Assembly: GCA_958296125.1 (NCBI GenBank)
Contig: OY282444.1
Location: 1,793,940 to 1,857,939, forward strand
Direction: 5' to 3'
Source of the DNA: an uncultured Poribacteria bacterium
Lineage (GTDB): Bacteria; Poribacteria; WGA-4E; PCPOR2b
DNA: 64,000 nucleotides
The position numbers were made by a program, and so were the translations under genes. How positions within the stretch are numbered: the first letter of the stretch is position 1; every line of letters starts with the position of its first letter. The notes under the pieces are model-generated. The model was not told where the DNA came from, searched no databases, and was given only the letters and a program-made list of their open reading frames with translations. Shown piece by piece: positions 1 through 64,000 of the stretch.

Positions 1-186
1 AAGGGGCATCTTCGTATCGGCGCAACCAACATACGATCCGCCTCTTTTGCCATGGACGAATTTGAACTTTATGACCGTCCCTTAACCGAAAAAGAAGTGG
101 AGTTGGATGCCAAAGGCTTACTTCTGTCGGTCGAGCCCCAAAGGAAATTGACAACCACCTGGGGCCATCTCAAAACCGGTCGTTAA
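1..186 (+). CDS. LamG-type protein, C-terminal end (partial)
   Basis: The window opens inside a gene read in frame 1 and closed by TAA at 184-186. The 61 visible residues contain MDEFELYDRPLTEKEVELDA, the closing strand and helix of a concanavalin-A-like LamG/laminin-G fold. A short tail with KLTTTWGHLK follows, a layout I associate with secreted LamG proteins of Poribacteria-like genomes. The function is probably carbohydrate or protein binding outside the cell. The N-terminus and signal peptide lie outside the window. A second LamG protein occurs at 51566-53026. Confidence 0.7.
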   Translation, partial: KGHLRIGATNIRSASFAMDEFELYDRPLTEKEVELDAKGLLLSVEPQRKLTTTWGHLKTGR

Positions 187-238
187 TCGAGGGGCCTGCT
201 GAGATAGATTATAGGGGAAAGCAAATGAGAGGTAGTTA

Positions 239-1468
239 GTGCCCCAGCATAAAAACCATGTTATCGGATATAGTATTCTCATCATTCTGATTAGCATGGG
301 GACACGGCAGACATTTGGCATTTATCTGCAGCCGATTACTGATGAACTCGGTGTTGGACGTGAACTGTTTAGCTTAGCCATAGCCCTCCAAAGTATTATT
401 GGGGGTCTGCCATTTGCGGGCGTGCTGGCAGATCGTTACGGTTCGCGCTGGGTGGCGATGGGCGGTGGGTTACTATTCGCTGTATCGATGTATTTGATAT
501 CGATGACAACTCATTGGATCGGTTTGATGCTCGGTTTTGGTGTGTTGTCTGGCGTGGCTCTGAGTTGTGTATCGTATGTCGTTGTATTGGGTGCGGTGGT
601 GCAGGTAGTTCCACCTGAACGGCGCAGCAGAACATTTGGCTTTATCACAGCCGCCGGTTCGGTTGGGATGTTTATTGTCGTGCCAGTCGCACAACACATC
701 TTGAATACCTTTGGTTGGCGAACCACTTTTGCAATTTTTGCAGGCTTTGTGGGTTTGACTGCCTTATTAGCCGTGGGATACCCCAACCCCGCTCGAAAAC
801 AACAGGTTGCAGGCGATGCATCCACGGATAAGCCTTCTGAGTCGCTAACTCAAGTGTTGGCTAAGGCAAGCCAGCATTCGGGATATTGGCTGCTGACTAT
901 CGGTTTTTTTGTCTGCGGCTTCCACGTTTCGTATGTTGCGTCCCACTTACCCGCCTATCTCACTGATAACGGATTATCAGCTACAGCCGGAGCAACCGCA
1001 CTCTCGCTGGTAGGATTGTTTAATCTATTTGGTTCTACGCTATTTGGCTACCTAGGCGATCATTATCGCAAGAAATACCTGCTGAGTGGTCTTTATCTTG
1101 GTCGGTCGCTCGTTATCAGCCTGTTTCTCCTCTTTCCAGTAACCGAAACCACGGCGATGATTTTTGGTGCTGTGATTGGTTTTTTATGGTTGGCTACTGT
1201 ACCGTTGACGAGTGGCACGGTGGCGCAAATTTTCGGTCCTCGTTACTTATCCACGCTGTACGGAATTGTATTTTTTAGCCACCAAGTGGGGAGTTTTCTT
1301 GGGGTTTGGCTTGGAGGCCGAATTTATGACGCAACAGGGATGTACACGCCTGTATGGATAATTGCGATTATCCTAGGTGTGCTGGCTTGCATAGTTCATC
1401 TTCCCATTGCGGATCGACCTGTATATCCACTTAGGACAACAGGCGCGACGCTTGAGGATGGTGCATAG
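239..1468 (+). CDS. MFS transporter
   Basis: A 409-residue major facilitator superfamily permease with about 12 hydrophobic segments in two halves, split by a polar loop near residues 185-215. The loop after TM2 carries the motif-A-like GVLADRYGSRW (about 60-70). The N-terminus (GTRQTFGIYLQPITDELG) resembles the monocarboxylate/oxalate-formate type of MFS carrier, so an organic-anion substrate is possible but not shown. I chose the GTG at 239 because GAGAGG (227-232) lies 6 bases upstream. It stands alone: the preceding LamG gene ends 52 bases before, and the next gene starts 205 bases after. Confidence 0.85.
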   Translation: MPQHKNHVIGYSILIILISMGTRQTFGIYLQPITDELGVGRELFSLAIALQSIIGGLPFAGVLADRYGSRWVAMGGGLLFAVSMYLISMTTHWIGLMLGFGVLSGVALSCVSYVVVLGAVVQVVPPERRSRTFGFITAAGSVGMFIVVPVAQHILNTFGWRTTFAIFAGFVGLTALLAVGYPNPARKQQVAGDASTDKPSESLTQVLAKASQHSGYWLLTIGFFVCGFHVSYVASHLPAYLTDNGLSATAGATALSLVGLFNLFGSTLFGYLGDHYRKKYLLSGLYLGRSLVISLFLLFPVTETTAMIFGAVIGFLWLATVPLTSGTVAQIFGPRYLSTLYGIVFFSHQVGSFLGVWLGGRIYDATGMYTPVWIIAIILGVLACIVHLPIADRPVYPLRTTGATLEDGA

Positions 1469-1673
1469 TATATGCAGTGCCAAGGCTTTGCCCCTTCCTT
1501 GCCTCCCTTCACCTTGCCAAAAATGGCGAAAAAAAACGCCCCATAACCACAGCCATCCTCTCTTTTTTGCGTGACAAGTCCTATTCCAATATGTTAAAAT
1601 ACTTCTCGCTGATATGATGCCAGCTAAGTTGAAAATTCCAGAAGAAATACAAGGTTGATTAACAGATAAAACT

Positions 1674-2138
1674 ATGGCATACAAAGTCTCAATGTGCATC
1701 GTTGTTGTGAGTCCTCCAGTCGGAGTCGATTTCTCTTTGGAAAACAACGGGAACTTGGTTTCGGTTACTCAATCCACAGGGGAGGATATTACGTTTGATT
1801 TTGACACGGTTGTGAAAGCGCATCGTAACACGGGCGTTCCCAACTTTACGGGGGCATTCGCACGGGGAACTCCCTCGAAACGGTTCTTCTACGTCAATAT
1901 CGGGGAGTTGGCAGGTCAAGCGGATTGTAAATGGAGCAGAAGGGCAAAAATCTGGATTTCATCGGGTTATCCAAAATTTAACCTCCAGGAGGAAGTGACT
2001 TGGGGAATGGTGAAAGCGGTATCCCAAAATCCGAATAAGGTTCTTATGGCGAGATATATGGGAACAGATAAAGATGGTGGACCTAGTTGTGCAACTGTTG
2101 AACTTATAGATGGTGGGTGGATTATTGCTAACAAGTGA
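1674..2138 (+). CDS. DUF5990 family protein
   Basis: A 154-residue cytoplasmic protein. It matches my memory of the DUF5990 family: an N-terminal PPVGVDFSLE strand, a central NFTGAFARGTPSKRFFYVNI segment, and a C-terminal GTDKDGGPSCATV motif. The biochemical role of the family is unknown. The start may be ATG 1674 or ATG 1692, seven codons in; neither has a strong Shine-Dalgarno sequence. The 205 bases upstream contain no recognisable gene. It converges with the membrane-protein gene ending at 2230. Confidence 0.75.
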   Translation: MAYKVSMCIVVVSPPVGVDFSLENNGNLVSVTQSTGEDITFDFDTVVKAHRNTGVPNFTGAFARGTPSKRFFYVNIGELAGQADCKWSRRAKIWISSGYPKFNLQEEVTWGMVKAVSQNPNKVLMARYMGTDKDGGPSCATVELIDGGWIIANK

Positions 2139-2229
2139 TTGCCGACAAATCAAGCTGCGGGTTTGCATGCCCCAGTTATGAAGTGTTGGGTTTCACGGGC
2201 AGGTTCAGGGAGGTTTCACACCAATTTTT

Positions 2230-4143
2230 TTAGATAAATCGATACGTTGCCTGCCCAAGAATCGTTCCGACCGCGCCCCAGAAGCTTGCGGTCACAAACT
2301 CTCCCAAAACGAGACCGATAAAAAATGCGCTCGCCTGTCGATGCTGCCTGAGCCCACCGAATCGGAGGATGATTAATTTGGTCAACCAGCTAATGAAGAT
2401 TGAAAACCATAAAAGATTGAGCGACCATGTCCCACCAATCACGTATCCCGCCGGATGAAAGGGCCACCAGATGAAAAGCCGACGCATAATCAGAAACCCC
2501 AACCCGATACCGAATCCCCCACCCATAAAGATTAACGATTTGATATCCGTGCCCCGTGGATAGCTCAACCAGTTTTGCAGACGGTTAAAGATGGGCCAAC
2601 CCGGCCACGTACTCCCTTGGTAGCGATAGGCGGTGTGTAGGTAAGCCCAACAAGCGGCAATTGCTCCAACCACCGTGGCAATCAGGATACCCGCGATCAG
2701 CAGCCCATTTATGGAGAGATTCATCCGATCTGCAAGCCGAAATGCTTCCAGTTGATGCGGCTGTGGGTTGCTCCGATGGGCATAAGTGAAGAAGTGGAGA
2801 TAGGAGAATAATGTAAGGCTTGTGGGACCAATTGCTTGTGTGCCGAACCCTGTCACGACAATGTCTTCGGGGCGGAACGCGAAATCGTGCATCGGGTAGC
2901 CTGCTTCGACACGGATGCGTGTCACTACCGTTGAAAGTCCAAAGAAGATTAGGAAAAAGACCGCCGCAACCCACACGGACATCCCCGCAACGTAGCAGAA
3001 CCCGATGAGATAGCTCATGCTCGCAAAAATGCTAAAAACTGCCCAGCGATAGTGTCGTATCTCCGCTCGGTTGCCCGGAATCCCGCGTTGGTTATCTCCG
3101 GTGCGTTGCGCCGGACCTGCAAACCGTTCCGCCGTGGTGGGCATTCTGAAAAAGCTCTGTAGAATTTCCCGTCCGGTAGACCGCAGCCCCCATAATGTCA
3201 TAAACAAGATTGCCGCGCAAGTGCCGATGGATTGCTCCCATGTAAAGGGAAATCCGGCTAGCAGGCTACCACCGGAGAAGACTGTTCCCACCACCCTCTC
3301 CATCCGCCAAAACCAATAGAAAAACCAACAAGAGAAAGAGAGGTCTAGCGGCATAAAGAATGCTAGCCCGATAGCAAATGGGTGAAACTCGATCGGGATC
3401 CAACCGAGTGCGCTCCACGGCTTCGTGGTGAAATACTGGCTCAGAAGATAGCGTCCATAGAAGATATTTGGCGCGATGGGGAATAGGGTGTGAATACCGT
3501 TGACGAGGTTAAACACCAGCGAGATGGCGAACCCAATCCAGATCAGGCGCGTTTTGAACAGGCGAGGGCCGTTGTTGATGATGTCTAACGGTATTTGGGC
3601 GAGGGGGTAACTGAGGCGTTCATGTGCTGTCCAGTGCTTGCGGACTAGGAGGTTGATGCCTAGCATACAAACCAACAGCGCGATGATGACGGTACACCAT
3701 GCAAGGCATGGTATAACCCACGCGTTGAAGTATTCGGCAATGTAAAAGGTGTTATCGTAAAATGTGCCGCGGTCTTTGTAGTAGCCAGCTAACACCGATT
3801 TGTCTGTGACGACGAGCCAACGCGGTACATAGCGATGGAAGAGTTCCTGCCAATCGTTCTCAGGCGCGGCGAAGTAGAACGCGTGTCCGATGAGCGGGAA
3901 CAGTCGCTGAATCATGTCGTGACCGGCGATGGCTGAAGAGACGCACAGCATCACGTAGATCAACACCATGTCGCTCGAATCCAGTGCGAATTTCGGAACG
4001 TAACGCTTGATCCACGGATTAATCAGGCTCAAGACGAAGATGCCGAAGATCGCGTTCATGAACAGCGACACCCGCGTAAAGTTCACACCGTGGCCCGTGA
4101 TGCCTGTATCAACAACCCAGAGACTGTTGATTGGCAAAACCAC
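2230..4143 (-). CDS. DUF6785-type multi-pass membrane protein
   Basis: A large integral membrane protein (637 residues from the GTG at 4143) with about 14 hydrophobic segments. It is clearly paralogous to the protein at 5673-7637: both carry LPINS/MPINA near the start, HxRLSYPLAQ/HEKLPYPITQ after the fifth helix, and RxEAGYPMHD/RAELGPPAHD in the middle. I associate it with the DUF6784/DUF6785 family; the substrate is unknown, but its steady pairing with PhyH oxygenases suggests uptake or export of the oxygenase substrate or product. The true N-terminus is probably longer: homology to the paralogue continues upstream of 4143 to an ATC codon at 4228-4230 placed 6 bases after AGGAGG. No in-frame ATG lies in between. 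Confidence 0.8.
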   Translation of the reverse strand: MVLPINSLWVVDTGITGHGVNFTRVSLFMNAIFGIFVLSLINPWIKRYVPKFALDSSDMVLIYVMLCVSSAIAGHDMIQRLFPLIGHAFYFAAPENDWQELFHRYVPRWLVVTDKSVLAGYYKDRGTFYDNTFYIAEYFNAWVIPCLAWCTVIIALLVCMLGINLLVRKHWTAHERLSYPLAQIPLDIINNGPRLFKTRLIWIGFAISLVFNLVNGIHTLFPIAPNIFYGRYLLSQYFTTKPWSALGWIPIEFHPFAIGLAFFMPLDLSFSCWFFYWFWRMERVVGTVFSGGSLLAGFPFTWEQSIGTCAAILFMTLWGLRSTGREILQSFFRMPTTAERFAGPAQRTGDNQRGIPGNRAEIRHYRWAVFSIFASMSYLIGFCYVAGMSVWVAAVFFLIFFGLSTVVTRIRVEAGYPMHDFAFRPEDIVVTGFGTQAIGPTSLTLFSYLHFFTYAHRSNPQPHQLEAFRLADRMNLSINGLLIAGILIATVVGAIAACWAYLHTAYRYQGSTWPGWPIFNRLQNWLSYPRGTDIKSLIFMGGGFGIGLGFLIMRRLFIWWPFHPAGYVIGGTWSLNLLWFSIFISWLTKLIILRFGGLRQHRQASAFFIGLVLGEFVTASFWGAVGTILGQATYRFI

Positions 4144-4236
4144 GAGACCGATGAAGAGCAGCTTGCAAATCTGTGCGGTTAGGTTCGGTTTGGCTTGGCT
4201 GGATGGTTTGATGTGTGGCGCACGGATGATGAGGTG

Positions 4237-4242
4237 CCTCCT
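4237..4242 (-). promoter_or_regulatory. AGGAGG ribosome-binding site before a non-standard start
   Basis: On the minus strand AGGAGG is followed by CACCTC and then ATC ATC, in frame with the DUF6785-type gene. In-frame stops (TGA TAG) lie just upstream of the AGGAGG, so the site belongs to this gene rather than to a longer one. It argues that translation begins at 4230 or 4227 instead of GTG 4143. Confidence 0.5.
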
Positions 4243-4314
4243 GTCGTTGGTGTGCTATCACTAAATATAGGGGGGTGCCGTGACAGGAGCTGCATCAAAC
4301 GTGCCCCATAAGAG

Positions 4315-4352
4315 GTGAGGAGTGACGAGTGACTCACTTATCACTCCTTCAC
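4315..4352 (-). terminator. Imperfect hairpin between PhyH and DUF6785 genes
   Basis: A long interrupted inverted repeat with arms of about 18 bases (GTGAAGGAGTGATAAGTGA on the minus strand) and two mismatches plus one bulge. It lies just after the PhyH stop at 4366 and before the next gene. No T-run follows on the minus strand, so it may stabilise mRNA ends or attenuate rather than terminate. Confidence 0.4.
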
Positions 4353-4365
4353 GTTGGTTGGAGAT

Positions 4366-5226
4366 TCACCTGGTTTTCTGAGCGTAGAGTGGCTTTTCCA
4401 GAACGGTCTGGGTTTCGTAGATCGAACCGCCTCGCTCCGCACGGGGGAGGGACATGCGAACCGGAGCATCAATCATACGTACCTGATTCGTGAGTTCGCC
4501 ACGCAGGACATTGGCACTTAAACCATCCCAGTCACCTCCGCTCAACGGCCATGCATCAACTGCGGTATAGGCAGCGAGCAGTAAACGGCGTGGCGTGCTG
4601 GAGGTGTTGGGTGCAGAGCCGTGGAGGGTACGGACATGATGAATCGAAATACCTCCGGCTTTGACTGTGATGGGAACGGCACCATCCGGCGTAAAATTGG
4701 GGTCAGTGACCGCACCAGCGAAACGGCCGTCTTGGTGATGGTCGTAGATTGGACCCGTGTGGGAGCCGGGGATGACCATTAGCCCGCCATTTTCGATTGA
4801 CATATCATCAATAGCAACACCGACCGCCAACACGTCATCGTTCGTATGGGGGTAGAACGCCCAATCCTGATGCCATTCAACAGGGCTGCCAAAATCGGGG
4901 TATTTCATATTCAGTTTGCTGCCCATAGAGCGGACACCGGGCCCAACTAATTGCTCAACGATGTCGATAATAGGTTCGTAACATCGCACCTGATCATAGA
5001 CAATGTGTTGAGCTGCCGGGTTTTTGATACGGCGTACGCGGGGAGATTCTGAGCTATGACCGGGTTCAAGATCAAAAACGTCGGTATGTTCGGTGACCTC
5101 GCGGGATTTTTCCACAAATTCATCTGTCACGCGACGCAGGTCGATGATATCCTGCGTCGAAAGCACACTCTCGACACCGATGTAACCATTTTCATGATAG
5201 AAGTCAACCTGTTTCTGAGTTAGCAT
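4366..5226 (-). CDS. Phytanoyl-CoA dioxygenase (PhyH) family protein
   Basis: A 286-residue Fe(II)/2-oxoglutarate-dependent oxygenase. The facial-triad HxD is visible as VEWHQDWAFYPH (about residue 120), the distal His as IHHVRTLHGSAPN, and the 2-oxoglutarate-binding Arg in STPRRLLLAAY. The PGSHTGP loop is typical of PhyH/ectoine-hydroxylase-like members. I use ATG 5226 because AGGAG lies about 8 bases upstream; the open frame extends 18 codons further but lacks such a site. It precedes the DUF6785-type gene ending at 2230 and forms one of two PhyH-DUF6785 pairs. The substrate is not predictable. Confidence 0.85.
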   Translation of the reverse strand: MLTQKQVDFYHENGYIGVESVLSTQDIIDLRRVTDEFVEKSREVTEHTDVFDLEPGHSSESPRVRRIKNPAAQHIVYDQVRCYEPIIDIVEQLVGPGVRSMGSKLNMKYPDFGSPVEWHQDWAFYPHTNDDVLAVGVAIDDMSIENGGLMVIPGSHTGPIYDHHQDGRFAGAVTDPNFTPDGAVPITVKAGGISIHHVRTLHGSAPNTSSTPRRLLLAAYTAVDAWPLSGGDWDGLSANVLRGELTNQVRMIDAPVRMSLPRAERGGSIYETQTVLEKPLYAQKTR

Positions 5227-5672
5227 TATGTAACTCCTTTCGCATAAAGCGATTGAGGAAGCCTGCGAATCAACTCGCAAGCTGAGGACTTACTCTAGTT
5301 GAGGGGTTTGTAAAAATCTAGTTGACACAATCAGTCAAAGAGGGTTTCCTATTGTTACCCCAACAAAAAGGAGGCCCGCCATGGCACTAAAACCCACTGT
5401 GAGTAGGATGGAGGTGCTTCCCATAACACCCCCAATTAGAATTGCCTATAGAGGAGTAATACATGGACATTAGCAGGCAACCCTTATATTTAGTTTAACA
5501 CGGAAAAACAACAAAAAACAACACTTTTTTTGAAACAATGTAAAACCGAAAAGTTAAGTGTGCAAAAATTATACTGAATTTAAGCCCATCACTAAGCAAT
5601 CCTCAAATATCAAGTAAAGCGGTAAACGATGTGCTGAGATGCGGGATTGTGAATCTGGCAGACGCAGGGAGA
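5227..5672. other. 446-base intergenic region with small antisense ORFs
   Basis: No conserved gene is evident between the two PhyH/DUF6785 modules. The stretch holds two overlapping short open frames on opposite strands (5335-5424 minus, 5381-5473 plus) and an A-rich section (5500-5560). No clear promoter pair or terminator was found. Confidence 0.4.
5335..5424 (-). CDS. Possible 29-residue hydrophobic peptide
   Basis: ATG at 5424 follows a GGGGG run at 4 bases and opens a 29-codon frame reading MGSTSILLTVGFSAMAGLLF and on to a TGA stop. It is nearly all hydrophobic, enough for one membrane helix. It could be a small membrane protein or a leftover of a larger permease. A plus-strand frame of 30 codons with a perfect AAGGAGG site overlaps it antisense, so at most one is likely real. 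Confidence 0.2.
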   Translation of the reverse strand: MGSTSILLTVGFSAMAGLLFVGVTIGNPL

Positions 5673-7637
5673 TCACTGTACTGTCCAGAACCACACGACA
5701 TACATCGGTGTCTCTAAAATTACACCTAGGATAGCCCAATAGCTGCCGCTCACCACATCGCCCAAGACCAGCCCTAGGAAGAAGGGCAATACGCGTCGGT
5801 ACAGACGCGCTCCGCCGTATTTGAGTATCGCAAGCTTGGCGACTGAGGAGAGGATTAACACGAGCCAGAATTGATCTAGCGTTCCACCGTTGATGCCTAT
5901 CACATAACCGACCGGGTGGAGGGGCCACCAGATAAACTTGAGTCGCATGATACCGAGAAACATCGTAAATATAAATGACAGACCGATGACCGCTGATCCG
6001 TAAATATCGGTCGGGCGTGGAAATTGTAACCAGCCAGCCAGTCGGTTGTAGGTCCCCCAGCCAGGCCCCAAAATCATTCCGGCCTTGCTGCCTCCATGCT
6101 TATACAGAACGTAAAGGTACATCAGAAACGCCGAGAAAACGCCTAGCACAATTGCAAAGAGCATCACCCCCAACAATTTACGATGGTTCATTCCGGTGCG
6201 TTGCGCCAGCTTAAAGCCTTCAAGCTGATGCGGCATAGGTTGGCTGCGATTCTGGCTGTTAAACCACGAAAAAAGCGAGAATACTACCAAATTACCACGC
6301 CCGAATGGACGTATCCCAAACACCGTCGTCAAGGCGGTCTGCGGATTGACACCAGCCATGTCGTGGGCAGGGGGGCCAAGTTCAGCGCGGACACGGGTCA
6401 CAGCCATTGTGATCATTATGTACAACCCGAAAAATAGCACGAATACCCACATAGACATCCCCGCCTGATTGCAGATTAGATAGAGGAGGAGGAGACAAAC
6501 TACAATTCCTAAGGCTGCTGATCGATAGCGCATCGGTTCCGTCGAATCGCTGATAGATGTGCTCATGCCGATAATCCGTTTACCAATTTCCCGAAAATGT
6601 TGCCGGCCTGCCCACATTGCTATCACAACAATCGCAAGTGCCGCGCCCATTGCTTGGTTCGGTTGAAAAGGATAGTAAGGGATTGTATACCAGCCAGCCG
6701 CCCTTCCTCCAATGTATTGCGCCTTGCGGACCCAGTAGAAAAACGCTGTTGAAAAGCTCACATCCAGTGGCAAAAGAAAACACAAGCCGATAAAAAACAA
6801 GCGCAGGTGAAAGAAGGTTCCTCCAATTGCATTCCATGGCTCCTCGGTAAGCCACAGCGAGAGGTCCGCAGTCTTTTCGCGAATTGGTATCAGTGGGAAG
6901 GACGGATAAAGGAAATTAATTCCGTTGATAATTTCGATGCCCGCTGCAATCGAGAACCCCAACCACATGCTGCGGTTCCGAAAGAGCTGCATTCCGGGCG
7001 CAGTCATATCGAGCGGCAGTTGGGTAATTGGATATGGTAATTTTTCATGCTCAATCCATTGGCGTCGGAGCAGGACATTTACAAAGGCAACGAGAGCAAA
7101 AATCAGGGAGGAGATGACTGTCCAACCCAGGATAGGAACGATCCAGTAGCGCAGATACCCCTCCGTGAAGAAATTAGCTCCTCCCTCATAAAAAGGACGG
7201 GCAGCGGTTATGTTACCCATGACGAGCCAGTTCGGGAGGTAAGGCTGGAGAATCTGTTTCCATTCGTTTTCGGGAGTGGCAAACCAGAAAGCATGACAAA
7301 GGGGTCCCATGAGACCGACCATGTTATCGTGGGCAACCACCGCTGTGACACATGCCAGCATGACATAGATGACTAGGAGTTCGGCTTGGCTCAACGCATA
7401 TGCTGGCAAGAAGCGTTGGGCAATATAGTTCAAGAGTGCCAACACGAAAATGATGAAAATGACATTCATCGGGATAGAGGTTGCGGAGAAATGGAATCCG
7501 TGCCAGAGCATCTCTTCCATCCCGATCCAGTAAGCATTAATCGGCATAAGTACGCAACCCAATATCACAGCGCGTAAGGTAATTCGCGACTGAGAAGGTT
7601 GAAGCGTAGAGGGAGAGGCTTTCATTATTTCTTTCAT
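5673..7637 (-). CDS. DUF6785-type multi-pass membrane protein
   Basis: A 654-residue integral membrane protein with about 14 hydrophobic segments, paralogous to the one at 2230-4143 along its whole length. Shared signatures include MPINAYW near the N-terminus, WIEHEKLPYPITQLPLDM after helix 5, RVRAELGPPAHDMAG in the middle, and a RLKFIWWPLHPVGY segment near the C-terminus. I chose ATG 7637, which has GGAGA about 10 bases upstream. The open frame runs 45 codons further, but that stretch is polar and not shared with the paralogue. It lies 152 bases downstream of a PhyH gene. Function unknown; a transporter coupled to the oxygenase is the simplest idea. Confidence 0.8.
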   Translation of the reverse strand: MKEIMKASPSTLQPSQSRITLRAVILGCVLMPINAYWIGMEEMLWHGFHFSATSIPMNVIFIIFVLALLNYIAQRFLPAYALSQAELLVIYVMLACVTAVVAHDNMVGLMGPLCHAFWFATPENEWKQILQPYLPNWLVMGNITAARPFYEGGANFFTEGYLRYWIVPILGWTVISSLIFALVAFVNVLLRRQWIEHEKLPYPITQLPLDMTAPGMQLFRNRSMWLGFSIAAGIEIINGINFLYPSFPLIPIREKTADLSLWLTEEPWNAIGGTFFHLRLFFIGLCFLLPLDVSFSTAFFYWVRKAQYIGGRAAGWYTIPYYPFQPNQAMGAALAIVVIAMWAGRQHFREIGKRIIGMSTSISDSTEPMRYRSAALGIVVCLLLLYLICNQAGMSMWVFVLFFGLYIMITMAVTRVRAELGPPAHDMAGVNPQTALTTVFGIRPFGRGNLVVFSLFSWFNSQNRSQPMPHQLEGFKLAQRTGMNHRKLLGVMLFAIVLGVFSAFLMYLYVLYKHGGSKAGMILGPGWGTYNRLAGWLQFPRPTDIYGSAVIGLSFIFTMFLGIMRLKFIWWPLHPVGYVIGINGGTLDQFWLVLILSSVAKLAILKYGGARLYRRVLPFFLGLVLGDVVSGSYWAILGVILETPMYVVWFWTVQ

Positions 7638-7789
7638 AAAATCATTTCTCCGGTCCGTTGAAGAATTTGCTGCGGTCAGTTTTCTTCCATTCCGCTTTGC
7701 CCCCTCTGGGCCTGGGCAACCCCGTCTCCCTTCAAAGTTGAGGAAATACAGATGGGGTAACAGGATATGCAAAGACTTTTGCTAGGCAC

Positions 7790-8668
7790 TTACTTGTGGG
7801 AGTTCATTTCGGCTTTGCCGCGTGGTTTGTGGGGTTCCGGATCTTCACCGGGTTGTACTAGAGTAGCCCCATCGTCCTCAATAAGAGGCCGGTTGTAGAT
7901 ATAAGGCGGTTCAAGTGCTGCCTGCTGCACTTCTGTCAACTCGTTAACCCATGTCGGCAGGCTGGTTTGAAAAATGCCGCCGCTGGCGTGCATATACTTT
8001 GGGCAATAGCGGTAGAGTAGAGAACGCCTCTCATGATTAGCTTTCCAAGGCAGGGCACCGTGAATAGTGGCTTCCATGAAGATTACGAGATCACCTGCTT
8101 TGCTTGCCACGTTATACACAACTTCTTGGTTGTCGTCGTAAAGCATGATATCTTCGGGGCAAAGGAAGTTAGCTTTATGGCTACCGGGAATAACAGCGAC
8201 CCCGCCATCTCCGGGATTGATGTCGGCCAACTGGAACTGGCAGACGATTAGGCCGACGCGCATCTCGCCATTCGCATAGGTATAATACTGCACACCGTCG
8301 AAATGCCTACTGGTCGCACCGTGTAATCCGTGTCCACCGGTGCCCTTCCTTGAGACTAGCAAAAAAGGCTCATGGTCCATCCGCCATCCACGACCAAAAA
8401 GGGTATTGAGGTAGGGGATGAGTTTTCGGTGGGCTATCAGATCTCGGAACGGTTGGCACCACGGTTGCTCCCAAGTTAGCATACCTGTGATAGATCGACG
8501 CTTGTATTTGCCATCCATGCCAAGGCCGTACATTTTGTCATCCTCTGTGTATTTGTCTGGGTTGGCATCAACGGCTTCGTTGAGCACCTGGACCTCCCCG
8601 GGAGTCAAGAAGTTTTCGACCCGGAGGTAGCCCCGCAGATCGAAGAGGAATTTTTCACGTTCGTTCAT
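7790..8668 (-). CDS. Phytanoyl-CoA dioxygenase (PhyH) family protein
   Basis: A 292-residue Fe(II)/2-oxoglutarate oxygenase. HxD is in ATSRHFDGVQYY, the VIPGSHKANF loop follows, the distal His is in ATIHGALPW, and the Arg is in ERRSLLYRY. ATG 8668 has GGAG 7 bases upstream on the minus strand; the open frame extends 26 codons further without a comparable site. It begins the second PhyH-DUF6785 pair. The protein differs enough from the PhyH at 4366 that the two modules probably act on different substrates. Confidence 0.85.
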   Translation of the reverse strand: MNEREKFLFDLRGYLRVENFLTPGEVQVLNEAVDANPDKYTEDDKMYGLGMDGKYKRRSITGMLTWEQPWCQPFRDLIAHRKLIPYLNTLFGRGWRMDHEPFLLVSRKGTGGHGLHGATSRHFDGVQYYTYANGEMRVGLIVCQFQLADINPGDGGVAVIPGSHKANFLCPEDIMLYDDNQEVVYNVASKAGDLVIFMEATIHGALPWKANHERRSLLYRYCPKYMHASGGIFQTSLPTWVNELTEVQQAALEPPYIYNRPLIEDDGATLVQPGEDPEPHKPRGKAEMNSHK

Positions 8669-8826
8669 ATTATACTCCACGTTTTGTGTCATGCCAGCTA
8701 AAGCACATGCCTTCCGTTGTTGTGGATGGGTCGGTGTTGAAAGCAATCCAAATCACCACGATATATTCACCTCATCGTTACCCCAATCTGAGTGAGCCAA
8801 CAAGAGTATCCCTGTCTACCGTCCGA

Positions 8827-9816
8827 TTATTCTCTTTCCGACGGGGGGACAATCTCTCCGTCGATAATCTGCTTTTTGAGCCCTTCAACGCGCTTCAGGA
8901 TTTCCGCTGATAAAACCTCTCGATTGTTGGCATCAACAATATATTCGATTCCGCCCTCCTTGAGACCGTATACCTTTGTTCCGCCGGTGAAACGGTTCTC
9001 AACGACGGCCTGAATCGTTTGGTAGACCGAGAGCTCGACACCCTTGATTATGCTCGTGAGGACAAGTCCCGGTGCGAGATGATTTCCATTCGCATCCACC
9101 CAGATGAGATGCTTCTGTTTTTCCTTGGCGGCTTCGAGTATTCCTAGGCTCGTTGCACCCGCTGCCGCGAGAATCACGTCAACGCCTCTGTTGTATTGCG
9201 CCAATGCAAGTTCTTTCCCCTTAGCGGGGTCGCTGAAGGCTTTCGGCGTAACACCCGCATAATCGATGATAACTTCAATCACTGGATTGATAGCCTTTGC
9301 CCCGGCGTAATATCCTGCTTCAAAAGCATGCAAGAGTGGGACGTTCATCCCACCGATGAAGCCGATCTGATTTGTCTCTGTTTTCAGTGCAGCGATTGCC
9401 CCTACAAGGTAGGTTCCCTCATGCGCTTTGAAAATCAATGAGGCGACATTTTCTCGTTTGGTTTCGGCATCAATAATTGCAAACTTGACGTTTGGGAATT
9501 CAGATGCCACGCGCTCCATCGGTTCTTGAAAGAGAAAACCGACCCCAATGATAAGATCATATTTCAATCGAGCTAACTGCCTCAACGCAAACTCGATGTC
9601 GGTACTCTGCCCAGGCGTGATTTCTTTGAGGTCAAGTTTCCACTGATCGGCCGCTTTTTTAGCACCGGCGTAGGAAGCATCACAGAACGAGAGATCTCCG
9701 CGACCGCCTGTGTCGTAAATTAATCCAATCCTTTTTGTCTTCGCAGCACTTGATGTGATGAACAGAAAGATAAGGGCGGCACCGTAAATAAAAGTTTTAA
9801 TCAATTTTTTTTCCAT
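8827..9816 (-). CDS. BMP family ABC transporter substrate-binding protein
   Basis: A 329-residue periplasmic binding protein of the BMP/PnrA/Med family, which usually binds nucleosides or related compounds. It has an N-terminal signal peptide (about residues 1-24, ending SSAAK). Family features include RIGLIYDTGGRGDLSFCDAS, IGFIGGMNVPLLHAFEAGYY and an AAGATSLGILEAAKEK segment. There is no lipobox Cys. No ABC ATPase or permease partner lies in the neighbourhood, so partners must be elsewhere or lost; the only permease remnant nearby is the unrelated potB pseudogene. The start at 9816 lacks a strong ribosome site. Confidence 0.85.
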   Translation of the reverse strand: MEKKLIKTFIYGAALIFLFITSSAAKTKRIGLIYDTGGRGDLSFCDASYAGAKKAADQWKLDLKEITPGQSTDIEFALRQLARLKYDLIIGVGFLFQEPMERVASEFPNVKFAIIDAETKRENVASLIFKAHEGTYLVGAIAALKTETNQIGFIGGMNVPLLHAFEAGYYAGAKAINPVIEVIIDYAGVTPKAFSDPAKGKELALAQYNRGVDVILAAAGATSLGILEAAKEKQKHLIWVDANGNHLAPGLVLTSIIKGVELSVYQTIQAVVENRFTGGTKVYGLKEGGIEYIVDANNREVLSAEILKRVEGLKKQIIDGEIVPPSERE

Positions 9817-9868
9817 AATGTTGATTCTTACAAGTTAGTCCTGTTTACCTGACTTTACTAGGTTTAGG

Positions 9869-10699
9869 TTACGCCCCCAGCCAAATTGACATCGCTGCAA
9901 CTATTCCCAACGCAAAGCAATAGTAGGAGAAAATAGAAAATTTCCCGCGATTGAGCATCGCGAGCAAAAAGCGTAACGCAATGTAACCCACAAGGAATGC
10001 AGTCAATGTTCCCGCGACAATAACGGCTGGGGCGATTGTCATCTCCCCTACGTCTTTGAGCTTGAGGACGACTGCACCCAAGATTGCAGGGATGGAAAGT
10101 AGAAAAGAGTATTGCGCTGCAACCTGCGGAGACAGCCCAAACAACAGCGAAATAGAAATCGTTGCTCCAGACCTAGAAATTCCGGGTGTAATGGCAAGTC
10201 CTTGGGCAATCCCGATGAGCGGCGTGTGCCAAGCTCGTAAAGGTGTTTCCGCTTGTAGCCGTTTTTGTCCGAAACGAGACAACTGCAAGATGAGACCCGT
10301 GACAATCAGCATGATGGCAACAACCATCGGTTTGCCAAAGATTGCCTCAAGTGAATTTTTGAACAGCACAGCGATTAGCCCGGTAGGAATCGAGCCGAGC
10401 AGGAGCAGCCAGATCAGCCTGAGATGGGGGGTGTTACCGATCGTAAGCCGGGGGTGTTGGTAGAAATCTGCCTGGACGAGAGCGGAAAAACCGGTTCGCA
10501 CCAAAGACCCGATTAACTGATAATAAACAATAATGACAGCCCCCAAGGTGCCAAGATGGAGCATAACATCGAAAAATACTTGTGATTCCTTTATCCCCAA
10601 GAAATGTTGCATCAGCACTAAATGTCCAGAGCTACTCACCGGCAAAAATTCTGTCAGTCCTTGTAAAACACCAAGCACAATCGCTTCGAGAATGGTCAT
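9869..10699 (-). CDS. uppP: Undecaprenyl-diphosphatase UppP/BacA
   Basis: A 276-residue membrane enzyme that recycles undecaprenyl pyrophosphate to the monophosphate carrier used for peptidoglycan and surface-glycan synthesis. The two family signatures are clear: GLTEFLPVSSSGHLVL near the N-terminus, and GIAQGLAITPGISRSGATIS with its catalytic Arg/Ser segment around residue 170. About eight membrane segments and a normal length are seen. ATG 10699 has AGGA 7 bases upstream. A GTG two codons earlier would lie too close to that site. Confidence 0.93.
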   Translation of the reverse strand: MTILEAIVLGVLQGLTEFLPVSSSGHLVLMQHFLGIKESQVFFDVMLHLGTLGAVIIVYYQLIGSLVRTGFSALVQADFYQHPRLTIGNTPHLRLIWLLLLGSIPTGLIAVLFKNSLEAIFGKPMVVAIMLIVTGLILQLSRFGQKRLQAETPLRAWHTPLIGIAQGLAITPGISRSGATISISLLFGLSPQVAAQYSFLLSIPAILGAVVLKLKDVGEMTIAPAVIVAGTLTAFLVGYIALRFLLAMLNRGKFSIFSYYCFALGIVAAMSIWLGA

Positions 10700-10755
10700 C
10701 TGCACTTCCTTGAATCAAAGACAAGCTGTTTGGACTCGCTGCTTATTTCAGAGGT

Positions 10756-10788
10756 GTAAAACGTAAAAGGTGTGTTTTTACGCTTTAC
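10756..10788. repeat. GTAAAACGTAAAA inverted repeat
   Basis: GTAAAACGTAAAA (10756-10768) and TTTTACGCTTTAC (10776-10788) pair at 12 of 13 positions around a 7-base loop. A similar element lies at 11543-11588. They look like members of a small dispersed intergenic repeat and could also act as bidirectional terminators. Confidence 0.5.
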
Positions 10789-10794
10789 TCGCTA

Positions 10795-11124
10795 TGGTAT
10801 GGTAACAGTCAACAGCAAGGCATTCCGCCGGTCGGTGGTGGTGATGTCGTGCAAGGCAGTAGGCAAAAGGATAGCCGATCAGTAAGCAGACAGTGGTTGA
10901 GATGATGCCTATCGAAATTGTATCAATCAATTGATGATAGTTTTGCAGCGTAAAAACTCAACGCCCCCATAAGTGCCGCGTTGCACAAACCTATAGACGA
11001 AAGTAGATCCAATAGGAATTAGAAAGAAGCAGATCAACCAGAACAGGGCAGGAAAACGGAGAATGGTCCCTTGAATGCGAGGACGCTCTCGAAGATATTG
11101 GGCAAATTTAGAGATGAGATTCAT
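10795..11124 (-). pseudogene. Decayed PotB-type ABC permease
   Basis: Three pieces in different frames match, in order, the N-terminal third of a spermidine/putrescine-type permease (PotB). The first, from ATG 11124, has FPALFWLICFFLIPIGSTF and RGTYGGVEF. A second piece in another frame reads SIGIISTTVCLLIGYPFAY. A third in a further frame reads RRNALLLTVTIP and stops at TAG. About 20-25 codons expected after GGVE(F/W) are missing. The rest of the gene is gone. So there is one internal deletion, two frame changes and a 3' truncation. It is non-functional as a permease. Confidence 0.65.
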
Positions 11125-11197
11125 CGCGGCTGGGGGAGGTACTGGATCCGAGGAGATTGACCCATAGCAAGTTTATTTAGAGGGATTATTCGATACA

Positions 11198-11226
11198 CCT
11201 TGCGAAGGTTTGGAACCTTCGCAAGG
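11198..11226. terminator. 13-bp perfect hairpin
   Basis: CCTTGCGAAGGTT and AACCTTCGCAAGG (11198-11210, 11214-11226) form a perfect 13-bp stem with a 3-base loop. It lies 44 bases after the stop of the zinc-ribbon gene. There is no T-run on the minus side, so it is a strong transcript-end hairpin rather than a textbook terminator. Confidence 0.5.
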
Positions 11227-11269
11227 CTTATTAACCGAAGTTGCCAACGCCACAAGACATTGATATTTT

Positions 11270-11512
11270 CTACTCAAGAGCTTCTTCTACTGCCTCTGGC
11301 AGGGTAACGGTACTTGGATCTACATCAATTGGATATTCGGTGCCATAGGCTGCAACAAGCTCATCAAATGTTGCGTTATCCACGTTCTCAAGTTCTCCAC
11401 CGGGACGATTGAGAAAAACACCTTGGCAGCCATCACAACTCATCAGATCCACATCCGATCGCTCGATTGGGAATTGTGTGAGTGGATTATTACAACCTGG
11501 ACAAGGGAACAT
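11270..11512 (-). CDS. TFIIB-type zinc-ribbon protein
   Basis: An 80-residue protein. CPGCNNPL (residues 4-11) and CDGCQGVFLN (about 26-35) form a four-Cys zinc ribbon of the zf-TFIIB kind. An acidic tail follows, rich in Glu and Asp, ending EAVEEALE. AAAGGAT lies 7 bases before the ATG. It follows the rhodanese-MoeB gene by 81 bases on the same strand and may be co-transcribed. The acidic tail suggests a protein-binding rather than DNA-binding role; this is a guess. Confidence 0.7.
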   Translation of the reverse strand: MFPCPGCNNPLTQFPIERSDVDLMSCDGCQGVFLNRPGGELENVDNATFDELVAAYGTEYPIDVDPSTVTLPEAVEEALE

Positions 11513-11542
11513 AGATTAAATCCTTTCAAATGCAGGGTTTGC

Positions 11543-11588
11543 AAAGCGTAAAGACGTTACACACAAGATGCTCTACGTTTTACGCTTT
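11543..11588. repeat. AAAGCGTAAAACGT inverted repeat
   Basis: AAAGCGTAAAGACGT (11543-11557) and ACGTTTTACGCTTT (11575-11588) are complementary apart from one inserted base, around a 17-base loop. It is related to the element at 10756-10788. It sits between the MoeB-like gene and the zinc-ribbon gene. Confidence 0.45.
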
Positions 11589-11593
11589 ATTTT

Positions 11594-12790
11594 TTAGTCG
11601 GCAGCAGTCGCAAGATCTTCGGAATGATCCATTTCGCAGAACTCGACGTAATCACTGATTAACTCGGTAATCGTCGGTTGTTCGCCGCAGATCGGGCAGT
11701 CCTTATCCCGATTCACTTTCAACTCACGAAACTTCATGCTGAGTGCGTCGTACATCATCAAGCGACCGATGAGGGGTTCGCCAAGATTAAGTAACAGTTT
11801 GACAGCTTCAGTCGCCATCACAAGGCCAATTGTGCCTGGGAGCACGCCCAGGACGCCAGCCTCGTTTCAGCCAGGCACCATGCCGGGCGGCGGCGGAGTC
11901 GGATACATGCACCGATAGCAGGGGCCATCGTGTGGCTTAAGGACGGTCGCCTGCCCTTCAAACTGGAAAATACTGCCGTGTACAATGGGGGTGTTCGTCA
12001 ACACTGCAGCATCATTGACTAGATAGCGTGTTGCGAAATTATCGCAGCCATCAACGACCAAGTCGTACTCATTAAAGAGATCGATGATGTTGTCTTCTGA
12101 CAGTCGCATATTGTAGGGAACAATATTGACATCAGGATTCAGGAACGTCATTGTTTCAACCGCAGATTCGGCCTTCGGCTTGCCAACAGTTTCCGTGCGG
12201 TGGAGGATTTGGCGCTGCAAATTACTTAGCTCGACAACATCTGAATCAACTACGCCGAGTGTACCCACACCTGTCGCCGCAAGGTATAGTCCCGCCGGCG
12301 AACCCAAGCCACCTGCTCCGACAAGTAACACTTTAGCGTCAAGCAGCTTCGCCTGTCCCCTTTCGCCGATTTCGTTCAGCATGAAGTGACGGCTGTACCG
12401 CTCCAGCTGATCTGGTGTCATAGGTTTATCTTTGGCGGTCGAGAATCCAGCCGCTGACCAATCTCGATATCCCCCCGCCATAGATACGGAATCCGTGTAC
12501 CCCATCTCTTTCAGAGCTTTGGCGGCGAGCAGGGATCTCATTCCGGCAGCGCAATAGACAATCACTCTCTTGTCCCGATCTGGCACTTCATCTTCGATCG
12601 AGAATTCGAGCATTCCCCGCGTGACATGAACTGCGTCAGGGATATATCCCGCTCGATATTCGTCTTCATCTCGGACATCGAGCAGCACGACATCATCTCC
12701 GCCTTCTGCTTTCTCTTGCTGAGCTTCTTCAATAGAAACTTCTGGGATTTCTTTTTTAACTTCTTCGATAATTTGTCCTGGGGATTTCAA
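11594..12790 (-). CDS. Rhodanese-MoeB/ThiF fusion, candidate selenoprotein
   Basis: A 398-codon frame read through one TGA (11867-11869). Residues 1-120 are a rhodanese domain with active-site loop VIVYCAAGMRS. Residues 125-398 are a ThiF/MoeB/HesA adenylyltransferase: VGAGGLGSP nucleotide loop, DSDVVELSNLQRQ, DGCDNFATRYLVND, CYRCMYP and a C-terminal CPICG zinc pair. These enzymes adenylate the C-terminal Gly of a ThiS/MoaD-like sulfur carrier; the rhodanese would deliver sulfur. The TGA falls where homologues have Cys (P-x-C-x-EAGVLGVLPG), the position of the thioester/persulfide Cys in ThiF and MOCS3. A SECIS-like hairpin follows. The start is TTG 12790 with AGGTG 7 bases upstream. Alternatives are a pseudogene or a sequencing error. 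Confidence 0.7.
11824..11861 (-). promoter_or_regulatory. Bacterial SECIS-like hairpin after in-frame TGA
   Basis: On the minus strand, CCTGGG and CCCAGG pair perfectly (11847-11852 with 11835-11840) around the 6-base loop CGTGCT, which has G at its second position. The loop begins 20 bases after the TGA. A lower stem GGCT/GGCC (11858-11861 with 11824-11827) may extend it. Distance, loop size and loop G fit what is known of bacterial SECIS elements, which are read inside the coding region. Confidence 0.6.
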
Positions 12791-12872
12791 TGCAATTCAC
12801 CTCATTTGTTCAATCTTATATGGCAATCTCAGATTGGATTGGTGATGGGAATTCACTTTATTTACAACTTTC

Positions 12873-12901
12873 ATTATATCACAAGCGGATAAGACTGTCA
12901 A
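12873..12901 (-). promoter_or_regulatory. Perfect sigma-70 promoter for the MoeB-like gene
   Basis: On the minus strand TTGACA (12896-12901) and TATAAT (12873-12878) are separated by exactly 17 bases. It points at the TTG start at 12790, giving a leader of about 75 bases. An intact consensus promoter argues that the TGA-containing gene is still expressed. Confidence 0.8.
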
Positions 12902-12984
12902 AACTAAATTGAGATGTGATATACTTGTGCATATTCGTGTTCGACGAGCCTATCCGAAAATCTCTGAAGGAGAAAGTAGAACGT

Positions 12985-13899
12985 GTGGCATGTTCTACAG
13001 AGCCCGTGCAGACCCCAATTTCCATCGTTTTCGTTCTGCTGTCCGCCTTCTTCCACGCACTATGGAATTACTATGGCAAAGCAAGCCGTGCGCCACAACT
13101 GTTCTTCTTCTGGATTGGGGTTTTTACAGTAGGTGTGGCGGCCGTTGCTGTCGCGCTACAACTACCAATCGTCCCAAAACCGGTTTGGGGTTATATCGCT
13201 GGGTCGGGTGTCGTCCACTTTTTCTACTGGTTGTGCTTGAGCCGCGCCTATATGTCTGGCGACATCTCTTATGTCTATCCGATTGCGCGGTCCGCCCCCG
13301 GATTCCTCCCTTTTTTTGCCTTTCTGTTTTTAGACGAGCGGCTTTCGGTACAGGGACTGATTGGCATTTTTTCAATCGTACTCTCGATCTATCTACTTCA
13401 GCAGCGAGATGGTGGACTGACATTCAAAGAGCTGCTCCGATACCTCAGACAACCGGCTTCTGTTTGGGCATTTTCGACGCTCGGCACGGTGATCGCATAC
13501 TCGCTGATTGACAAGGCTGGAATGTCGGAATTTCATGCACATTCGACCCAACAACACGCTTGGCAACCTGTGACCTACTTTTTGGCGGAAAGCGTGATTG
13601 CGATGATATTATATGGCAGCTATATCGTGCTTTGCTTCCCGCTACAGGAGATCTCGGACATTGGGTGTCGAGAATGGAAGCAGATTATCGCAACCGGATT
13701 GCTTTCAATGCTTTCCTACACGCTCATCCTTTACGTTTACATGACCGAAAGTGTCAGCTACGTTGTCGCACTCCGCCAGAGTTCCGTGATTTTTGCTGTG
13801 TTGCTCGGCGGGTATCTACTGAAGGAATCACAAACGAAACTCCGATTTGCTGCAGCGGTAGTGATGGTTATCGGGGTATTTCTAATTTCGACAGCGTGA
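12985..13899 (+). CDS. EamA/DMT family transporter
   Basis: A 304-residue carrier of the drug/metabolite transporter superfamily with ten predicted helices. The first begins SIVFVLLSAFFHALWNYYGK; the fourth holds the typical YVYPIARSAPGFLP motif, and the LLKESQTKLR loop precedes the last helix. The open frame reaches back to GTG 12916. I prefer GTG 12985, with GGAG about 12 bases upstream, because a TATACT -10-like box lies at 12920-12925, so transcription would begin after 12916. The substrate is unknown. It is convergent with lpxL, whose stop is 11 bases away. Confidence 0.8.
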   Translation: MACSTEPVQTPISIVFVLLSAFFHALWNYYGKASRAPQLFFFWIGVFTVGVAAVAVALQLPIVPKPVWGYIAGSGVVHFFYWLCLSRAYMSGDISYVYPIARSAPGFLPFFAFLFLDERLSVQGLIGIFSIVLSIYLLQQRDGGLTFKELLRYLRQPASVWAFSTLGTVIAYSLIDKAGMSEFHAHSTQQHAWQPVTYFLAESVIAMILYGSYIVLCFPLQEISDIGCREWKQIIATGLLSMLSYTLILYVYMTESVSYVVALRQSSVIFAVLLGGYLLKESQTKLRFAAAVVMVIGVFLISTA

Positions 13900-13910
13900 T
13901 GTGGGGCAAT

Positions 13911-14882
13911 TCATGCGTCATGTTTCACACCTCTTTTCCGTATCTGTCGCTTCATCTGCCATTTCAGATCTGGTTGTGTTTTCCATCGATTGTGCGTCCA
14001 GAGCCACTGATCCGGATATTGTCGGATATATGCCTCAAGGATTTTCAGGATATGCGCGGTATTGGTCTGTACATCCTGCTCGAGATCGCCGGATATCTCT
14101 AGATTGATCGCCGGTGTGATGAGGACATGATGCCGGTCATTGGGCTGACGGATATCCATAGATAAGAGAAGCGGTGCACCTGTCTTGAGGGCGAGCGTCG
14201 CGGGCCCACGGACAGCGGAAGCCGGTTTTCCAAAGAAATCGACAAAAACCCCTTCTCGCCCTGCATTCTGATCCGCGAAAAATCCGACAGCAAAATTCTC
14301 CCTAAGCGCGCGAAGGGTTTCCCTGACTGCTTGACTTCGGGTGATTAACTTCAAACTCAGACGCTCTCGATATTGAAAGGTAAGCGCGTTAAGGTATCTG
14401 TTTTTGAGCGGAAACGCAATTGCTTTCGCTCGGTCCGGGATGAGTGCTCCATAGACAAGAGCGAGGAGTTCCCAATTCCCAAAATGGGACAGAAACACGA
14501 TGGCACCTTTACCCTGAGTCAATGCCTGTATCAAGTGCTCTTTCCCCTCGACGGTCACTTCTTCCCAAATGTTGTCGAACGTTAATTTGGGGAAACGGAG
14601 AAATTCGATTGCGGTTTTCCCTATTTGTTGGAAACTACTGCGGCAAATCTGTGCTTGCTCATCGGTAGACATTTCATCACCGAACGCAATTTTCAGATTT
14701 TCTAAGGCAATTCGGCGGCGTTTCTTTAGGACAAAATAGAGGAGGTGGCCCAAACTGCCCCCCAGCCCCAGGGCATACCACTTGGGAAGCCAACGGACGA
14801 TTACGCCCAATATACGAATGATAAAAGTAATAAGCCAGTCAACAATCAAAGTCCTTACGCATTGAGTTTTACGAAAGTGCAT
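13911..14882 (-). CDS. LpxL/HtrB-type lipid A acyltransferase
   Basis: A 323-residue inner-membrane acyltransferase of the LpxL/LpxM family, which adds a secondary acyl chain to lipid A. The family HX4E motif is seen in LSHFGNWELLALVYG. FFADQNAGREGVFVDFFGKP and WLWTHNRWKTQP near the end are typical. One N-terminal hydrophobic segment anchors it. ATG 14882 overlaps the end of the phhB gene by 14 bases, so translation is probably coupled. It is good evidence for an LPS-type outer membrane. Confidence 0.87.
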   Translation of the reverse strand: MHFRKTQCVRTLIVDWLITFIIRILGVIVRWLPKWYALGLGGSLGHLLYFVLKKRRRIALENLKIAFGDEMSTDEQAQICRSSFQQIGKTAIEFLRFPKLTFDNIWEEVTVEGKEHLIQALTQGKGAIVFLSHFGNWELLALVYGALIPDRAKAIAFPLKNRYLNALTFQYRERLSLKLITRSQAVRETLRALRENFAVGFFADQNAGREGVFVDFFGKPASAVRGPATLALKTGAPLLLSMDIRQPNDRHHVLITPAINLEISGDLEQDVQTNTAHILKILEAYIRQYPDQWLWTHNRWKTQPDLKWQMKRQIRKRGVKHDA

Positions 14883-15153
14883 CAACTTTCTTCGCCAATT
14901 CAAAATCCAACACGCTAATGCCTCCGACATCGTGTGTTGCGAGGTCAACTGTCACGCGATTATAGACGTTAAACCACTCCGGATGATGATTCATTGATTC
15001 CGCAATCAGAGCAACACTCGCCACAAAACCGAAGGCTTCTACAAACGAGTCGAACTGAAATTCCTTGTGCAGCTTTTCATTTTCAACTGTCCAACCCGAT
15101 AGTCCCTCAAGTTGGGTGCTAATTTCTGCATCGGTTAGTTTTGTGATTGCCAT
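14869..15153 (-). CDS. phhB: 4a-hydroxytetrahydrobiopterin dehydratase
   Basis: A 94-residue pterin-4-alpha-carbinolamine dehydratase, normal length for PhhB/PCD. The signature MNHHPEWFNVYNRV with the catalytic His pair, followed by THDVGG, is complete. AGGGAG lies 8 bases before ATG 15153. It normally recycles the pterin cofactor of aromatic amino acid hydroxylases, but none is seen here; in many bacteria the protein has other roles. It forms an operon with the overlapping lpxL gene. Confidence 0.92.
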   Translation of the reverse strand: MAITKLTDAEISTQLEGLSGWTVENEKLHKEFQFDSFVEAFGFVASVALIAESMNHHPEWFNVYNRVTVDLATHDVGGISVLDFELAKKVDALS

Positions 15154-15204
15154 GTCATTTTCTCCCTAAAAACTGAGTCGTTTTAATTCCTATATCCCGA
15201 TGGC

Positions 15205-15233
15205 ATTGTATTGGGATTTTGGGATAAAGTCAA
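15205..15233 (-). promoter_or_regulatory. Sigma-70 promoter for phhB-lpxL
   Basis: On the minus strand TTGACT (15228-15233), 17 bases, TACAAT (15205-15210). It lies about 52 bases before the phhB start. Confidence 0.65.
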
Positions 15234-15257
15234 GTTAAAATTTCAAGATTTCTATTG

Positions 15258-15286
15258 TTGACAGAAGATCGCAAGTGGTGTATTAT
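15258..15286 (+). promoter_or_regulatory. Sigma-70 promoter for the 15381 gene
   Basis: TTGACA (15258-15263), 17 bases, TATTAT (15281-15286). It is divergent from the phhB promoter and about 95 bases before ATG 15381. Confidence 0.7.
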
Positions 15287-15380
15287 ATGCCAAAGTTCTG
15301 GACTCCTAAAGTCTGATGTAGAGCTGGCTGATACCGTGGCAGAATCCGTTGAGAAATTGTCCAACAACTGGATGAAATAA

Positions 15381-16565
15381 ATGGCTGAATTGCATTTTGA
15401 TTTTCGAGATATTTTCCGAGCCGGGCATTACGGCTTTAATGTAAGGAAGATTTCAGTTCATCTTTTCGGGCTTGTCTTCGCTTATCTCATCTACGAACTA
15501 TTGGTATATACGAGCTTGCTCATCGCAGGCGGAGGTGCAGTCAAGCAATTCTGGGATACCTATGCACTCCTGCCCGTTTGTCCCCTTGTCGATTATGCTT
15601 TTGAGGACATTACAGTTGGTGCGATGTGGATCGGCACATTAATCCTGTTTGTGTGCTTTTTCTTAACGAGCACGATGGTCTCGAAAATCACAATCCAGCA
15701 ACTGCGGGGCGACTACTTTTTTTCTATAAAGGCATCTTGGGGCTTTGTGAAGAAACATTGGAAAGCGGTTTTCGGGACGCTTGTGGGCTTGATTGTCATT
15801 CTCGTGCTTTTGGCTTTAATACCGATTTGCGTCGGTCTGCTCGGCAAGATTCCAATGGTGGGTCGCGTTATCCTCATGTTCGCATCGGTCTTGACCCCTT
15901 TTGCCTTCTTTATCGGATTGTTGATGGCTTATCTCCTTGTTGCCTTGGCGGTGAGCCTGTTTTTCGCGCCCTCTGTGGTTGCGGCTGCGGATTCGGATAC
16001 CTTTGAAACAGCGTATCAGCACCTTGCGATGATTTGGAATCAATCGTGGCGTGTCCTTATTTACGAAACCCTGCTGTTCGGCGTGAAAGCAATCTGTACC
16101 CCGATTTGGGTCATCTTTTGCCTGACCGGCTTTGCCTTAGCGATGCAACCCATCTGCTTTCTGGTCCCCACGGATATGCAGCATATTATGTGGCGGGCAG
16201 ATCGGTGGCTCGGTGGCTCAATTGATAAACTCGCTGCGATATCAGACATAGACAGTTTCAAGGTATTCAAAGTATTTGATATTAGTCCTGAACCCACTCA
16301 TTTGCCAATTACGCTTGATATTGCCGCGATTTTTATGACGCTGTCCCTGTTATTTATCGTAGGTTTGGTTATCGCTTACCTATTTTCGATTGCTTCGGCC
16401 GGTAATACCCTCATCTATACGATACTAAGAAAGCGGATTGACGGGGAAAACTTATTGGAAGTTGAGGATGAAGAAGATGTTTCAGACCCAGCTACTCCGG
16501 ACGCACCGCTCTCCCAAGCTGCTTTGAATCCCGATGCAATTGAGACTGAAGAAAAAGCTCAATGA
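15381..16565 (+). CDS. Multi-pass membrane protein of unknown function
   Basis: A 394-residue protein with about six or seven hydrophobic segments (about residues 27-50, 80-105, 130-155, 165-205, 225-260 and 305-335). A charged Glu/Asp-rich C-terminal tail follows (EDEEDVSD onward). I do not recognise the family; related proteins seem to occur as conserved membrane proteins in this kind of genome. It has its own promoter and lies 88 bases upstream of secA on the same strand. A role in membrane transport or envelope biology is possible from context only. Confidence 0.65.
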   Translation: MAELHFDFRDIFRAGHYGFNVRKISVHLFGLVFAYLIYELLVYTSLLIAGGGAVKQFWDTYALLPVCPLVDYAFEDITVGAMWIGTLILFVCFFLTSTMVSKITIQQLRGDYFFSIKASWGFVKKHWKAVFGTLVGLIVILVLLALIPICVGLLGKIPMVGRVILMFASVLTPFAFFIGLLMAYLLVALAVSLFFAPSVVAAADSDTFETAYQHLAMIWNQSWRVLIYETLLFGVKAICTPIWVIFCLTGFALAMQPICFLVPTDMQHIMWRADRWLGGSIDKLAAISDIDSFKVFKVFDISPEPTHLPITLDIAAIFMTLSLLFIVGLVIAYLFSIASAGNTLIYTILRKRIDGENLLEVEDEEDVSDPATPDAPLSQAALNPDAIETEEKAQ

Positions 16566-16653
16566 GATATAACTAAATCGTGTGTCAAACGTCAAACGTG
16601 AGTAGGATTAGACAATTTGAAAATTTGTACAATGTAAAGGGTGATGATGTGCC

Positions 16654-19584
16654 ATGCTTCAGAAAGTTTTGACCAAGGTTTTCGGCAGTAAACAAGACCG
16701 GGATATGAAGCAGCTCCAACCAATTGTGGACAAGATCAATCAATTGGAGCCAGAGATGCAGCGTTTATCTGATGCTGCCCTCCAATCAAAGACACCGCAC
16801 TTTCGAGAAAGGCTAGACACCGGTGAATCCCTTGATGCTTTACTGCCCGAAGCGTTCGCCGCGGTGCGTGAAGCAGCAGTGCGGACCTTGAACCAACGCC
16901 ATTACGATGTTCAGCTTATGGGCGGGGTTGTGTTCCATCAAGGCAAAATCGCCGAAATGAAAACAGGCGAAGGAAAGACGCTAACTTCGACGCTCGCCGT
17001 TTATCTGAATGCCTTGGCAGGCAAAGGTGTCCACGTTGTGACTGTCAATGATTATCTCGCTAAGCGTGATGCGGAATGGATGGGAAAAATCTACACCTTC
17101 CTCGGATTGAGTGTGGGATTAACCTACAGTGGGTTACCCCATAATTTGAAAGCGCTGGGGTATAAATCGGATATTACTTACGGTGTACACAGTGAATTCG
17201 GCTTCGACTATCTATGGGACAATAAAGGGCAGACGCTTGAGGAAAAGGTACAGCGCGGTCATCATTACGCCATCGTTGATGAGGTCGACAGCATCCTGAT
17301 TGATGAAGCGCGGACCCCGTTAATTATTGCTGAACCACAAGGGGAGCCGGTCGAACTCTATAAAAAAATTGACGCTGCGGTGCGACGACTGAAAAGTGAA
17401 GGGCATTATGAGCGCGACGAAAAAAGTAGCAAACGCGGCACCGTCGCGCTGACTGAGGAAGGCGTGGAAGAGATCGAACGCCTTCTGGGGTTAGAAGATC
17501 TCTACGGTCACGAAAGCATGAACTGGGTGCATCACGTGAATCAGGCACTGATTGGACACACCCTTTACAAGCGGGATGTGGACTATGTTGTGCAGGGCGG
17601 GGAGGTCATCATTGTTGATGAGTTTACAGGACGATTACAGGAAGGCAGGCGATTTAACGAAGGTCTCCATCAAGCCCTCGAAGCCAAAGAGCATGTGCGG
17701 ATTAAGCAGGAAAACCAAACCGGTGCCTCCATCACTTATCAAAACTATTTCCGGATGTACAAGAAGTTGGCAGGCATGACGGGCACGGCTGAGACAGAAG
17801 CCGCTGAATTTGCACATGTCTATGGATTGGATGTCGTCGTCGTCCCCACGAACGAACCAATGATTCGGATAGACCACTCGGACGTGATCTATAAAACCGA
17901 GGCGGCAAAATACCGGGCGGTTCTTGAAGATATTATTGAGCAGAATGAGCAGGGGCGCCCTGTGCTTGTTGGCACCATTTCAATCGAAAATTCTGAAAAA
18001 TTGAGTCAGATACTCCGCAAAAAACGGCGTGATATCAAACATCAGGTGCTAAACGCCAAAGAGCACACCCATGAAGCAACAATCATCGCCCAAGCGGGTG
18101 TCCCCGGCAACGTGACAATCGCAACGAATATGGCCGGCCGGGGCGTGGACATCTTGCTCGGCGGGAATCCGGAGGGCATGGCGAAAGAAATTCTTCGGAA
18201 GAAGAAGATAGACCCCTCCACTGTTGACGAGGATTCAGTAGAATGGAAGGAGGCTCTCGCTGAGGCTGAAGCTATTTGCGCCCCAAATCGTGAACAGGTG
18301 CTGAAGGCAGGTGGCTTGCATATTATTGCTACGGAGCGGCATGAAGCGCGGCGGATTGATAACCAGTTGCGTGGACGTGCCGGGCGTCAAGGGGACCCGG
18401 GATCATCTCGCTTCTACCTTTCGCTCGAAGATGACTTGATGCGGAAGTTTGGATCCGATCGTTTATCTAGTATCATGGATCGGTTGGGCATGGAGGAAGA
18501 TATACCGATTGAACACAAAGCAGTGACCAACGCAATTGAAAAAGCGCAGAAGCGGGTTGAGCAGGTTTTCTTTGAAATGCGAAAGAATAGACTTAAGTTT
18601 GACGACGTGATGAATTCGCAACGTCAAAGCATCTACAGTTTGCGCGATAGTATTTTGGAAGGGAACGACCTCAAAGAGACAATTTGGGAAATGATCGAAA
18701 ATGTGTTGGAGGATTACCTTGAGGAACATTTACCCGAACATATCAATGACGAGCGATTATCTACGATTCGCCCAGAATTCCAAAATCAGTTAGATAGTAG
18801 CGAACTAATCTCAGCGGATTCGTTGCGGGAACTTAGAACCAATGGACTTCCCCTGTCCGAAAACGCTATCGTTTCAAACCCGAAAAAAGGCAGCGAATGG
18901 CTGATCTCCGATGATGAAAATCAGAACACTTACGTTATTAGGAAAGAAGGAGACCAGCTAAATATTTATGACGGCACCATTGAAGGTTTCAAGACTTGGC
19001 AGGCGAATACCTTCACTATTGATACGATGGGCTTGCAGCAGCCGTTGAATATGAGTCGATCTGAGCTGCGGGAATATATTCTCAAATCGCTGCGCCAGTT
19101 TTACAAACAACGGGAAGCCGAAATGGGCTCAGAATTGATGCGTACGCTTGAACGGCTGATCCTTCTCGACCGAATCGATCACCACTGGAAAGACCATCTG
19201 TACAATATCGATTACATTGAAGAGGGGATTTATCTGCGCGGTTATGCTGGCAAAGATCCGATTGTTGTTTTCAAAAATGAAGCCTTCGGTGTCTTTGAAG
19301 CGATGTACCGACGAATTGAAGAGGAGGTCAGCGAATATATCTTCAAAGCACGTATCGAGACCGCAACCCCCCAACGCGTTCCGCCTCGACGTACTTCCCC
19401 GCGGGGTCGTGGTGCCGCCGCGAACACACACGGTGCCATTGCAGGAGCGGTTGATGGGCAATCAGCCAGTAATACCGCTGAATTTGCCTCCCGTCAGGCG
19501 GCTGGCGGGCTCCCGAAGGTTGGCCGCAACGCTCCCTGTCCCTGTGGGAGCGGTAAAAAATACAAAAGGTGTCATGGTCAGTAG
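16654..19584 (+). CDS. secA: Preprotein translocase ATPase SecA
   Basis: A 976-residue SecA motor, full length. The Walker A MKTGEGKT is near residue 105, the [15 protein letters not shown] Walker B region near 208, and [12 protein letters not shown] and [20 protein letters not shown] are in the helicase core. The C-terminus has a Gly/Ala/Arg linker and a SEC-C zinc motif ([14 protein letters not shown]). An acidic insertion near residues 730-800 precedes the helical scaffold. It drives export through SecYEG, presumably including the giant surface proteins of this window. A short heptad-like AAACGT repeat lies upstream (about 16578-16601). Confidence 0.97.
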
Positions 19585-19627
19585 AATATCACTCAAGCGA
19601 AGGGTTACGCAATCACGGAGGCTTCCT

Positions 19628-19825
19628 TTGGGTTCACAGGCGCAAGAAATTAACAGCGAATTACTTGAAATCCTCGCATGTCCGGCTTGCAAAGGCGATA
19701 TCGAGTACGATTCGGAAAATCAGAAGTTAATTTGTATCGGCCAATGCAAGCGGCGTTACCCAATTCGTGACGGCATTCCAGTCATGCTAATCGGCGAAGC
19801 AGAGATGCCAGCCGATGAAGCGTAA
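19628..19825 (+). CDS. Trm112-like zinc-ribbon protein
   Basis: A 65-residue protein of the Trm112/YcaR family: [17 protein letters not shown], then [15 protein letters not shown]. Three of the usual four zinc-site Cys are visible with a fourth in IGQC. In Gram-negative bacteria the gene often sits with lipid A/KDO genes; its role is poorly defined, and relatives activate methyltransferases. I chose TTG 19628 because GGAGG (19617-19621) lies 6 bases upstream. ATG 19574, overlapping the secA stop, is the alternative and would give 83 residues. Confidence 0.8.
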
Positions 19826-19901
19826 TAAAAAAACAGAGTGGGAAATTTATTTCCATCAACCTAAACTACCGATTTACTGATTTGACCTTATATAGATAAC
19901 T

Positions 19902-20768
19902 ATGACTCGTCGAAAAAGAGTACTCCTCATCTTGATTGTTGGTGTTGGATTGTTGTTCTTCTTGTTGATTGCTCGGACCCTAGTGCAAAGCACAGCAATT
20001 GGAGACAAAGTTGCAGTCATCGATATCGTTGGTGCCATTTCGCGCACAGAGACAATTATTGATCAGATTCATCAATATCGCGACGATCAGGCCGTCAAGG
20101 CAATTGTCCTGCACATTAACTCGCCTGGTGGGAGCGTTGCCCCCGTTCAAGAAATCTACAGCGAATTGAAAAAATTGGAAAAACCGATCGTCGCTTCAAT
20201 GGGGAGCACCGCCGCGTCCGGCGGGTATTATATCGCCGCTATTGCTGATGAAATTCTCGCAAACCCCGGCACCTTGACAGGTAGCATTGGAGTAATCATG
20301 CAGTTTACCAAACTGAAAGGGCTCTACGAAAAGATTGGATTAGAGCAACAGGTTGTTAAAAGTGGCAGGTTCAAAGATACAGGTTCACCGGTGCGCGACC
20401 TGACGGACGAAGAACGTGAACTCCTGCAAGCAACACTCGATGATGTCCACAATCAGTTCATTGACGCTGTCTTTGAAGGGCGTCAGACACATTTGACACG
20501 AGAGGGAATTGTCGCACTCGCCGACGGGCGAATCTTTTCGGGGCAGCAAGCGTTGGAACATAAGCTGATAGACCAACTTGGTAACCTGCCTGATGCGATT
20601 GACCGCGCAGGGGAGCTTGGTGGCATTTCGGGCAAACCGAAAGTAGTTCGTACGAAGCGCAAACCTTCTATGCTTGAGCGGGTGTTAGGCACTACAGGGA
20701 AAGAGAATTTAGATAGGTTGCTTGACAACGCCGGTGTCACTTTTCGGTATGAACTCCGTATCCAGTAA
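19902..20768 (+). CDS. sppA: Signal peptide peptidase SppA (short form)
   Basis: A 288-residue membrane-anchored serine protease with one N-terminal transmembrane helix (about 7-28). The catalytic Ser lies in MGSTAASGGYYIA, and the general-base Lys in VKSGRFKDTGSP. HINSPGGSVAP is the oxyanion-side strand. The length matches the single-domain SppA of Bacillus type. It degrades cleaved signal peptides in the membrane. It starts a tight plus-strand run with the next three genes (gaps of 40, 6 and 2 bases). Confidence 0.93.
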   Translation: MTRRKRVLLILIVGVGLLFFLLIARTLVQSTAIGDKVAVIDIVGAISRTETIIDQIHQYRDDQAVKAIVLHINSPGGSVAPVQEIYSELKKLEKPIVASMGSTAASGGYYIAAIADEILANPGTLTGSIGVIMQFTKLKGLYEKIGLEQQVVKSGRFKDTGSPVRDLTDEERELLQATLDDVHNQFIDAVFEGRQTHLTREGIVALADGRIFSGQQALEHKLIDQLGNLPDAIDRAGELGGISGKPKVVRTKRKPSMLERVLGTTGKENLDRLLDNAGVTFRYELRIQ

Positions 20769-20808
20769 AACTGCGGTGGGGTTGATACCCAATACTCGTA
20801 TAAAGTAA

Positions 20809-21855
20809 ATGGCAGATCTCTACCAACCGAACCGTGATTGGGAACACCTTGCCCAAAAGGTAATACAACCTCAACAGATTATACTAGTTATTGGTGCAAC
20901 GGATGTCGGTAAATCAACATTCTGCCGGTTTCTCATTGAACGGGGGGTGACAAGTGAGCTGAAGGTTGGTTTCGTTGATGCGGATGTGGGGCAATCGCAG
21001 ATTGGGCCGCCAACCACGATTGGGTTGAAGGTCTTTGCGCCAAACGGTCCAATGGAAAGCCTCGAAAAGATTGATGACGAACCTGATGCACTTTACTTCG
21101 TAGGATGGACCTCACCAGAACGTCACCTGCTGCAATGTGTAGCCGGGACGCGCTTGATGGTTGATGCTGCCTTGAGGGCGGGCACTGATTGCATTGTGGT
21201 TGATACGACAGGCTATATAGAAGGAGATACTGCGGTAGCTCTCAAGCAGCACAAAATCGAGTTGGTCAAGCCCACACACCTGATTTGTCTCCATCGGTCA
21301 CGCGAGTTGGAGGCAATTGTCGCCCCCTTTGGAGGTGACGATACAATACAGACACATCGCCTTTTGCCGCATAGGCGTGTTACCTCCAAGAGCGACGAAT
21401 TTCGTAGGAAGTATCGTGAGTCGAGTTTCGCGAGCTACTTTTCAGACTGCGTCCATGAGACGTTGCCCTTCGATCAGATGCGTGGACAAAGAACCCCGTT
21501 TTTCAATGGGCGACAGGCGAACCCCAAAGAACAGGAACTGCTTTCCAATTTTGTTGATGATCGCGTTCTTTATGCGGAATGGGGACACCGATCGTTGGCA
21601 TTGGTCACGCCAGATGTGCTGCCGAGTCTAATCCAAGCACGACTGAAAAACCATTTGAGTTTGAAGAATTTGGTTGCCAAAACTCCCCAATATTTTGAAC
21701 GTTGCTTGGTCGGGTTGCTCAACGCATCAGGCACAACGATTTCACTTGGAGTAATTGACGCTGTGGATTTCAATACCAAGCAGTTGAAAATACGATGCAA
21801 GGCGGGAACGGCAGCCCAAGCAAGAACCATCCAGTTTGGACGGTATAGAATGTGA
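20809..21855 (+). CDS. Clp1/GRC3-type polynucleotide kinase-like protein
   Basis: A 348-residue P-loop protein of the Clp1_P/GRC3 type. Walker A is GATDVGKST (about 29-37) and the next strand VGFVDADVGQSQIGPPTTIG is the diagnostic DxDxGQ motif. In eukaryotes and archaea such enzymes phosphorylate 5'-hydroxyl RNA ends. Bacterial members are poorly studied. A C-terminal domain of about 120 residues lacks motifs I recognise. The close placement between sppA and a methyltransferase suggests co-transcription but no shared pathway is evident. Confidence 0.75.
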   Translation: MADLYQPNRDWEHLAQKVIQPQQIILVIGATDVGKSTFCRFLIERGVTSELKVGFVDADVGQSQIGPPTTIGLKVFAPNGPMESLEKIDDEPDALYFVGWTSPERHLLQCVAGTRLMVDAALRAGTDCIVVDTTGYIEGDTAVALKQHKIELVKPTHLICLHRSRELEAIVAPFGGDDTIQTHRLLPHRRVTSKSDEFRRKYRESSFASYFSDCVHETLPFDQMRGQRTPFFNGRQANPKEQELLSNFVDDRVLYAEWGHRSLALVTPDVLPSLIQARLKNHLSLKNLVAKTPQYFERCLVGLLNASGTTISLGVIDAVDFNTKQLKIRCKAGTAAQARTIQFGRYRM

Positions 21856-21861
21856 TTTACG

Positions 21862-22581
21862 ATGTGGGATCAAACCTACCTACTTTCCGAGCTCCCGCCG
21901 GCAGCGGAAACAGCAGAAGATGTCAAATTTGTTTGTGAAGCCCTTGAACTTCTGCGAGGGGCGACTGTTTTAGACCTCTGCTGCGGTCAGGGACGACATG
22001 GGCAACTCTTGGCAGACAAAGGCATGAAGGTTGTCGGCTTAGATAGCTCCCGTTTCCTTTTAACGGAAGCGCAGAAAAATGCCTCTTCAAGCCAGAACCG
22101 TCTACATCTCGTTGAAGGAGACACACGCCATATCCCTTTGAAGCCAGTCTGTGACGCTGTCATTAATCTCTTTACTAGCTTCGGTTTTTTTGAAGATAAT
22201 GATAATAAAAAGGTTATTACAGCGATTGCGGCAGCCCTCAAGCCAAGCGGGAAATTGTTGCTGGAGCACTGGAATCCTTACGCTGTGCTTCAGTTGGATC
22301 AAACACGCAATTGGTGGTGGATGTCCGAATCGCTGTTGGCACTTGCCGAGGTTGAATACGATCCGGCATCTGGACGGCTCTCTGACTATCGAACGGTGAT
22401 AGACATCTCCACCGGTGCTATTCGGGAGTCGGTTAATCGCATTCGGTTCTACTTCCCGACCGAATTGAAAGGGATGTTAGCATCAGCAGGCTTGAAAGTG
22501 CGTGCAATGTACGGTGACTTTGACTCTAGCCCGTTTCTGACGGAGTCGCGGCGGCTCATAACGATTGCGGAAAAGTGTTAA
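21862..22581 (+). CDS. Class I SAM-dependent methyltransferase
   Basis: A 239-residue Rossmann methyltransferase. Motif I is ATVLDLCCGQGRHG (about 34-47), motif II acidic end VVGLDSS, motif III region VEGDTRHIPL, then INLFTSFGFFED. The CCGxGRH variant is common in bacterial small-molecule methyltransferases. The start lies 6 bases after the Clp1-type gene and the stop sits 2 bases before the ABC exporter start, so it is in the same operon. The substrate is unknown. Confidence 0.85.
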   Translation: MWDQTYLLSELPPAAETAEDVKFVCEALELLRGATVLDLCCGQGRHGQLLADKGMKVVGLDSSRFLLTEAQKNASSSQNRLHLVEGDTRHIPLKPVCDAVINLFTSFGFFEDNDNKKVITAIAAALKPSGKLLLEHWNPYAVLQLDQTRNWWWMSESLLALAEVEYDPASGRLSDYRTVIDISTGAIRESVNRIRFYFPTELKGMLASAGLKVRAMYGDFDSSPFLTESRRLITIAEKC

Positions 22582-22583
22582 CA

Positions 22584-24392
22584 ATGTCCACATTCTCGCG
22601 CTTCGCAAAGTATCTATCGCCGTACCTCGGTTCGATCGTATTGGCGTTAATTTGTGCGCTCCTGATTGCTTTCTGCGAAATGGGGTACGTTCACATTTTG
22701 GCAGACACAATTGATGCGCTCAAGCTGATTGAAACCCGGCGTTTTGAAGATGGGCCCATTCAGATCCAATATTTCCATTTGGAAACGGGCTTTGATGGCC
22801 TCGAAATTACCATTACAGACGCGAGGGATGCCTTCAAACTTATCGGTTGGGTGTTGGCGGGCCTCCTTACACTTGTCGTGATTAAAGGAGGATTTACTTA
22901 CTGTAATGATTACCTAATGGCGCGTGTTGGATATCAACTGATTACGCGAGTGCGGAATGAGTTATACGAAAGAATCCTTTTCGCGCCTTTGGGGGTACTG
23001 AAAGCGCATCGGACCGGAGATTTGATGGCGCGCGTTACAGATGATGTCCGGACATGGCAGTATGCCATTGGATCTACCGCAAACATCATTCGTGCAACCG
23101 TCTTTATCCCTGTCTTTGTCTCAGTCATGCTATTCCGAAGTTTCAAGATGACGGCACTTGCGCTGCTTGTTTTTCCACTGCTTGCCCATCTGATCAATCG
23201 ATTTGGGCGACGTATCCGCGGCACTAGTTCGGAAATCCAACAACAGACTGCGGACCTCTCCTCGCAACTGAAAGAGACGCTCTTCGGGCTCAAAATTATC
23301 AAGAGCTTTACTGCGGAGGAAGTAGAACGTAAGCGCTTTGTCGCAACAAACAAGGGGCAGTATCGCGTTGCCATGCGCCGTGTGCGACTCGCAGCAATGT
23401 TGCCCCCACTTGTGGAGCTGCTCAGTGCAATCGGTATCGCAACCGTGTTTGGGCTTGGCTGCTGGCAGGTTGTTCAAGGTAAACTCTCAACCGGCTGGTT
23501 TATCGGTTACATTGCGATGATCAGCCTGATGTTTAAGCCGATCAAAACCATCGGACACTTCAACAATGTCCTGCAACAGAGTCTCGCTTCTGCTGAAAGA
23601 ATTTTCTACGTCCTCGATTTTGAGAGAGAGGCACCCAAGCGCGAAAAACAGCTAAAGCTACCGTCGGTGCGTGGCGAGGTTGAATTTCGGGAGGTCTCCT
23701 TCGGATATGAACGCGAACCAGTCATCAAACATATCAGTTTTCACGCTAAACCGGGCGAAGTTGTCGCGTTGGTTGGTCTGAGTGGAAGTGGGAAAACAAC
23801 GCTACTCAATCTGCTGTCGCGTTTCTACGAAGTGGATTCCGGCGAGATTCTGATTGACGGGATTCCTACCTCCGAAGTGGCATTGAACGACCTCAGACGC
23901 CATATCGCGATTGTGCCACAGGATACCATCCTATTTGATGGAACGGTAATGGAGAACATCATCTATGGCGCGCCGGCCGCAACACGGGAGGGGGCAATTG
24001 AAGCTGCAAAACAAGCAAATGCACACGATTTCATTGTTCAAATGCCTAAAGGATATGACACACAGATTGGCGAATCCGGAGCCAAGTTATCCACCGGTCA
24101 GCAGCAACGTCTTTCGATTGCACGGTCAATCTTGAAGGGGCCTCCCATCCTTGTGCTTGATGAAGCCACTTCAGCACTTGACAGCCAATCGGAGGTACTT
24201 GTTCAAGCCTCGCTTAAAAACCTGATGAAGGGAAGAACAACCTTCGTTATCGCCCATCGGCTTTCGACAGTTATTCATGCGAACAAAATTCTTGTCCTGA
24301 ACGGTGGGAAGATTGTTGAAAGTGGCGCACACCATGAGTTGTTAGCAAACGGAGGGCTATACCAGAAGCTGTGCCAGATGCAATTTCGATGA
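22584..24392 (+). CDS. MsbA-type ABC exporter (membrane and ATPase fused)
   Basis: A 602-residue half-transporter with an N-terminal six-helix exporter domain (about 1-335) and a C-terminal ATPase. Walker A is GLSGSGKTT, the signature LSTGQQQRLSIAR, Walker B ILVLDEATSALD, and the H-loop IAHRLSTV. The insert between TM1 and TM2 (about 45-80) is longer than in MsbA. Close relatives flip lipid A or lipid-linked glycans. ATG 22584 is preferred over GTG 22575, which overlaps the methyltransferase stop. Confidence 0.88.
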   Translation: MSTFSRFAKYLSPYLGSIVLALICALLIAFCEMGYVHILADTIDALKLIETRRFEDGPIQIQYFHLETGFDGLEITITDARDAFKLIGWVLAGLLTLVVIKGGFTYCNDYLMARVGYQLITRVRNELYERILFAPLGVLKAHRTGDLMARVTDDVRTWQYAIGSTANIIRATVFIPVFVSVMLFRSFKMTALALLVFPLLAHLINRFGRRIRGTSSEIQQQTADLSSQLKETLFGLKIIKSFTAEEVERKRFVATNKGQYRVAMRRVRLAAMLPPLVELLSAIGIATVFGLGCWQVVQGKLSTGWFIGYIAMISLMFKPIKTIGHFNNVLQQSLASAERIFYVLDFEREAPKREKQLKLPSVRGEVEFREVSFGYEREPVIKHISFHAKPGEVVALVGLSGSGKTTLLNLLSRFYEVDSGEILIDGIPTSEVALNDLRRHIAIVPQDTILFDGTVMENIIYGAPAATREGAIEAAKQANAHDFIVQMPKGYDTQIGESGAKLSTGQQQRLSIARSILKGPPILVLDEATSALDSQSEVLVQASLKNLMKGRTTFVIAHRLSTVIHANKILVLNGGKIVESGAHHELLANGGLYQKLCQMQFR

Positions 24393-24563
24393 TGAACCGT
24401 GTCTTTGGCTGAATCGAGATAATCCTGTTTATTTCTAAACTGAATCAGGGGAAAAAACGTCTCAATGATGGTCAAATGAAACTTGCATCAATACTAGGTG
24501 TTGTATTAGACCGGATGCTGTGGTAGTATATCAGCCCCAATGATGAGAAAGCGTTTCCGGCGT

Positions 24564-25100
24564 TCAATCCCAAATCGATTCTTGGAATGCCTTTTTGGTA
24601 ACTGCCCCTTCAAGATCTAAAGATTTGTATACGGCTTCTGAAAGATCTACTTCATATAAATAGGCACCTTTGAGGTTAGCCCCAAACAGGATTACACCTT
24701 TCATCACAGTTTCGCCGAAAATCGCATCTTCGAGATTGGCATTTTCAAAATTTGTTAGGCTGCCAAACGCATCCGAAACGACCCAATTTGGGGCACCAAT
24801 TGTGGCATTGCGTAAATTCGCGCTTCGAAAATTTGTACCAGAAAGCACCGCACCACTGAGAAACGCGCCTTCAAGGTCCGCCCCTTCAAAGTTAGTGTTG
24901 GTCAAATTCGCCCCAACAAGGAAAACGCCTTTCATTACTGCCCCTTCAAAGTTAGCATTGGAAAGATTCGCGGCGTTGAAATTTGCTTCTGTCAAATCAG
25001 TGGAAGCCCCTGACAGATCGATATTCGCCAAATCTGCTCCAATAAATGATTCGCCTTGTTGAAGGCATCTGAGCACATCAGTTTTGGTGAGTTGATTCAT
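24564..25100 (-). CDS. Pentapeptide-repeat protein
   Basis: A 178-residue protein made almost wholly of A(N/D)L/F-type pentapeptides (for example ANFNAANLSNANFEGA), about 25 units from residue 20 to 165. They should fold into a right-handed quadrilateral beta-helix. There is no signal peptide, so it is cytoplasmic. Some relatives bind DNA gyrase as DNA mimics; most are of unknown function. GGAGG lies 5 bases before ATG. It is divergent from the sigma-factor gene across 314 bases. Confidence 0.88.
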   Translation of the reverse strand: MNQLTKTDVLRCLQQGESFIGADLANIDLSGASTDLTEANFNAANLSNANFEGAVMKGVFLVGANLTNTNFEGADLEGAFLSGAVLSGTNFRSANLRNATIGAPNWVVSDAFGSLTNFENANLEDAIFGETVMKGVILFGANLKGAYLYEVDLSEAVYKSLDLEGAVTKKAFQESIWD

Positions 25101-25346
25101 AGTAACCTCCGAGTTGATAAATGATTATGCAAGTCGTTGGACAGAATTATGTTAACATTTCATACCCATCGCATGGGCAGCTTGCCTGATGAGTGAAGAG
25201 CACTTCTGAGGCCACACAGTTAAATACTGACAGGTGGGTATGATTTTCGATGGTCAACTTAATTTTTTATGATACCTATTATAACATATCACGTTTCATA
25301 CATCATGTTCATTGTATAAATGCGACCGATAAATAGCAGGAGGTTT

Positions 25347-25418
25347 ATGGATTTTTGTATATTTTTATCTTTTTTAGATTCGACAGAATTTAGCAGAATG
25401 GAGATGAACAAGAAATGA
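25347..25418 (+). CDS. 23-codon upstream ORF overlapping the sigma-factor start
   Basis: ATG 25347 stands 3 bases after AGGAGG (25338-25343) and opens [20 protein letters not shown] then NKK and TGA. The TGA (25416-25418) overlaps the sigma-factor ATG (25415-25417) as ATGA, a classic coupling arrangement. The peptide is Phe/Leu/Ser rich and AT-rich in codon use. It may be a leader that couples or attenuates sigma-factor translation. The spacing of only 3 bases to the AGGAGG is short, so the start is uncertain. Confidence 0.45.
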
Positions 25419-26812
25419 GTAAAGCACGTAAATTCACGCATAGTGGAACTGGCGATGAGCGAGCGAACGAGCTGGAATTTCACGACAACGATGAGCTCCT
25501 GTCAGCAGTGCCCACTGATGAAACGAATGCAGTTGATGAGGAAGAAAGTATCACGGAAGATACGACAGAAGATAGTTTGATTTCTTCCTTTCGACAACGC
25601 AGCGATGTTACCGATGGTACCCGAGATGAAGCTTTTTCTTATCTGCAAGAGATTGCTCGCACCCCCTTGCTTACGCCTGAAAAAGAGGTCGAACTGTTTC
25701 AACAGTTTGAAGTGGGAAAACAGGAGGTAACAAAGTTATTGGATCAGCTTCCACCTCGTATTTTAGAAGAAGTGCGTCCCAAAACCGGGCGGCGACGTGG
25801 TGCCAAACAGAAGGAAACGCAGGGCATTTGGTGGAGTCCAATGCACATCGCTACACTTTTGGAACAAATTCAAAAGGCAATCAAGACTTACCAAAAGCAC
25901 ATTGAGGCAGATGTTGCAACGACATTAAGCGATCAGGTTGAAGAGTGTGAACGCCTCGCAACCCTATGGATCGACTTAGGCGACGCTGTTCAAATTATTC
26001 AGGATGCGAAGTTGAAAATTGTTGAGGCCAACCTGCTGCTTGTTGCGAGTATTGCCAAACAGCATAATTTCAACAAATCATCACTTTCCTTCCTTGACCT
26101 CATGCAGGAGGGAAGTGTTGGCTTGATGAAGGCTGTGGAGAAATTCGATCTCACAAGAGGGTATCGCTTCAGCACCTATGCGACATGGTGGATCATGCAA
26201 GCGATCAAGCGTGCCTTGGATCAGCAGAGCCAGACAATTCGCATTCCCTGTTACGTTGGGGAAACCCGGAGATCTATCAAGCAGGCACAGAGCCGACTTG
26301 CTAGAGATCTCGAGTGTGAACCGGGCATCAAAGACATTGCCGAAGAGGTAGAGATGCCTGAAAGCCGTGTCGTCGAAATTCTCCAAAGCACGAAGGGTAC
26401 AATTTCGCTGGACTCGCCATTGAGCGAATCTTCACCTGATGCAACGATTTCTGACTTACTGGCTGATGACTCACAGGTGACCCCTGAGGAGGAATTGCTT
26501 TCTAACTCAGAAAGAGAGTCGCTTGAAGCGGTACTCGATACCTTAGCGGTTCGTGAAACACTTGTAATCAAGCTCCGCTACGGCTTGACCAATGACACGG
26601 AGCACACCCTTGCCCAGTTTGAACAGCTGCTTGGCATTAGCCGAGAACAGGTACGTCAAGAAGACGGCTTGACCGATGGCACGGAGCACACCCTTGCCCA
26701 GATTGGACGGCTGCTTGGCATTAGCCGAGAACGGGTACGTCAAATCGAAGATGAGGCACTCAGGAAGTTGCGCCATCATACGCGAGTGCAATACCTTCAA
26801 GAGCTTCTCTAA
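25415..26812 (+). CDS. Sigma-70 family RNA polymerase sigma factor with duplicated region 4.2
   Basis: A 465-residue sigma factor of the RpoD/group-2 class. After an acidic N-terminal ~70 residues come region 1.2 ([20 protein letters not shown]), region 2 ([20 protein letters not shown] then [19 protein letters not shown]), region 3, and region 4 (about 370-465). The helix-turn-helix of region 4.2 occurs twice in tandem: [20 protein letters not shown] and [20 protein letters not shown], each ending RE(Q/R)VRQ. It is a 28-residue in-frame duplication. Its ATG overlaps the stop of a 23-codon upstream ORF. Confidence 0.88.
26582..26749 (+). repeat. 84-bp tandem duplication inside the sigma-factor gene
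   Basis: Bases 26582-26665 and 26666-26749 align without gaps with 10 mismatches in 84, four of them in the last six bases. The period is 28 codons, so the frame is kept. Each unit encodes one helix-turn-helix. Confidence 0.9.
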
Positions 26813-26842
26813 CCTTCCAAAGGGGCTTCACCTTTGGAAGGT
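26812..26842 (+). terminator. 12-bp hairpin after the sigma-factor gene
   Basis: ACCTTCCAAAGG and CCTTTGGAAGGT pair perfectly across a 7-base loop, directly at the sigma-factor stop. It lacks a T-run, like the hairpin at 11198-11226. A role as transcription end or mRNA stabiliser is likely. Confidence 0.55.
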
Positions 26843-26944
26843 CCTGCCTGAAAAGGAAGGAAAATCTTTCGCTCTTTTTCTTCTATTCCATTCCCCCAAT
26901 TTTCAATTGGAAACTCAACAGCTTCTCAATCTTAACCGGCAAAT

Positions 26945-27736
26945 TCAAACATAGACGGGTTTGTTCGAGTAATGATTGATTACCTGTTTTACGAGGGTTG
27001 GGTTGCCAGCGAACAGGCCCGTGAGCTGCCTAACCCTCTTTTTGTTATACCTTATCATCTGACCCGCCTTGTCCCACAAGATGCCATCGGCTTCACGCAA
27101 GATGAGATCGCCGGCACAGAAATCCCACTCATTTTTAGGGCGCACGGTAACATAAAGGTCGCCTGTCCCTGCCGCAAGCCTTGCTAGTTTGTAGGTGACG
27201 CTGCCGATATATTGGATTTCTCCAACAAGTGGAACTATCCCCGCTAACAACCCCTTTCGGTGTTCCGTTTGGCTCACAATCATTGATGCCTGTTTGAGGG
27301 TTCGGCACGGTGAACAGCGAATCGGCTTGCCGTTGCAGAATGCACCCCCGCCCGCATAAGCATAAAAGAGCTCCGCGGTAGCGGGGTTGTGCAACACACC
27401 GATGACCGGTGTTCCCTCAACCACGAGGGCAATCGAAATCGCAAATTCGGGGATGCCTGCGATGAATTTCTCTGTACCGTCAATGGGATCGATGACCCAC
27501 ACGCGGGATTTTGTCAATCGATCCGGAGAATCCTCTGTTTCCTCAGAAAGCCACCCATCGTCAGGGAAAGTATGGCGGATAATCTCTCGAATCCGATGAT
27601 TCGCCATCAGATCGGCGGTTGTAACGGGATTATTGGAGCTTTTTTCACGAATGTCGTAGTTACCCCGGTAATATGTCATCACGATTTCGCCCGCTTCTTT
27701 GGCTGCCTGCATGGCAATTTCGAGTGATTTCTGCAA
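26945..27736 (-). CDS. Inositol-monophosphatase family phosphatase
   Basis: A 263-residue Mg-dependent sugar/inositol/histidinol-phosphate phosphatase. Metal-binding motifs are complete: WLSEETED, VWVIDPIDGTEKF, and EWDFCAGDLILREADG. I chose TTG 27736, which has GGAGG 8 bases upstream. GTG 27751 overlaps that site and is the alternative. It follows a PhyH gene by about 30 bases on the minus strand, so it is probably the last gene of the 32.2-26.9 kb operon. Candidate substrates are inositol phosphate, 3'-phosphoadenosine 5'-phosphate or histidinol phosphate. Confidence 0.87.
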   Translation of the reverse strand: MQKSLEIAMQAAKEAGEIVMTYYRGNYDIREKSSNNPVTTADLMANHRIREIIRHTFPDDGWLSEETEDSPDRLTKSRVWVIDPIDGTEKFIAGIPEFAISIALVVEGTPVIGVLHNPATAELFYAYAGGGAFCNGKPIRCSPCRTLKQASMIVSQTEHRKGLLAGIVPLVGEIQYIGSVTYKLARLAAGTGDLYVTVRPKNEWDFCAGDLILREADGILWDKAGQMIRYNKKRVRQLTGLFAGNPTLVKQVINHYSNKPVYV

Positions 27737-27767
27737 CGCAATCTCCTCCACTTATCAATTTGCGTGG

Positions 27768-28994
27768 CTACCGTGACTGCAGCCAGCCGGCGGTGAAGCC
27801 CTCGACACTAAAATCGGTGGGCATTTCGTTGAAGTGATACCGCGACGGACGATTCTCATACCCGGGAGCGGCATCCTCAACATCCGACTGGATACGGGCA
27901 TCAACCGGCTTAAACCGTTCCCACAAGCTGCGTGCCTCCTCGAAAGAGAATCGGTTTGCAAGAGGCAAGCCCCATTGAAGCGTTATTGGATGTGATCGAA
28001 CCGCCGAGTCACGACTCTCCTGCGGTAGCTGGTCAAAGTCGGGGTGTTTACAATCATATACGCGTTTGGCAATCTTGCTCAAGTATACTGTCGAGAGCAT
28101 TTTACCTTTTTCGCCTCTACCCGGATGGAGTTTTTCGAGTCCAGCATGGTAGGCGGCGGCATCCTTTTCGATGACGGCTCGCAGCACTGACTCGGTGTGC
28201 GTTATCATCTGCTCACTGCGCTGTATCCAGCGTTCAAATATCTCTTGGGCGCAAGTCGATAGATGCTTCATGTAGTTCTGGTTTTCATACTGGGTGAAAG
28301 TGGAAAAGCCGCCGTGAATCGTGCGCCGCATTTTGGTGCTATAGTTGCTGCCCCAGTGCAAAATCGGCAGAATGTAAGCCACGCCATCACCCGCATTGAG
28401 GTGCGTCTGAACGCCACCGGGAAAAGGAATATGGCCATTTGTCCGCAACAATTCGTTTTCTCGCTCTGTGTTGAGACGCGTGTGGCTGCCGGGTATCACC
28501 CATAGCACGGCATCATCGTAGAGGCAGAGATTCCACTGTACGTATCTGGGACCGGCCTCAATGATATCGTCCACATAACCTTGCAACGGGGCACCGTAAG
28601 GGGGATACAAATCGCGGTGCCAATGGGCGGGCCCTTGATCTCGGACGGGGTTACACATCAACATCATCTCCGTAACCGCTGCGTCTGGTACCCCCAATAA
28701 CTCGCTGCTAGCACCTTGTGTGTTTTCATGAAGCCAAATCTCCACCGCGCTAGCGGTATCCTCGTCTATCAAATCTACGAGAGGGCTCTGGTGCAAGTGC
28801 AACCGTGGTTGACGGGAGGTTTCCCACACACCGCCGGGTGGTTCGTCTGGCTTGCGCTCCCGCGCCCAAATCGCTTTTTGCCGTTCAACCAGAATCTCAT
28901 AGCTTGCACGCAGTGCATCCAGTTCATCTGCCGGAATGACGTTGCGTAGGACGACATATCCCTCCTCAAGGAATTGAGTAAGATCTATTTTCAT
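27768..28994 (-). CDS. Phytanoyl-CoA dioxygenase (PhyH) family protein, long form
   Basis: A 408-residue PhyH-type Fe(II)/2-oxoglutarate oxygenase, about 100 residues longer than the others here because of a C-terminal helical extension (about residues 270-400). The HxD is in GPAHWHRDLYPPYG, the loop is VIPGSHTRLN, and the distal His is LPILHWGSN. ATG 28994 has GGGAGAGG 4 bases upstream. It lies in a minus-strand cluster with enolase-superfamily and Gfo/Idh genes. Confidence 0.82.
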   Translation of the reverse strand: MKIDLTQFLEEGYVVLRNVIPADELDALRASYEILVERQKAIWARERKPDEPPGGVWETSRQPRLHLHQSPLVDLIDEDTASAVEIWLHENTQGASSELLGVPDAAVTEMMLMCNPVRDQGPAHWHRDLYPPYGAPLQGYVDDIIEAGPRYVQWNLCLYDDAVLWVIPGSHTRLNTERENELLRTNGHIPFPGGVQTHLNAGDGVAYILPILHWGSNYSTKMRRTIHGGFSTFTQYENQNYMKHLSTCAQEIFERWIQRSEQMITHTESVLRAVIEKDAAAYHAGLEKLHPGRGEKGKMLSTVYLSKIAKRVYDCKHPDFDQLPQESRDSAVRSHPITLQWGLPLANRFSFEEARSLWERFKPVDARIQSDVEDAAPGYENRPSRYHFNEMPTDFSVEGFTAGWLQSR

Positions 28995-29115
28995 AACACC
29001 TCTCCCTTTCGCTGCGGCTTGTGCGCCGTAATTTGTTACAGTTTTCAAACAAATTACGAATAATTGATAGGCTCACGCAGGTTGGCGATTGGATTATCTA
29101 TACGGGCAACGAGAT

Positions 29116-30285
29116 CTATCTGTGCACCCACGGTGCTATCCAATCCTCCTTGACCGCCATACCGAATCCCGGCGCGTCCGAAGGAACCAAGTATCCGTCC
29201 TTCGGCATTGCCATGCCGGGGATGGGACACACCTCGGAAAGCGGTATGCCGGGGTCTGTGCCGAGCCAGTACTCCGCCATCGGTGACTCCGGCAGCACCA
29301 TAGCGAAGTGCTGGCCGAAAGGCGTATTCCCACCGCCATGGGGAATTGTGACGATGCCAGCCGCCTCAGCGATGGTATATATCTTGACCGCTTCAGAAAG
29401 CCCGCCGCACCACTTAAGATCGGGTTGTAGCACGTCTACGCATCGGTGCTCAACGAGTTGTCGAAATGCATGCCGTCCGTGGTGGTCTTCGCCGGTGGCA
29501 ATCGGCATCCAAGGCACCGACTTCTTTAACTCAATGTGCCCCTCAAGATCTGTTGGAATCAAAGGCTCTTCCAGCCAGCGCATCCGGAAGGGACGCAGCC
29601 GTTCAGCGATCTGTATTGCGAATTCCACGTTGTATGACATGACCGCATTGAGCATCAATTCGGCGTTGGAACCAATCGTTTCTCTAGCCGCCGCAAGCTT
29701 CTCCTCAACCAGATTCAACCCCTCAATGCCCATCGCGTAATGTGCGGGGTTTGTGACTTTGAACGCCTTGAAACCGAGCTCCATGCTCCAGTCTAGGTCA
29801 TCGCCTGTGGCATAGAGTTCAATTTTATCTCGACACGGACCGCCGAGTAACCGATACACCGGCAAACCCAGCAGCTTTCCCTTAAGGTCCCATAACGCTA
29901 GATCTATGCCGCTCTGCGCCACCGCAGCATGACCCGCTGCACCAAGGCGCTGCATTGAACGCCACATCAGGTCGTTGAGGAATTCGGTGGCAAAACAATC
30001 CCGACCTTCCAACAATGGCGCAAAAACATGATCAATCAATACTGCCACGGAACCGCCGAAACTGCACGCCCCTAGCCCCCAGGTCCCATCTTCAGCGATG
30101 ACCTGCACCCACACCTGTCCACCGCCCATTCCGGGCATTTGGCTGGGCAATCGGGAGAACTCTGGATATTTGTTGATAGGCAAAGCACGCGGCGCACTCC
30201 TATTCCATGTCGGACGGCGTGACTTGGTTTTTGGCGAGGTATGCGGGATATTTACGTTGACAGCACGAATTTCTTTAATCTTCAT
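29116..30285 (-). CDS. Mandelate racemase/enolase superfamily protein, RhmD-like
   Basis: A 389-residue enolase-superfamily protein whose order of motifs resembles L-rhamnonate dehydratase: SGIDLALWDLKGKLLGLPVY, RWLEEPLIP, ATGEDHHGRHAFR, DVLQPDLKWCGGLSEA, IPHGGGNTPFGQHF. Such enzymes dehydrate acid sugars. The second and third metal ligands (Glu of LEEP and Glu of GEDHH) are present, but the first, an Asp in family members, is Asn here (LMLNAVMSYN, near residue 218). It could be altered in activity. It sits with Gfo/Idh and PhyH genes on the minus strand. Confidence 0.82.
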   Translation of the reverse strand: MKIKEIRAVNVNIPHTSPKTKSRRPTWNRSAPRALPINKYPEFSRLPSQMPGMGGGQVWVQVIAEDGTWGLGACSFGGSVAVLIDHVFAPLLEGRDCFATEFLNDLMWRSMQRLGAAGHAAVAQSGIDLALWDLKGKLLGLPVYRLLGGPCRDKIELYATGDDLDWSMELGFKAFKVTNPAHYAMGIEGLNLVEEKLAAARETIGSNAELMLNAVMSYNVEFAIQIAERLRPFRMRWLEEPLIPTDLEGHIELKKSVPWMPIATGEDHHGRHAFRQLVEHRCVDVLQPDLKWCGGLSEAVKIYTIAEAAGIVTIPHGGGNTPFGQHFAMVLPESPMAEYWLGTDPGIPLSEVCPIPGMAMPKDGYLVPSDAPGFGMAVKEDWIAPWVHR

Positions 30286-30330
30286 GGAAAACCTCCAAAC
30301 ATCACCAATAGCGTGTATAACTGACGTATC

Positions 30331-31401
30331 TCAGCGGCGACGTTGGGTGAACTCGTCGTTCCGTGTTGAAGGACGGACAGGCTTACCCGTCCGTGCCGAT
30401 TCGTGTAGCGCAACTATTGTTACGATATTATTCCAACTATCTGCCAGAGAGATTACCGGTTCGGCACCATTCAGCACACTCTCCACTATCGAATCGACTT
30501 CGCATTGATAGGCGTTGATATTTTCATACCTCTTTGTATCGGTCGTGTGACCTTCCACACTGTCACTGAAGGTCGATGTCCCTTCGACATCACCGCTTCG
30601 AGTAACCCGCACGCTGGCTGAAGCACCGATGTGATTGACCCACGGTATGTCCGCATAAATCCTCCCTTCGGTGCCGAGAAAGTCTGCCTCAATATGAGCG
30701 AATGACTGAAAGCTGGAAAAAAAGTGAACGAGTGTGCCGGTAGGGAAGTGCATCTGCGCCGAGAAACTCAAATCAACACCGCTATCGCCGCTGATCTGAT
30801 AGGCACTGACCTCAACCGGCTCCGCTTGTAACACCGTCCGCGCAAAACTCACGCAATAGCTGCCTAAGTCCCACAGCGACCCACCGCCCATGCTTGGGTT
30901 CAGCCGGATGTCCCCCTGATTGTCAAGGATGAAGGTGAAAACGCCTCGAATCAGACGGACATCGCCGATGATCCTTTTGGCGACCAACTCGCGCAGATAC
31001 CGAGTCTGCGGGTGGAAGCGCATCATCGCGGCTTCCTGTATGATGACACCGTTTTTCTCAGCTGCCTGTGCCATACGATCCACTTCTTCGGTCGTGATGG
31101 CGATGGGTTTTTCGCACAAGACATGCTTTCCTGCCTCCGCGCACTTGATAGCCCATTCGGCGTGCAGGTGGTTGGGCAAAGAGAGATAAATCACGTCGAT
31201 CGCTGGATCGTCGAGCATCTGTTCATACGTGCCGTAGGCGTGGGGGATGTCCCACTGTTTTGCATAAGCCTGGGCCCTTTCGTCGCTACGACTCGCTACC
31301 GCCAAGAGTTCGCTTCGCCCCGAAGCACGGATGGCAGGTATCAATCGCTCATTGATTCGGGCGGTGCTTAACAATCCCCAACATGCCTGCTTATCTGCCA
31401 T
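30331..31401 (-). CDS. Gfo/Idh/MocA family oxidoreductase
   Basis: A 356-residue NAD(P)-dependent sugar or inositol dehydrogenase-like protein. The N-terminal Rossmann domain begins WGLLSTARINERLIPAI, a variant of the usual G-x-G-x-x-x. The family EKP motif is CEKPIAITTEE (about residue 95). The C-terminal alpha/beta domain carries GGGSLWDLGSY with the conserved Asp and the H/Y region. The gene lies between PhyH and RhmD-like genes (gaps of 80 and 45 bases), consistent with a sugar or cyclitol catabolic operon. Confidence 0.88.
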   Translation of the reverse strand: MADKQACWGLLSTARINERLIPAIRASGRSELLAVASRSDERAQAYAKQWDIPHAYGTYEQMLDDPAIDVIYLSLPNHLHAEWAIKCAEAGKHVLCEKPIAITTEEVDRMAQAAEKNGVIIQEAAMMRFHPQTRYLRELVAKRIIGDVRLIRGVFTFILDNQGDIRLNPSMGGGSLWDLGSYCVSFARTVLQAEPVEVSAYQISGDSGVDLSFSAQMHFPTGTLVHFFSSFQSFAHIEADFLGTEGRIYADIPWVNHIGASASVRVTRSGDVEGTSTFSDSVEGHTTDTKRYENINAYQCEVDSIVESVLNGAEPVISLADSWNNIVTIVALHESARTGKPVRPSTRNDEFTQRRR

Positions 31402-31481
31402 GGCTTACTCCTCGTTGATCCACCCCCAATAAGATTGGGATTCAAAGCAACCCGTAATTCGATTATCGAGGCGAATCGGCA

Positions 31482-32201
31482 TTAATCGTCGCCTACATGC
31501 CGATTCATCGCTTGGATTTCTGGTGGCATTCGGTCGCGCACACCTCTCTTCATCAGATACCACCCCCCGGCTGCCGGATCCATCCACGAGGCGTGAAACC
31601 CGCTCGACACCCCCATGCGGTGCTTGTCCGCAGTGACATTGGCACCACCGCGATGCCAGAGGGCTCCGTGAAAAATAACAATAGAACCCGCGGGCCCCTC
31701 GGCGGTCACTAGATGATTGTAGTCTACCCCAGCCCGCGGGGTTCGGCGCGAATAGTGGCTGAAAGGCATCACCTGCGTGGCACCGTTTTCGAGCGTAAAA
31801 TCGGTCAGCATCCAGATACAGTTGACGAGAAAGCAGGCATCCGGTATCGCCAAACCGGATTGGGGAAACCAGCCGATTGGCACGTCTGCATGGAGATTTT
31901 GCGCTTCTGACCCAGGCTTAATCCAGCGAGCACCAACCTCTGCCATCTGGAAGCCGGGGCCCAGCATGTGCGCCGCTAGCTCCAGGTACACCGGGTTGGT
32001 GACGAGCGGGATGAACGTATCTTGGTCGTCGTAGTTAAACACGCCGCGCAGGTTTTGATTCGGCATGTTCTTATCCGGCTGCTGGCGCATGATTTCTATT
32101 AGACGGCTCGTCATATGATCAGCTTGATCGGTGGGAATCAGGTTATGTATAATGAGGAATCCATATTCCTCTAGATCGACTTTCAGCTTCTCAATGTCCA
32201 T
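31482..32201 (-). CDS. Phytanoyl-CoA dioxygenase (PhyH) family protein, short form
   Basis: A 239-residue Fe(II)/2-oxoglutarate oxygenase. HxD is in QNLHADVPIGWFPQ, the MPFSHYSRR loop replaces the usual PGSH, and the distal His and Arg are in GALWHRGGANVTADKHRMG. It heads the minus-strand cluster running to 26945. A likely sigma-70 promoter lies at 32264-32292. Confidence 0.85.
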   Translation of the reverse strand: MDIEKLKVDLEEYGFLIIHNLIPTDQADHMTSRLIEIMRQQPDKNMPNQNLRGVFNYDDQDTFIPLVTNPVYLELAAHMLGPGFQMAEVGARWIKPGSEAQNLHADVPIGWFPQSGLAIPDACFLVNCIWMLTDFTLENGATQVMPFSHYSRRTPRAGVDYNHLVTAEGPAGSIVIFHGALWHRGGANVTADKHRMGVSSGFHASWMDPAAGGWYLMKRGVRDRMPPEIQAMNRHVGDD

Positions 32202-32263
32202 GCGTTTCTCCTTCCCGTTTTGGTATCAACCCCTGCAACCGCTTTCATAAGATGCCCTAGACG

Positions 32264-32292
32264 AGTGTATCATATCCCACTATCGGGGTCAA
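32264..32292 (-). promoter_or_regulatory. Sigma-70-like promoter for the PhyH/sugar-acid cluster
   Basis: On the minus strand TTGACC (32287-32292), 17 bases, TACACT (32264-32269). It is about 63 bases upstream of ATG 32201 and back-to-back with the promoter at 32302-32331, so one regulator could control both sides. Confidence 0.5.
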
Positions 32293-32301
32293 TTCTTTTT
32301 C

Positions 32302-32331
32302 TTGACATCGATTGTACGTCTCAGTTACAAT
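32302..32331 (+). promoter_or_regulatory. Sigma-70 promoter for the UxuA-like gene
   Basis: TTGACA (32302-32307), 18 bases, TACAAT (32326-32331). The leader to ATG 32514 would be about 175 bases and could hold regulatory structure. A palindrome GACCGGTC lies at about 32469-32476 in this leader. Confidence 0.6.
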
Positions 32332-32513
32332 GTTCTATAACTTTCACCTATTGGGCGATTGATAATCTAGAATTTGTATGCAGTTGAAAAGTTGAATTTA
32401 TGATATGGTTCCTCTGTGATCAGACAGGATGGGGGTACCCTGATAGCGAAGCAGCTCTTAAATTATAGACCGGTCTGACAAATCCGCCGACCCCAAAAAA
32501 GGAGAACTCAACC

Positions 32514-33503
32514 ATGAAACCACTACAACAAGGGAAAGCGAAAATGCACGTGGGCGTTCAAGGCATAGGAACGTCAAAGCTAGAATTGCAATTTCTCGTC
32601 CGGCACGGTGTAACACACATGGATGCCTCCGTCGAAAACACAGAAGTGGAGACGCTACGCCGACACAAGGAAGAAGCCGCATCCGAGGGCATCAGCCTTG
32701 AGATGATTCATATCACTCTCCCACAGAGTATCACCCTCGCTCAGGATCCGCAGCGAGACCGAGACCTCGATACAGTTTGCAAAGCTATTGAAAATGCAGG
32801 CAAAGTCGGGCTCCGTGGATTAAACTACAACTTCTGCATTGTTCAGCACCAGCGGACGGAGAACACACCCGGGCGGGGCGGAACCACGTACAGCACCTTT
32901 GATATTTCAAAATTCGACAATGAAATTCTGACCGAAGCCGGGCGGGTGAGCCGGGACGAAGCGTTTGAACGGGCTGCCTATTTTCTGGAGCGGGTCATTC
33001 CGGTGGCTGAGGCGAACAATGTACAGATGGCTTGTCACCTCAATGACCCACCGGCACCGGTTTTAAGGGGCGTTGAGCGGTGGAACTATCCAGTCTTTGA
33101 GGGGTTGAAGCGTTTCGTTGAACTGGTGGACAGCCCTTACCACGGATTCAACTTCTGCTGTGGAACCGCCTCGGAGGGGTTGGAAAAGCCCGGCGAAGAA
33201 CTGTACGAGATTGTGCGGTATTTCGGGGAGAGAGGGAAGTTGTTCAACATCCATTTCCGTAACATCCGCGGGGGACTGCACAACTTTCAGGAGGTCTGGC
33301 CCGATGAAGGGGATGTGGACATGTACAAAGTAGCGCAGGTGCTTGGAGACGTAGGGTACCCTTACATGCTGATGCCTGACCATGCCCCGCATCATCCGGA
33401 TGACAAATCCCCGCCGGGAGTTTCGGGTCGGGTGCGGCAAGCGTGGGCGTTCCAGTTCGGCTACATCATTGCACTCCTCCAAGCGGTGAATGCCGCAGCA
33501 TAA
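32514..33503 (+). CDS. Mannonate dehydratase (UxuA)-like protein
   Basis: A 329-residue TIM-barrel protein resembling UxuA-type D-mannonate dehydratase. Recognisable pieces are MACHLNDPPAPVLRGVERW, LFNIHFRNIRG, DEGDVDMYKVAQVL and a C-terminal GYIIALLQAVN. Metal-binding Cys/His residues around FNFCCGTASEG and PDHAPHHPDD are conserved in style. ATG 32514 has AAGGAG 9 bases upstream. It is divergent from the PhyH/Gfo/RhmD cluster, which fits hexuronate or sugar-acid breakdown. Some relatives are only UxuA-like, so the exact substrate is unproven. Confidence 0.8.
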   Translation: MKPLQQGKAKMHVGVQGIGTSKLELQFLVRHGVTHMDASVENTEVETLRRHKEEAASEGISLEMIHITLPQSITLAQDPQRDRDLDTVCKAIENAGKVGLRGLNYNFCIVQHQRTENTPGRGGTTYSTFDISKFDNEILTEAGRVSRDEAFERAAYFLERVIPVAEANNVQMACHLNDPPAPVLRGVERWNYPVFEGLKRFVELVDSPYHGFNFCCGTASEGLEKPGEELYEIVRYFGERGKLFNIHFRNIRGGLHNFQEVWPDEGDVDMYKVAQVLGDVGYPYMLMPDHAPHHPDDKSPPGVSGRVRQAWAFQFGYIIALLQAVNAAA

Positions 33504-33597
33504 CAGATGAAAGCCAAAGGAGACAGGTTTGTGCAGCATTTTTCCTCCCTAATCAGAGTTGGGACGAGAGCGGCTTTCATCCAGAAACCGTGCGAAT

Positions 33598-33753
33598 TGA
33601 TGCGAGTTTTTGGATTTCGATTCGCAAAGATTGGCGGATGAAAAACGCGGACTGACCCGACGCGGCAACGAAAGAATCAATGCGCTCAAATCCCAACTCA
33701 ACGGGAGCGTGGAAGTTGTCAACTGCCCCTTAAACTCGATTGATTTTCATTGA
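33598..33753 (+). pseudogene. Possible gene remnant
   Basis: In the 326 bases between the UxuA-like gene and the cytochrome gene, one frame stays open from after a TGA to TGA 33751-33753. It reads like protein: LADEKRGLTRRGNERINALK and then SQLNGSVEVVNCPLNS. There is no good start codon. It may be the tail of a lost gene. I cannot name a family. Confidence 0.2.
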
Positions 33754-33778
33754 CACCCGATGCACATCCTGATACTAT
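33750..33778 (+). promoter_or_regulatory. Sigma-70 promoter for the cytochrome c gene
   Basis: TTGACA (33750-33755), 17 bases, TACTAT (33773-33778), about 50 bases before ATG 33830. Confidence 0.7.
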
Positions 33779-33829
33779 TATGACAGTTTTAGTTCATCGC
33801 AATTTACAACGCACGAAAGGAGATTTTGA

Positions 33830-34609
33830 ATGTACAAAATTGGTGTTTTTGTCTTGACAGCACTCCTAACGCTCTCATTGGCAATTATAGCAAACGCGGA
33901 AATGCACGAAAAAGCCAATGAAAAAGCCAAGATGGGGCGGGAACTCTTCAGTGATCCGTCTTTTGGTGGAACGCTTGACCCGACCAAGGTCAGCGGGCTC
34001 TCCTGCTCTGACTGCCATGCAGATTTTGACGAAGCAACAACCCCCGACGGTCGGATACGGGCGGGACACAGCATCATCGGTGTACCACATCGTGGTGAGG
34101 CAAAAGGTGGCATGATTACAGCGGATATCTTCGCGCGCGCTGCCGGCGGCGGCGGCTTCTGCTATCAGCATTTTCTGCAAAAGGTTCCTTCCGATAAAGT
34201 CGATCCGATTGCAATTCCAGAGGAACAAGCCGAAGCCTTGATGGCTTATTTCGAGCATGTCTCTGGAGATAACAAAGGGCCCGATTTCCAAATCACAATG
34301 CTGGATAAAGACGCTGCGAGCGCAGCCGCCGATAAGATTATGGAGATGAAAGGGGACGCGCAAAGAGGTTGGAAATTGTATGGTCAGGCATGTAACGTGT
34401 GCCATCCAACCGCTCAAAGGCCGGGTATCGGGTCTCAACTTGTCAAAAAGAGACCGCCGCGAGACGTAGAGAAACGTAAGCACCGTATCGCTGCTTACGT
34501 CCGCAAGGGTGGCTTTACCATGCCCTTCTTTACAGAAGATCGGTTATCAGATCAGGAGATAGCTGACATCGTGGCATTTATCGCTGAATTGATCGACAAA
34601 AAGAAATAG
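33830..34609 (+). CDS. Secreted diheme c-type cytochrome
   Basis: A 259-residue periplasmic protein with a signal peptide (about 1-23, ending ANAEM). Two heme-binding motifs are present: CSDCH near residue 62 and CNVCH near residue 189. The second domain has the usual axial Met in GGFTMPFF. Between them is CYQH, which could be a degenerate heme site or a ligand. It resembles the cytochrome-peroxidase/methylamine-utilisation type of diheme protein, without a sure match. AAAGGAG lies about 8 bases before ATG. It acts in electron transfer; its partner is not nearby. Confidence 0.82.
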   Translation: MYKIGVFVLTALLTLSLAIIANAEMHEKANEKAKMGRELFSDPSFGGTLDPTKVSGLSCSDCHADFDEATTPDGRIRAGHSIIGVPHRGEAKGGMITADIFARAAGGGGFCYQHFLQKVPSDKVDPIAIPEEQAEALMAYFEHVSGDNKGPDFQITMLDKDAASAAADKIMEMKGDAQRGWKLYGQACNVCHPTAQRPGIGSQLVKKRPPRDVEKRKHRIAAYVRKGGFTMPFFTEDRLSDQEIADIVAFIAELIDKKK

Positions 34610-35026
34610 ATGTGTATCATCACACGACGTGCGAGGGATCCGTCTGAGGGCGTGAGTGATAGGACGCTAATTTCCTTTACCACGACCCTTTGGGGCTAAT
34701 CGGTTGATGCTTCATTCTAGGATTTTGAGGGCGTTGAGGCTTTGATAAATTGTTGAAACAGGCTCTGGGCTTCAGTATCAATGTGGTCTTCATCTGCGTC
34801 CTCAACTGATAGGGACGGCTGTGATGAAGCCGCTTCCCGTGAGTGCGGGGCACTCGATTGGGCGGGTGTTGTTTGTGAAGCCCGGCTTTCCCTTCCCAAT
34901 CGTTATTTTGACTTCGGAAAGAATTTAATTGCTCTAGCGAGGGCCGCGTAAAATCATACACCGGGTGACATCCAACCTTTGTAACAAACCGTAATGCACA
35001 AAACGTAAACTCACGTAGGCCACAGC
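34610..35026. other. 417-base convergent intergenic region
   Basis: It lies between the cytochrome gene (plus) and the DUF547 gene (minus). A minus-strand frame at 34717-34899 (MGRESRASQTTPAQSSAPHS, Ser/Pro-rich with an acidic end) is the only protein-like piece, and I do not trust it. No clear terminator hairpin with a T-run was found. Confidence 0.35.
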
Positions 35027-35866
35027 TCACTTTTGCTCTGATTTCGCTCCTGACTGTGCATTGAGGCGCCAGTCATATTGCACATACTGAATCTGTATCT
35101 CTTGCTCTTTGAGAAAAGTAGTATCTGCTTCTGGCAGATATTCCGCGATGAAATCGATGACGCTACCGTGGGTGTCCTCAAAGTCTTCCGCGAACCACTC
35201 AAAAATCTGTGAAAGATATAATACTCCGTTTTCACGGTCTAAACGCACTTTTTCTGGATTATTAATAAAATTCGCTGTGGCATTGTCGAGCCGCCCTTCA
35301 AGTGTTTCTGGAAAGAACGCCCGATTCTCCAAAATCGGGCATCCTAGCGACGCACAAACCAGCGCAAAGTGAATACGCGGGTCGCCAAATTCATAGCGGA
35401 TGATGTCATGTTCAATGTCGTTCAAGGTGTAGCTGCGACCGCCGACTTGGAACTTGATGCGGGAAAAGAAACCAGCAAATGGCTTGATTTTACGAACACT
35501 TGTTGTTGGGTAGTGATCAAGGACACCCTTGATTGTCAGCGCGTTGTAGGCATTAATCCAAAAGGCAAGTCCGGTCTGAAAGGTTGCTTTATCGTCGGGC
35601 GCATTCACGGCAAGCAGATCCAAGTAGGCTTCTAACATTCCCGGATCGCTTTTAAGTTCGGCGTAGTTGACTCGTCCTTGCGAACCGACAAATTTTTGCA
35701 AAACTTGGTCAAATAGTTGGTGACTGAATTCACCATCAGTTACGGTCGCCTGAACTTCTTTTCCGACCCGCTCTTCGTTTTCAACCCGATACTGATATAG
35801 GAACCGCGTACCTAAAATACATAAAGCAGCAACCCCACCAATTAACCAGCGTGTCATTAATCTCAT
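35027..35866 (-). CDS. DUF547 domain-containing protein
   Basis: A 279-residue protein with an N-terminal membrane anchor or uncleaved signal (about 5-25). The DUF547 core has the family motifs GLAFWINAYNALTIKGVLDH, HFALVCASLGCPIL and, at the end, VQYDWRLN. The Cys-containing fold is thought to be transglutaminase-like, and the family has been proposed to act as papain-like peptidases; this is not proven. It is probably periplasmic. The next minus-strand gene upstream is 22 bases away. Confidence 0.85.
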   Translation of the reverse strand: MRLMTRWLIGGVAALCILGTRFLYQYRVENEERVGKEVQATVTDGEFSHQLFDQVLQKFVGSQGRVNYAELKSDPGMLEAYLDLLAVNAPDDKATFQTGLAFWINAYNALTIKGVLDHYPTTSVRKIKPFAGFFSRIKFQVGGRSYTLNDIEHDIIRYEFGDPRIHFALVCASLGCPILENRAFFPETLEGRLDNATANFINNPEKVRLDRENGVLYLSQIFEWFAEDFEDTHGSVIDFIAEYLPEADTTFLKEQEIQIQYVQYDWRLNAQSGAKSEQK

Positions 35867-35888
35867 CCCATTTTATCCCAATCCATTC

Positions 35889-36983
35889 TCATGATGCGTA
35901 CTTCTCTAGAACGGATTGATCAATCTCAATCCCCAAGCCCGGTTCCTGCGGGACGGGAACATACCCTTCGACCGCATGAATCGGCACTTTGGCGAGATCG
36001 GTACGCAGGCGGTTTTCCGTCATATCGAACTCAAACAACGAAGGGATGGGGTTTAACGCTTGTGGGGAATCTGGAATTGTTGCTTGCCAGTGCAACGTGG
36101 CAGCGAGACGGATGCTGCTTCCCCACATGTGCGGCAGTACACGGAGGTGGTTGGCACTTGCCATCGCCTCGATCTTGCGGCACTCCGTGAATCCACCCGC
36201 GATGCTAATATCGGGTTGCACGATGTCATATCCACGCTTTTGGATAAGGTCTCGGAACGCCCAGCGCCCCTGTAATCCCTCGCCGCCAGCAATTCGCATG
36301 TTGAGTGAGCGGCGAATCTCTATATAGCCCTCCACATCGTTTGTCGTGATTGGTTCCTCATACCAGAAGAGATCATTATCAGCGATTTTCTGTCCAATAT
36401 CAATTGCTGTCCCAACATCATAACCGCAGTTGGCATCAACTGCAAGGATAATCGTATCCCCAATCGCTTTCCGCACGGCGGCGACGTTTTTGACATCGTA
36501 GGCTTCCCCAAATCCGACCTTCATTTTCATGGCGGGAAACCCTTGGTCAACGTAACCTTTCGCCTCGTCCATCAAGGCTTGAGTTATGTCAGGTGCTTCT
36601 TTTTTGAAGAGCCCAGTAGCATAGGCAGGAATCCGGCTCCTGAACGCTCCACCGAGGAGGCGATAAATGGGCTGATCCAACGCTTTCCCCACAATGTCCC
36701 ACAGTGCGATGTCCACCCCACTTATAGCGGCAGTATTACTCCTGCCGCGTTGGTGCATCGCATTCCAGATGACCTCCACATCAAACGGATCTTTTCCAAT
36801 CAGGCAGAGGTCAATTGCCGCTTGCGATGGCGTACTTGCACCTTCCCCCCAACCCATAATGCCAGCATCAGTGCGAATCTCCACAATACCGGCATGCCTC
36901 GCCTTTGACCACGTGCGAGCATTTGCAAACGGCTCAACTAAGGGATAGCTGAGATTGTAGGTTTTGACTTCGATGATTTTCAT
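35889..36983 (-). CDS. Mandelate racemase/muconate lactonizing family enzyme
   Basis: A 364-residue enolase-superfamily enzyme. The catalytic Lys pair is AMKMKVGF; metal ligands are Asp in LAVDANCGYD, Glu in WYEEPIT and Glu in AGGEGLQG, all present. DIVQPDISIAGGFTECRK follows, and a late HMWGSS segment suits an acid-sugar dehydratase. ATG 36983 is preferred, as MKIIEVKTY aligns with the family start; the frame extends 19 codons upstream. It is upstream of the DUF547 gene. Confidence 0.87.
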   Translation of the reverse strand: MKIIEVKTYNLSYPLVEPFANARTWSKARHAGIVEIRTDAGIMGWGEGASTPSQAAIDLCLIGKDPFDVEVIWNAMHQRGRSNTAAISGVDIALWDIVGKALDQPIYRLLGGAFRSRIPAYATGLFKKEAPDITQALMDEAKGYVDQGFPAMKMKVGFGEAYDVKNVAAVRKAIGDTIILAVDANCGYDVGTAIDIGQKIADNDLFWYEEPITTNDVEGYIEIRRSLNMRIAGGEGLQGRWAFRDLIQKRGYDIVQPDISIAGGFTECRKIEAMASANHLRVLPHMWGSSIRLAATLHWQATIPDSPQALNPIPSLFEFDMTENRLRTDLAKVPIHAVEGYVPVPQEPGLGIEIDQSVLEKYAS

Positions 36984-37075
36984 ACTTTTCTTGATACGTA
37001 ATATATGATGGATAGACGGAATGTCGGGTAGGGGAGGCATCAGGCAGCTCGCCTCCCCTACCCGTTGAGGTTAGT

Positions 37076-40000
37076 TTACTTTAAGATCAGCATCTTGCGA
37101 GTAGCAGAGAAGTCACCGGCACTAAGGCTATAGAAGTAAATGCCACTGGCAACCTGTTCCCCGAATCGGTTTCTGCCATCCCAGTAGATAGCTTTGGCTC
37201 TCGACTCATAAACCGCTGCGGTTTGATGGCCGAGGTCAAGGATTCGCACCACTCGCCCGGTGGAATCGTAGAGGGTCAACGTAACATCGGCATCTTCTGC
37301 CAGACGATACGGAATCCACGTTTCAGGGTTGAACGGATTTGGATAGTTCCGAAGCAGTTCAGTCTCTGCCGGAATCTCATAAGCGATGAGATCTTCCATC
37401 TCAAGGATACCGCTTTTCACATCATCTACTGTAACGATATGACGCATCGGCTTGACCCCAATCAACGGATCTGGTGAATCAACGGAAATCTCAATGACAT
37501 CGCCAACTCGTGCGGCGTGAGCGTCATTGAGGTCAACAAAGGTCATATTGTATCCACCCCCGGGGCTGGAACGGACTGCTGCCGTTTCATCGGAGGTGAT
37601 CCGGCTGAGTGAAGTTTTTGTTGACAGGTTCTTCACCTTGACGCGGAATCCTTCCCTTGCGAGGCCGGTGCCTTCGTCAACAACAGCCCCGTGGACATCA
37701 AGGACCGGGGTTTGACTGTCAACCTTGTATCCAGCGAGCGCAATGGGTGCAGCCCCCGCCATCGTGTCGTTAGTCCACCCGTCCCCGGTGACCGTTGCAG
37801 AAGCATCAGCAGTCGCCGTTATGAGATATGCTGCGTCTCCCATGACGGGCCCGTCTCCGGGGTCCCCGGCTTGGCTGATGGCTTGGAAGTTGCCGTCGAT
37901 TGAAACAATGATGTTTGCGACACTCCCACCGAACAGCGTTATGAGGTCGCTGATATTGGTTACGCTTGCATCGTTGAGGGGCAGCCCGACGAGGTTCTGG
38001 CCCGCATTGAGGTTAATGGTGCCATCCTCCCACGCCTCACCGGTGAAGGTGACCGTTGTGTCGGCGGTCATCGAGAGGATGATACCCAGGTCGGCGGTAA
38101 TCGGCACGGCATCGCTGCGGCTATTCCACGAACTGCCATCATAGATGGTGGCGAGCGTGGCAGCATCGCCAAGCATCTCGCGGAGATCGCCCACAGTGTC
38201 GAGGCCTTCAACCTTGAGTGGCACGTGGAACAAGCTGACCCCTGCCGGTATCATCGAAGTGTATTCGAGGCTGTTTTGTAACATAACCATTGCAGAGGCC
38301 ATGCCACTATTGCCGGCAGCATCCATCGCTGTCACCGTGATGGTTTGCATACCGTTCATCGCTTCGTTATCTGCACTGATAGTCACTTCAGCACTGTAAA
38401 CATCCTCTGCCATAGTCAGTGCGACTGTCATTTGCGTTGAATCCAGCATTGAGACATCCGCCACAACCGAAGCAATCGCTCCGGCATCTGTAACGGTAGC
38501 CGTAATCATCACCATCTCCCCGTTTGAAACGGTATCAGGCGATGCGGTTACTGTTACCGCCGGTGCCATTGTGTCAACGGTCAACATCCCCGCAGACAAG
38601 CCCGAACCTGTTTCCGTGAGCGTAACCGTTACCTCATGGACTCCATCGTGTAGGTCCGCAACGGCTGTATAGGTGCCGGTATAGGTCCCTTCAGGCGACT
38701 CGGTCATTGCGGCTCCAGTCACAATCGAACCGATCGAAAAGGTTAGCATCTGACTTGCGGTGCCGGTGGCGTTGATCGTTACGATATCCCCCGTCTTCGC
38801 CATAGTTGTATCAATCGAAGCGGTTAGAAGGGTTATCATATCGGTCGTAACCGTCACTGCATGCGCTGCCGGTGTTAGGTTCGGCGCGCTCGCGGTGATC
38901 GTCGCTGCCCCAACGGTCGAATCCATGTAGTAGACCATCGCTGAAACATCACCGGTAGGAATAGTCACGGTGATGGCTTCGGTCCCTGCCGCCTCAGCGG
39001 TCTCAGCGAAGGTGCCGGCTGAAGTTGAGGTCAGGGTGACATCTACATCGGTCCCCATCGCGGTCTCATTGCCATCAGCATCTCGCAGCCCAACCGTGAT
39101 CGCCAGCGGCATTGCCCCGGCATCGGCAGAAACGGCACCGGCACTGCTCAACGAAAGCTGGCTCGGTGTGGAGTCTTGGACTCTAACCTGAACGTCGGCT
39201 ACAATCGGCTCGCCATCAAACAGAATCTTGAACGGCGTAACTTCACGATTCGCAGGCGCGTCGGCATTCTCATAGGTGAAGATAATCTCATCACCCGCTT
39301 CCACCTCAAGCCCCCCTAGTTTCACGCGGGCAACCATATCCCGGCCGACGGGGTCCAATTTTTCCACACTCACCGTCGTCGAGGCACCTTGGTGCCTGTG
39401 CACCACGGTGTAGGTCCCTTTGTCCTCCTCTGAAGCGGCAGCACTGTTGGGTGTTGTCCACGGAGCAGGAACTTGAACTCGGAACTCACGGGGCGCGTCA
39501 ATGATACCGACAGCGGTGTAGGTAAACGTAAGATCCACCCCCGTCGCACCTGCTTGGACAATCTTCGGTGTAACGGTCCCTGAACCGGAACCCGGTCTCG
39601 CTTCGCCGATATCAACGGTAAGCATTGTCGTCTCGCCGGAGACATTGACATACGAATCGGCTGCGTCACCGCCGTGAACTGCAACGGCAAATGCAACACC
39701 CGTCCCTGCGGCAGGCTGCACATCACCTGTGTAGACAAACGTCACGGTCCCGTTGGCACTCAGATTGACACCCTCAACGATGACCATTTGGCCATCAAAG
39801 GTGGGCGAAAATGCAGGTGTTACCGTTACCGTCTCCGCACTCGGCGCAGACCAGCCAGCGGGGATGGCCAATCGAACCTTGCCCCCAATCATTTGACCCG
39901 CCGCAGTGTAGGTGACGGTCAGCTCACGATCGGTATCCCCGGTATGGAGTGCCGCATCGCCATCGGTTACGGCAAGGACTGCTTTACCTTTCCCACTCGC

Positions 40001-43000
40001 TTGTGGATTGACCGTTATCGTCGGTTGCGTGCGTAGCGGTGCAAGGTTACCACCTTGATGTCCCCGAATCGCAACCCGAAACGCATCGGTGCCTGTTGTA
40101 GCGGAGGCTACCGCACGCCCGGTGCCGGTCGCACCATAGGTGATTTTGATAGTATTGGTTTTGTCAAGCGAAAAGATAGGCACGTTCACAGAGAACTTAT
40201 TATCGTCTGTGGCGGAGCCAAGCCCAACACCTTCCACTTCGGTATACCCCGGCTCGCCAACCTCTTCAACTTGGGGTTTACTCCAGCTCGATGGCACGGT
40301 AATTTTCAACTCCCCATCTTCAATGGTCTGGCTCGGGGTGTAGGTAAATACCAATTTCACATCGTCCGCAGCTGCACGAACCGTTGTCGTATCAACTGCC
40401 ACGGTTCCGGTGCCGTCCAATGCACTGGTTACTTTGATTTGTAGGACACCGGGCTTATCTTTATAAATCTTCCCCGTCTTGTCAGGGTTTCTTAGCTTCT
40501 CCCGGTCCTTGTGCTCCAAATCACTGGTAATGAGGGCGAAAACGCCGTCCCCACCCCCATCGGATTTAATCGTGAAGTCGGCGGTCCCAACAACGTCCTG
40601 AACCTCTGCACCGACATCGGCACCGGTCCCACCGCCATAGATAAATCGGAAACTTCCACCTTTGGCGAGCTTATCAATCGTTGCGATCACGAGGCTGTTG
40701 CCGATTTCCAATGAGGAGACCCCCGAACCGCGCGTCGTTATGTAATTCCGCTTTTGAGGGTCATTCTGCAGCGAACCCCAACCCGATGGAAGCTCGAGGC
40801 TTACCGCGCCCCCGTCCATCGTGCCTGCCGCTGTGAACGTCACCTCTAGTGCCCGATGACTACTGCCCGCCTCGATTGAGGCCGGTGATAGCACCGCAGT
40901 CCCCTTACCATCGCTGATATTGCCCAGCGTGACCGTAACCGTCCCGGCCGTCCGGGTGCTCGCACCTGAGGAGGTTCTAAATGTGCCGGTTACTTTGACA
41001 TCAGCGGCAACATGATGTAACACCGCTGCCTTGCCATCATCAGCCGTGCTACCATATCTAATCGTGACGAACTCACCGACATCCAGCTGCCCAACCGCAA
41101 CGGTGATCGTCCGACCGGAGACCGTGATCTCATCGTTCCCAACGCTCCCCGTGCCTCCGCTCTTTTTCGCTTGGCCATCGACTGCTATCCGGCCCGCCAC
41201 CCCTTTCGTCTTCGTCGGTGCACTGCCCAACGCGGACGGGATGGTCAACCGAACCAAGCCACCCCTTATCGGTGTCGATTCCGCTGTAAACTTGAAATCG
41301 ATGGTGGCATCACTGCCGGCATCGAACGTGCTGGGGCCATCGATTGCAAATGTTATCGCATCCCCCGATGTCTTTACAACGGAGAGGGTCGGTGCCTCAT
41401 TCACATCTGTGGTGGTCGGATCGTCCACAAGTTTCGCTGTCGAACCTCCAACCGTCACCGTCCAGGGATACTCGTTCGCTTCGGCTACGATGTTGACCCT
41501 GCGGATTCTCGCCGTTACCGTTTTCCCCTTCTTAACGGTGATACCTGTCCAAGTTATCGTCGTAGCAGTTACCCCTAAACTATCTGACTCCGAACCGGTG
41601 ACATACCCGTAGGCAGCAGAGTTGTCGTCCTGGAGCACCTGATCGGCATCGGGATCTATGACAATCCCGGTCGGAGTAATCACGATCGTTGTGTTGGTAA
41701 GATCGGTATACGCGGTATACGTTAGGGTGATATCGCGACGCTGCGAACCCGCCTCCACTGAAACCGGCGACAGATCCACCTTACCAGAACCGGCACTGTT
41801 AATTATCACCCCGCCCTCGATCACCGCTCCATCCGCCCCGGTTGGTTCTGTTGTGATGTGTACCACGAAAGCACTTCGATTAATATTATCAGGATCAGCA
41901 GAACGAGTAAAAGCATTATCGGGAATCGCGGTGTCGCGAGTATAGGAGACGATAACTTGCTGTCCTATATCTATCTTAGTCATGGGGATCGTTATGAAGT
42001 CCCCCTCATTACCGATGATGTTGATATTAGCCTCAGGGGTTACCGTAGGATCACCAATAGTTGCCCCGCCCCTTTGTCTCACATAAACTTGCTTTGACGA
42101 GGTATCACCAACATCCGCTTCTGCAATGCCATCGTCATCCGGTTGGAGAGTGTTCGGTATATATATTATTAGATCCCGACCATACATCGGCCCAGGGGCC
42201 GTAAAGGTAATGTCAAAGGAAATCTTTGCCTCGCCCGGGAAGACTCGCCCCGGTTTAATCACAACCTTTCTTTCGAGGGGGTCTCGATCGTTATCCTTAT
42301 CTCCTATGATATTGCCAACCCTGACTACTGGTAGAACCGATAACAGATTCAGAACACGGTCCCTGGGAGCCTCACTGCATTGGAATGGATAGCCAAAATA
42401 CATGACATCATCGGCAGTATTGGTGGTCCCCCGCTTGTCCGTGCTAGGCAGACTCCTAGGGATAGCGGCAGTCACATCACCCAATCGAATGATGAGGGCT
42501 TGATTAGGAATATCCCTCCCGGAACCCCAAGCTGAACCGAGGGTGACGGTTATCCGCTGGTCCGCTGTAAAGTCTACATTTGTCACGCTGTTATTATCTG
42601 CGAGGTTAGCACCTCTGGTGACAGTGCCATCTTCATCCGTTGCGTATATCACGGTCCCATTATCAGCCTTAACGGACAGGAACTTGTTAGAAACCTTCCA
42701 ACCCGGTGGTATCGCAATCCGAAACCGACCGCCAATTAGGTTTTCAGTCGTTGGCAGGTAGGTAAATTCCAGAACATTGCGAACACTGCCCGCAGCAAGA
42801 GGGGGAGGATCATTCATAAGCATCGCGGGGACCGTGACGGCCGAGGTGGCATCAGAGCGGTGCCCCCATTTTACCCCTACAGATCTTCCTGCTTCTGATT
42901 TGCTGATGTTTAAAGCATAGCTGCCCCCACTGGCCGGTCTCGGAGGCTCAAAGTCGCTCCCGTTTTTGACCTCGATAGTGAATGTATACCCAGTTGTCAC

Positions 43001-43954
43001 GCTAGGGGTAGGGACAACTGCCTTAAAGACTATGTAATAGCTACCAGCCGCCGCAGTTTGAGTGCTTTCCGCTTTGATCACACCATCCAAGGCTTGTGTT
43101 AGATCCGGAAGTGAAACATTTGCCCCTGTGATAGTCCCCCCCAGGGCAGTGTCATCCGGGGCCGCATTCGTAGTAAAGACATAGCCATTTATGCCCGTTA
43201 CAGTGCCATCCTCCGGATTCGGATCCACTATCTCGAACCCGTCTGGGACATCAACACTCAACCCATCATTGCTAGTAGTTCCAATCCATGCCATCTTAAC
43301 GGCTACCGTGTAAGTGCGACCGGCACCCCCCTCCACATCAGCCTTACTGGCGACCGAGGAGCCATCAGCTGAAAAAAAGTGGAACGATATCGATTGATCC
43401 GTCGGGGCGATGTTTAAAACATAGCTGCCCGCACTGGACGGGTTCGGAGCCCCAAAATTGCCGCCAGCACCGCCGCTTTTGACCGTGGAAGTGAATGTAT
43501 AACTAGTTGTCACGCTAGGGTCAGGGAAAACTGCCTTAAAGACTATGTAATAGCTACCAGACGCCGCAGTTTGAATATCGTCTATTGTGACCGTGCCATT
43601 CGAGGCTCGGGCTATACGTAGATGTCTACCATTTGCCGTTGGGAAAGTCCCCCCCAGGGCAGTGTCAGCCGGGGCCGACCGCGAAGTAAAGACATAGCCA
43701 TTTATTCCCGTTTCTGCTCCACTCCCATCCGGATCCACTATCGTGAACTCGTCTGGGACATCAACACGAAGCCCATCATTGTTAGTAGTTCCAGACCATA
43801 CCAGCTTAACGGCTACCGTGTAAGTGCGACCGGCACCACCCCCCTCCACATCAGTCTTAGTGAAGGCCGAGGAGCCATCCTCTGAAAAAAAGTGGAACGT
43901 TATCGTTTCAGTCGGCGCGGCCTCGTCAATGAACAAGCCCGCAACCAACATCAA
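37076..43954 (-). CDS. Giant modular surface protein A, out-of-frame start (phase OFF)
   Basis: A 2292-codon frame, minus strand. Two head repeats of about 160 residues start at about 18 and 190 (xITFHFF/ISFHFF...). The body (about 380-1590) is a row of Ig-like beta domains marked by EAGSxxRxxxVTFTAAG and (I/V)PSGWG-like motifs. Two more Ig-like units follow (about 1590-1890), then a VPLKVEGLDTVGDLREMLGD domain, and a C-terminal sorting-type domain (2199-2292) with NYPNPFNPETWIPY and ending SATRKMLILK. The ATG corresponding to gene B's start (44167-44169) is out of frame: the 16-unit repeat sends it to a TAA just after the array. TTG 43954 or ATG 43951 is only the first in-frame internal start and splits the signal peptide. 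With 14 or 17 units the gene would read MIE...signal peptide. Confidence 0.88.
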   Translation of the reverse strand: MMLVAGLFIDEAAPTETITFHFFSEDGSSAFTKTDVEGGGAGRTYTVAVKLVWSGTTNNDGLRVDVPDEFTIVDPDGSGAETGINGYVFTSRSAPADTALGGTFPTANGRHLRIARASNGTVTIDDIQTAASGSYYIVFKAVFPDPSVTTSYTFTSTVKSGGAGGNFGAPNPSSAGSYVLNIAPTDQSISFHFFSADGSSVASKADVEGGAGRTYTVAVKMAWIGTTSNDGLSVDVPDGFEIVDPNPEDGTVTGINGYVFTTNAAPDDTALGGTITGANVSLPDLTQALDGVIKAESTQTAAAGSYYIVFKAVVPTPSVTTGYTFTIEVKNGSDFEPPRPASGGSYALNISKSEAGRSVGVKWGHRSDATSAVTVPAMLMNDPPPLAAGSVRNVLEFTYLPTTENLIGGRFRIAIPPGWKVSNKFLSVKADNGTVIYATDEDGTVTRGANLADNNSVTNVDFTADQRITVTLGSAWGSGRDIPNQALIIRLGDVTAAIPRSLPSTDKRGTTNTADDVMYFGYPFQCSEAPRDRVLNLLSVLPVVRVGNIIGDKDNDRDPLERKVVIKPGRVFPGEAKISFDITFTAPGPMYGRDLIIYIPNTLQPDDDGIAEADVGDTSSKQVYVRQRGGATIGDPTVTPEANINIIGNEGDFITIPMTKIDIGQQVIVSYTRDTAIPDNAFTRSADPDNINRSAFVVHITTEPTGADGAVIEGGVIINSAGSGKVDLSPVSVEAGSQRRDITLTYTAYTDLTNTTIVITPTGIVIDPDADQVLQDDNSAAYGYVTGSESDSLGVTATTITWTGITVKKGKTVTARIRRVNIVAEANEYPWTVTVGGSTAKLVDDPTTTDVNEAPTLSVVKTSGDAITFAIDGPSTFDAGSDATIDFKFTAESTPIRGGLVRLTIPSALGSAPTKTKGVAGRIAVDGQAKKSGGTGSVGNDEITVSGRTITVAVGQLDVGEFVTIRYGSTADDGKAAVLHHVAADVKVTGTFRTSSGASTRTAGTVTVTLGNISDGKGTAVLSPASIEAGSSHRALEVTFTAAGTMDGGAVSLELPSGWGSLQNDPQKRNYITTRGSGVSSLEIGNSLVIATIDKLAKGGSFRFIYGGGTGADVGAEVQDVVGTADFTIKSDGGGDGVFALITSDLEHKDREKLRNPDKTGKIYKDKPGVLQIKVTSALDGTGTVAVDTTTVRAAADDVKLVFTYTPSQTIEDGELKITVPSSWSKPQVEEVGEPGYTEVEGVGLGSATDDNKFSVNVPIFSLDKTNTIKITYGATGTGRAVASATTGTDAFRVAIRGHQGGNLAPLRTQPTITVNPQASGKGKAVLAVTDGDAALHTGDTDRELTVTYTAAGQMIGGKVRLAIPAGWSAPSAETVTVTPAFSPTFDGQMVIVEGVNLSANGTVTFVYTGDVQPAAGTGVAFAVAVHGGDAADSYVNVSGETTMLTVDIGEARPGSGSGTVTPKIVQAGATGVDLTFTYTAVGIIDAPREFRVQVPAPWTTPNSAAASEEDKGTYTVVHRHQGASTTVSVEKLDPVGRDMVARVKLGGLEVEAGDEIIFTYENADAPANREVTPFKILFDGEPIVADVQVRVQDSTPSQLSLSSAGAVSADAGAMPLAITVGLRDADGNETAMGTDVDVTLTSTSAGTFAETAEAAGTEAITVTIPTGDVSAMVYYMDSTVGAATITASAPNLTPAAHAVTVTTDMITLLTASIDTTMAKTGDIVTINATGTASQMLTFSIGSIVTGAAMTESPEGTYTGTYTAVADLHDGVHEVTVTLTETGSGLSAGMLTVDTMAPAVTVTASPDTVSNGEMVMITATVTDAGAIASVVADVSMLDSTQMTVALTMAEDVYSAEVTISADNEAMNGMQTITVTAMDAAGNSGMASAMVMLQNSLEYTSMIPAGVSLFHVPLKVEGLDTVGDLREMLGDAATLATIYDGSSWNSRSDAVPITADLGIILSMTADTTVTFTGEAWEDGTINLNAGQNLVGLPLNDASVTNISDLITLFGGSVANIIVSIDGNFQAISQAGDPGDGPVMGDAAYLITATADASATVTGDGWTNDTMAGAAPIALAGYKVDSQTPVLDVHGAVVDEGTGLAREGFRVKVKNLSTKTSLSRITSDETAAVRSSPGGGYNMTFVDLNDAHAARVGDVIEISVDSPDPLIGVKPMRHIVTVDDVKSGILEMEDLIAYEIPAETELLRNYPNPFNPETWIPYRLAEDADVTLTLYDSTGRVVRILDLGHQTAAVYESRAKAIYWDGRNRFGEQVASGIYFYSLSAGDFSATRKMLILK

Positions 43955-44160
43955 ACTGATAACTAAAAATACGCCGCTTTTACGTTTTTGGATTAATGGG
44001 CTTTGAGTGGCTTTGAGTGGCTTTGAGTGGCTTTGAGTGGCTTTGAGTGGCTTTGAGTGGCTTTGAGTGGCTTTGAGTGGCTTTGAGTGGCTTTGAGTGG
44101 CTTTGAGTGGCTTTGAGTGGCTTTGAGTGGCTTTGAGTGGCTTTGAGTGGCTTTGAGTAG
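43955..44160 (-). other. Out-of-frame leader and signal-peptide start of surface protein A
   Basis: Bases 43955-44000 encode, in the frame of gene A, SPLIQKRKSGVFLVISL, which matches SPLTQQHKRCVFLVISL of gene B and continues into the signal peptide. The decamer array 44001-44160 lies upstream. In the frame of the ATG at 44169 the sequence reads KATQSHSKPL units and stops at TAA; a second frame opened by TTG 44165 stops at TAA 43980-43982. No start codon occurs in the required frame. Confidence 0.75.
44001..44160 (-). repeat. 10-bp tandem repeat, 16 units
   Basis: Fifteen perfect copies of CCACTCAAAG (minus strand) plus one degenerate copy (CTACTCAAAG) next to the start codon. 160 bases is 53 codons plus one base, which puts the ATG at 44169 out of frame with gene A. 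The unit is open in all three frames and encodes the same cyclic peptide, PLKATQSHSK, in each. Confidence 0.97.
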
Positions 44161-44311
44161 TTCAATCATCGTTCTCCTAAAATAAAAACCCTTTCGGGTA
44201 AAATGCTAGAATGGAGACAGGGGGGCACCTGCATAGAACGGTCAACTGACCAAAGTCAATCCCATACAGGTAGTTCCCACAACTTGCCCTGTCAAAACTA
44301 AGAAACAATTA
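44161..44311 (-). promoter_or_regulatory. Duplicated upstream region of surface protein A
   Basis: These 151 bases match 51177-51327 with only two mismatches. On the minus strand they hold TTGACA with a weak -10, an alternative TTGACT-18-TATGCA pair, a perfect GGTCAACTGACC-type palindrome, a small ACCC-GAAA-GGGT hairpin followed by a T-rich run, and AGGAG before ATG. It begins only 7 bases after the stop of gene B. Confidence 0.55.
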
Positions 44312-44318
44312 GCTGATG

Positions 44319-47300
44319 TTACTTTAGAATCAGCATCTTACGGGTGGCAGAGAAGTCACCGGCACTAAGGCTGTAGAAGTAAATGCCACTAGCAACCTGT
44401 TCCCCGAATCGGTTTCTGCCATCCCAGTAGATAGCTTTGGCTCTCGACTCATAAACCGCTGCGGTTTGATGGCCGAGATCAAGGGTTCTCACCACCCGCC
44501 CGGTAGAATCGTAGAGGGTCAACGTAACATCGGCATCTTCTGCCAGACGATACGGAATCCACGTTTCTGGGTTGAACGGATTTGGATAGTTCCGAAGCAG
44601 CTCGGTCTCTGCCGGAATCTCATAAGCGATGAGGTCTTCTATCTCAAGGATACTGCTTTTCACATCATCTACTGTAACGATGTGGCGCATCGGCTTAACC
44701 CCAATCAACGGATCTGGTGAATCAACGGAAATCTCAATGACATCGCCGACCCGTGCGGCATGAGCGTCATTAAGGTCAACAAAGGTCATATTGTATCCGA
44801 TCGCTGCCGTTTCATCGGAGGTGATCCGACTGAGTGAAGATTTTGTTGATAGGTTCTTCACCTTGACGCGGAAGCCTTCCCTTGCGAGTCCAGTGACTTC
44901 GTCAACAACAGCCCCGCGGACATCAAGGACCGGGGTTTGACCGTCAACCTTGTATCCAGCGAGCGCAATAGGTGCAGCCCCCGCCATCGTGTTGTTAGTC
45001 CACCCGTCCCCGGTGAGCGTTGCAGAAGCATCAGCAGTTGCCGTTATGAGATATGCTGCGTCCCCCATGACAGGCCCGTCTCCGGGATCCCCGGCTTGGC
45101 TGATGGCTTGGAAGTTACCGTCGGTTGAAACAATGATGTTTGCGACACTCCCATCAAACAGCGTTATGATGTCGCTGATATTGGTCACGCTCGCATCGTT
45201 GAGAGGCAGCCCGACAAGGTTCTGTCCCGCTTGGAGATTGATGGTGCCATCGTCCCACGCATCGCCGGTGAAGGTGACCGTTGTGTCAGCGGTCATCGAA
45301 AGGACAATCCCCAGGTCAGCGGTTATCGGCACGTCCCCGCTGCGACTATTCCACGAATTGCCATCATAGATGGTGGCGAGCGTGGCAGCATCGCCAAGCA
45401 TCTCGCGGAGATCGCCCACGGTGTCGAGGCCTTCGACTTTAAGTGGCACGTGGAACAAGCTAACCCCTGCCGGTATCATCGAAGTATATTCGAGACTATT
45501 TTGTAACATAACCGTTGCAGAGGCCATGCCACTATTACCGGCGGCATCCATCGCTGTCACCGTGATGGTTTGCATACCGTTCATCGCTTCGTTATCTGCA
45601 CTGATGGTTACTTCAGCACTGTAAGCACCATCTGAAGCGTCATCTGCCATGGTCAGTGCGACCGTCGTTTGCGTTGAATCCAGCATTGAGACATCCGCCA
45701 TCACCGAAGCAATCGCTCCAGCATCTGTAACCGTAGCCGTGATCGTCACCATCTCCTCGTTTGCAACGGCGTCAGGAGATGCGGCAACCGTTACCGCCGG
45801 TGCCATCGTGTCAACGGTCAACATCCCCGCAGACAGGCTCGAACCTGTTTCCGTAAGCGTAACCGTGACCTCATGGATTCCATCGTGTAGGTCCGCAACG
45901 GCTGTATAGCTGCCGGTATAGGTCCCTTCAGGTGACTCGGTCATTGATGCCCCAGTCACAATCGAACCGATCGAGAAGGTTAGCATCTGATTCGCGGTGC
46001 CGGTGGCGGTGACCGTTACAGTGTCCCCCACCTTCGCCATCGTTGTATCAATCGAAGCGGTTAGAAGGGTTATCATATCGCTCGTGACCGTCACCTCATG
46101 CGTTGCCGGTGTCAGGTTCGGCGCGGTCGCGGTGACCGTCGCTGCCCCAACCGTCGAATCATGGTAGTAAACCATCGCTGCAACATCACCTGTGGGGATA
46201 GTCACAGTAATGGCTTCGGTCCCCGTCGCCTCAGCGGTCTCAGAGAAAATGCCGGCTGAGCTTGAGGTGAGGGTAACATCTACATCGGTCCCCATCGCGG
46301 TCTCATTGCCATTAGCATCTTGCAGCCCAACCGTGATCGCCAGTGGCATCGCCCCGGCATCAGCGGAAACGGCACCGGCACTGCTCAGCGAAAGCTGGCT
46401 CGGTGTGGAGTCTTGGACTCTAACCTGAACGTCGGATGCAACCAGCTTGCCATCAAACAGGATCTTGAACGGCGTAACTTCACGATTCGCAGGCGCGTCG
46501 GCATTCTCGTAGGTGAAAATAATTTTATCACCTGCTTCTACCTCAAGCCCACCCAACTTCACGCGGGCAACCATATCCCGGCCGACAGGGTCCAATTTTT
46601 CCACACTCACCGTCGTCGCGGCACCCCTGTGCCTGTGCACCACGGTGTAGGTTCCCTTGTCCTCCTCTGAAGTGGCAGCATTGTTGGGTGCCGTCCACGG
46701 CGCAGGAACTTGAACTCGGAACTCACGGGGCGCGTCAATGATGCCGACAGCGGTGTAGGTAAACGTCAGGTCCACCCCCGTCGCACCCGCTTGGACAATC
46801 CGCGGTGTAACGGTCCCTGAACCGGAGCCCGGTCTCGCCTCTGCAACATCAACGGTGAGCATTGTCGCGTCGCCTGAGACATCAGCATACGAATCGGCTG
46901 CGTCACCACCGTGAACCGCAACGGCAAAGGTAACACCCGTCCCCGCAGTCGGCTGCACATCACCGGTGTAGACAAACGTCACGGTCCCGTTGGCACTCAA
47001 ATTCACACCCTCAACGATGATCATTTGACCGTCAAAGGTGGACGAAAACGCAGGTGTTACCGTCACCGTCTCCGCACTCGGCGCAGACCAACCAGCGGGG
47101 ATGGTCAACCGAACCTTGCCCCCAATCATTTGACCCGCCGCAGTGTAGGTGACGGTCAACTCGCGGTCAGTATCCCCGGTATGGAGCGCCGCATCGCCAT
47201 CGGTCACGGCAAGGACTGCTTTACCTTTCCCACTCGCCTGTGGGTTGACCGTTATCGTCGGTTGCGTGCGGATCGGTGCAAAGTTGCCACCTTCATGCCC

Positions 47301-50300
47301 CTGAATCGCAATCCGAAACGCATCGGTGCCCGTCGTAGCAGAGGCTACCGCACGCCCGGTGCCGGCAGCACCGTAGGTGATCCTAATACTATTGGTTTTG
47401 TCAAGCGAAAAGATAGGCACCGTCACCGAGAACTTATCATCGTCCGCGGCGGAACCCAACCCAACGCCTTCCACTTCGGTATACCCCGGCTCACCCACCT
47501 CTTCAACTTGGGGTTTACTCCAGCTCGATGGCACGGTAATTTTCAACGCCCCATCTTCAATGGTCTGGCTCGGGGTGTAGGTAAATACCAATATCACATC
47601 GTCCGCAGCCGCACGCACCGTTTCCGTATCAACCGTCGCCGTTCCGGTGCCGTCCAATGCACCGGTCACTTTGATTTGTAAGATACCGGGCCTATCTTTA
47701 TAAATCTTCCCCGTCTTGTCAGGGTTTCTTATCTTCTCCCGGTCCTTGTGCTCCAATTCACTAGTAATGAGGGCGAAAACACCGTCCCCATCCCCATCAG
47801 ATTTAATCGTGAAGTCGGCGGTCCCAACAACGTCCTGAACCTCCGCACCGACATCGGCACCGGTTCCACCGCCGTAGATAAATCGGAAACTCCCACCTTT
47901 GGCGAGCTTATCGATTGTCGCGATCACGAGGTTGCTACCGATTTCCAATGAGGAGACCCCCGAACCGCGCGTCGTTATGTAATTCCGCTTTTGAGGGTCA
48001 TTCTGCATCGAACCCCAACCCGATGGAAGCTCGAGACTTACCGCGCCCCCGTCCATCGTGCCTGCCGCTGTGAACGTCACCTCTAACGCCCGATTACTAC
48101 TGCCCGCCTCTATTGAGGCCGGCGATAGCACCGCAGCAGCCTTACCGTCGACGATATTGCCCAGCGTAACCGTGACCGTCCCGGCCGTCCGGGTGCTCCC
48201 ACCCGAGGCGGTTCTAAAACTACCGGTCACTTCGACATCAGCAGCGACATGATGTAACACCGCCGCCTTCCCGTCGTCATCCGTCCGACCATACCTAATC
48301 GTGACGGAATCACCGACATTTAGCTGCCCAATCGCAACGCTAACCGTCCGACCGGAGACCGTGATCTCATCGTTACCAATAGCCGTTTTCCCACCGCTTG
48401 TTTTAGCATTGCCAAGGACTTGCACCCGGCCCGCCACCCCTTTCGTCTTCGTCGGCGCACTGCCCAACGCGGACGGGATGGTCAACCGAACCAAGCCACC
48501 CCGTATCGGGGTCGACTCCGCTGTAAACTTGAAATTGATGGTCGCCTCACTGCCGGCGGAGAACGTGTCGGCCCCATCGATTGCAAATGTTATCGCATCC
48601 GCTGAGGTCTTCACAACCGAGAGGATCGGGATCTCATTCACACCTGTGGTGGTCGGATCGTCCACAAGGGACGCAGCTCCAACCTCCACATCCCAGGCAT
48701 ACTCAGCCGCATCGGCTATGATGTTGACCCTGCGGATTCTCGCCGTTACCGTTTTCCCTTTCTTAACGCTAATACTTGTCCAAGTCAGCTTATCCGCAGC
48801 TACCGTTAAACTATCAGACTCCGAACCGGTGACATACCCGTAGGCAGCAGAGTTATCATCCTGGAGTATCTGATCGGCACTGGCATCTATGACAAGCCCC
48901 TTCGGCTCTATCTCTATCGTTGTGTTGCTAAGATCGGTATACGCGGTATACGTCACGGTGATATCGCGACGCTGCGAACCCGCCTCCACTGAAACCGGCG
49001 ACAGATCCACCTTACCAGAACCGCCGACAGCAATCCACCGACCACCACTCACCTTCGCATCGGCGGTCTCAGATTTGATAAGCGTCGGCTCAACATCAGC
49101 GGCGACACCGCGCTTGACAATGGTCTCCGCGGTGATACCCGCATCAGTGCTACTCCCAATCGCAGCATCGCGAGTATAGGAAACGATAATTTGCTGACCC
49201 GTATCAAGCGTGGTAATCGGGATCGTTAGCTTCGTAGGATTGGTGGCATCACCCGCCGTAACCATCTCGGCACCAATGGCTCCCCCGCCCCGTGTCCACA
49301 CCTTGAAATCACCAGCCACAGGGGTGTCCTTTGGCCCTAAATGGGCCATTCCGACTCCTGCGGGTAGAAAGGATAACGCTAGCTCACTGTTGTGCATCGG
49401 CCCAGGGGCTGTAAAGGTGAGTGTGAATCGGGTCTTTTCCTCGCCCGGGAATACCCGACCCGGTGTGATTTTAAGCTCTCTTGTGAGGGGGTCACGGGTA
49501 TTAGCATTAGAGGTGTCAGCAACCGGCGGACCATCTCCTATGATATTGCCAACCCTAACTACCGGTGAAACCAGTAACAGACGCAGAACATTGTCCCTGG
49601 TGCTGGCACTGCATCGGAATTCATAGCCAGCATACCTGATATCATCGGCCGCATCGGTGTTACCCCGAGTGTCCATGCCAAGCAGACTCCTAGGGATAGG
49701 GGCAGTCACATCACCAAATCGGATGATAAGGGCTTTCTCAACACTCCTCTGGGCATTCCAACTCGAACCGAGGGTGACGGTTATCCGCTTGTCCGCTTCA
49801 AATTCTACATTTGTCACGCTGTTATTATCTGCGAGGTTAGCACCGGTGACGACATTGCCATCTTTATCCGTTTCGTATATCGGCGTTGCACCATCCTTGA
49901 TTGATAGGAACTTGTTAGAAACCTTCCAACCCGGTGGTATCGCAATCCGAAACCGACCGCCAACCATGTTTTCAGTCGTTGGCCTGGGCCTGTAGGTAAA
50001 CTCCAGAACATTGCGAACACTGCCCGCAGCAAGAGGGGGAAGCGGGGTCTTAGGATCCGCCTTGACAATCACCGAGGGCATCGGGTCGGGCAAGTTGGCG
50101 TTAGCACGGTGAGCCCAGCCTATGTTTACTTGGCCCGCGTTGACGAATAAATGCCAGTTTTCGTTGTCACCTACGTCTTGCCTTCTTCTTGTAATACTTT
50201 GATCAGCACTTTCCTCATCTCCTGTCCGCTCTGCAAGCGGAACGAATACAAAATCACCTCGAATTTCCTCTCCTTGAAGGTTTCCATATACAGGTGCCTG

Positions 50301-51185
50301 GTTCATCGGGTCAAATACGGTTAGCCAGAGCGTTCTGTAGTTCGATTCCGTTATTATCGGAGGCGCGACCTGGACGACGGTCGGGGTAGAGACGATGGTC
50401 GTATCGGCCGCGAGCGTCGATACGTCTATGTGCGACGTGTCCAGCTCCCTCCAAGTGCCCCCTGCGTTGACCTGATACCTGAATACAAAGGTCGTGTCCT
50501 TGACAAGGGGACGGATATGTATCAAACAGCTCACTAAGTAGTGAGCTCTCACTACAGCTACGTTATCGGTAGTATCTGGATCCATAGCGGAAATTTGTTG
50601 TTTGATTCTTACCAACTTCTCTCCCTCGTCCACGAATATACCCGTGGAATCGTCCACATCGGGGTCATCGTAAAGCGCGTGACCGGGGAGTGTAGTGTAG
50701 AGACCGGGAGAGAATTCAGTATTAACCATAGATATGCTTCCTGAGTAGAAAGCACGCACCCGAGTCCCCACCAGGGCCTTCCCTTCGGAATTCCGAAGGA
50801 ACTCGACACCGTCTGGGAGCCAAAACTGAAACCCCCGCTTATCGTCGTTATTGTGCGTTGTATACGCAATGGTCAACAGGTAATCACGGCCGCCCCGAAT
50901 ATCCCCCTCGGGAATAATCCATCGATTGGTTGGATCACTAAGGGCGAAACCTATTAGGTCAGAGAATATCCTGCCTTGCGGCGCGGCCTCGTCAATGAAC
51001 AAGCCCGCAACCAACATCAAACTGATAACCAAAAATACGCATCTTTTATGTTGTTGGGTTAATGGGCTTTGAGTGGCTTTGAGTGGCTTTGAGTGGCTTT
51101 GAGTGGCTTTGAGTGGCTTTGAGTGGCTTTGAGTGGCTTTGAGTGGCTTTGAGTGGCTTTGAGTGGCTTTGAGTAGTTCAATCAT
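44319..51185 (-). CDS. Giant modular surface protein B, in frame (phase ON)
   Basis: A 2288-residue secreted protein. Residues 1-50 are MIEL plus repeated LKATQSHSKP decapeptides encoded by the 11-unit array; 51-78 complete a signal peptide (QQHKRCVFLVISLMLVAGLF). The head (about 80-375) is unlike gene A. From PLAAGSVRNVLEFTY (about 382) to the end the two proteins are nearly collinear and highly similar: Ig-like beta domains, then VPLKVEGLDTVGDLREMLGD, then the C-terminal sorting-type domain with NYPNPFNPETWIPY, YWDGRNRFGEQVASGIYFY and RKMLILK. It is probably displayed on the cell surface or released by a type-IX-like or porin-type pathway; none is visible here. ATG 51185 has AGGAG 4 bases upstream. 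Confidence 0.92.
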   Translation of the reverse strand: MIELLKATQSHSKPLKATQSHSKPLKATQSHSKPLKATQSPLTQQHKRCVFLVISLMLVAGLFIDEAAPQGRIFSDLIGFALSDPTNRWIIPEGDIRGGRDYLLTIAYTTHNNDDKRGFQFWLPDGVEFLRNSEGKALVGTRVRAFYSGSISMVNTEFSPGLYTTLPGHALYDDPDVDDSTGIFVDEGEKLVRIKQQISAMDPDTTDNVAVVRAHYLVSCLIHIRPLVKDTTFVFRYQVNAGGTWRELDTSHIDVSTLAADTTIVSTPTVVQVAPPIITESNYRTLWLTVFDPMNQAPVYGNLQGEEIRGDFVFVPLAERTGDEESADQSITRRRQDVGDNENWHLFVNAGQVNIGWAHRANANLPDPMPSVIVKADPKTPLPPLAAGSVRNVLEFTYRPRPTTENMVGGRFRIAIPPGWKVSNKFLSIKDGATPIYETDKDGNVVTGANLADNNSVTNVEFEADKRITVTLGSSWNAQRSVEKALIIRFGDVTAPIPRSLLGMDTRGNTDAADDIRYAGYEFRCSASTRDNVLRLLLVSPVVRVGNIIGDGPPVADTSNANTRDPLTRELKITPGRVFPGEEKTRFTLTFTAPGPMHNSELALSFLPAGVGMAHLGPKDTPVAGDFKVWTRGGGAIGAEMVTAGDATNPTKLTIPITTLDTGQQIIVSYTRDAAIGSSTDAGITAETIVKRGVAADVEPTLIKSETADAKVSGGRWIAVGGSGKVDLSPVSVEAGSQRRDITVTYTAYTDLSNTTIEIEPKGLVIDASADQILQDDNSAAYGYVTGSESDSLTVAADKLTWTSISVKKGKTVTARIRRVNIIADAAEYAWDVEVGAASLVDDPTTTGVNEIPILSVVKTSADAITFAIDGADTFSAGSEATINFKFTAESTPIRGGLVRLTIPSALGSAPTKTKGVAGRVQVLGNAKTSGGKTAIGNDEITVSGRTVSVAIGQLNVGDSVTIRYGRTDDDGKAAVLHHVAADVEVTGSFRTASGGSTRTAGTVTVTLGNIVDGKAAAVLSPASIEAGSSNRALEVTFTAAGTMDGGAVSLELPSGWGSMQNDPQKRNYITTRGSGVSSLEIGSNLVIATIDKLAKGGSFRFIYGGGTGADVGAEVQDVVGTADFTIKSDGDGDGVFALITSELEHKDREKIRNPDKTGKIYKDRPGILQIKVTGALDGTGTATVDTETVRAAADDVILVFTYTPSQTIEDGALKITVPSSWSKPQVEEVGEPGYTEVEGVGLGSAADDDKFSVTVPIFSLDKTNSIRITYGAAGTGRAVASATTGTDAFRIAIQGHEGGNFAPIRTQPTITVNPQASGKGKAVLAVTDGDAALHTGDTDRELTVTYTAAGQMIGGKVRLTIPAGWSAPSAETVTVTPAFSSTFDGQMIIVEGVNLSANGTVTFVYTGDVQPTAGTGVTFAVAVHGGDAADSYADVSGDATMLTVDVAEARPGSGSGTVTPRIVQAGATGVDLTFTYTAVGIIDAPREFRVQVPAPWTAPNNAATSEEDKGTYTVVHRHRGAATTVSVEKLDPVGRDMVARVKLGGLEVEAGDKIIFTYENADAPANREVTPFKILFDGKLVASDVQVRVQDSTPSQLSLSSAGAVSADAGAMPLAITVGLQDANGNETAMGTDVDVTLTSSSAGIFSETAEATGTEAITVTIPTGDVAAMVYYHDSTVGAATVTATAPNLTPATHEVTVTSDMITLLTASIDTTMAKVGDTVTVTATGTANQMLTFSIGSIVTGASMTESPEGTYTGSYTAVADLHDGIHEVTVTLTETGSSLSAGMLTVDTMAPAVTVAASPDAVANEEMVTITATVTDAGAIASVMADVSMLDSTQTTVALTMADDASDGAYSAEVTISADNEAMNGMQTITVTAMDAAGNSGMASATVMLQNSLEYTSMIPAGVSLFHVPLKVEGLDTVGDLREMLGDAATLATIYDGNSWNSRSGDVPITADLGIVLSMTADTTVTFTGDAWDDGTINLQAGQNLVGLPLNDASVTNISDIITLFDGSVANIIVSTDGNFQAISQAGDPGDGPVMGDAAYLITATADASATLTGDGWTNNTMAGAAPIALAGYKVDGQTPVLDVRGAVVDEVTGLAREGFRVKVKNLSTKSSLSRITSDETAAIGYNMTFVDLNDAHAARVGDVIEISVDSPDPLIGVKPMRHIVTVDDVKSSILEIEDLIAYEIPAETELLRNYPNPFNPETWIPYRLAEDADVTLTLYDSTGRVVRTLDLGHQTAAVYESRAKAIYWDGRNRFGEQVASGIYFYSLSAGDFSATRKMLILK
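51067..51176 (-). repeat. 10-bp tandem repeat, 11 units
   Basis: Ten perfect CCACTCAAAG copies plus one CTACTCAAAG copy at the start-codon end. 110 bases is 36 codons plus two bases, which keeps ATG 51185 in frame with the signal peptide and gene B. It differs from the sister array by five units. Confidence 0.97.
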
Positions 51186-51327
51186 CGTTCTCCTAAAATA
51201 AAAACCCTTTCGGGTAAAATGCTAGAATGGAGACAGGGGGGCACCTGCATAGAACGGCCAACTGACCAAAGTCAACCCCATACAGGTAGTTCCCACAACT
51301 TGCCCTGTCAAAACTAAGAAACAATTA
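51177..51327 (-). promoter_or_regulatory. Duplicated upstream region of surface protein B
   Basis: It is the sister of 44161-44311. One of its two differences changes GGTCAACTGACC to GGCCAACTGACC, breaking the symmetry of the possible operator. The duplicated identity ends at position 51327, directly before a run of alternating TA. Confidence 0.55.
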
Positions 51328-51340
51328 TATATATAATACA

Positions 51341-51358
51341 ACAGATCGAAAGATCTGT
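51341..51358 (-). terminator. Hairpin with T-rich tail after the LamG gene
   Basis: ACAGATC and GATCTGT pair over 7 bp around a 4-base loop; on the minus strand TTGTATTATATATATAATT follows. It lies 207 bases after the LamG gene stop and just upstream of the promoter region of gene B, which suits a terminator that insulates the giant gene. Confidence 0.45.
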
Positions 51359-51365
51359 CAAGTGT

Positions 51366-51495
51366 TTAGCGAACCGCCTCCTCATCCTTTTCCTTATCCA
51401 TTAGGTCCGTAAAAACCGCGTCAAAGAAGTTGGGCTTATGCACCCTAGCCTGATAAATGGCTTTCCGCCCCCCGGCGGATGGTAATCGTCAATTA
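51366..51495 (-). pseudogene. Possible gene remnant
   Basis: Between a TGA and the TAA at 51366-51368 the minus strand has a protein-like open frame: GRKAIYQARVHKPNFFDAVF then TDLMDKEKDEEAVR. It lacks a start codon. It reads like the C-terminus of a lost gene of unknown family. Confidence 0.25.
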
Positions 51496-51565
51496 GCACC
51501 ACGAATTAGGGAGAGGAGGGCGGGTTTTTAGAAAAACTCGCCTTCTGAAGGTCACAACCCCACGG

Positions 51566-53026
51566 TTACAGGTCCTCGTCTTCATCATCTTCATCATCGT
51601 CCCGAATCCGCGTTGGTTCTTCGCCGGGTGCTGGTATTTCTGGGGTCGGATGCGGCTTTAACTCAAAATCGAAACCGGTCCTCATTTCTCCCATCTTTAC
51701 ATGCGTCCGGGTCACTATGTTAGAGTAGGCCCTGTCTCTTACCACTTTCACCTTGACTTCCCCAACGGGAACCCCATTGAGGGTATACCTCCCCTCCCGA
51801 TTGGAAAAGATATACCGCAGTTGACACCATCTATTTGACACCTGTATCCGCGCTCCTGAGATTGGTGTCTTGTCATCAGCGTCAATGATGGTCCCGGAAA
51901 GTCCCCCGTGCGGGAAGATGTCTACGGTGCCAGCTGGCGTGTGCGCTGTTATCAGCGCATTTTCAGCTCCCACAAGGCGAAGGTTTTCCAGATAGATTTT
52001 GCTGCTGCCTACCTGTTTCGCCTCAAAAGTTACAATCGCTAGAATTCCCTTCTTACTTTTAACAGCGGTATTTGTGGTTCGATAAGATCGAATGTCCGCA
52101 ATAACACCTTTTTTATTATCCACACGCGGTTTTTCCCACACCGTGGTGTCAATGCCCTTTCGGCTTAAAAAATCTCCTTCTTTAATATCGACCACCTTTA
52201 GGATGGCAGGGTCAAATTTCAGGTCGAAGGTAAAGCGATAGAGCGGGGCAGTAAGACCAACAGAAATATTCGTGGTAAATGTCTCGCTTGGATTGATAAC
52301 CGTGCTCTCAACATCAATTGCATTGGCGGGTGTAAAGCTATTCGGCAAGGTTGCTGCTATAATCTGGGTAGATCCTTCGAGAACACCGTGATTCCCGTTT
52401 GGGGACAGATCCGCTGCGGTGCCGTCGTCGAAGTTCCAGTAACCCGCCAAGCCCGGTTCATCCCCTGTGAGGGGCGCATTCATTGTTGACAGGATTTCTT
52501 CGTGGGTGCGGGCGACGTTCCAGATGCGGACCTCATCGACCATACCCGGCCAATACTGGTTACCGTGCGTTCCGATTTGAACCGGCGAGCTGCTTGAAGG
52601 AATGGAGCCAGGCCAATCTCTCTCTGCTGCGAGACCCCCGTTGATGTAGACCCCCTGTTTTTGGCCATCGTAGACACAAGCGATGTGAAACCATTCATCC
52701 TTTGGCGCGCCAAAGCGGAGCATATCGTCTTCCCGCCCCTCTCGAAAGATGAAGAACCCATCGCTGTGAATATCCCAGGACATCGGATCGGCTAAATATT
52801 TGGATAGCCAGGCCTGTGCCCATTCGTTTACGGTCTCTGCATCCTTATGAAACACCCATCCTTCAAGGGTGATGGCCTCCGTAATATCAAGACTGTCCGA
52901 GTGGGCAATTTCGACATAATCTCCACCGCCATCCAGACTCAACACCCGATTAACGGCCCAAGTGTCGTGCATTATGGCGATAAAGGTTAGGGTGAAAACG
53001 CTCGATACTGTCAATGCAAACTTCAT
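51566..53026 (-). CDS. Secreted LamG/cohesin-like/carboxypeptidase-regulatory-like protein
   Basis: A 486-residue secreted protein. The signal peptide is about 1-24 (ending DTWAV). A LamG domain follows (about 27-215: LDGGGDYVEIAHSDSLDI, ITLEGWVFHK, MVDEVRIWNVARTHEEIL). Then a cohesin-like beta domain (about 235-370: FTFDLKFDPAILKVVDIKEG). Then a carboxypeptidase-regulatory-like beta domain (about 375-455: GLSGTIIDADDKTPISGARI). The C-terminus is a run of Asp/Glu. The composition suggests glycan binding and display. It ends the probable operon starting at the sulfatase-like gene. Confidence 0.83.
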   Translation of the reverse strand: MKFALTVSSVFTLTFIAIMHDTWAVNRVLSLDGGGDYVEIAHSDSLDITEAITLEGWVFHKDAETVNEWAQAWLSKYLADPMSWDIHSDGFFIFREGREDDMLRFGAPKDEWFHIACVYDGQKQGVYINGGLAAERDWPGSIPSSSSPVQIGTHGNQYWPGMVDEVRIWNVARTHEEILSTMNAPLTGDEPGLAGYWNFDDGTAADLSPNGNHGVLEGSTQIIAATLPNSFTPANAIDVESTVINPSETFTTNISVGLTAPLYRFTFDLKFDPAILKVVDIKEGDFLSRKGIDTTVWEKPRVDNKKGVIADIRSYRTTNTAVKSKKGILAIVTFEAKQVGSSKIYLENLRLVGAENALITAHTPAGTVDIFPHGGLSGTIIDADDKTPISGARIQVSNRWCQLRYIFSNREGRYTLNGVPVGEVKVKVVRDRAYSNIVTRTHVKMGEMRTGFDFELKPHPTPEIPAPGEEPTRIRDDDEDDEDEDL

Positions 53027-53087
53027 ATCTTATGCCTCCTTGCAATTGGACTTGGATATCACCTATCATTTAAGTTTCAACCTAAAG

Positions 53088-54140
53088 TCAAAACTTGCCA
53101 TCCCGCACTTCAAACTTCGTCGGCTTGCCCAGGGTCATCCCTCCGATTTCTACCCAATGTGCTACCCACTGGGTCATCTGTTCAAGTGAAATTCGCGGAT
53201 AACCGAAAAGCTGATGACAGCGAGCGGCATTGCTTAGGAGTGCGGTATCTGCCTCTACCCCTTCAAAGACGGGCACTTTCCCAAAAATTTCACCGAACCG
53301 TGTGGCGAGCCAGCGAATCGAAACGATTTCTGGCCCTGTGAGGTTAAGAAGCATCGGTGGACTTTGACAGTGCCCGATGCTCCTCAGTGCAACTGCGTTC
53401 GCGTCTCTTTGCCAGATGACGTTGGCGGCTCCCATTGTTACATCTACAGGCTGCTCACCGTAAACCTTTTCTGCGATGTCCAGCAGGATACCATACCGCA
53501 GATCGATGGCGTAGTTCAAGCGGAGGATTGCGACGGATGTTCTGAATTGATTTGATGCGTGTGTAAACATCCGCTCGCGACCAAGACAGGACTGTGCATA
53601 TTCGCCCGCTGGATCCACAGGGTGCGTTTCTGTCGCGCCGCCGTGGGAAACGGGTGTGAGTGGATAGACGTTTCCTGTCGAAAAGACGACGATACGGGAG
53701 TTCCGATATTTTTCGGCGACCCGTCCGGGCAGATAGGTATTCATCGCCCACGTCAAGGGTTCATTCACTGTGGAACCAAACTTCCTGCCTGCCATGAAAA
53801 TCACATTGGGAACATCCGGCAACCCCTGCAACTCGGTTTCGTTGAGTAGGTCACACGCAATAGTCTCAATGCCCCCCCGATTCAGATCGGCCTGTAAGCC
53901 CGGTGCTGAGAAACGGGATACGCCGATCACGCTCTGTGCTGAACCTGATTCGTCGATAGCGCGTTTTGCCAGCTTTGCCAGCGTCGGTCCCATCTTCCCA
54001 CCCACGCCGAGTATGAGCAGATCGCCCCCCATTCCCCCCATCGCTTCAACGACTTCTGGCGTAGGTCTGGACATCATCTCCTCAAGTTGCTCTGAATCCT
54101 CGATACATTGAAGTTGTGATACGGTTTCTATTGTATCCAT
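53088..54140 (-). CDS. NAD-dependent epimerase/dehydratase-like protein
   Basis: A 350-residue extended-SDR protein. The Rossmann loop is LILGVGGKMGPTLAKLA (about 42-58). The catalytic YxxxK is altered: the Tyr is in GEYAQSCLGRERMF, where Cys stands at the Lys position, so classical SDR catalysis is doubtful. A RLNYAIDLRYG segment and a late TGPEIVSIRWLA fit the sugar-epimerase subgroup. It starts 5 bases after the DUF58 stop, so the two are co-translated. Confidence 0.75.
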   Translation of the reverse strand: MDTIETVSQLQCIEDSEQLEEMMSRPTPEVVEAMGGMGGDLLILGVGGKMGPTLAKLAKRAIDESGSAQSVIGVSRFSAPGLQADLNRGGIETIACDLLNETELQGLPDVPNVIFMAGRKFGSTVNEPLTWAMNTYLPGRVAEKYRNSRIVVFSTGNVYPLTPVSHGGATETHPVDPAGEYAQSCLGRERMFTHASNQFRTSVAILRLNYAIDLRYGILLDIAEKVYGEQPVDVTMGAANVIWQRDANAVALRSIGHCQSPPMLLNLTGPEIVSIRWLATRFGEIFGKVPVFEGVEADTALLSNAARCHQLFGYPRISLEQMTQWVAHWVEIGGMTLGKPTKFEVRDGKF

Positions 54141-54145
54141 CTCTT

Positions 54146-55036
54146 TTACTTTCGTCGCGAAAGATAAGACGACAGCGCATAATCAAACGGCGTTGCCGTA
54201 TCAATTTGCACGTAGTCAATTAAACTGGCACCGCACCCCCGGCGATAGGCTTGAATAAACTCCCCCAACTGTTCCAGATAGCCAACTTTGAGTACCTCTG
54301 CCTGTGTTGAGAGGGTGCTATCCGTTTCCATATCCCGAAAAACAACCGGGCCCTCAAACGGAAATGTCATTTCGGCTTTGTCGAGCAGATGAAACACGAT
54401 GACCTCGTGCTTGCGATGGCGAAAATGTTTGAGGGCAGAGAGGACTTCTGACGGTTGATCGAGGAGGTCAGAGATCACGATGACCAATCCACGACGAATA
54501 ATCCGTTTGGCAAGCTCATTAAAAGTGGCACTGATGCTCGTTTCTTCGCCCGGCTGAATGCTTTCCAAGGTGGACATGATGGCGTGCAAGTGAGTTGCAG
54601 CGCCGCGTGGCGGGATGTATTGCCTGATATGCGTGTCAAAGACCGCTAGGCCTGCGGAGTCCCGCTGCTTGAGCATAAGGTACGTCAGCGATGCGGCGAG
54701 ATAACAGGCGTATTCAAACTTGGTGATGCCGTTATCATCATATTTGTAGTTCATCGATCCGCTGGCATCGAGCAGGACATAGGCGCGAAGGTTGGTTTCC
54801 TCCTCAAACTTTTTAATGTAATAGCGGTCCGATTTGCCATATACCTTCCAATCGATATAACGGATGGCATCGCCGGGCATGTATTGGCGGTGCTCGGCAA
54901 ATTCAACGCTGAAACCCTGATATGGGCTTTTGTGCCGTCCTGTGATAAAACCCTCCACGACAAGACGGGCAACCAGTTCCATGCCACCGAGCCGGGAAAG
55001 TGCTGCAGGATCTAAGTATCTGTGAGAGGTTCTCAT
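54146..55036 (-). CDS. DUF58 domain-containing protein (vWA-like)
   Basis: A 296-residue protein of the DUF58 family. The signature YMPGDAIRYIDWKVYGKSD is complete (about 52-70), and DASGSM (about 91) is a MIDAS-like metal motif of a vWA fold. LVIVISDLLD follows. DUF58 proteins are usually paired with a MoxR-type AAA ATPase; none is nearby. It lies between the MetH-activation-domain gene (35-base gap) and the epimerase-like gene (5-base gap). Confidence 0.88.
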   Translation of the reverse strand: MRTSHRYLDPAALSRLGGMELVARLVVEGFITGRHKSPYQGFSVEFAEHRQYMPGDAIRYIDWKVYGKSDRYYIKKFEEETNLRAYVLLDASGSMNYKYDDNGITKFEYACYLAASLTYLMLKQRDSAGLAVFDTHIRQYIPPRGAATHLHAIMSTLESIQPGEETSISATFNELAKRIIRRGLVIVISDLLDQPSEVLSALKHFRHRKHEVIVFHLLDKAEMTFPFEGPVVFRDMETDSTLSTQAEVLKVGYLEQLGEFIQAYRRGCGASLIDYVQIDTATPFDYALSSYLSRRK

Positions 55037-55071
55037 GGTTTTTCCGTTCTTTTGAGGACAAGCTTTGAGGT

Positions 55072-55902
55072 TTAAGATGGCTTTACGTTGAAAACCCTTC
55101 CCTCCGGGTGAGGCACAATAATCGCGGCGACCGACCCCTCCGGTGTCAGTTGGAATTCCTCCGAGAGTTCAACACCAATCCGCTCCGGCTCAAGCAGCCG
55201 CCATAGCTTGGCGAGCATTGCTAAGTCTGGACAAGCGGCATCCCCGAACCGAAAACGCGCCCCTTGATAGCTCCCGTGAAACAGATCGAGGACGTACGGA
55301 CTATCTTCTGCGGCGATGTCAAGTTCAAGGCGAATCTGTCGGTGGGCATACTCTTCCAGTGCTTCAGTCGTCTCGATAGCCATCCCACGTAGATGCAGGC
55401 ATCTCCCTTCATCGCCTTCAGCCATCGCGTGCTGCATAACCTCCGTAATTGTGGATCCAATCGTGACAAGCTGAAATGCCACAACATCCATCTGAATAGA
55501 ATCAACACTGGCAAAATAATCGGTGATGCAGCGTCGCTCTTCAGTGTGCGTCTGACGAGGAAAGGTGAAACGGACCCATTCGGTTTGGGCATCAACATGG
55601 TAGATGATGAGGTCGTCGCCCTCCGACTGTGCGTGAAAATAGCCGTACACCACCAATGGACGTAACCAACCGTTATCCATGCAGAGCTGCTTGTAATGTT
55701 GGTATATCGGCACAACTTCCTGCTCGATGAAGCGATCATACTCATGTTGCGACATACCTAGCTGACGGCGATATCGCCACTGGACGCGGAACAGCACCAC
55801 AGGGTTGATATAGTTGTAGACCTGTTCCAACGAGATGTCGGTGACGACCCTTACGCCGTAGAATGGCGGCATCGGAATGTGGGAGTGAGATGCAAACTGC
55901 AA
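55072..55902 (-). CDS. Free-standing MetH activation (AdoMet-binding) domain
   Basis: A 276-residue protein that matches the C-terminal reactivation domain of B12-dependent methionine synthase along its length: PPFYGVRVVTDI, VLFRVQWRYRRQLG, LRPLVVYGYFHAQSEGDDLI, VRFTFPRQ, LHLRGMAIETTEALEEYAHR, RFRFGDAACPDL and PERIGVELSEEFQLTPEGSV. In MetH it binds AdoMet to remethylate oxidised cobalamin. No homocysteine, folate or B12 domain precedes it. TTG 55902 with AAGGGG 7 bases upstream is the likely start. In full MetH the AdoMet loop is RxxxGY; here RFRFGD. Confidence 0.87.
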   Translation of the reverse strand: MQFASHSHIPMPPFYGVRVVTDISLEQVYNYINPVVLFRVQWRYRRQLGMSQHEYDRFIEQEVVPIYQHYKQLCMDNGWLRPLVVYGYFHAQSEGDDLIIYHVDAQTEWVRFTFPRQTHTEERRCITDYFASVDSIQMDVVAFQLVTIGSTITEVMQHAMAEGDEGRCLHLRGMAIETTEALEEYAHRQIRLELDIAAEDSPYVLDLFHGSYQGARFRFGDAACPDLAMLAKLWRLLEPERIGVELSEEFQLTPEGSVAAIIVPHPEGRVFNVKPS

Positions 55903-55945
55903 GGTATGACCCCTTCCTTATCTTCTAGGGATTGAGAGCCGTTTT

Positions 55946-57316
55946 CTACTCCACTCGCCCGGAAGCCAATTCGTACTTTCCCTGAATCCCCTTGACAGCT
56001 GTTGCACTCCCGTGCTGCCAGAAGTAATTCCCGAACTGTGATGCCAAACGGATAGCTTCATGCGGATGCTGATCAATGAGATTGTTCTGCTCGCGCGGGT
56101 CTTCAAGCAGGTTGTAGAGCTCATCGGGCTCACCTTCAGGACGCTGGATATAGCTCCATGTCGCATCCCGAATACACCGATCTGCTCCCTCATGGTATCC
56201 CGTAATAACAGTATCACGATGCGAATCGCTGTTCCCTGTGAGGACATTGAGGAAACTGTCGCCGTGCATCGACGAGATGTTATTCCCCAATCCGAGTGCC
56301 TCAAGCAGTGTCGGAAGAAAATCTTGGAATTGTATGATTGCACCAGTTCGGCGTGCGCCTTCACCCTTCGGAAGCCGCACCATAAAGGGGATTTTGAGTA
56401 GTTCATTATACATCCGATCTGCGCCTTTGAGAAACTTCCCGTGATCGCCGAGGGGATGTCCGTGGTCTGCGAGCAGGAAGATTAATGAATCGTCATAATA
56501 CCCAAGCTGCTTTAACCGATCAAAGAGTCTACCAAGACAATGATCCACAAAAGCCGCTTCGCCGGCGTAAAGCCCCTGAATGTGCTTAATCTCGGCCTCG
56601 CTCGCCCAATCGCTTGCCACGCCGCCCATCGGCATAACGATACGGGGCCCATTATAATCTGAATCGGTATAGGTATCCCACGGATCCGGCGGATCCCACG
56701 GCTCGTGGGGGTCAAAGGAATCAATCCAGAGGAAAAGCTTCTCATGTGGACGGTTATCCTCAAGCCACCCAACCCCTTCATCCACCACCTTATGAGCAAA
56801 CCAATCTTCGGGACCTGCGAACTGGTCGGTGTTTGCCAAAAACTGACTGATCCGATTGCGCCACTGTTCGGGAAAATTCTCGTTGATATAGTCGTTAAGA
56901 TCCCGTTTCAGAGGAGCGGATACATAGGGGTCGTATTCCTGCCCGCGGATCCAACGGTAAGAGTGGAAATCGCGATGGAAGTTCATTCTCGGTGCGCGGT
57001 AGTGATAGGTATCCGAAATGAGTCCAGAAACGTATCCCTCTTGGCTCAAGATTTGTGCGATTGCCATATCTTCCGGGGTTAACGGCTGCCAAGGACGGTA
57101 TGGAAGCGTCCGCTGCCCCGTCATCAGTTGGGTGCGGATTGGGATTGTGGGTAAGGCTTCCGGGTAGGCATTCTCGAAAACAACGCACTCTTCCGCGAAC
57201 TGATCGATATTGGGTGTTTGACACGGTGCGATGCCTTCAAACGCAGGGGTGCCTTTGTGATAGGTGCTGACGTGGTCTTGACGGAAACTATCCAGGACAA
57301 TAACGATGAGATTCAC
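55946..57316 (-). CDS. Sulfatase-like hydrolase lacking the formylglycine Cys
   Basis: A 456-residue alkaline-phosphatase-superfamily enzyme of the sulfatase type. Metal and active-site elements include NLIVIVLDSFRQDHVSTY, LFLWIDSFDPHEPWDPP and LLADHGHPLGDHGKFLKG. At the nucleophile position, where sulfatases have C/S-x-P-x-R, it has TIPIR (PTIPIRTQLMTGQ), so Thr replaces the Cys. It probably acts as a phosphodiesterase or phosphatase, or uses Thr directly. There is no signal peptide, so it is cytoplasmic. GTG 57316 has GGAGG 8 bases upstream; TTG 57331 overlaps that site. Confidence 0.86.
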   Translation of the reverse strand: MNLIVIVLDSFRQDHVSTYHKGTPAFEGIAPCQTPNIDQFAEECVVFENAYPEALPTIPIRTQLMTGQRTLPYRPWQPLTPEDMAIAQILSQEGYVSGLISDTYHYRAPRMNFHRDFHSYRWIRGQEYDPYVSAPLKRDLNDYINENFPEQWRNRISQFLANTDQFAGPEDWFAHKVVDEGVGWLEDNRPHEKLFLWIDSFDPHEPWDPPDPWDTYTDSDYNGPRIVMPMGGVASDWASEAEIKHIQGLYAGEAAFVDHCLGRLFDRLKQLGYYDDSLIFLLADHGHPLGDHGKFLKGADRMYNELLKIPFMVRLPKGEGARRTGAIIQFQDFLPTLLEALGLGNNISSMHGDSFLNVLTGNSDSHRDTVITGYHEGADRCIRDATWSYIQRPEGEPDELYNLLEDPREQNNLIDQHPHEAIRLASQFGNYFWQHGSATAVKGIQGKYELASGRVE

Positions 57317-57377
57317 TATGATGACCTCCAAGTTTCAGATCTGTAACGCTTTTTGTTGCTGGATCAACTGCGATTTT

Positions 57378-57406
57378 ATTCTATCACAATCAAGCGTATG
57401 CGACAA
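57378..57406 (-). promoter_or_regulatory. Sigma-70-like promoter for the sulfatase-like operon
   Basis: On the minus strand TTGTCG (57401-57406), 17 bases, TAGAAT (57378-57383). It is about 62 bases before GTG 57316. Confidence 0.5.
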
Positions 57407-57522
57407 GCGTTTTTTCGCGGTGCACATCGCCGGGATGTTAAGATATGATTTCAGCGATCGAAGTGTGTAAGTCCTACATAATATTTATACGCGATTGCCC
57501 TGGTAGAACCCCACTAAGGCTA

Positions 57523-57551
57523 TTGACAAGCGGAATTTGTCGGACTATAAT
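57523..57551 (+). promoter_or_regulatory. Perfect sigma-70 promoter for ribokinase
   Basis: TTGACA (57523-57528), exactly 17 bases, TATAAT (57546-57551). It drives the gene starting at 57606. Confidence 0.85.
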
Positions 57552-57605
57552 CTATTCAGCTTCATCGTTGTGCAGGCCTAGGTGCGCCATTGATAGGGGG
57601 TAGGG

Positions 57606-58550
57606 ATGAACGAACAGAGCCCGAAAGTTGTGGTCGTAGGAAGTTTTAACATGGACCTCGTGGTCAAAGCAAGCCACCGTCCACAAAAAGGCGAGACGCT
57701 CATGGGGGAAGAATTCGGCATGTTTATCGGGGGGAAAGGGAGCAATCAGGCAATTGCCGCTGCACGCTTGGGGGCGGATGTGACGATGATTGGCAGACTA
57801 GGAACGGATCTTTTTGGAGATACGTTAATGACCGCCCATGCCGAGGAGGACATCTGCACGGATTATGTCGTCCGAGATACGGAGGTCGGGACAGGGGTTG
57901 CGTCGATATTGATTGATGCCGACGGAGATAATAGCATCGTGATTGTGCCACAGGCGAATATGCGTCTGAGCGTTGCAGATATAGAACGGGCTTCGGAGTC
58001 AATCGCCGCCGCAGATGTACTCCTTCTGCAATTGGAAGTACCAATTGCTGCTTCCCAACGTGCCGCAGAGATCTCGAAATCCAACGGTGCAACGGTGGTG
58101 CTTAACCCTGCCCCGGCACAGGAATTGCCGGATGACTTTTTGGCGCAAGTGGACATTCTCACCCCCAACGCAGTGGAAACCGGATCGCTGTCAGGTTTCA
58201 AGGTTTCCACTGCGACAGAGGCAGAACGCGCCGCCAAAGTGCTGTTGGACCAGGGACTCTCTGCTGTGATTTTGACACTCGGTGAGCGAGGTGCGCTATT
58301 GCTGACACCCAATCTGACGCAACAGGTTCCAGCGTACCCCGTCGAGGTAGTGGATACGACCGCGGCAGGGGATGCCTTTTGCGGTGCGCTCGCAACGATG
58401 CTCGCACGGGGCGAAAATCTTGTGGATGCGGTCGCCTTTGCCAACGCCGCGGGTGCCTTAGCCGTTACTGTACTCGGCGCAGCCCCATCTGTGCCAACTG
58501 CGGCGCAGGTTGAGGCGTTTCGTGAGAAGCACAGTGAATCACAGGACTGA
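57606..58550 (+). CDS. rbsK: Ribokinase
   Basis: A 314-residue PfkB-family sugar kinase. Ribose-binding elements GSFNMDLV and GGKGSNQAIAAARLGA are near the N-terminus. The catalytic and anion-hole motif is DTTAAGDAFCGAL (about residue 250). TLGERGALLL is typical of ribokinase. It phosphorylates ribose to ribose 5-phosphate in the cytoplasm. No ribose transporter is adjacent. It has its own consensus promoter. Confidence 0.92.
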   Translation: MNEQSPKVVVVGSFNMDLVVKASHRPQKGETLMGEEFGMFIGGKGSNQAIAAARLGADVTMIGRLGTDLFGDTLMTAHAEEDICTDYVVRDTEVGTGVASILIDADGDNSIVIVPQANMRLSVADIERASESIAAADVLLLQLEVPIAASQRAAEISKSNGATVVLNPAPAQELPDDFLAQVDILTPNAVETGSLSGFKVSTATEAERAAKVLLDQGLSAVILTLGERGALLLTPNLTQQVPAYPVEVVDTTAAGDAFCGALATMLARGENLVDAVAFANAAGALAVTVLGAAPSVPTAAQVEAFREKHSESQD

Positions 58551-58598
58551 AACTCTCGGATTCTAACTTTTCTGAAAGTGGCTCATGCCAAAAGAAAG

Positions 58599-58645
58599 TG
58601 CAAAACGCGAAAGGTGTGAAACGTGATGCGTGAAACGTGAAAACA
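58599..58645 (+). repeat. AAACGTGA-type short tandem repeat
   Basis: Imperfect repeats of 7-8 bases (GTGAAACGTGATGCGTGAAACGT-like; shown in part: GTGAAACGTGATGCG). Related AAACGT strings occur at about 16578-16601 and in the inverted repeats near 10.76 and 11.55 kb. It looks like a dispersed intergenic repeat of this genome. Confidence 0.5.
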
Positions 58646-58762
58646 ATTACGGAACTCATAAAAAAGAAAATGCAAAACACAAAGAGAAACCGAGTTGTGG
58701 TCATTGAGCAGATTGATAACCAACTCAACATTGAGATTGACACGCTAACTAAGATGGGTTAA
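58637..58762 (+). CDS. Possible 41-residue protein
   Basis: GTG 58637 opens MKTITELIKKKMQNTKRNRV then VVIEQIDNQLNIEIDTLTKMG and TAA. The composition is Lys/Ile rich and protein-like. No ribosome-binding site is evident, and the start lies within the AAACGTGA repeats. It could be a remnant. It is the only coding-like sequence in the 323-base gap between rbsK and dapA. Confidence 0.25.
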   Translation: MKTITELIKKKMQNTKRNRVVVIEQIDNQLNIEIDTLTKMG

Positions 58763-58873
58763 AATAAACCTAATCTAAACACCGAGTTATTTTTTTGAGG
58801 GTCAATACTGAAAAACCTGAGAGGTTAGTAAAATTCACTTACCAAAACACCATGACTATAAGGAGGCAAAAAA

Positions 58874-59752
58874 ATGTTTGAAGGATCCTTTGTCGCACTT
58901 GTGACACCATTCACAGACGATGAATCCCTTGATGAAGCCAAACTCAAAGAACTAATCGAATTTCAGATCGATGGGGGCACACACGGCATCGTTCCCTGTG
59001 GCACTACCGGTGAATCGCCCTCCCTTTCAGAAGAGGAACATGATCGCGTGATAGAAATCACGGTTGAGACCGTCAACGGCCGTGTGCCAATCATCGCAGG
59101 GACCGGCTCCAATTCGACGACGCGGACGTTGCGAGCAACAGAGCACGCAAAAGCCGCCGGTGCTGACGCTGCGCTCATTGTTACGCCTTACTACAATAAA
59201 CCGAATCAACAGGGATTGTACGCGCATTACATGAAAATCGCCGACAGCGTTGACATCCCGATTATTATCTACAATGTTCCCGGGCGGTGTGGGACTGATA
59301 TTCTCTCAGAGACCGTTGCTCGACTCGCTGAACACCCGAATATCGTGGGGCTCAAAGAGGCAACCGGTGAACTTAAACGCTCTAGTGAACTAATCTCAAT
59401 GTGTCCTGACGATTTTGTCGTGCTTTCGGGCGATGACATCAATACCTTGCCAATCCTCTCTGTCGGTGGAAAGGGCGTGATCTCGGTCGTTGCGAATGTG
59501 AATCCCGCTGATATTGCTGAGACGTGTAACGCCTTCAAAGCGGGTAATATTGAACTCGCTCGAAAACTCCACTACAAAACCATGCAGTTAGCGGTGGACC
59601 TCTTTATCGAGACCAATCCCATCCCCGCGAAAACTGCGCTCATGCTAATGGGGAAACTCAACGGCAAACTGCGGCTCCCACTCGCACCCCTCACACCTGC
59701 CAATCAGGAGACGCTGCGTCAAACATTGAAAGATGCAGGTTTGGTTGGCTAG
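58874..59752 (+). CDS. dapA: 4-hydroxy-tetrahydrodipicolinate synthase
   Basis: A 292-residue TIM-barrel aldolase. The substrate loop is PCGTTGESPSLS (about 41-52), the catalytic Tyr is in IIIYNVPGR (about 133) and the Schiff-base Lys in VGLKEATGEL (about 161). LSGDDINTLPILSVGGKGVI is conserved. It condenses pyruvate with aspartate semialdehyde in the lysine/diaminopimelate pathway. AAGGAGG lies 8 bases upstream of ATG 58874. The length is normal and the family match is strong. Confidence 0.95.
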   Translation: MFEGSFVALVTPFTDDESLDEAKLKELIEFQIDGGTHGIVPCGTTGESPSLSEEEHDRVIEITVETVNGRVPIIAGTGSNSTTRTLRATEHAKAAGADAALIVTPYYNKPNQQGLYAHYMKIADSVDIPIIIYNVPGRCGTDILSETVARLAEHPNIVGLKEATGELKRSSELISMCPDDFVVLSGDDINTLPILSVGGKGVISVVANVNPADIAETCNAFKAGNIELARKLHYKTMQLAVDLFIETNPIPAKTALMLMGKLNGKLRLPLAPLTPANQETLRQTLKDAGLVG

Positions 59753-59776
59753 TAATGGGGCAACCTTGGTTTGATG

Positions 59777-59820
59777 GATAGCCTGTCGATCGATGCTGCA
59801 AAATTGAGCGACAGGCTATC
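59777..59820 (+). promoter_or_regulatory. 12-bp perfect hairpin between dapA and the next gene
   Basis: GATAGCCTGTCG (59777-59788) and CGACAGGCTATC (59809-59820) pair perfectly with a 20-base loop. It begins 24 bases after the dapA stop and ends 28 bases before the aldo/keto reductase start. There is no T-run. It could block 3' exonucleases or serve as a regulator site. Confidence 0.55.
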
Positions 59821-59848
59821 TGACAGCTTATCAATTGGAGGAGCAGCG

Positions 59849-60793
59849 ATGCAATATCGTGGGTTGGGAACAACGGGCTTGACTGTTTCCGAAATCGGCA
59901 TGGGAACGTGGGAACTGGGTGGACGAGAGTGGGGAGATATAGACGAAGCAACAGCAATCCGTCTGCTTCAGTATGCGTATGAACAGGGGGTTACTCTGTA
60001 TGATACCGCCGACCAGTACGGCGGCGGTCGCTCTGAACAGCTGCTCGGACAGGCTTTCGCTAACATGCAAGACGCAGTGGTTATCGCTACGAAAGTTGGC
60101 TATGAAATAGACTCCGATGGCTGGGTGAGTCAGGGGTGGGAACGACGGCCGTCGTATAACGCTTCCCGTGACTACATTCGCACCGCTGTGGAGGGGAGTT
60201 TACAGCGGTTGGGGCGTGAAACGATAGACACTTACCAATTCCACGCGCCTCCGGCTCCTGAACAGTGGGATGAAGCCTTCGAGACAATGGAACAACTCAA
60301 GACTGAGGGGAAGGTGCGCTTCTACGGCGTGTGTCTCGGCAGTGAAGCGCAAGCGTTGCAAGCAGTTGAGGAGACCGGCATCTCCACAATGATGCTGACC
60401 TACAACATCCTGAATCAATCTATGGCTGAAAAGGTTATGCCGGCAGCACAATCCAAAGGTGTAAGCATCATCGTCCGACAACCGCTCGCATCGGGGATGT
60501 TGTCTGGCCAACTGACACTAGAGACAAAGTTTGCCGACAATGACTATCGCAAAACTTGGTCCCGTGAACAGCTTCACAACGACTTGCAAAAGGTGGAAAC
60601 CGTCAAAGAAATTGTCGGTGATGCAACCGCGACTCTTCCGCAAGCCGCCCTCAAATTTATCCTTGCCCATCCAGCCGTTAGTGCGGTTGTCCCCGGCATG
60701 ATGACGACCGCGCAGGTGGACGATGGTGTCGCCACGGCGAATCTCCCCGCGCTTCCGCCGCACATTTTGCAGCAATTGCAGAACAAATTCTGA
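59849..60793 (+). CDS. Aldo/keto reductase
   Basis: A 314-residue AKR with MQYRGLGTTGLTVSEIGMGT at the N-terminus. The catalytic set is Asp and Tyr in LYDTADQYGGGRSEQLLG, Lys in VIATKVGYE and His in TYQFHAPP. VPGMMTTAQVDDGV near the end binds cofactor. ATG 59849 has GGAGGAG 6 bases upstream. The open frame extends 26 codons further, through the intergenic hairpin, so the shorter start is preferred. It reduces an unknown aldehyde or ketone with NAD(P)H. Confidence 0.88.
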   Translation: MQYRGLGTTGLTVSEIGMGTWELGGREWGDIDEATAIRLLQYAYEQGVTLYDTADQYGGGRSEQLLGQAFANMQDAVVIATKVGYEIDSDGWVSQGWERRPSYNASRDYIRTAVEGSLQRLGRETIDTYQFHAPPAPEQWDEAFETMEQLKTEGKVRFYGVCLGSEAQALQAVEETGISTMMLTYNILNQSMAEKVMPAAQSKGVSIIVRQPLASGMLSGQLTLETKFADNDYRKTWSREQLHNDLQKVETVKEIVGDATATLPQAALKFILAHPAVSAVVPGMMTTAQVDDGVATANLPALPPHILQQLQNKF

Positions 60794-60854
60794 CTCAAAA
60801 GGAAGCCAACCGATGTTAAGGAATGTGTGGGGAGTGAGCATTAAAGTTCCCAAC

Positions 60855-61055
60855 CTAGAGCAAGAACCGGAATTTCACAGATAGGTCGGAAACCGGATTG
60901 GCGACAGTTTTACCTTTGAGTTGGAAGGCGAATCTTTTCGTGTTGGATAAGCTGTCACAGACGATAGGAGAGCACATCAATATCTCTTTCTCGCGGAGAG
61001 GCATATCATCGAACATCAACTTGGGGAGTCCCTGCCATACGGCATTTGTTTTCAC
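60855..61055 (-). CDS. Possible small protein or gene fragment
   Basis: A 66-residue frame on the minus strand with an ending (TVANPVSDLSVKFRFLL) that looks like a final outer-membrane beta strand, closing in Leu-Leu. The front half (MKTNAVWQGLPKLMFDDMPL) is less protein-like. It could be the tail of a lost porin-type gene. It occupies the 278-base gap between the aldo/keto reductase and the kinase. Confidence 0.25.
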   Translation of the reverse strand: MKTNAVWQGLPKLMFDDMPLREKEILMCSPIVCDSLSNTKRFAFQLKGKTVANPVSDLSVKFRFLL

Positions 61056-61071
61056 TTACGTTTAACGCCTT

Positions 61072-62727
61072 ATGCTCATGAGTCGCCTGAAGTTTCAACG
61101 CAAGCTGATGGTTCTTTTTGTGGGGATGGCACTGCTACCCACTGTTGTCCTCGTCCTCGTCTCCTACCACCTCATTAGTCGAAGCGTGGAACGTTGGGCA
61201 AAACACCAGATGGCGTTGACACTTGCGAATTCCGCGGCAATTATTGGAGATGCCAGTAAAATCGCGCATACACTTGAACTCTATGAAAACCTCCCCTTGA
61301 CAGATACCGCTGAACTTTTGGCGGTTGATGAGGACTTGGTTGCCGTATTGGATAATTTCGATTCGGCAGCTGTCGAGGTACGAGCGACTGAACTCGCGGA
61401 TACCTATGGCGGTTACCTCATCGCTGTTTACGACTGGGGCGGGGATCTCGTTTTTAGCACCGACCCAAACCATCCTCCCGAAACGCTCACCACTTTTTTA
61501 GGGCTATTAGATGCGTTACCCGACGGTCCAACCATTTCGCACGAATTGGCAGACCAAGGTTTCTTGATATGTGGGGTGCCGATCTTCTCAGAGGATGGGA
61601 GGAAACGCTTGGGGGCGATGGTGGTCGGGAAATCTATGGCATTGACACCCGCCCAAATGCGGGCCCAGATGTCAGCCATCCATAACAAACTCAACCGTCT
61701 GGAAACGGATATCGATGCGGAAGGGACCGCATATCGCCGAACGGAAAGACGCGCAACTGTTATCGCTCTGCTGATTACGGCGGCACTGATTGTCGTCGTT
61801 GCCTTTTTTGTCAGCAAGATCCTCGCAAAAGGAATTAACACGCCAATCCGGTCCCTTGTCGCCGGCACCGAACAGATCTCCAATGGGAACCTCGACTATC
61901 AGGTAGCGGTGCGGACCGATGACGAGTTCGCCATCTTAGCCGGTGCCTTCAACCGGATGGTATCCGACCTGAAAGCGCGCACTGAGGAGTTAAGGCGTGC
62001 CGAAAAAATTGCGGCGTGGCAGGATATCGCACAAAAATTGGCGCATGAAGTTAAGAATCCGTTGACCCCGATTCAGTTGTCGGCACAACGCCTGCAACGC
62101 CGTTACCGCAATAATCCTGACGGTTTCTCTGAACTTCTGGAACGCTGCACCCAAACTATTATCACCGAGGTTGAGGGATTGCGTCGCTTACTCGATGAGT
62201 TTTCCGTACTCGCCCAGATGCCCGCCCCACAACTCTCCCCCGTCAACCTGCGTGAGACGCTTGATGCGACGTTAGCACTCTTCGACGAATTCCCCGACCC
62301 CATCGCTTGTCAAATCGACTGCCCCGCCGATCTCCCTGCCGTTAATGCGGATGCAGACCATCTCAAGCGTGCATTTCTCAACCTTATCAATAACGCCCTT
62401 GAAGCGATGTCGGAGGAATCTGACTCCCCTTCTCCCGTTGAGGGAGGAGAGCGGAAAGGGTGTTTGACAATTCGCGCTTTTGTGTCAACCGATCAATCCA
62501 AAATCTTCGTGCAATTCACCGATACCGGACGGGGCATCTCCCCCGAAGTCCGACCGAAGTTGTTCACCCCGCATGTGTCCACCAAGAGGGACGGCACGGG
62601 GCTTGGGTTGGCGATTGTTAAGAAAGTGATGACCGATCTCGGCGGGGATATACGCCTTGAAGACAATCCACCCGATCAGGTCGGCGTAACTTTCACCTTA
62701 TGGCTGAGAGCGACCGCGAAAAGTTGA
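61072..62727 (+). CDS. NtrY-like sensor histidine kinase
   Basis: A 551-residue sensor kinase. TM1 is about 13-35, an extracytoplasmic sensor spans about 36-218, TM2 is about 228-248, a HAMP domain follows (about 249-303), then the dimerisation helix with AHEVKNPLTPIQLSAQRLQ (phospho-His near 324). The ATPase part has an N-box FLNLINNALEAM, G1 DTGRGIS and G2 GTGLGLAIV. The IQLSAQRLQRRY sequence is typical of NtrY. No response regulator is adjacent, so its NtrX-like partner is elsewhere. The start (61072 or 61078) has no clear ribosome site. Confidence 0.9.
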   Translation: MLMSRLKFQRKLMVLFVGMALLPTVVLVLVSYHLISRSVERWAKHQMALTLANSAAIIGDASKIAHTLELYENLPLTDTAELLAVDEDLVAVLDNFDSAAVEVRATELADTYGGYLIAVYDWGGDLVFSTDPNHPPETLTTFLGLLDALPDGPTISHELADQGFLICGVPIFSEDGRKRLGAMVVGKSMALTPAQMRAQMSAIHNKLNRLETDIDAEGTAYRRTERRATVIALLITAALIVVVAFFVSKILAKGINTPIRSLVAGTEQISNGNLDYQVAVRTDDEFAILAGAFNRMVSDLKARTEELRRAEKIAAWQDIAQKLAHEVKNPLTPIQLSAQRLQRRYRNNPDGFSELLERCTQTIITEVEGLRRLLDEFSVLAQMPAPQLSPVNLRETLDATLALFDEFPDPIACQIDCPADLPAVNADADHLKRAFLNLINNALEAMSEESDSPSPVEGGERKGCLTIRAFVSTDQSKIFVQFTDTGRGISPEVRPKLFTPHVSTKRDGTGLGLAIVKKVMTDLGGDIRLEDNPPDQVGVTFTLWLRATAKS

Positions 62728-62752
62728 ATTTATATGATGGAAGAGGGAAAAA

Positions 62753-62850
62753 ATGTCTGATGAAGTTCTGAGGATTGTACAAGACTTACAGTCAAATAAG
62801 GAGTTAACCTCACTTAGTGAAGCCCACCGCCTTCCCTCGACCTATCGAAT
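62753..62850 (+). pseudogene. Possible truncated gene start
   Basis: ATG 62753 is preceded by AGAGGG at 5 bases and opens MSDEVLRIVQDLQSNKELTS then LSEAHRLPS. The first 25 residues look like the start of a real protein, but the frame then enters the 3' end of the convergent beta-propeller gene, where it is only antisense sequence. The body of the gene seems lost. The resemblance to the N-terminus of restriction-like proteins (NKELTSLDEA-type) is from memory and unverified. Confidence 0.3.
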
Positions 62851-64000
62851 AATATGCACCCGATTCCCGCCTCGCACTGTCTCATCGGGCATCGTGATCG
62901 GTGTTTCGATGAGGGCAATAAACCGCCCGTCCGTGCTGATGTCAATGGTATCGTAGGGGAGTTGTCCCTTCGTGCGATAGGTATAGAGATACTTAGAGAG
63001 ACCGCCTCCCTTGGCGGCGAGATCAAAGACAGAGACACCGTGAAGCTGCTCCTCAGCGTTTCCTCCCTGCTTGGATACACTGACAACGGCATACCGTCCG
63101 GTCCCATCAACTCGCAAGCCTTGGGGCATATTTTCCAACGCCCACTGCCAAACCTTGTCTCCTGACCATGCGTGAGCGAACAGGGTCATTCCATTCGGGT
63201 GAGCTGAGGGCGGCTGTTGCGCGCCTTTCTGCAAATGATACGGGATAAAAGTGTCGCCCGTCACAAAGAACGCGAAGTCATTGGTAGCCCCGATTGTTCC
63301 GTTGGTAGCGATGATTGGGATGCCGCTGACTTCAAAGGGTGTCGTGAGGTTTGCGTTCCACAGCGGCTTGATTTCTCCGAGTTCTGGCATCGCATTGAAA
63401 ATGAACGCTCTCCCATCATCTGTTGCGACATTGATGAACCCTCCATCGGGTGAGACGCTTACCCCGCGCCAGAACGTCACTTCCTCGAAATATGGCTTGA
63501 GTGGATCGAAGGTGTATTTCCACACTGTTTCGCCTGTCTCACCGTCGATGATGTACAACGTGCCGGATTTGAACCCCCTAATCTCCTCACCGCCCCTTCT
63601 GTAAGCGAGGATTGCGACTGTTTTCGCATCACGGCTATAATCAAACCAACTGATAGTCATCGGAAGGGTTTGATCGGAGGGCCACTTCCATTTGAGCGTT
63701 CCCGTTTCTCCATTGAAACGGTAGAGTTGCGCTTTTTTTAACCCAACGCCATCCTTCGCCCACGAGTGATTTCCCACCACAAGTAGGTCGCCCCCATCCG
63801 TTGTCGAGATTCGATAGGGCCCCGGATACTGCACCCATGCGTACACATCGTCAGGATTCTGTGGTATTGAGGTGTCGATATCATCCGCCATGCGGTATCT
63901 CCATAACAGCGTGGGTTTTGTCGTTGACAGATCGTAGGCATAGATGAAGCTATCAGCGGATTGCTCCCCGATATAGAAACGCTCTCCATCCGGACTAAAG
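62842..64000 (-). CDS. PQQ/WD40-type beta-propeller protein (partial)
   Basis: At least 385 residues; the frame stays open to the window edge, so the N-terminus is missing. ATG 63891 is only an internal Met. Repeated blades include SPDGERFYIGEQ, YRFNGETGTLKWKWP, LYIIDGETGETVWKY, SVSPDGGFINVATDDGRAFI and VDGTGRYAVVSV. They fit an outer-membrane- or periplasm-type PQQ-like propeller. No function beyond binding or scaffolding can be given. Confidence 0.72.
   Translation of the reverse strand, partial: FSPDGERFYIGEQSADSFIYAYDLSTTKPTLLWRYRMADDIDTSIPQNPDDVYAWVQYPGPYRISTTDGGDLLVVGNHSWAKDGVGLKKAQLYRFNGETGTLKWKWPSDQTLPMTISWFDYSRDAKTVAILAYRRGGEEIRGFKSGTLYIIDGETGETVWKYTFDPLKPYFEEVTFWRGVSVSPDGGFINVATDDGRAFIFNAMPELGEIKPLWNANLTTPFEVSGIPIIATNGTIGATNDFAFFVTGDTFIPYHLQKGAQQPPSAHPNGMTLFAHAWSGDKVWQWALENMPQGLRVDGTGRYAVVSVSKQGGNAEEQLHGVSVFDLAAKGGGLSKYLYTYRTKGQLPYDTIDISTDGRFIALIETPITMPDETVRGGNRVHIIR

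Follow-up and report, generated by a model that had tools for sequence, protein, structure and literature searches.

Region 4 of sigma factors is among the most conserved DNA-binding modules of bacteria. In a sponge symbiont belonging to Candidatus Poribacteria, a gene of the sigma-70 family carries the helix-turn-helix (HTH) motif of region 4.2 twice in succession, and the question arises whether the two copies act as a doubled reader of the -35 promoter element, as a preliminary description of the locus had suggested, or whether a single copy serves as the DNA-binding part of an otherwise ordinary domain. The source is one metagenome-assembled genome (MAG), which consists of a single contig of 5,156,246 bp and is 98.9% complete; its named relatives are likewise MAGs of Candidatus Poribacteria. 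In the following, the window is the whole stretch of 64,000 nucleotides that was analysed.

The duplication and the gene that carries it

The repeat consists of two in-frame 84-bp units, which encode residues 390-417 and 418-445 of the protein (Table 1). With respect to length, frame, the 28-residue units, and their positions, the preliminary description proved to be exact, and Tandem Repeats Finder arrived independently at the same result (period 84, 2.0 copies, 92% match, score 286); besides this repeat, the program reported only two 10-bp arrays in the window. Both units are predicted to be helical and Pfam Sigma70_r4 (PF04545) was found twice in the ORF, each time above its cut-off (27.6 and 49.1 bits), which is in agreement with the claim that both have kept HTH character. 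The usual sigma-70 architecture with one region 4 per protein, which is not strictly required for membership, is not present here. Ten differences between the units had been counted, and correctly so; four of these (GAAGAC versus ATCGAA), however, constitute the end of the repeat, and only six are changes that followed the duplication. Because the junction CAA-GAAGA-CGGC resembles CAA(ATC)GAAGA joined to CGGC, the original unit may have comprised 87 bp (..CAAATCGAAGA/CGGC..), one codon (ATC) having been lost later. It is thus supported that the sigma factor contains a genuine in-frame duplication of the region 4.2 HTH, the copies of which have diverged. In about 1.26 Mb of the genome, in-frame tandem duplications are common and occur mostly in TPR, WD40, coiled-coil, and linker-type proteins.

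Table 1. Location of the features discussed. Positions refer to the window, unless a genome and contig are named.
Feature	Position	Strand	Basis
Sigma-70 family gene, 465 aa, non-primary (group 2/3-like)	25415..26812	+	ORF; Pfam; NCBIfam
Region 2 (-10 recognition, core binding), intact	26018..26230	+	Pfam PF04542, residues 202-272
Region 3, intact, one private R301C	26261..26494	+	Pfam PF04539, residues 283-360
Region 4.1 helices, single copy	26510..26581	+	Alignment of relatives; model
Copy 1 of the 28-residue unit, diverging, putatively looped-out	26582..26665	+	No counterpart in any relative
Repeat junction CAA/GAAGAC/GGC	26660..26671	+	Sequence reading
Copy 2 of the 28-residue unit, conserved, presumably the working region 4.2	26666..26749	+	Ortholog alignment; model
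Remainder of the long C-terminal recognition helix and tail, single copy	26750..26809	+	Alignment; model
RpoD of genus g6 with 22-residue insertion	L073 (G056:C1:13527-13793), L145-L161

The 465-aa protein belongs to the sigma-70 family, as regions 2, 3, and 4 score above the Pfam cut-offs (PF04542, 63.7 bits; PF04539, 55.5 bits; PF04545, 60.8 bits), and so does region 1.2. Its best NCBIfam matches are of the RpoD/SigA type, yet with 250.7 bits (TIGR02393) and 286.9 bits (PRK05658) it stays below the curated RpoD cut-offs of 354 and 555 bits. The duplication is not the cause of this failure, because a single-copy ortholog fails as well (258.5 and 293.3 bits). Elsewhere, the genome encodes a normal primary sigma factor (G000:C1:2043005-2043769 and beyond), an RpoD of 594 aa that passes both cut-offs (384.3 and 588.8 bits). 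The protein with the duplicated HTH is an accessory sigma factor and not the primary one; one half of an objection that the preliminary description had raised against itself, namely that a second, normal primary sigma factor might exist beside an unexpressed one, is thereby borne out. Since the factor is non-primary, the effect of an altered region 4 would be confined to a regulon, and the cell could tolerate it.

Outside the repeat, the gene evolves under normal purifying selection (dN/dS 0.09-0.13), as it does in the relatives. Its neighbours are genes for an ABC transporter and a pentapeptide-repeat protein and an inositol-phosphatase-like gene, and the gene order around it is kept in the three genus-mates compared. 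At codon 301 (26315-26317), where the protein has a cysteine, an arginine is fixed in the seven closest relatives compared.

Repeats of a different kind were observed nearby. Two adjacent paralogous genes for surface-type proteins of about 2290 aa (37076-44170 and 44319-51185, both on the minus strand) each contain a perfect 10-bp (ACTCAAAGCC)n array, which begins 11 bases past the ATG. In the array of 11 units (51065-51174), the start codon leads into a frame of 2288 aa; in that of 16 units (43999-44158), the frame from the ATG stops after 58. Four further arrays, found in a 1.2-Mb sample, consist of 19, 15, 16, and 4 units and are all out of frame. These genes look like a phase-variable (slipped-strand) family with one of six members ON. 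At a further site of the source genome (L119, G000:C1:2837066-2838269), a 107-bp unit is repeated 11.3 times with 99% identity and has no open frame across it.

Age and one-sided divergence of the copies

Region 4.2 is single-copy in all five genus-mates and in every other ortholog of the phylum examined; where orthologs were aligned, a gap of 28 residues lies opposite the duplication. No second doubled case was found among 59 relatives, all 85 Poribacteria genomes of the collection, and the plasmids, phages, and PDB sequences searched. As the relatives are all single-copy, the duplication is a recent event confined to one genome. The preliminary description had named a single copy in close relatives as an argument against its reading; this argument applies in part.

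Compared to the nearest relative available, the sigma gene shows a dS value of about 0.6, whereas copy 1 and copy 2 differ by no change over 19.8 synonymous sites, a value which is not significant alone, as about two changes are expected under neutrality. Considered together, these values suggest that the duplication probably arose long after the species had separated.

All six changes between the copies are nonsynonymous, and five of them are G to A. They have all occurred in copy 1 (D421N, G422D, I430F, G431E, R432Q, and R440Q, written from copy 2 to copy 1 in copy-2 numbering); at each of these sites, copy 2 possesses the residue of the close relatives. If both copies drifted equally, the probability of finding all six changes on one side would be about 0.03 (2 x 0.5^6). 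The columns of G422 and R440 are invariant in a family alignment of 17 sequences, and both residues are altered in copy 1, which contains SREQVRQ instead of the SRERVRQ of copy 2 and the relatives. We take R440 to be the equivalent of R586 in E. coli sigma70, which contacts the -35 element; the arginine is kept in copy 2 and absent from copy 1. Conserved DNA-contact residues are consequently not present in both HTH units, copy 1 being altered at this arginine and at the invariant glycine. The six nonsynonymous changes are compatible with relaxed constraint and, on six events, with selection for change as well.

Predicted fold of region 4 and competing explanations

For a 113-residue fragment comprising region 4, an AF2 model was generated with 19 sequences. 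It places the helices of region 4.1 at residues 13-22 and 27-37 of the fragment, those of copy 1 at 43-54 and 58-65, and those of copy 2 at 75-82 and 86-112. The mean pLDDT value is 71.5, and copy 2 is the most confident part (83-87). Foldseek matched the model to solved sigma-4 domains, which are 61-62 residues long, in alignments of 88 columns with TM values (to target) of 0.81-0.85; relative to these domains, the model has about 26 extra residues. Such a match would be expected from a canonical sigma-4 domain plus an inserted copy, which is support rather than proof, because the AF2 input alignment was itself gapped over copy 1 and biased the prediction in favour of copy 2. The model obtained from the sequence alone (pLDDT 52) was too poor to choose between the copies, and in a split-row alignment, intended to give copy 1 equal weight, MAFFT still placed everything on copy 2. 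Region 4 of SigA from T. aquaticus (1ku7, 1rio) and of SigA from S. aureus (4g6d) resembles the predicted fold of region 4.1 plus copy 2; a sequence search of the PDB found no solved chain covering both copies.

Sequence and model make it likely, in our view, that the protein possesses one working sigma-4 domain formed by region 4.1 and copy 2, that copy 1 is a tolerated, decaying insertion, and that activity is neutral to mildly altered. What the sequences show is a recent tandem duplication by which, in one Poribacteria lineage, the region 4.2 HTH of a non-primary sigma-70 family factor was doubled, together with its absence from the relatives and the one-sided divergence. With respect to fold, DNA contact, and activity, we infer that one ordinary sigma-4 domain would still be formed, in which region 4.1 packs with copy 2, and that copy 2, which runs on into the long recognition helix at the C-terminus, would read the -35 element. 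Copy 1 would then form a helical insertion of 28 residues in the 4.1/4.2 loop, located beside the DNA-binding face, and relaxed constraint would presumably allow its binding residues to be lost. Sigma activity would likely be neutral to mildly attenuated or altered, and no second promoter element would be involved.

The insertion might, alternatively, impair the sigma-4 domain to such an extent that the factor has lost part or all of its activity, with gene loss pending or with the weakening itself selected. For the latter, the attenuated sigma factor of E. coli rpoS819 offers a selected parallel (PMC5444009, PMC7160681), and at sites fixed in the relatives the gene has five private changes including R301C, compared to 0-3 in genus-mates. 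We nevertheless regard attenuation or decay as rather unlikely: the reading frame is undisturbed, copy 2 is unaltered at the differing sites, and dN/dS of the whole gene is not clearly raised, while the duplication is too young to show decay.

Far less probable is the doubled -35 reader of the preliminary description, in which both HTHs would bind DNA and an extended or tandem -35 element or an altered spacing would be recognised. It would account for two units that are both HTH-like and predicted helical, and the exclusively nonsynonymous changes could reflect selection for a new specificity; however, copy 1 lacks the arginine presumably equivalent to E. coli R586 as well as conserved glycines, its recognition helix has no C-terminal extension, and a single region 4.1 is common to both units. 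With all six changes in copy 1, two of them at family-invariant positions, and with a predicted fold that pairs region 4.1 with copy 2, this proposal is unsupported. We give just as little credence to the related idea that the factor is at an early stage of evolving a second, differently specific HTH in region 4 and recognises an extended or altered -35 element. An assembly or consensus error in the single MAG, finally, would explain why the duplication occurs in one genome only and why five of the six changes are G to A, but it is similarly improbable: the genome forms a single 5.16-Mb contig, which makes a short-read repeat artefact unlikely, and a frame-preserving repeat with copy-specific changes in a near-identical context is not readily produced by systematic base-calling error.

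Precedents and implications

The nearest precedent is E. coli rpoS819. In this allele, 46 bp at the 3' end of rpoS are duplicated, and the resulting sigma factor is longer, attenuated, and favoured in long stationary phase; rpoS92 is a further version of 92 bp (PMC5444009, PMC7160681). Both in these GASP alleles and in the Poribacteria gene, a short segment close to the 3' end of a gene for an alternative sigma factor is repeated in tandem, which makes the C-terminal end longer. The rpoS alleles, however, stem from laboratory evolution, and their C-terminal end is altered, since 46 and 92 are not multiples of three, whereas the 84 bp of the Poribacteria gene are in frame, double the HTH, and keep the natural C-terminus. 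The orthologs of Candidatus Poribacteria represent the same gene with the same neighbours (within the genus, 86-87% identity when the repeat is left aside), but have only one region 4.2. Other natural in-frame duplications of the region 4 HTH were not found in the collections searched, and a literature search with mainly open-access coverage yielded no paper on a duplicated sigma region 4 or 4.2.

In the RpoD of genus g6, a 22-residue insertion (RFGI-EDDTVHPLLSEATRKRIDTLGITT-GYPKTLEEVG) is fixed in the 4.1/4.2 loop of 18 out of 18 genomes and absent from all other Poribacteria RpoD inspected. It occupies the same loop as copy 1, but belongs to a primary sigma factor, is genus-wide, and is not recognisably a copy of region 4.2, nor convincingly one of region 4.1 (p about 0.05). 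This RpoD was considered as a second doubled case and rejected, as the matches spanning both copies proved to contain an unrelated insertion; a test by shuffling gave no convincing evidence (p 0.02-0.17) that this insertion goes back to an ancient tandem duplication of region 4.1. Its fixation indicates that, even in a primary sigma factor, long insertions can be accommodated in the 4.1/4.2 loop.

If the duplicated sigma factor is inactive, it would be a young loss-of-function allele and as such ordinary. If it is active, the 4.1/4.2 loop can hold a whole extra HTH, a view which the g6 RpoD insertion strengthens, and the protein would lend itself to the question of how sigma factors could diversify in their specificity.

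Follow-up and report, generated by a model that had tools for sequence, protein, structure and literature searches.

Decamer arrays between start codon and signal peptide as a likely translational switch in a dispersed family of giant surface proteins of a Poribacteria genome

Two tandem genes of an uncultured Poribacteria bacterium, here called A and B, carry runs of a 10-bp repeat inside their reading frames, which raises the question of whether the number of units decides if each protein is made. The window, that is, the whole stretch of 64,000 nucleotides that was analyzed, corresponds to positions 1,793,940-1,857,939 of a one-contig 5.16-Mb genome, and coordinates below refer to it unless another locus is named. 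A first-pass annotation had located the arrays at 44001-44160 (A) and 51067-51176 (B), between start codon and signal peptide, and our sequence check placed both there, each behind a start codon that is preceded by a good ribosome-binding site. The 16 and 11 units counted earlier in A and B are 15+1 and 10+1, as the first unit of each array is CTACTCAAAG, while every other unit is perfect. Read along the minus strand, the start of gene B is AGGAG-AACG-ATG-ATTGAA-CTACTCAAAG-(CCACTCAAAG)10-C-signal peptide; gene A is built alike with 15 pure units. Runs of 10-19 perfect decamers, set against zero occurrences of a reversed-pattern control in the genome, exclude chance. The pair comprises the following features:

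51190-51194, minus strand: Shine-Dalgarno sequence (AGGAG) of gene B, 4 nt upstream of the ATG (sequence and leader alignment)
44319-51185, minus strand: gene B, 2,288 codons, ON, with ATG 51185 in frame with signal peptide and body
51179-51181, minus strand: TTG just 3' of the B start codon, in the body frame only if the number of pure units is 2 mod 3, which is not the case at present
51067-51176, minus strand: array B, 10 pure CCACTCAAAG (51067-51166) with one CTACTCAAAG before them (51167-51176)
50046-50975, minus strand: hypervariable region near the N terminus of B, roughly residues 31-340 downstream of the array
44174-44178, minus strand: Shine-Dalgarno AGGAG of gene A (sequence and leader alignment)
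44001-44160, minus strand: array A, 15 pure CCACTCAAAG (44001-44150) with one CTACTCAAAG before them (44151-44160)
43993-44169, minus strand: out-of-frame 58-codon peptide from the A ATG (OFF state), with CAT TAA directly after the array
37076-44000, minus strand: gene A body, intact over all 2,307 codons between array and stop and under purifying selection; it comprises a signal peptide, an N-terminal part that is variable and a C-terminal one that is conserved

As 10 bp is 1 mod 3, the reading frame depends on the number of units, and a frame table yields three states for the number n of pure units. At n = 1 mod 3, the ATG is in frame with the body; at n = 2 mod 3, the body is served by a TTG within ATGATTGAAC that follows the ATG by 4 nt and is probably a weak start at translation; at n = 0 mod 3, no in-frame ATG, GTG or TTG occurs upstream of the body. 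Gene B had been called ON and gene A OFF, and we obtained the same states: ATG 51185 opens 2,288 codons ending at 44319, whereas ATG 44169 reads MIELLKATQ...LKAH-stop, 58 codons. The 14 or 17 units that were predicted to restore A correspond in the frame table to 13 or 16 pure units. The accompanying claim that no alternative start exists in the needed frame is correct for the present count of A, where an in-frame ATG, GTG or TTG is absent upstream of the body and the first in-frame starts (TTG 43954 and the adjacent ATG) fall within the core of the signal peptide and lack a Shine-Dalgarno sequence. It does not extend to the third frame, which the TTG 4 nt after the ATG serves, and that phase is not simply OFF.

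While the two genes had been described as a linked pair, a decamer scan of the genome revealed seven arrays, part of a ten-member family. We found at least seven loci with leader and array, with 3, 10, 14, 15, 15, 15 and 19 pure units, counts that come from one assembly and, as assembled counts, can err by a unit. Besides A and B, these are:

269 kb: array locus, 19 pure units, changed start ATGATTAAATGA
385 kb: array locus, 14 pure units
2.308 Mb: array locus, 15 pure units
2.539 Mb: array locus, 15 pure units
4.159 Mb: array locus, 3 pure units

An intact body of 2,248-2,324 codons follows the array at all seven loci. By frame, one copy is ON (B), one is in the TTG phase (385 kb, n = 14) and five are OFF, namely A and the copies at 2.308 Mb and 2.539 Mb (15 units each), 4.159 Mb (3 units) and 269 kb (19 units). 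In the 269-kb copy, the first ATG of ATGATTAAATGA runs into a TGA and the second ATG needs n = 0 mod 3, leaving it OFF at 19 units; this copy with its mutated start may be decaying. The opposite phases of A and B, which the first-pass annotation had singled out, carry no special meaning, as one or none of seven copies in the ATG frame has p ~0.26; an exclusive control that keeps a single copy on was rejected likewise, one in seven being within chance. Three close paralogs, 90-93% identical in the conserved part, carry an ordinary short leader (e.g., MMIRQEGLNLQKLSVF) without an array and are presumably always readable, and an eleventh, more distant family member lies at 2.444-2.450 Mb.

4291147-4297707: array-free paralog L060, short leader MM(I/F)...NLQKLS
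3520835-3527563: array-free paralog L061, short leader MM(I/F)...NLQKLS
4463000-4470034: array-free paralog L110, short leader MM(I/F)...NLQKLS

Upon scanning 968 kb of the genome (800 kb of spread-out samples in addition to the window and the family loci) for perfect tandem arrays of at least 30 bp and at least three copies, we obtained, other than the decamers, only 12-bp and 15-bp units, both of which preserve the frame. Elsewhere in the window, an 84-bp unit is repeated twice, in frame, at 26580-26743 inside an ORF at 25415-26812. Directly upstream of gene B, window 51566-53026 (minus strand) encodes laminin-G-like, cohesin and carboxypeptidase-regulatory-like domains, and a BsuBI/PstI-type restriction endonuclease gene lies just upstream of the 19-unit copy (L009, 12235-13188, minus strand). 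Two similar small secreted-protein ORFs stand in tandem upstream of the 2.539-Mb copy (L012, 13717-14666, minus strand) and a similar-looking one upstream of the 2.308-Mb copy (L011, 2204-2749), a likeness hinting that a larger block was duplicated.

The OFF copies bear the marks of genes in use. Over the last 1,400 codons, dN/dS lies within 0.13-0.22 for each pair of copies, even between two OFF copies. A stop codon results from about 2.6% of single substitutions, and at 0.10 neutral substitutions per site ~18 stops would be expected per copy; none was seen. Intact bodies and purifying selection together indicate, at the level of sequence, that the OFF copies are expressed at times, often enough for selection to act, and on the same two observations a family of pseudogenes was rejected. 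The N-terminal region (alignment columns 30-450) has a dN/dS of ~0.7-1.3 where measurable, and the first ~300-400 residues are hypervariable across copies, with an identity of 35-50% in the hypervariable region versus mostly >90% in the C-terminal part.

Unit numbers appear to change quickly. All pure units are identical, yet the dS of the copies' C-terminal parts is 0.08-0.27, and gene B and its nearest sibling, at 4.159 Mb, encode proteins that are 97% identical and have 10 versus 3 units. Identical units beside diverged copies, and such different counts in close siblings, imply that the arrays turn over fast. The bodies, in turn, share long identical tracts: the 269-kb and 385-kb copies have one of 300 bp in common, and A shares one of 202 bp with the 2.31-Mb copy, the latter within a 99% stretch that adjoins an 85% stretch. 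These tracts, along with nearest neighbors that shift along the bodies, indicate gene conversion as the probable process.

We then asked where the array came from. An uncultivated symbiont or marine lineage had been guessed from the window, and this was borne out at the phylum level: a contig search with the C-terminal part of B returned four Candidatus Poribacteria MAGs, and one with the whole B protein found no relative. The 84 other genomes of the phylum that we scanned, including five from this genus, all lacked the decamer, as did viral contigs, and the start regions of the genus homologs held no arrays. A phage origin was rejected, as no PHROG match was obtained. A promoter of the form TTGACAGAT-N6-ATCTGT-NG-TATTAT precedes the homologs of three congeneric species (G002, G003 and G004) and one fragmentary copy (G005). 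The G002-G005 homologs have no array; they start with an extension at the N terminus, M(I/F)....DAS..., and carry an internal ATG preceded by a purine-rich sequence for ribosome binding. The relatives' homologs are also without the ~300-residue variable region after the signal peptide. As relatives share the promoter and have a homolog without the array, the array would sit in a pre-existing leader; the internal start seems to be missing in the present species, which would make expression frame-dependent. The array-free homologs of sister species thereby show how a switch can arise within an existing leader.

Transcription of the pair involves the following two features:

51333-51361, minus strand: family promoter of gene B, TTGACA-N17-TATTAT (11/12 matches in the scan)
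44170-44318, minus strand: B-A intergenic region, leader conserved, family promoter absent

With 0-2 mismatches, the 29-mer promoter also occurs at five other array loci, two array-free paralogs and five relatives, and a reversed-pattern control gave 0. The promoter spacer of B contains an inverted repeat, ACAGATC-TTTC-GATCTGT (51339-51360), and repeats of the type ACAGATC-N4-GATCTGT lie between -35 and -10 at other family promoters and are kept in relatives with a changed loop, which makes them a possible operator for a shared regulator. A hairpin in the leader that resembles a terminator (ACCC-GAAA-GGGT) was considered and rejected, as it is not kept in two copies. In the leader alignment, the homology of A starts just downstream of the position of the family promoter, and neither a promoter-like nor a terminator-like site was found at the B-A junction within 43900-44700. 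Gene A is thus probably transcribed from the promoter of B, in which case its output may depend on both arrays.

The proteins themselves are recognizable at their C termini:

44328-44588, minus strand: T9SS type A sorting domain/FlgD Ig-like C terminus of B (TIGR04183, 28.8 bits, cut-off 23; PF13860, 33.1, cut-off 27)
37085-37345, minus strand: T9SS type A sorting domain of A (TIGR04183, 35.7 bits, cut-off 23)

Pfam and NCBIfam yielded FlgD_ig and T9SS sorting domains only, both C-terminal and above cut-offs. The T9SS-type tail has 32 matches in the genome at E ≤0.001, and an SprA-like protein of 2,170 aa (L108, 2392-8904, plus strand; genome ~1477891-1484403) contains SprA_N above the Pfam cut-off, its divergence being reflected in a TIGR04189 score of 143 bits, below the NCBIfam cut-off of 200. 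Export of the family by a T9SS is therefore likely on sequence grounds, and the proteins would lie at the surface. AlphaFold2 predicts an all-beta structure for residues 1-610 of mature B; the model has a mean pLDDT of 61, and its confidence is low in the variable part. In the PDB, Foldseek matched this model to the Ig-type adhesins PrgB, antigen I/II, SdrG and Cnm and to integrins, with E down to 1e-9 and TM-scores mostly <0.35. Judged by the model, an Ig-like, adhesin-type surface protein is likely.

Overall, we consider translational phase variation by strand slippage, acting on a dispersed family of surface proteins, to be the best explanation, with a probability of roughly 0.85. The frame-switching mechanism proposed in the first-pass annotation gains strong support from the anatomy of the loci, the seven arrays in varied phases, the selection on OFF copies and the array-free homologs. 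Like a contingency locus, each gene has a tandem array near its 5' end, within the reading frame, with a unit that is not a multiple of 3; the unit number decides whether start and body match in frame; and the out-of-frame copies keep an intact, selected coding sequence. According to this mechanism, T9SS-sorted Ig-like proteins with a hypervariable tip would be controlled at translation by the in-gene array. Transcription would begin at the shared promoter, and ribosomes would bind AGGAG-AACG-ATG and read through n CCACTCAAAG units. At n = 1 mod 3, they would enter the signal peptide and make the ~2,300-residue protein (ON); at n = 2 mod 3, only the TTG 4 nt on would be in frame, probably with weak output; and at n = 0 mod 3, they would have no in-frame start (OFF). 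The gain or loss of one unit, presumably by slippage in living cells, would move a copy to another state. With seven such switches and gene conversion between the bodies, a population could hold many surface combinations, and the benefit may lie in host or phage recognition.

Other readings of the same anatomy fare less well. The mosaic relations and the long identical tracts between copies (300 bp and 202 bp) would also be expected if only B and the array-free copies were expressed, with the OFF loci feeding gene conversion as silent donors and the arrays arising as a by-product. We regard this as unlikely, because ribosome-binding site, start, signal peptide and stop are retained in the OFF copies, as is the family promoter in all except A, features that a donor does not need, while purifying selection is strong over 1,400 codons even in OFF-OFF pairs. 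Alternatively, the assembled unit numbers could be wrong or the arrays stable, so that the ON/OFF calls would be meaningless and all copies normally translated. Assemblies can indeed misjudge repeat runs, and we had a single genome; however, the units are perfect, partial units are absent and all three residue classes occur over the seven loci, a 10-bp unit is presumably unlike the typical homopolymer error, and perfect unit identity next to diverged flanks points to rapid turnover rather than stability, all of which makes this reading quite improbable. Least credible of all, with hardly any weight in our assessment, is that the array acts as a length-variable pre-signal peptide, a regulator-binding or spacing element, or a programmed frameshifting site with no ON/OFF meaning. 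The array of B is indeed translated, as a Lys/Ser/Gln-rich n-region, but the unit length is not divisible by 3, promoter and start both lie upstream of the array, and the protein is encoded without an array in relatives and in three paralogs.

To our knowledge, multi-gene switches of this kind are known almost only from pathogens, whereas members of Candidatus Poribacteria are mostly sponge symbionts. A literature search found no paper linking Poribacteria or sponge symbionts with phase variation as its subject. The seven-locus system in Candidatus Poribacteria is hence a candidate counter-example to a pathogen-centred picture: if phase variation holds, even a symbiont that has no vertebrate immune system to escape would gamble on surface diversity, for which sponge recognition or phage attack are possible causes.

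The closest parallel is the Opa family of Neisseria, in which dispersed paralogs each carry a CTCTT array between the ATG and the mature protein and switch independently at translation, and in which hypervariable exposed regions contrast with a conserved remainder and copies recombine with each other. The Poribacteria family shares the dispersed copies, the frame-breaking in-gene array before the mature protein, the hypervariable tips and the recombination between copies. Opa, however, is a small outer-membrane beta-barrel without homology to the ~2,300-residue, Ig-like, T9SS-tailed proteins described here, which use a decamer unit, occur in another phylum and have array-free siblings. The sequence comparison thus presents the family as organised like Opa and unrelated to it. 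Whether it amounts to an independently evolved, combinatorial Opa-like system in a mostly sponge-associated phylum, in which seven decamer-switched giant proteins with three expression levels per locus, alongside always-on siblings, let a presumably non-pathogenic partner vary its host (or phage) recognition, and in which the output of A also depends on transcription through B, is in our estimate an even bet.

We know of no decamer-array switching among the T9SS type A cargo of Bacteroidota. The present proteins resemble that cargo (TIGR04183, PF18962) in their C-terminal sorting domain above the NCBIfam cut-off and differ in the host phylum, here Poribacteria. With lic2A and the tetranucleotide loci of Haemophilus influenzae, they share a repeat near the 5' end of the gene (PMC2651432) and, going by a title cited in PMC6479036, alternative start codons with a potential for graded expression at lic2A, whereas those loci encode LPS enzymes and have mostly 4-bp units, repeat units >7 bp being rare in H. 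influenzae (PMC2651432). With hmw1A and hmw2A of the same species, the family shares large surface adhesin paralogs that carry arrays, of 7-9 bp units in hmw; the hmw arrays, however, lie mostly upstream, in or near the promoter and not in the reading frame (PMC2651432), unlike the Poribacteria arrays, which sit between start codon and signal peptide.
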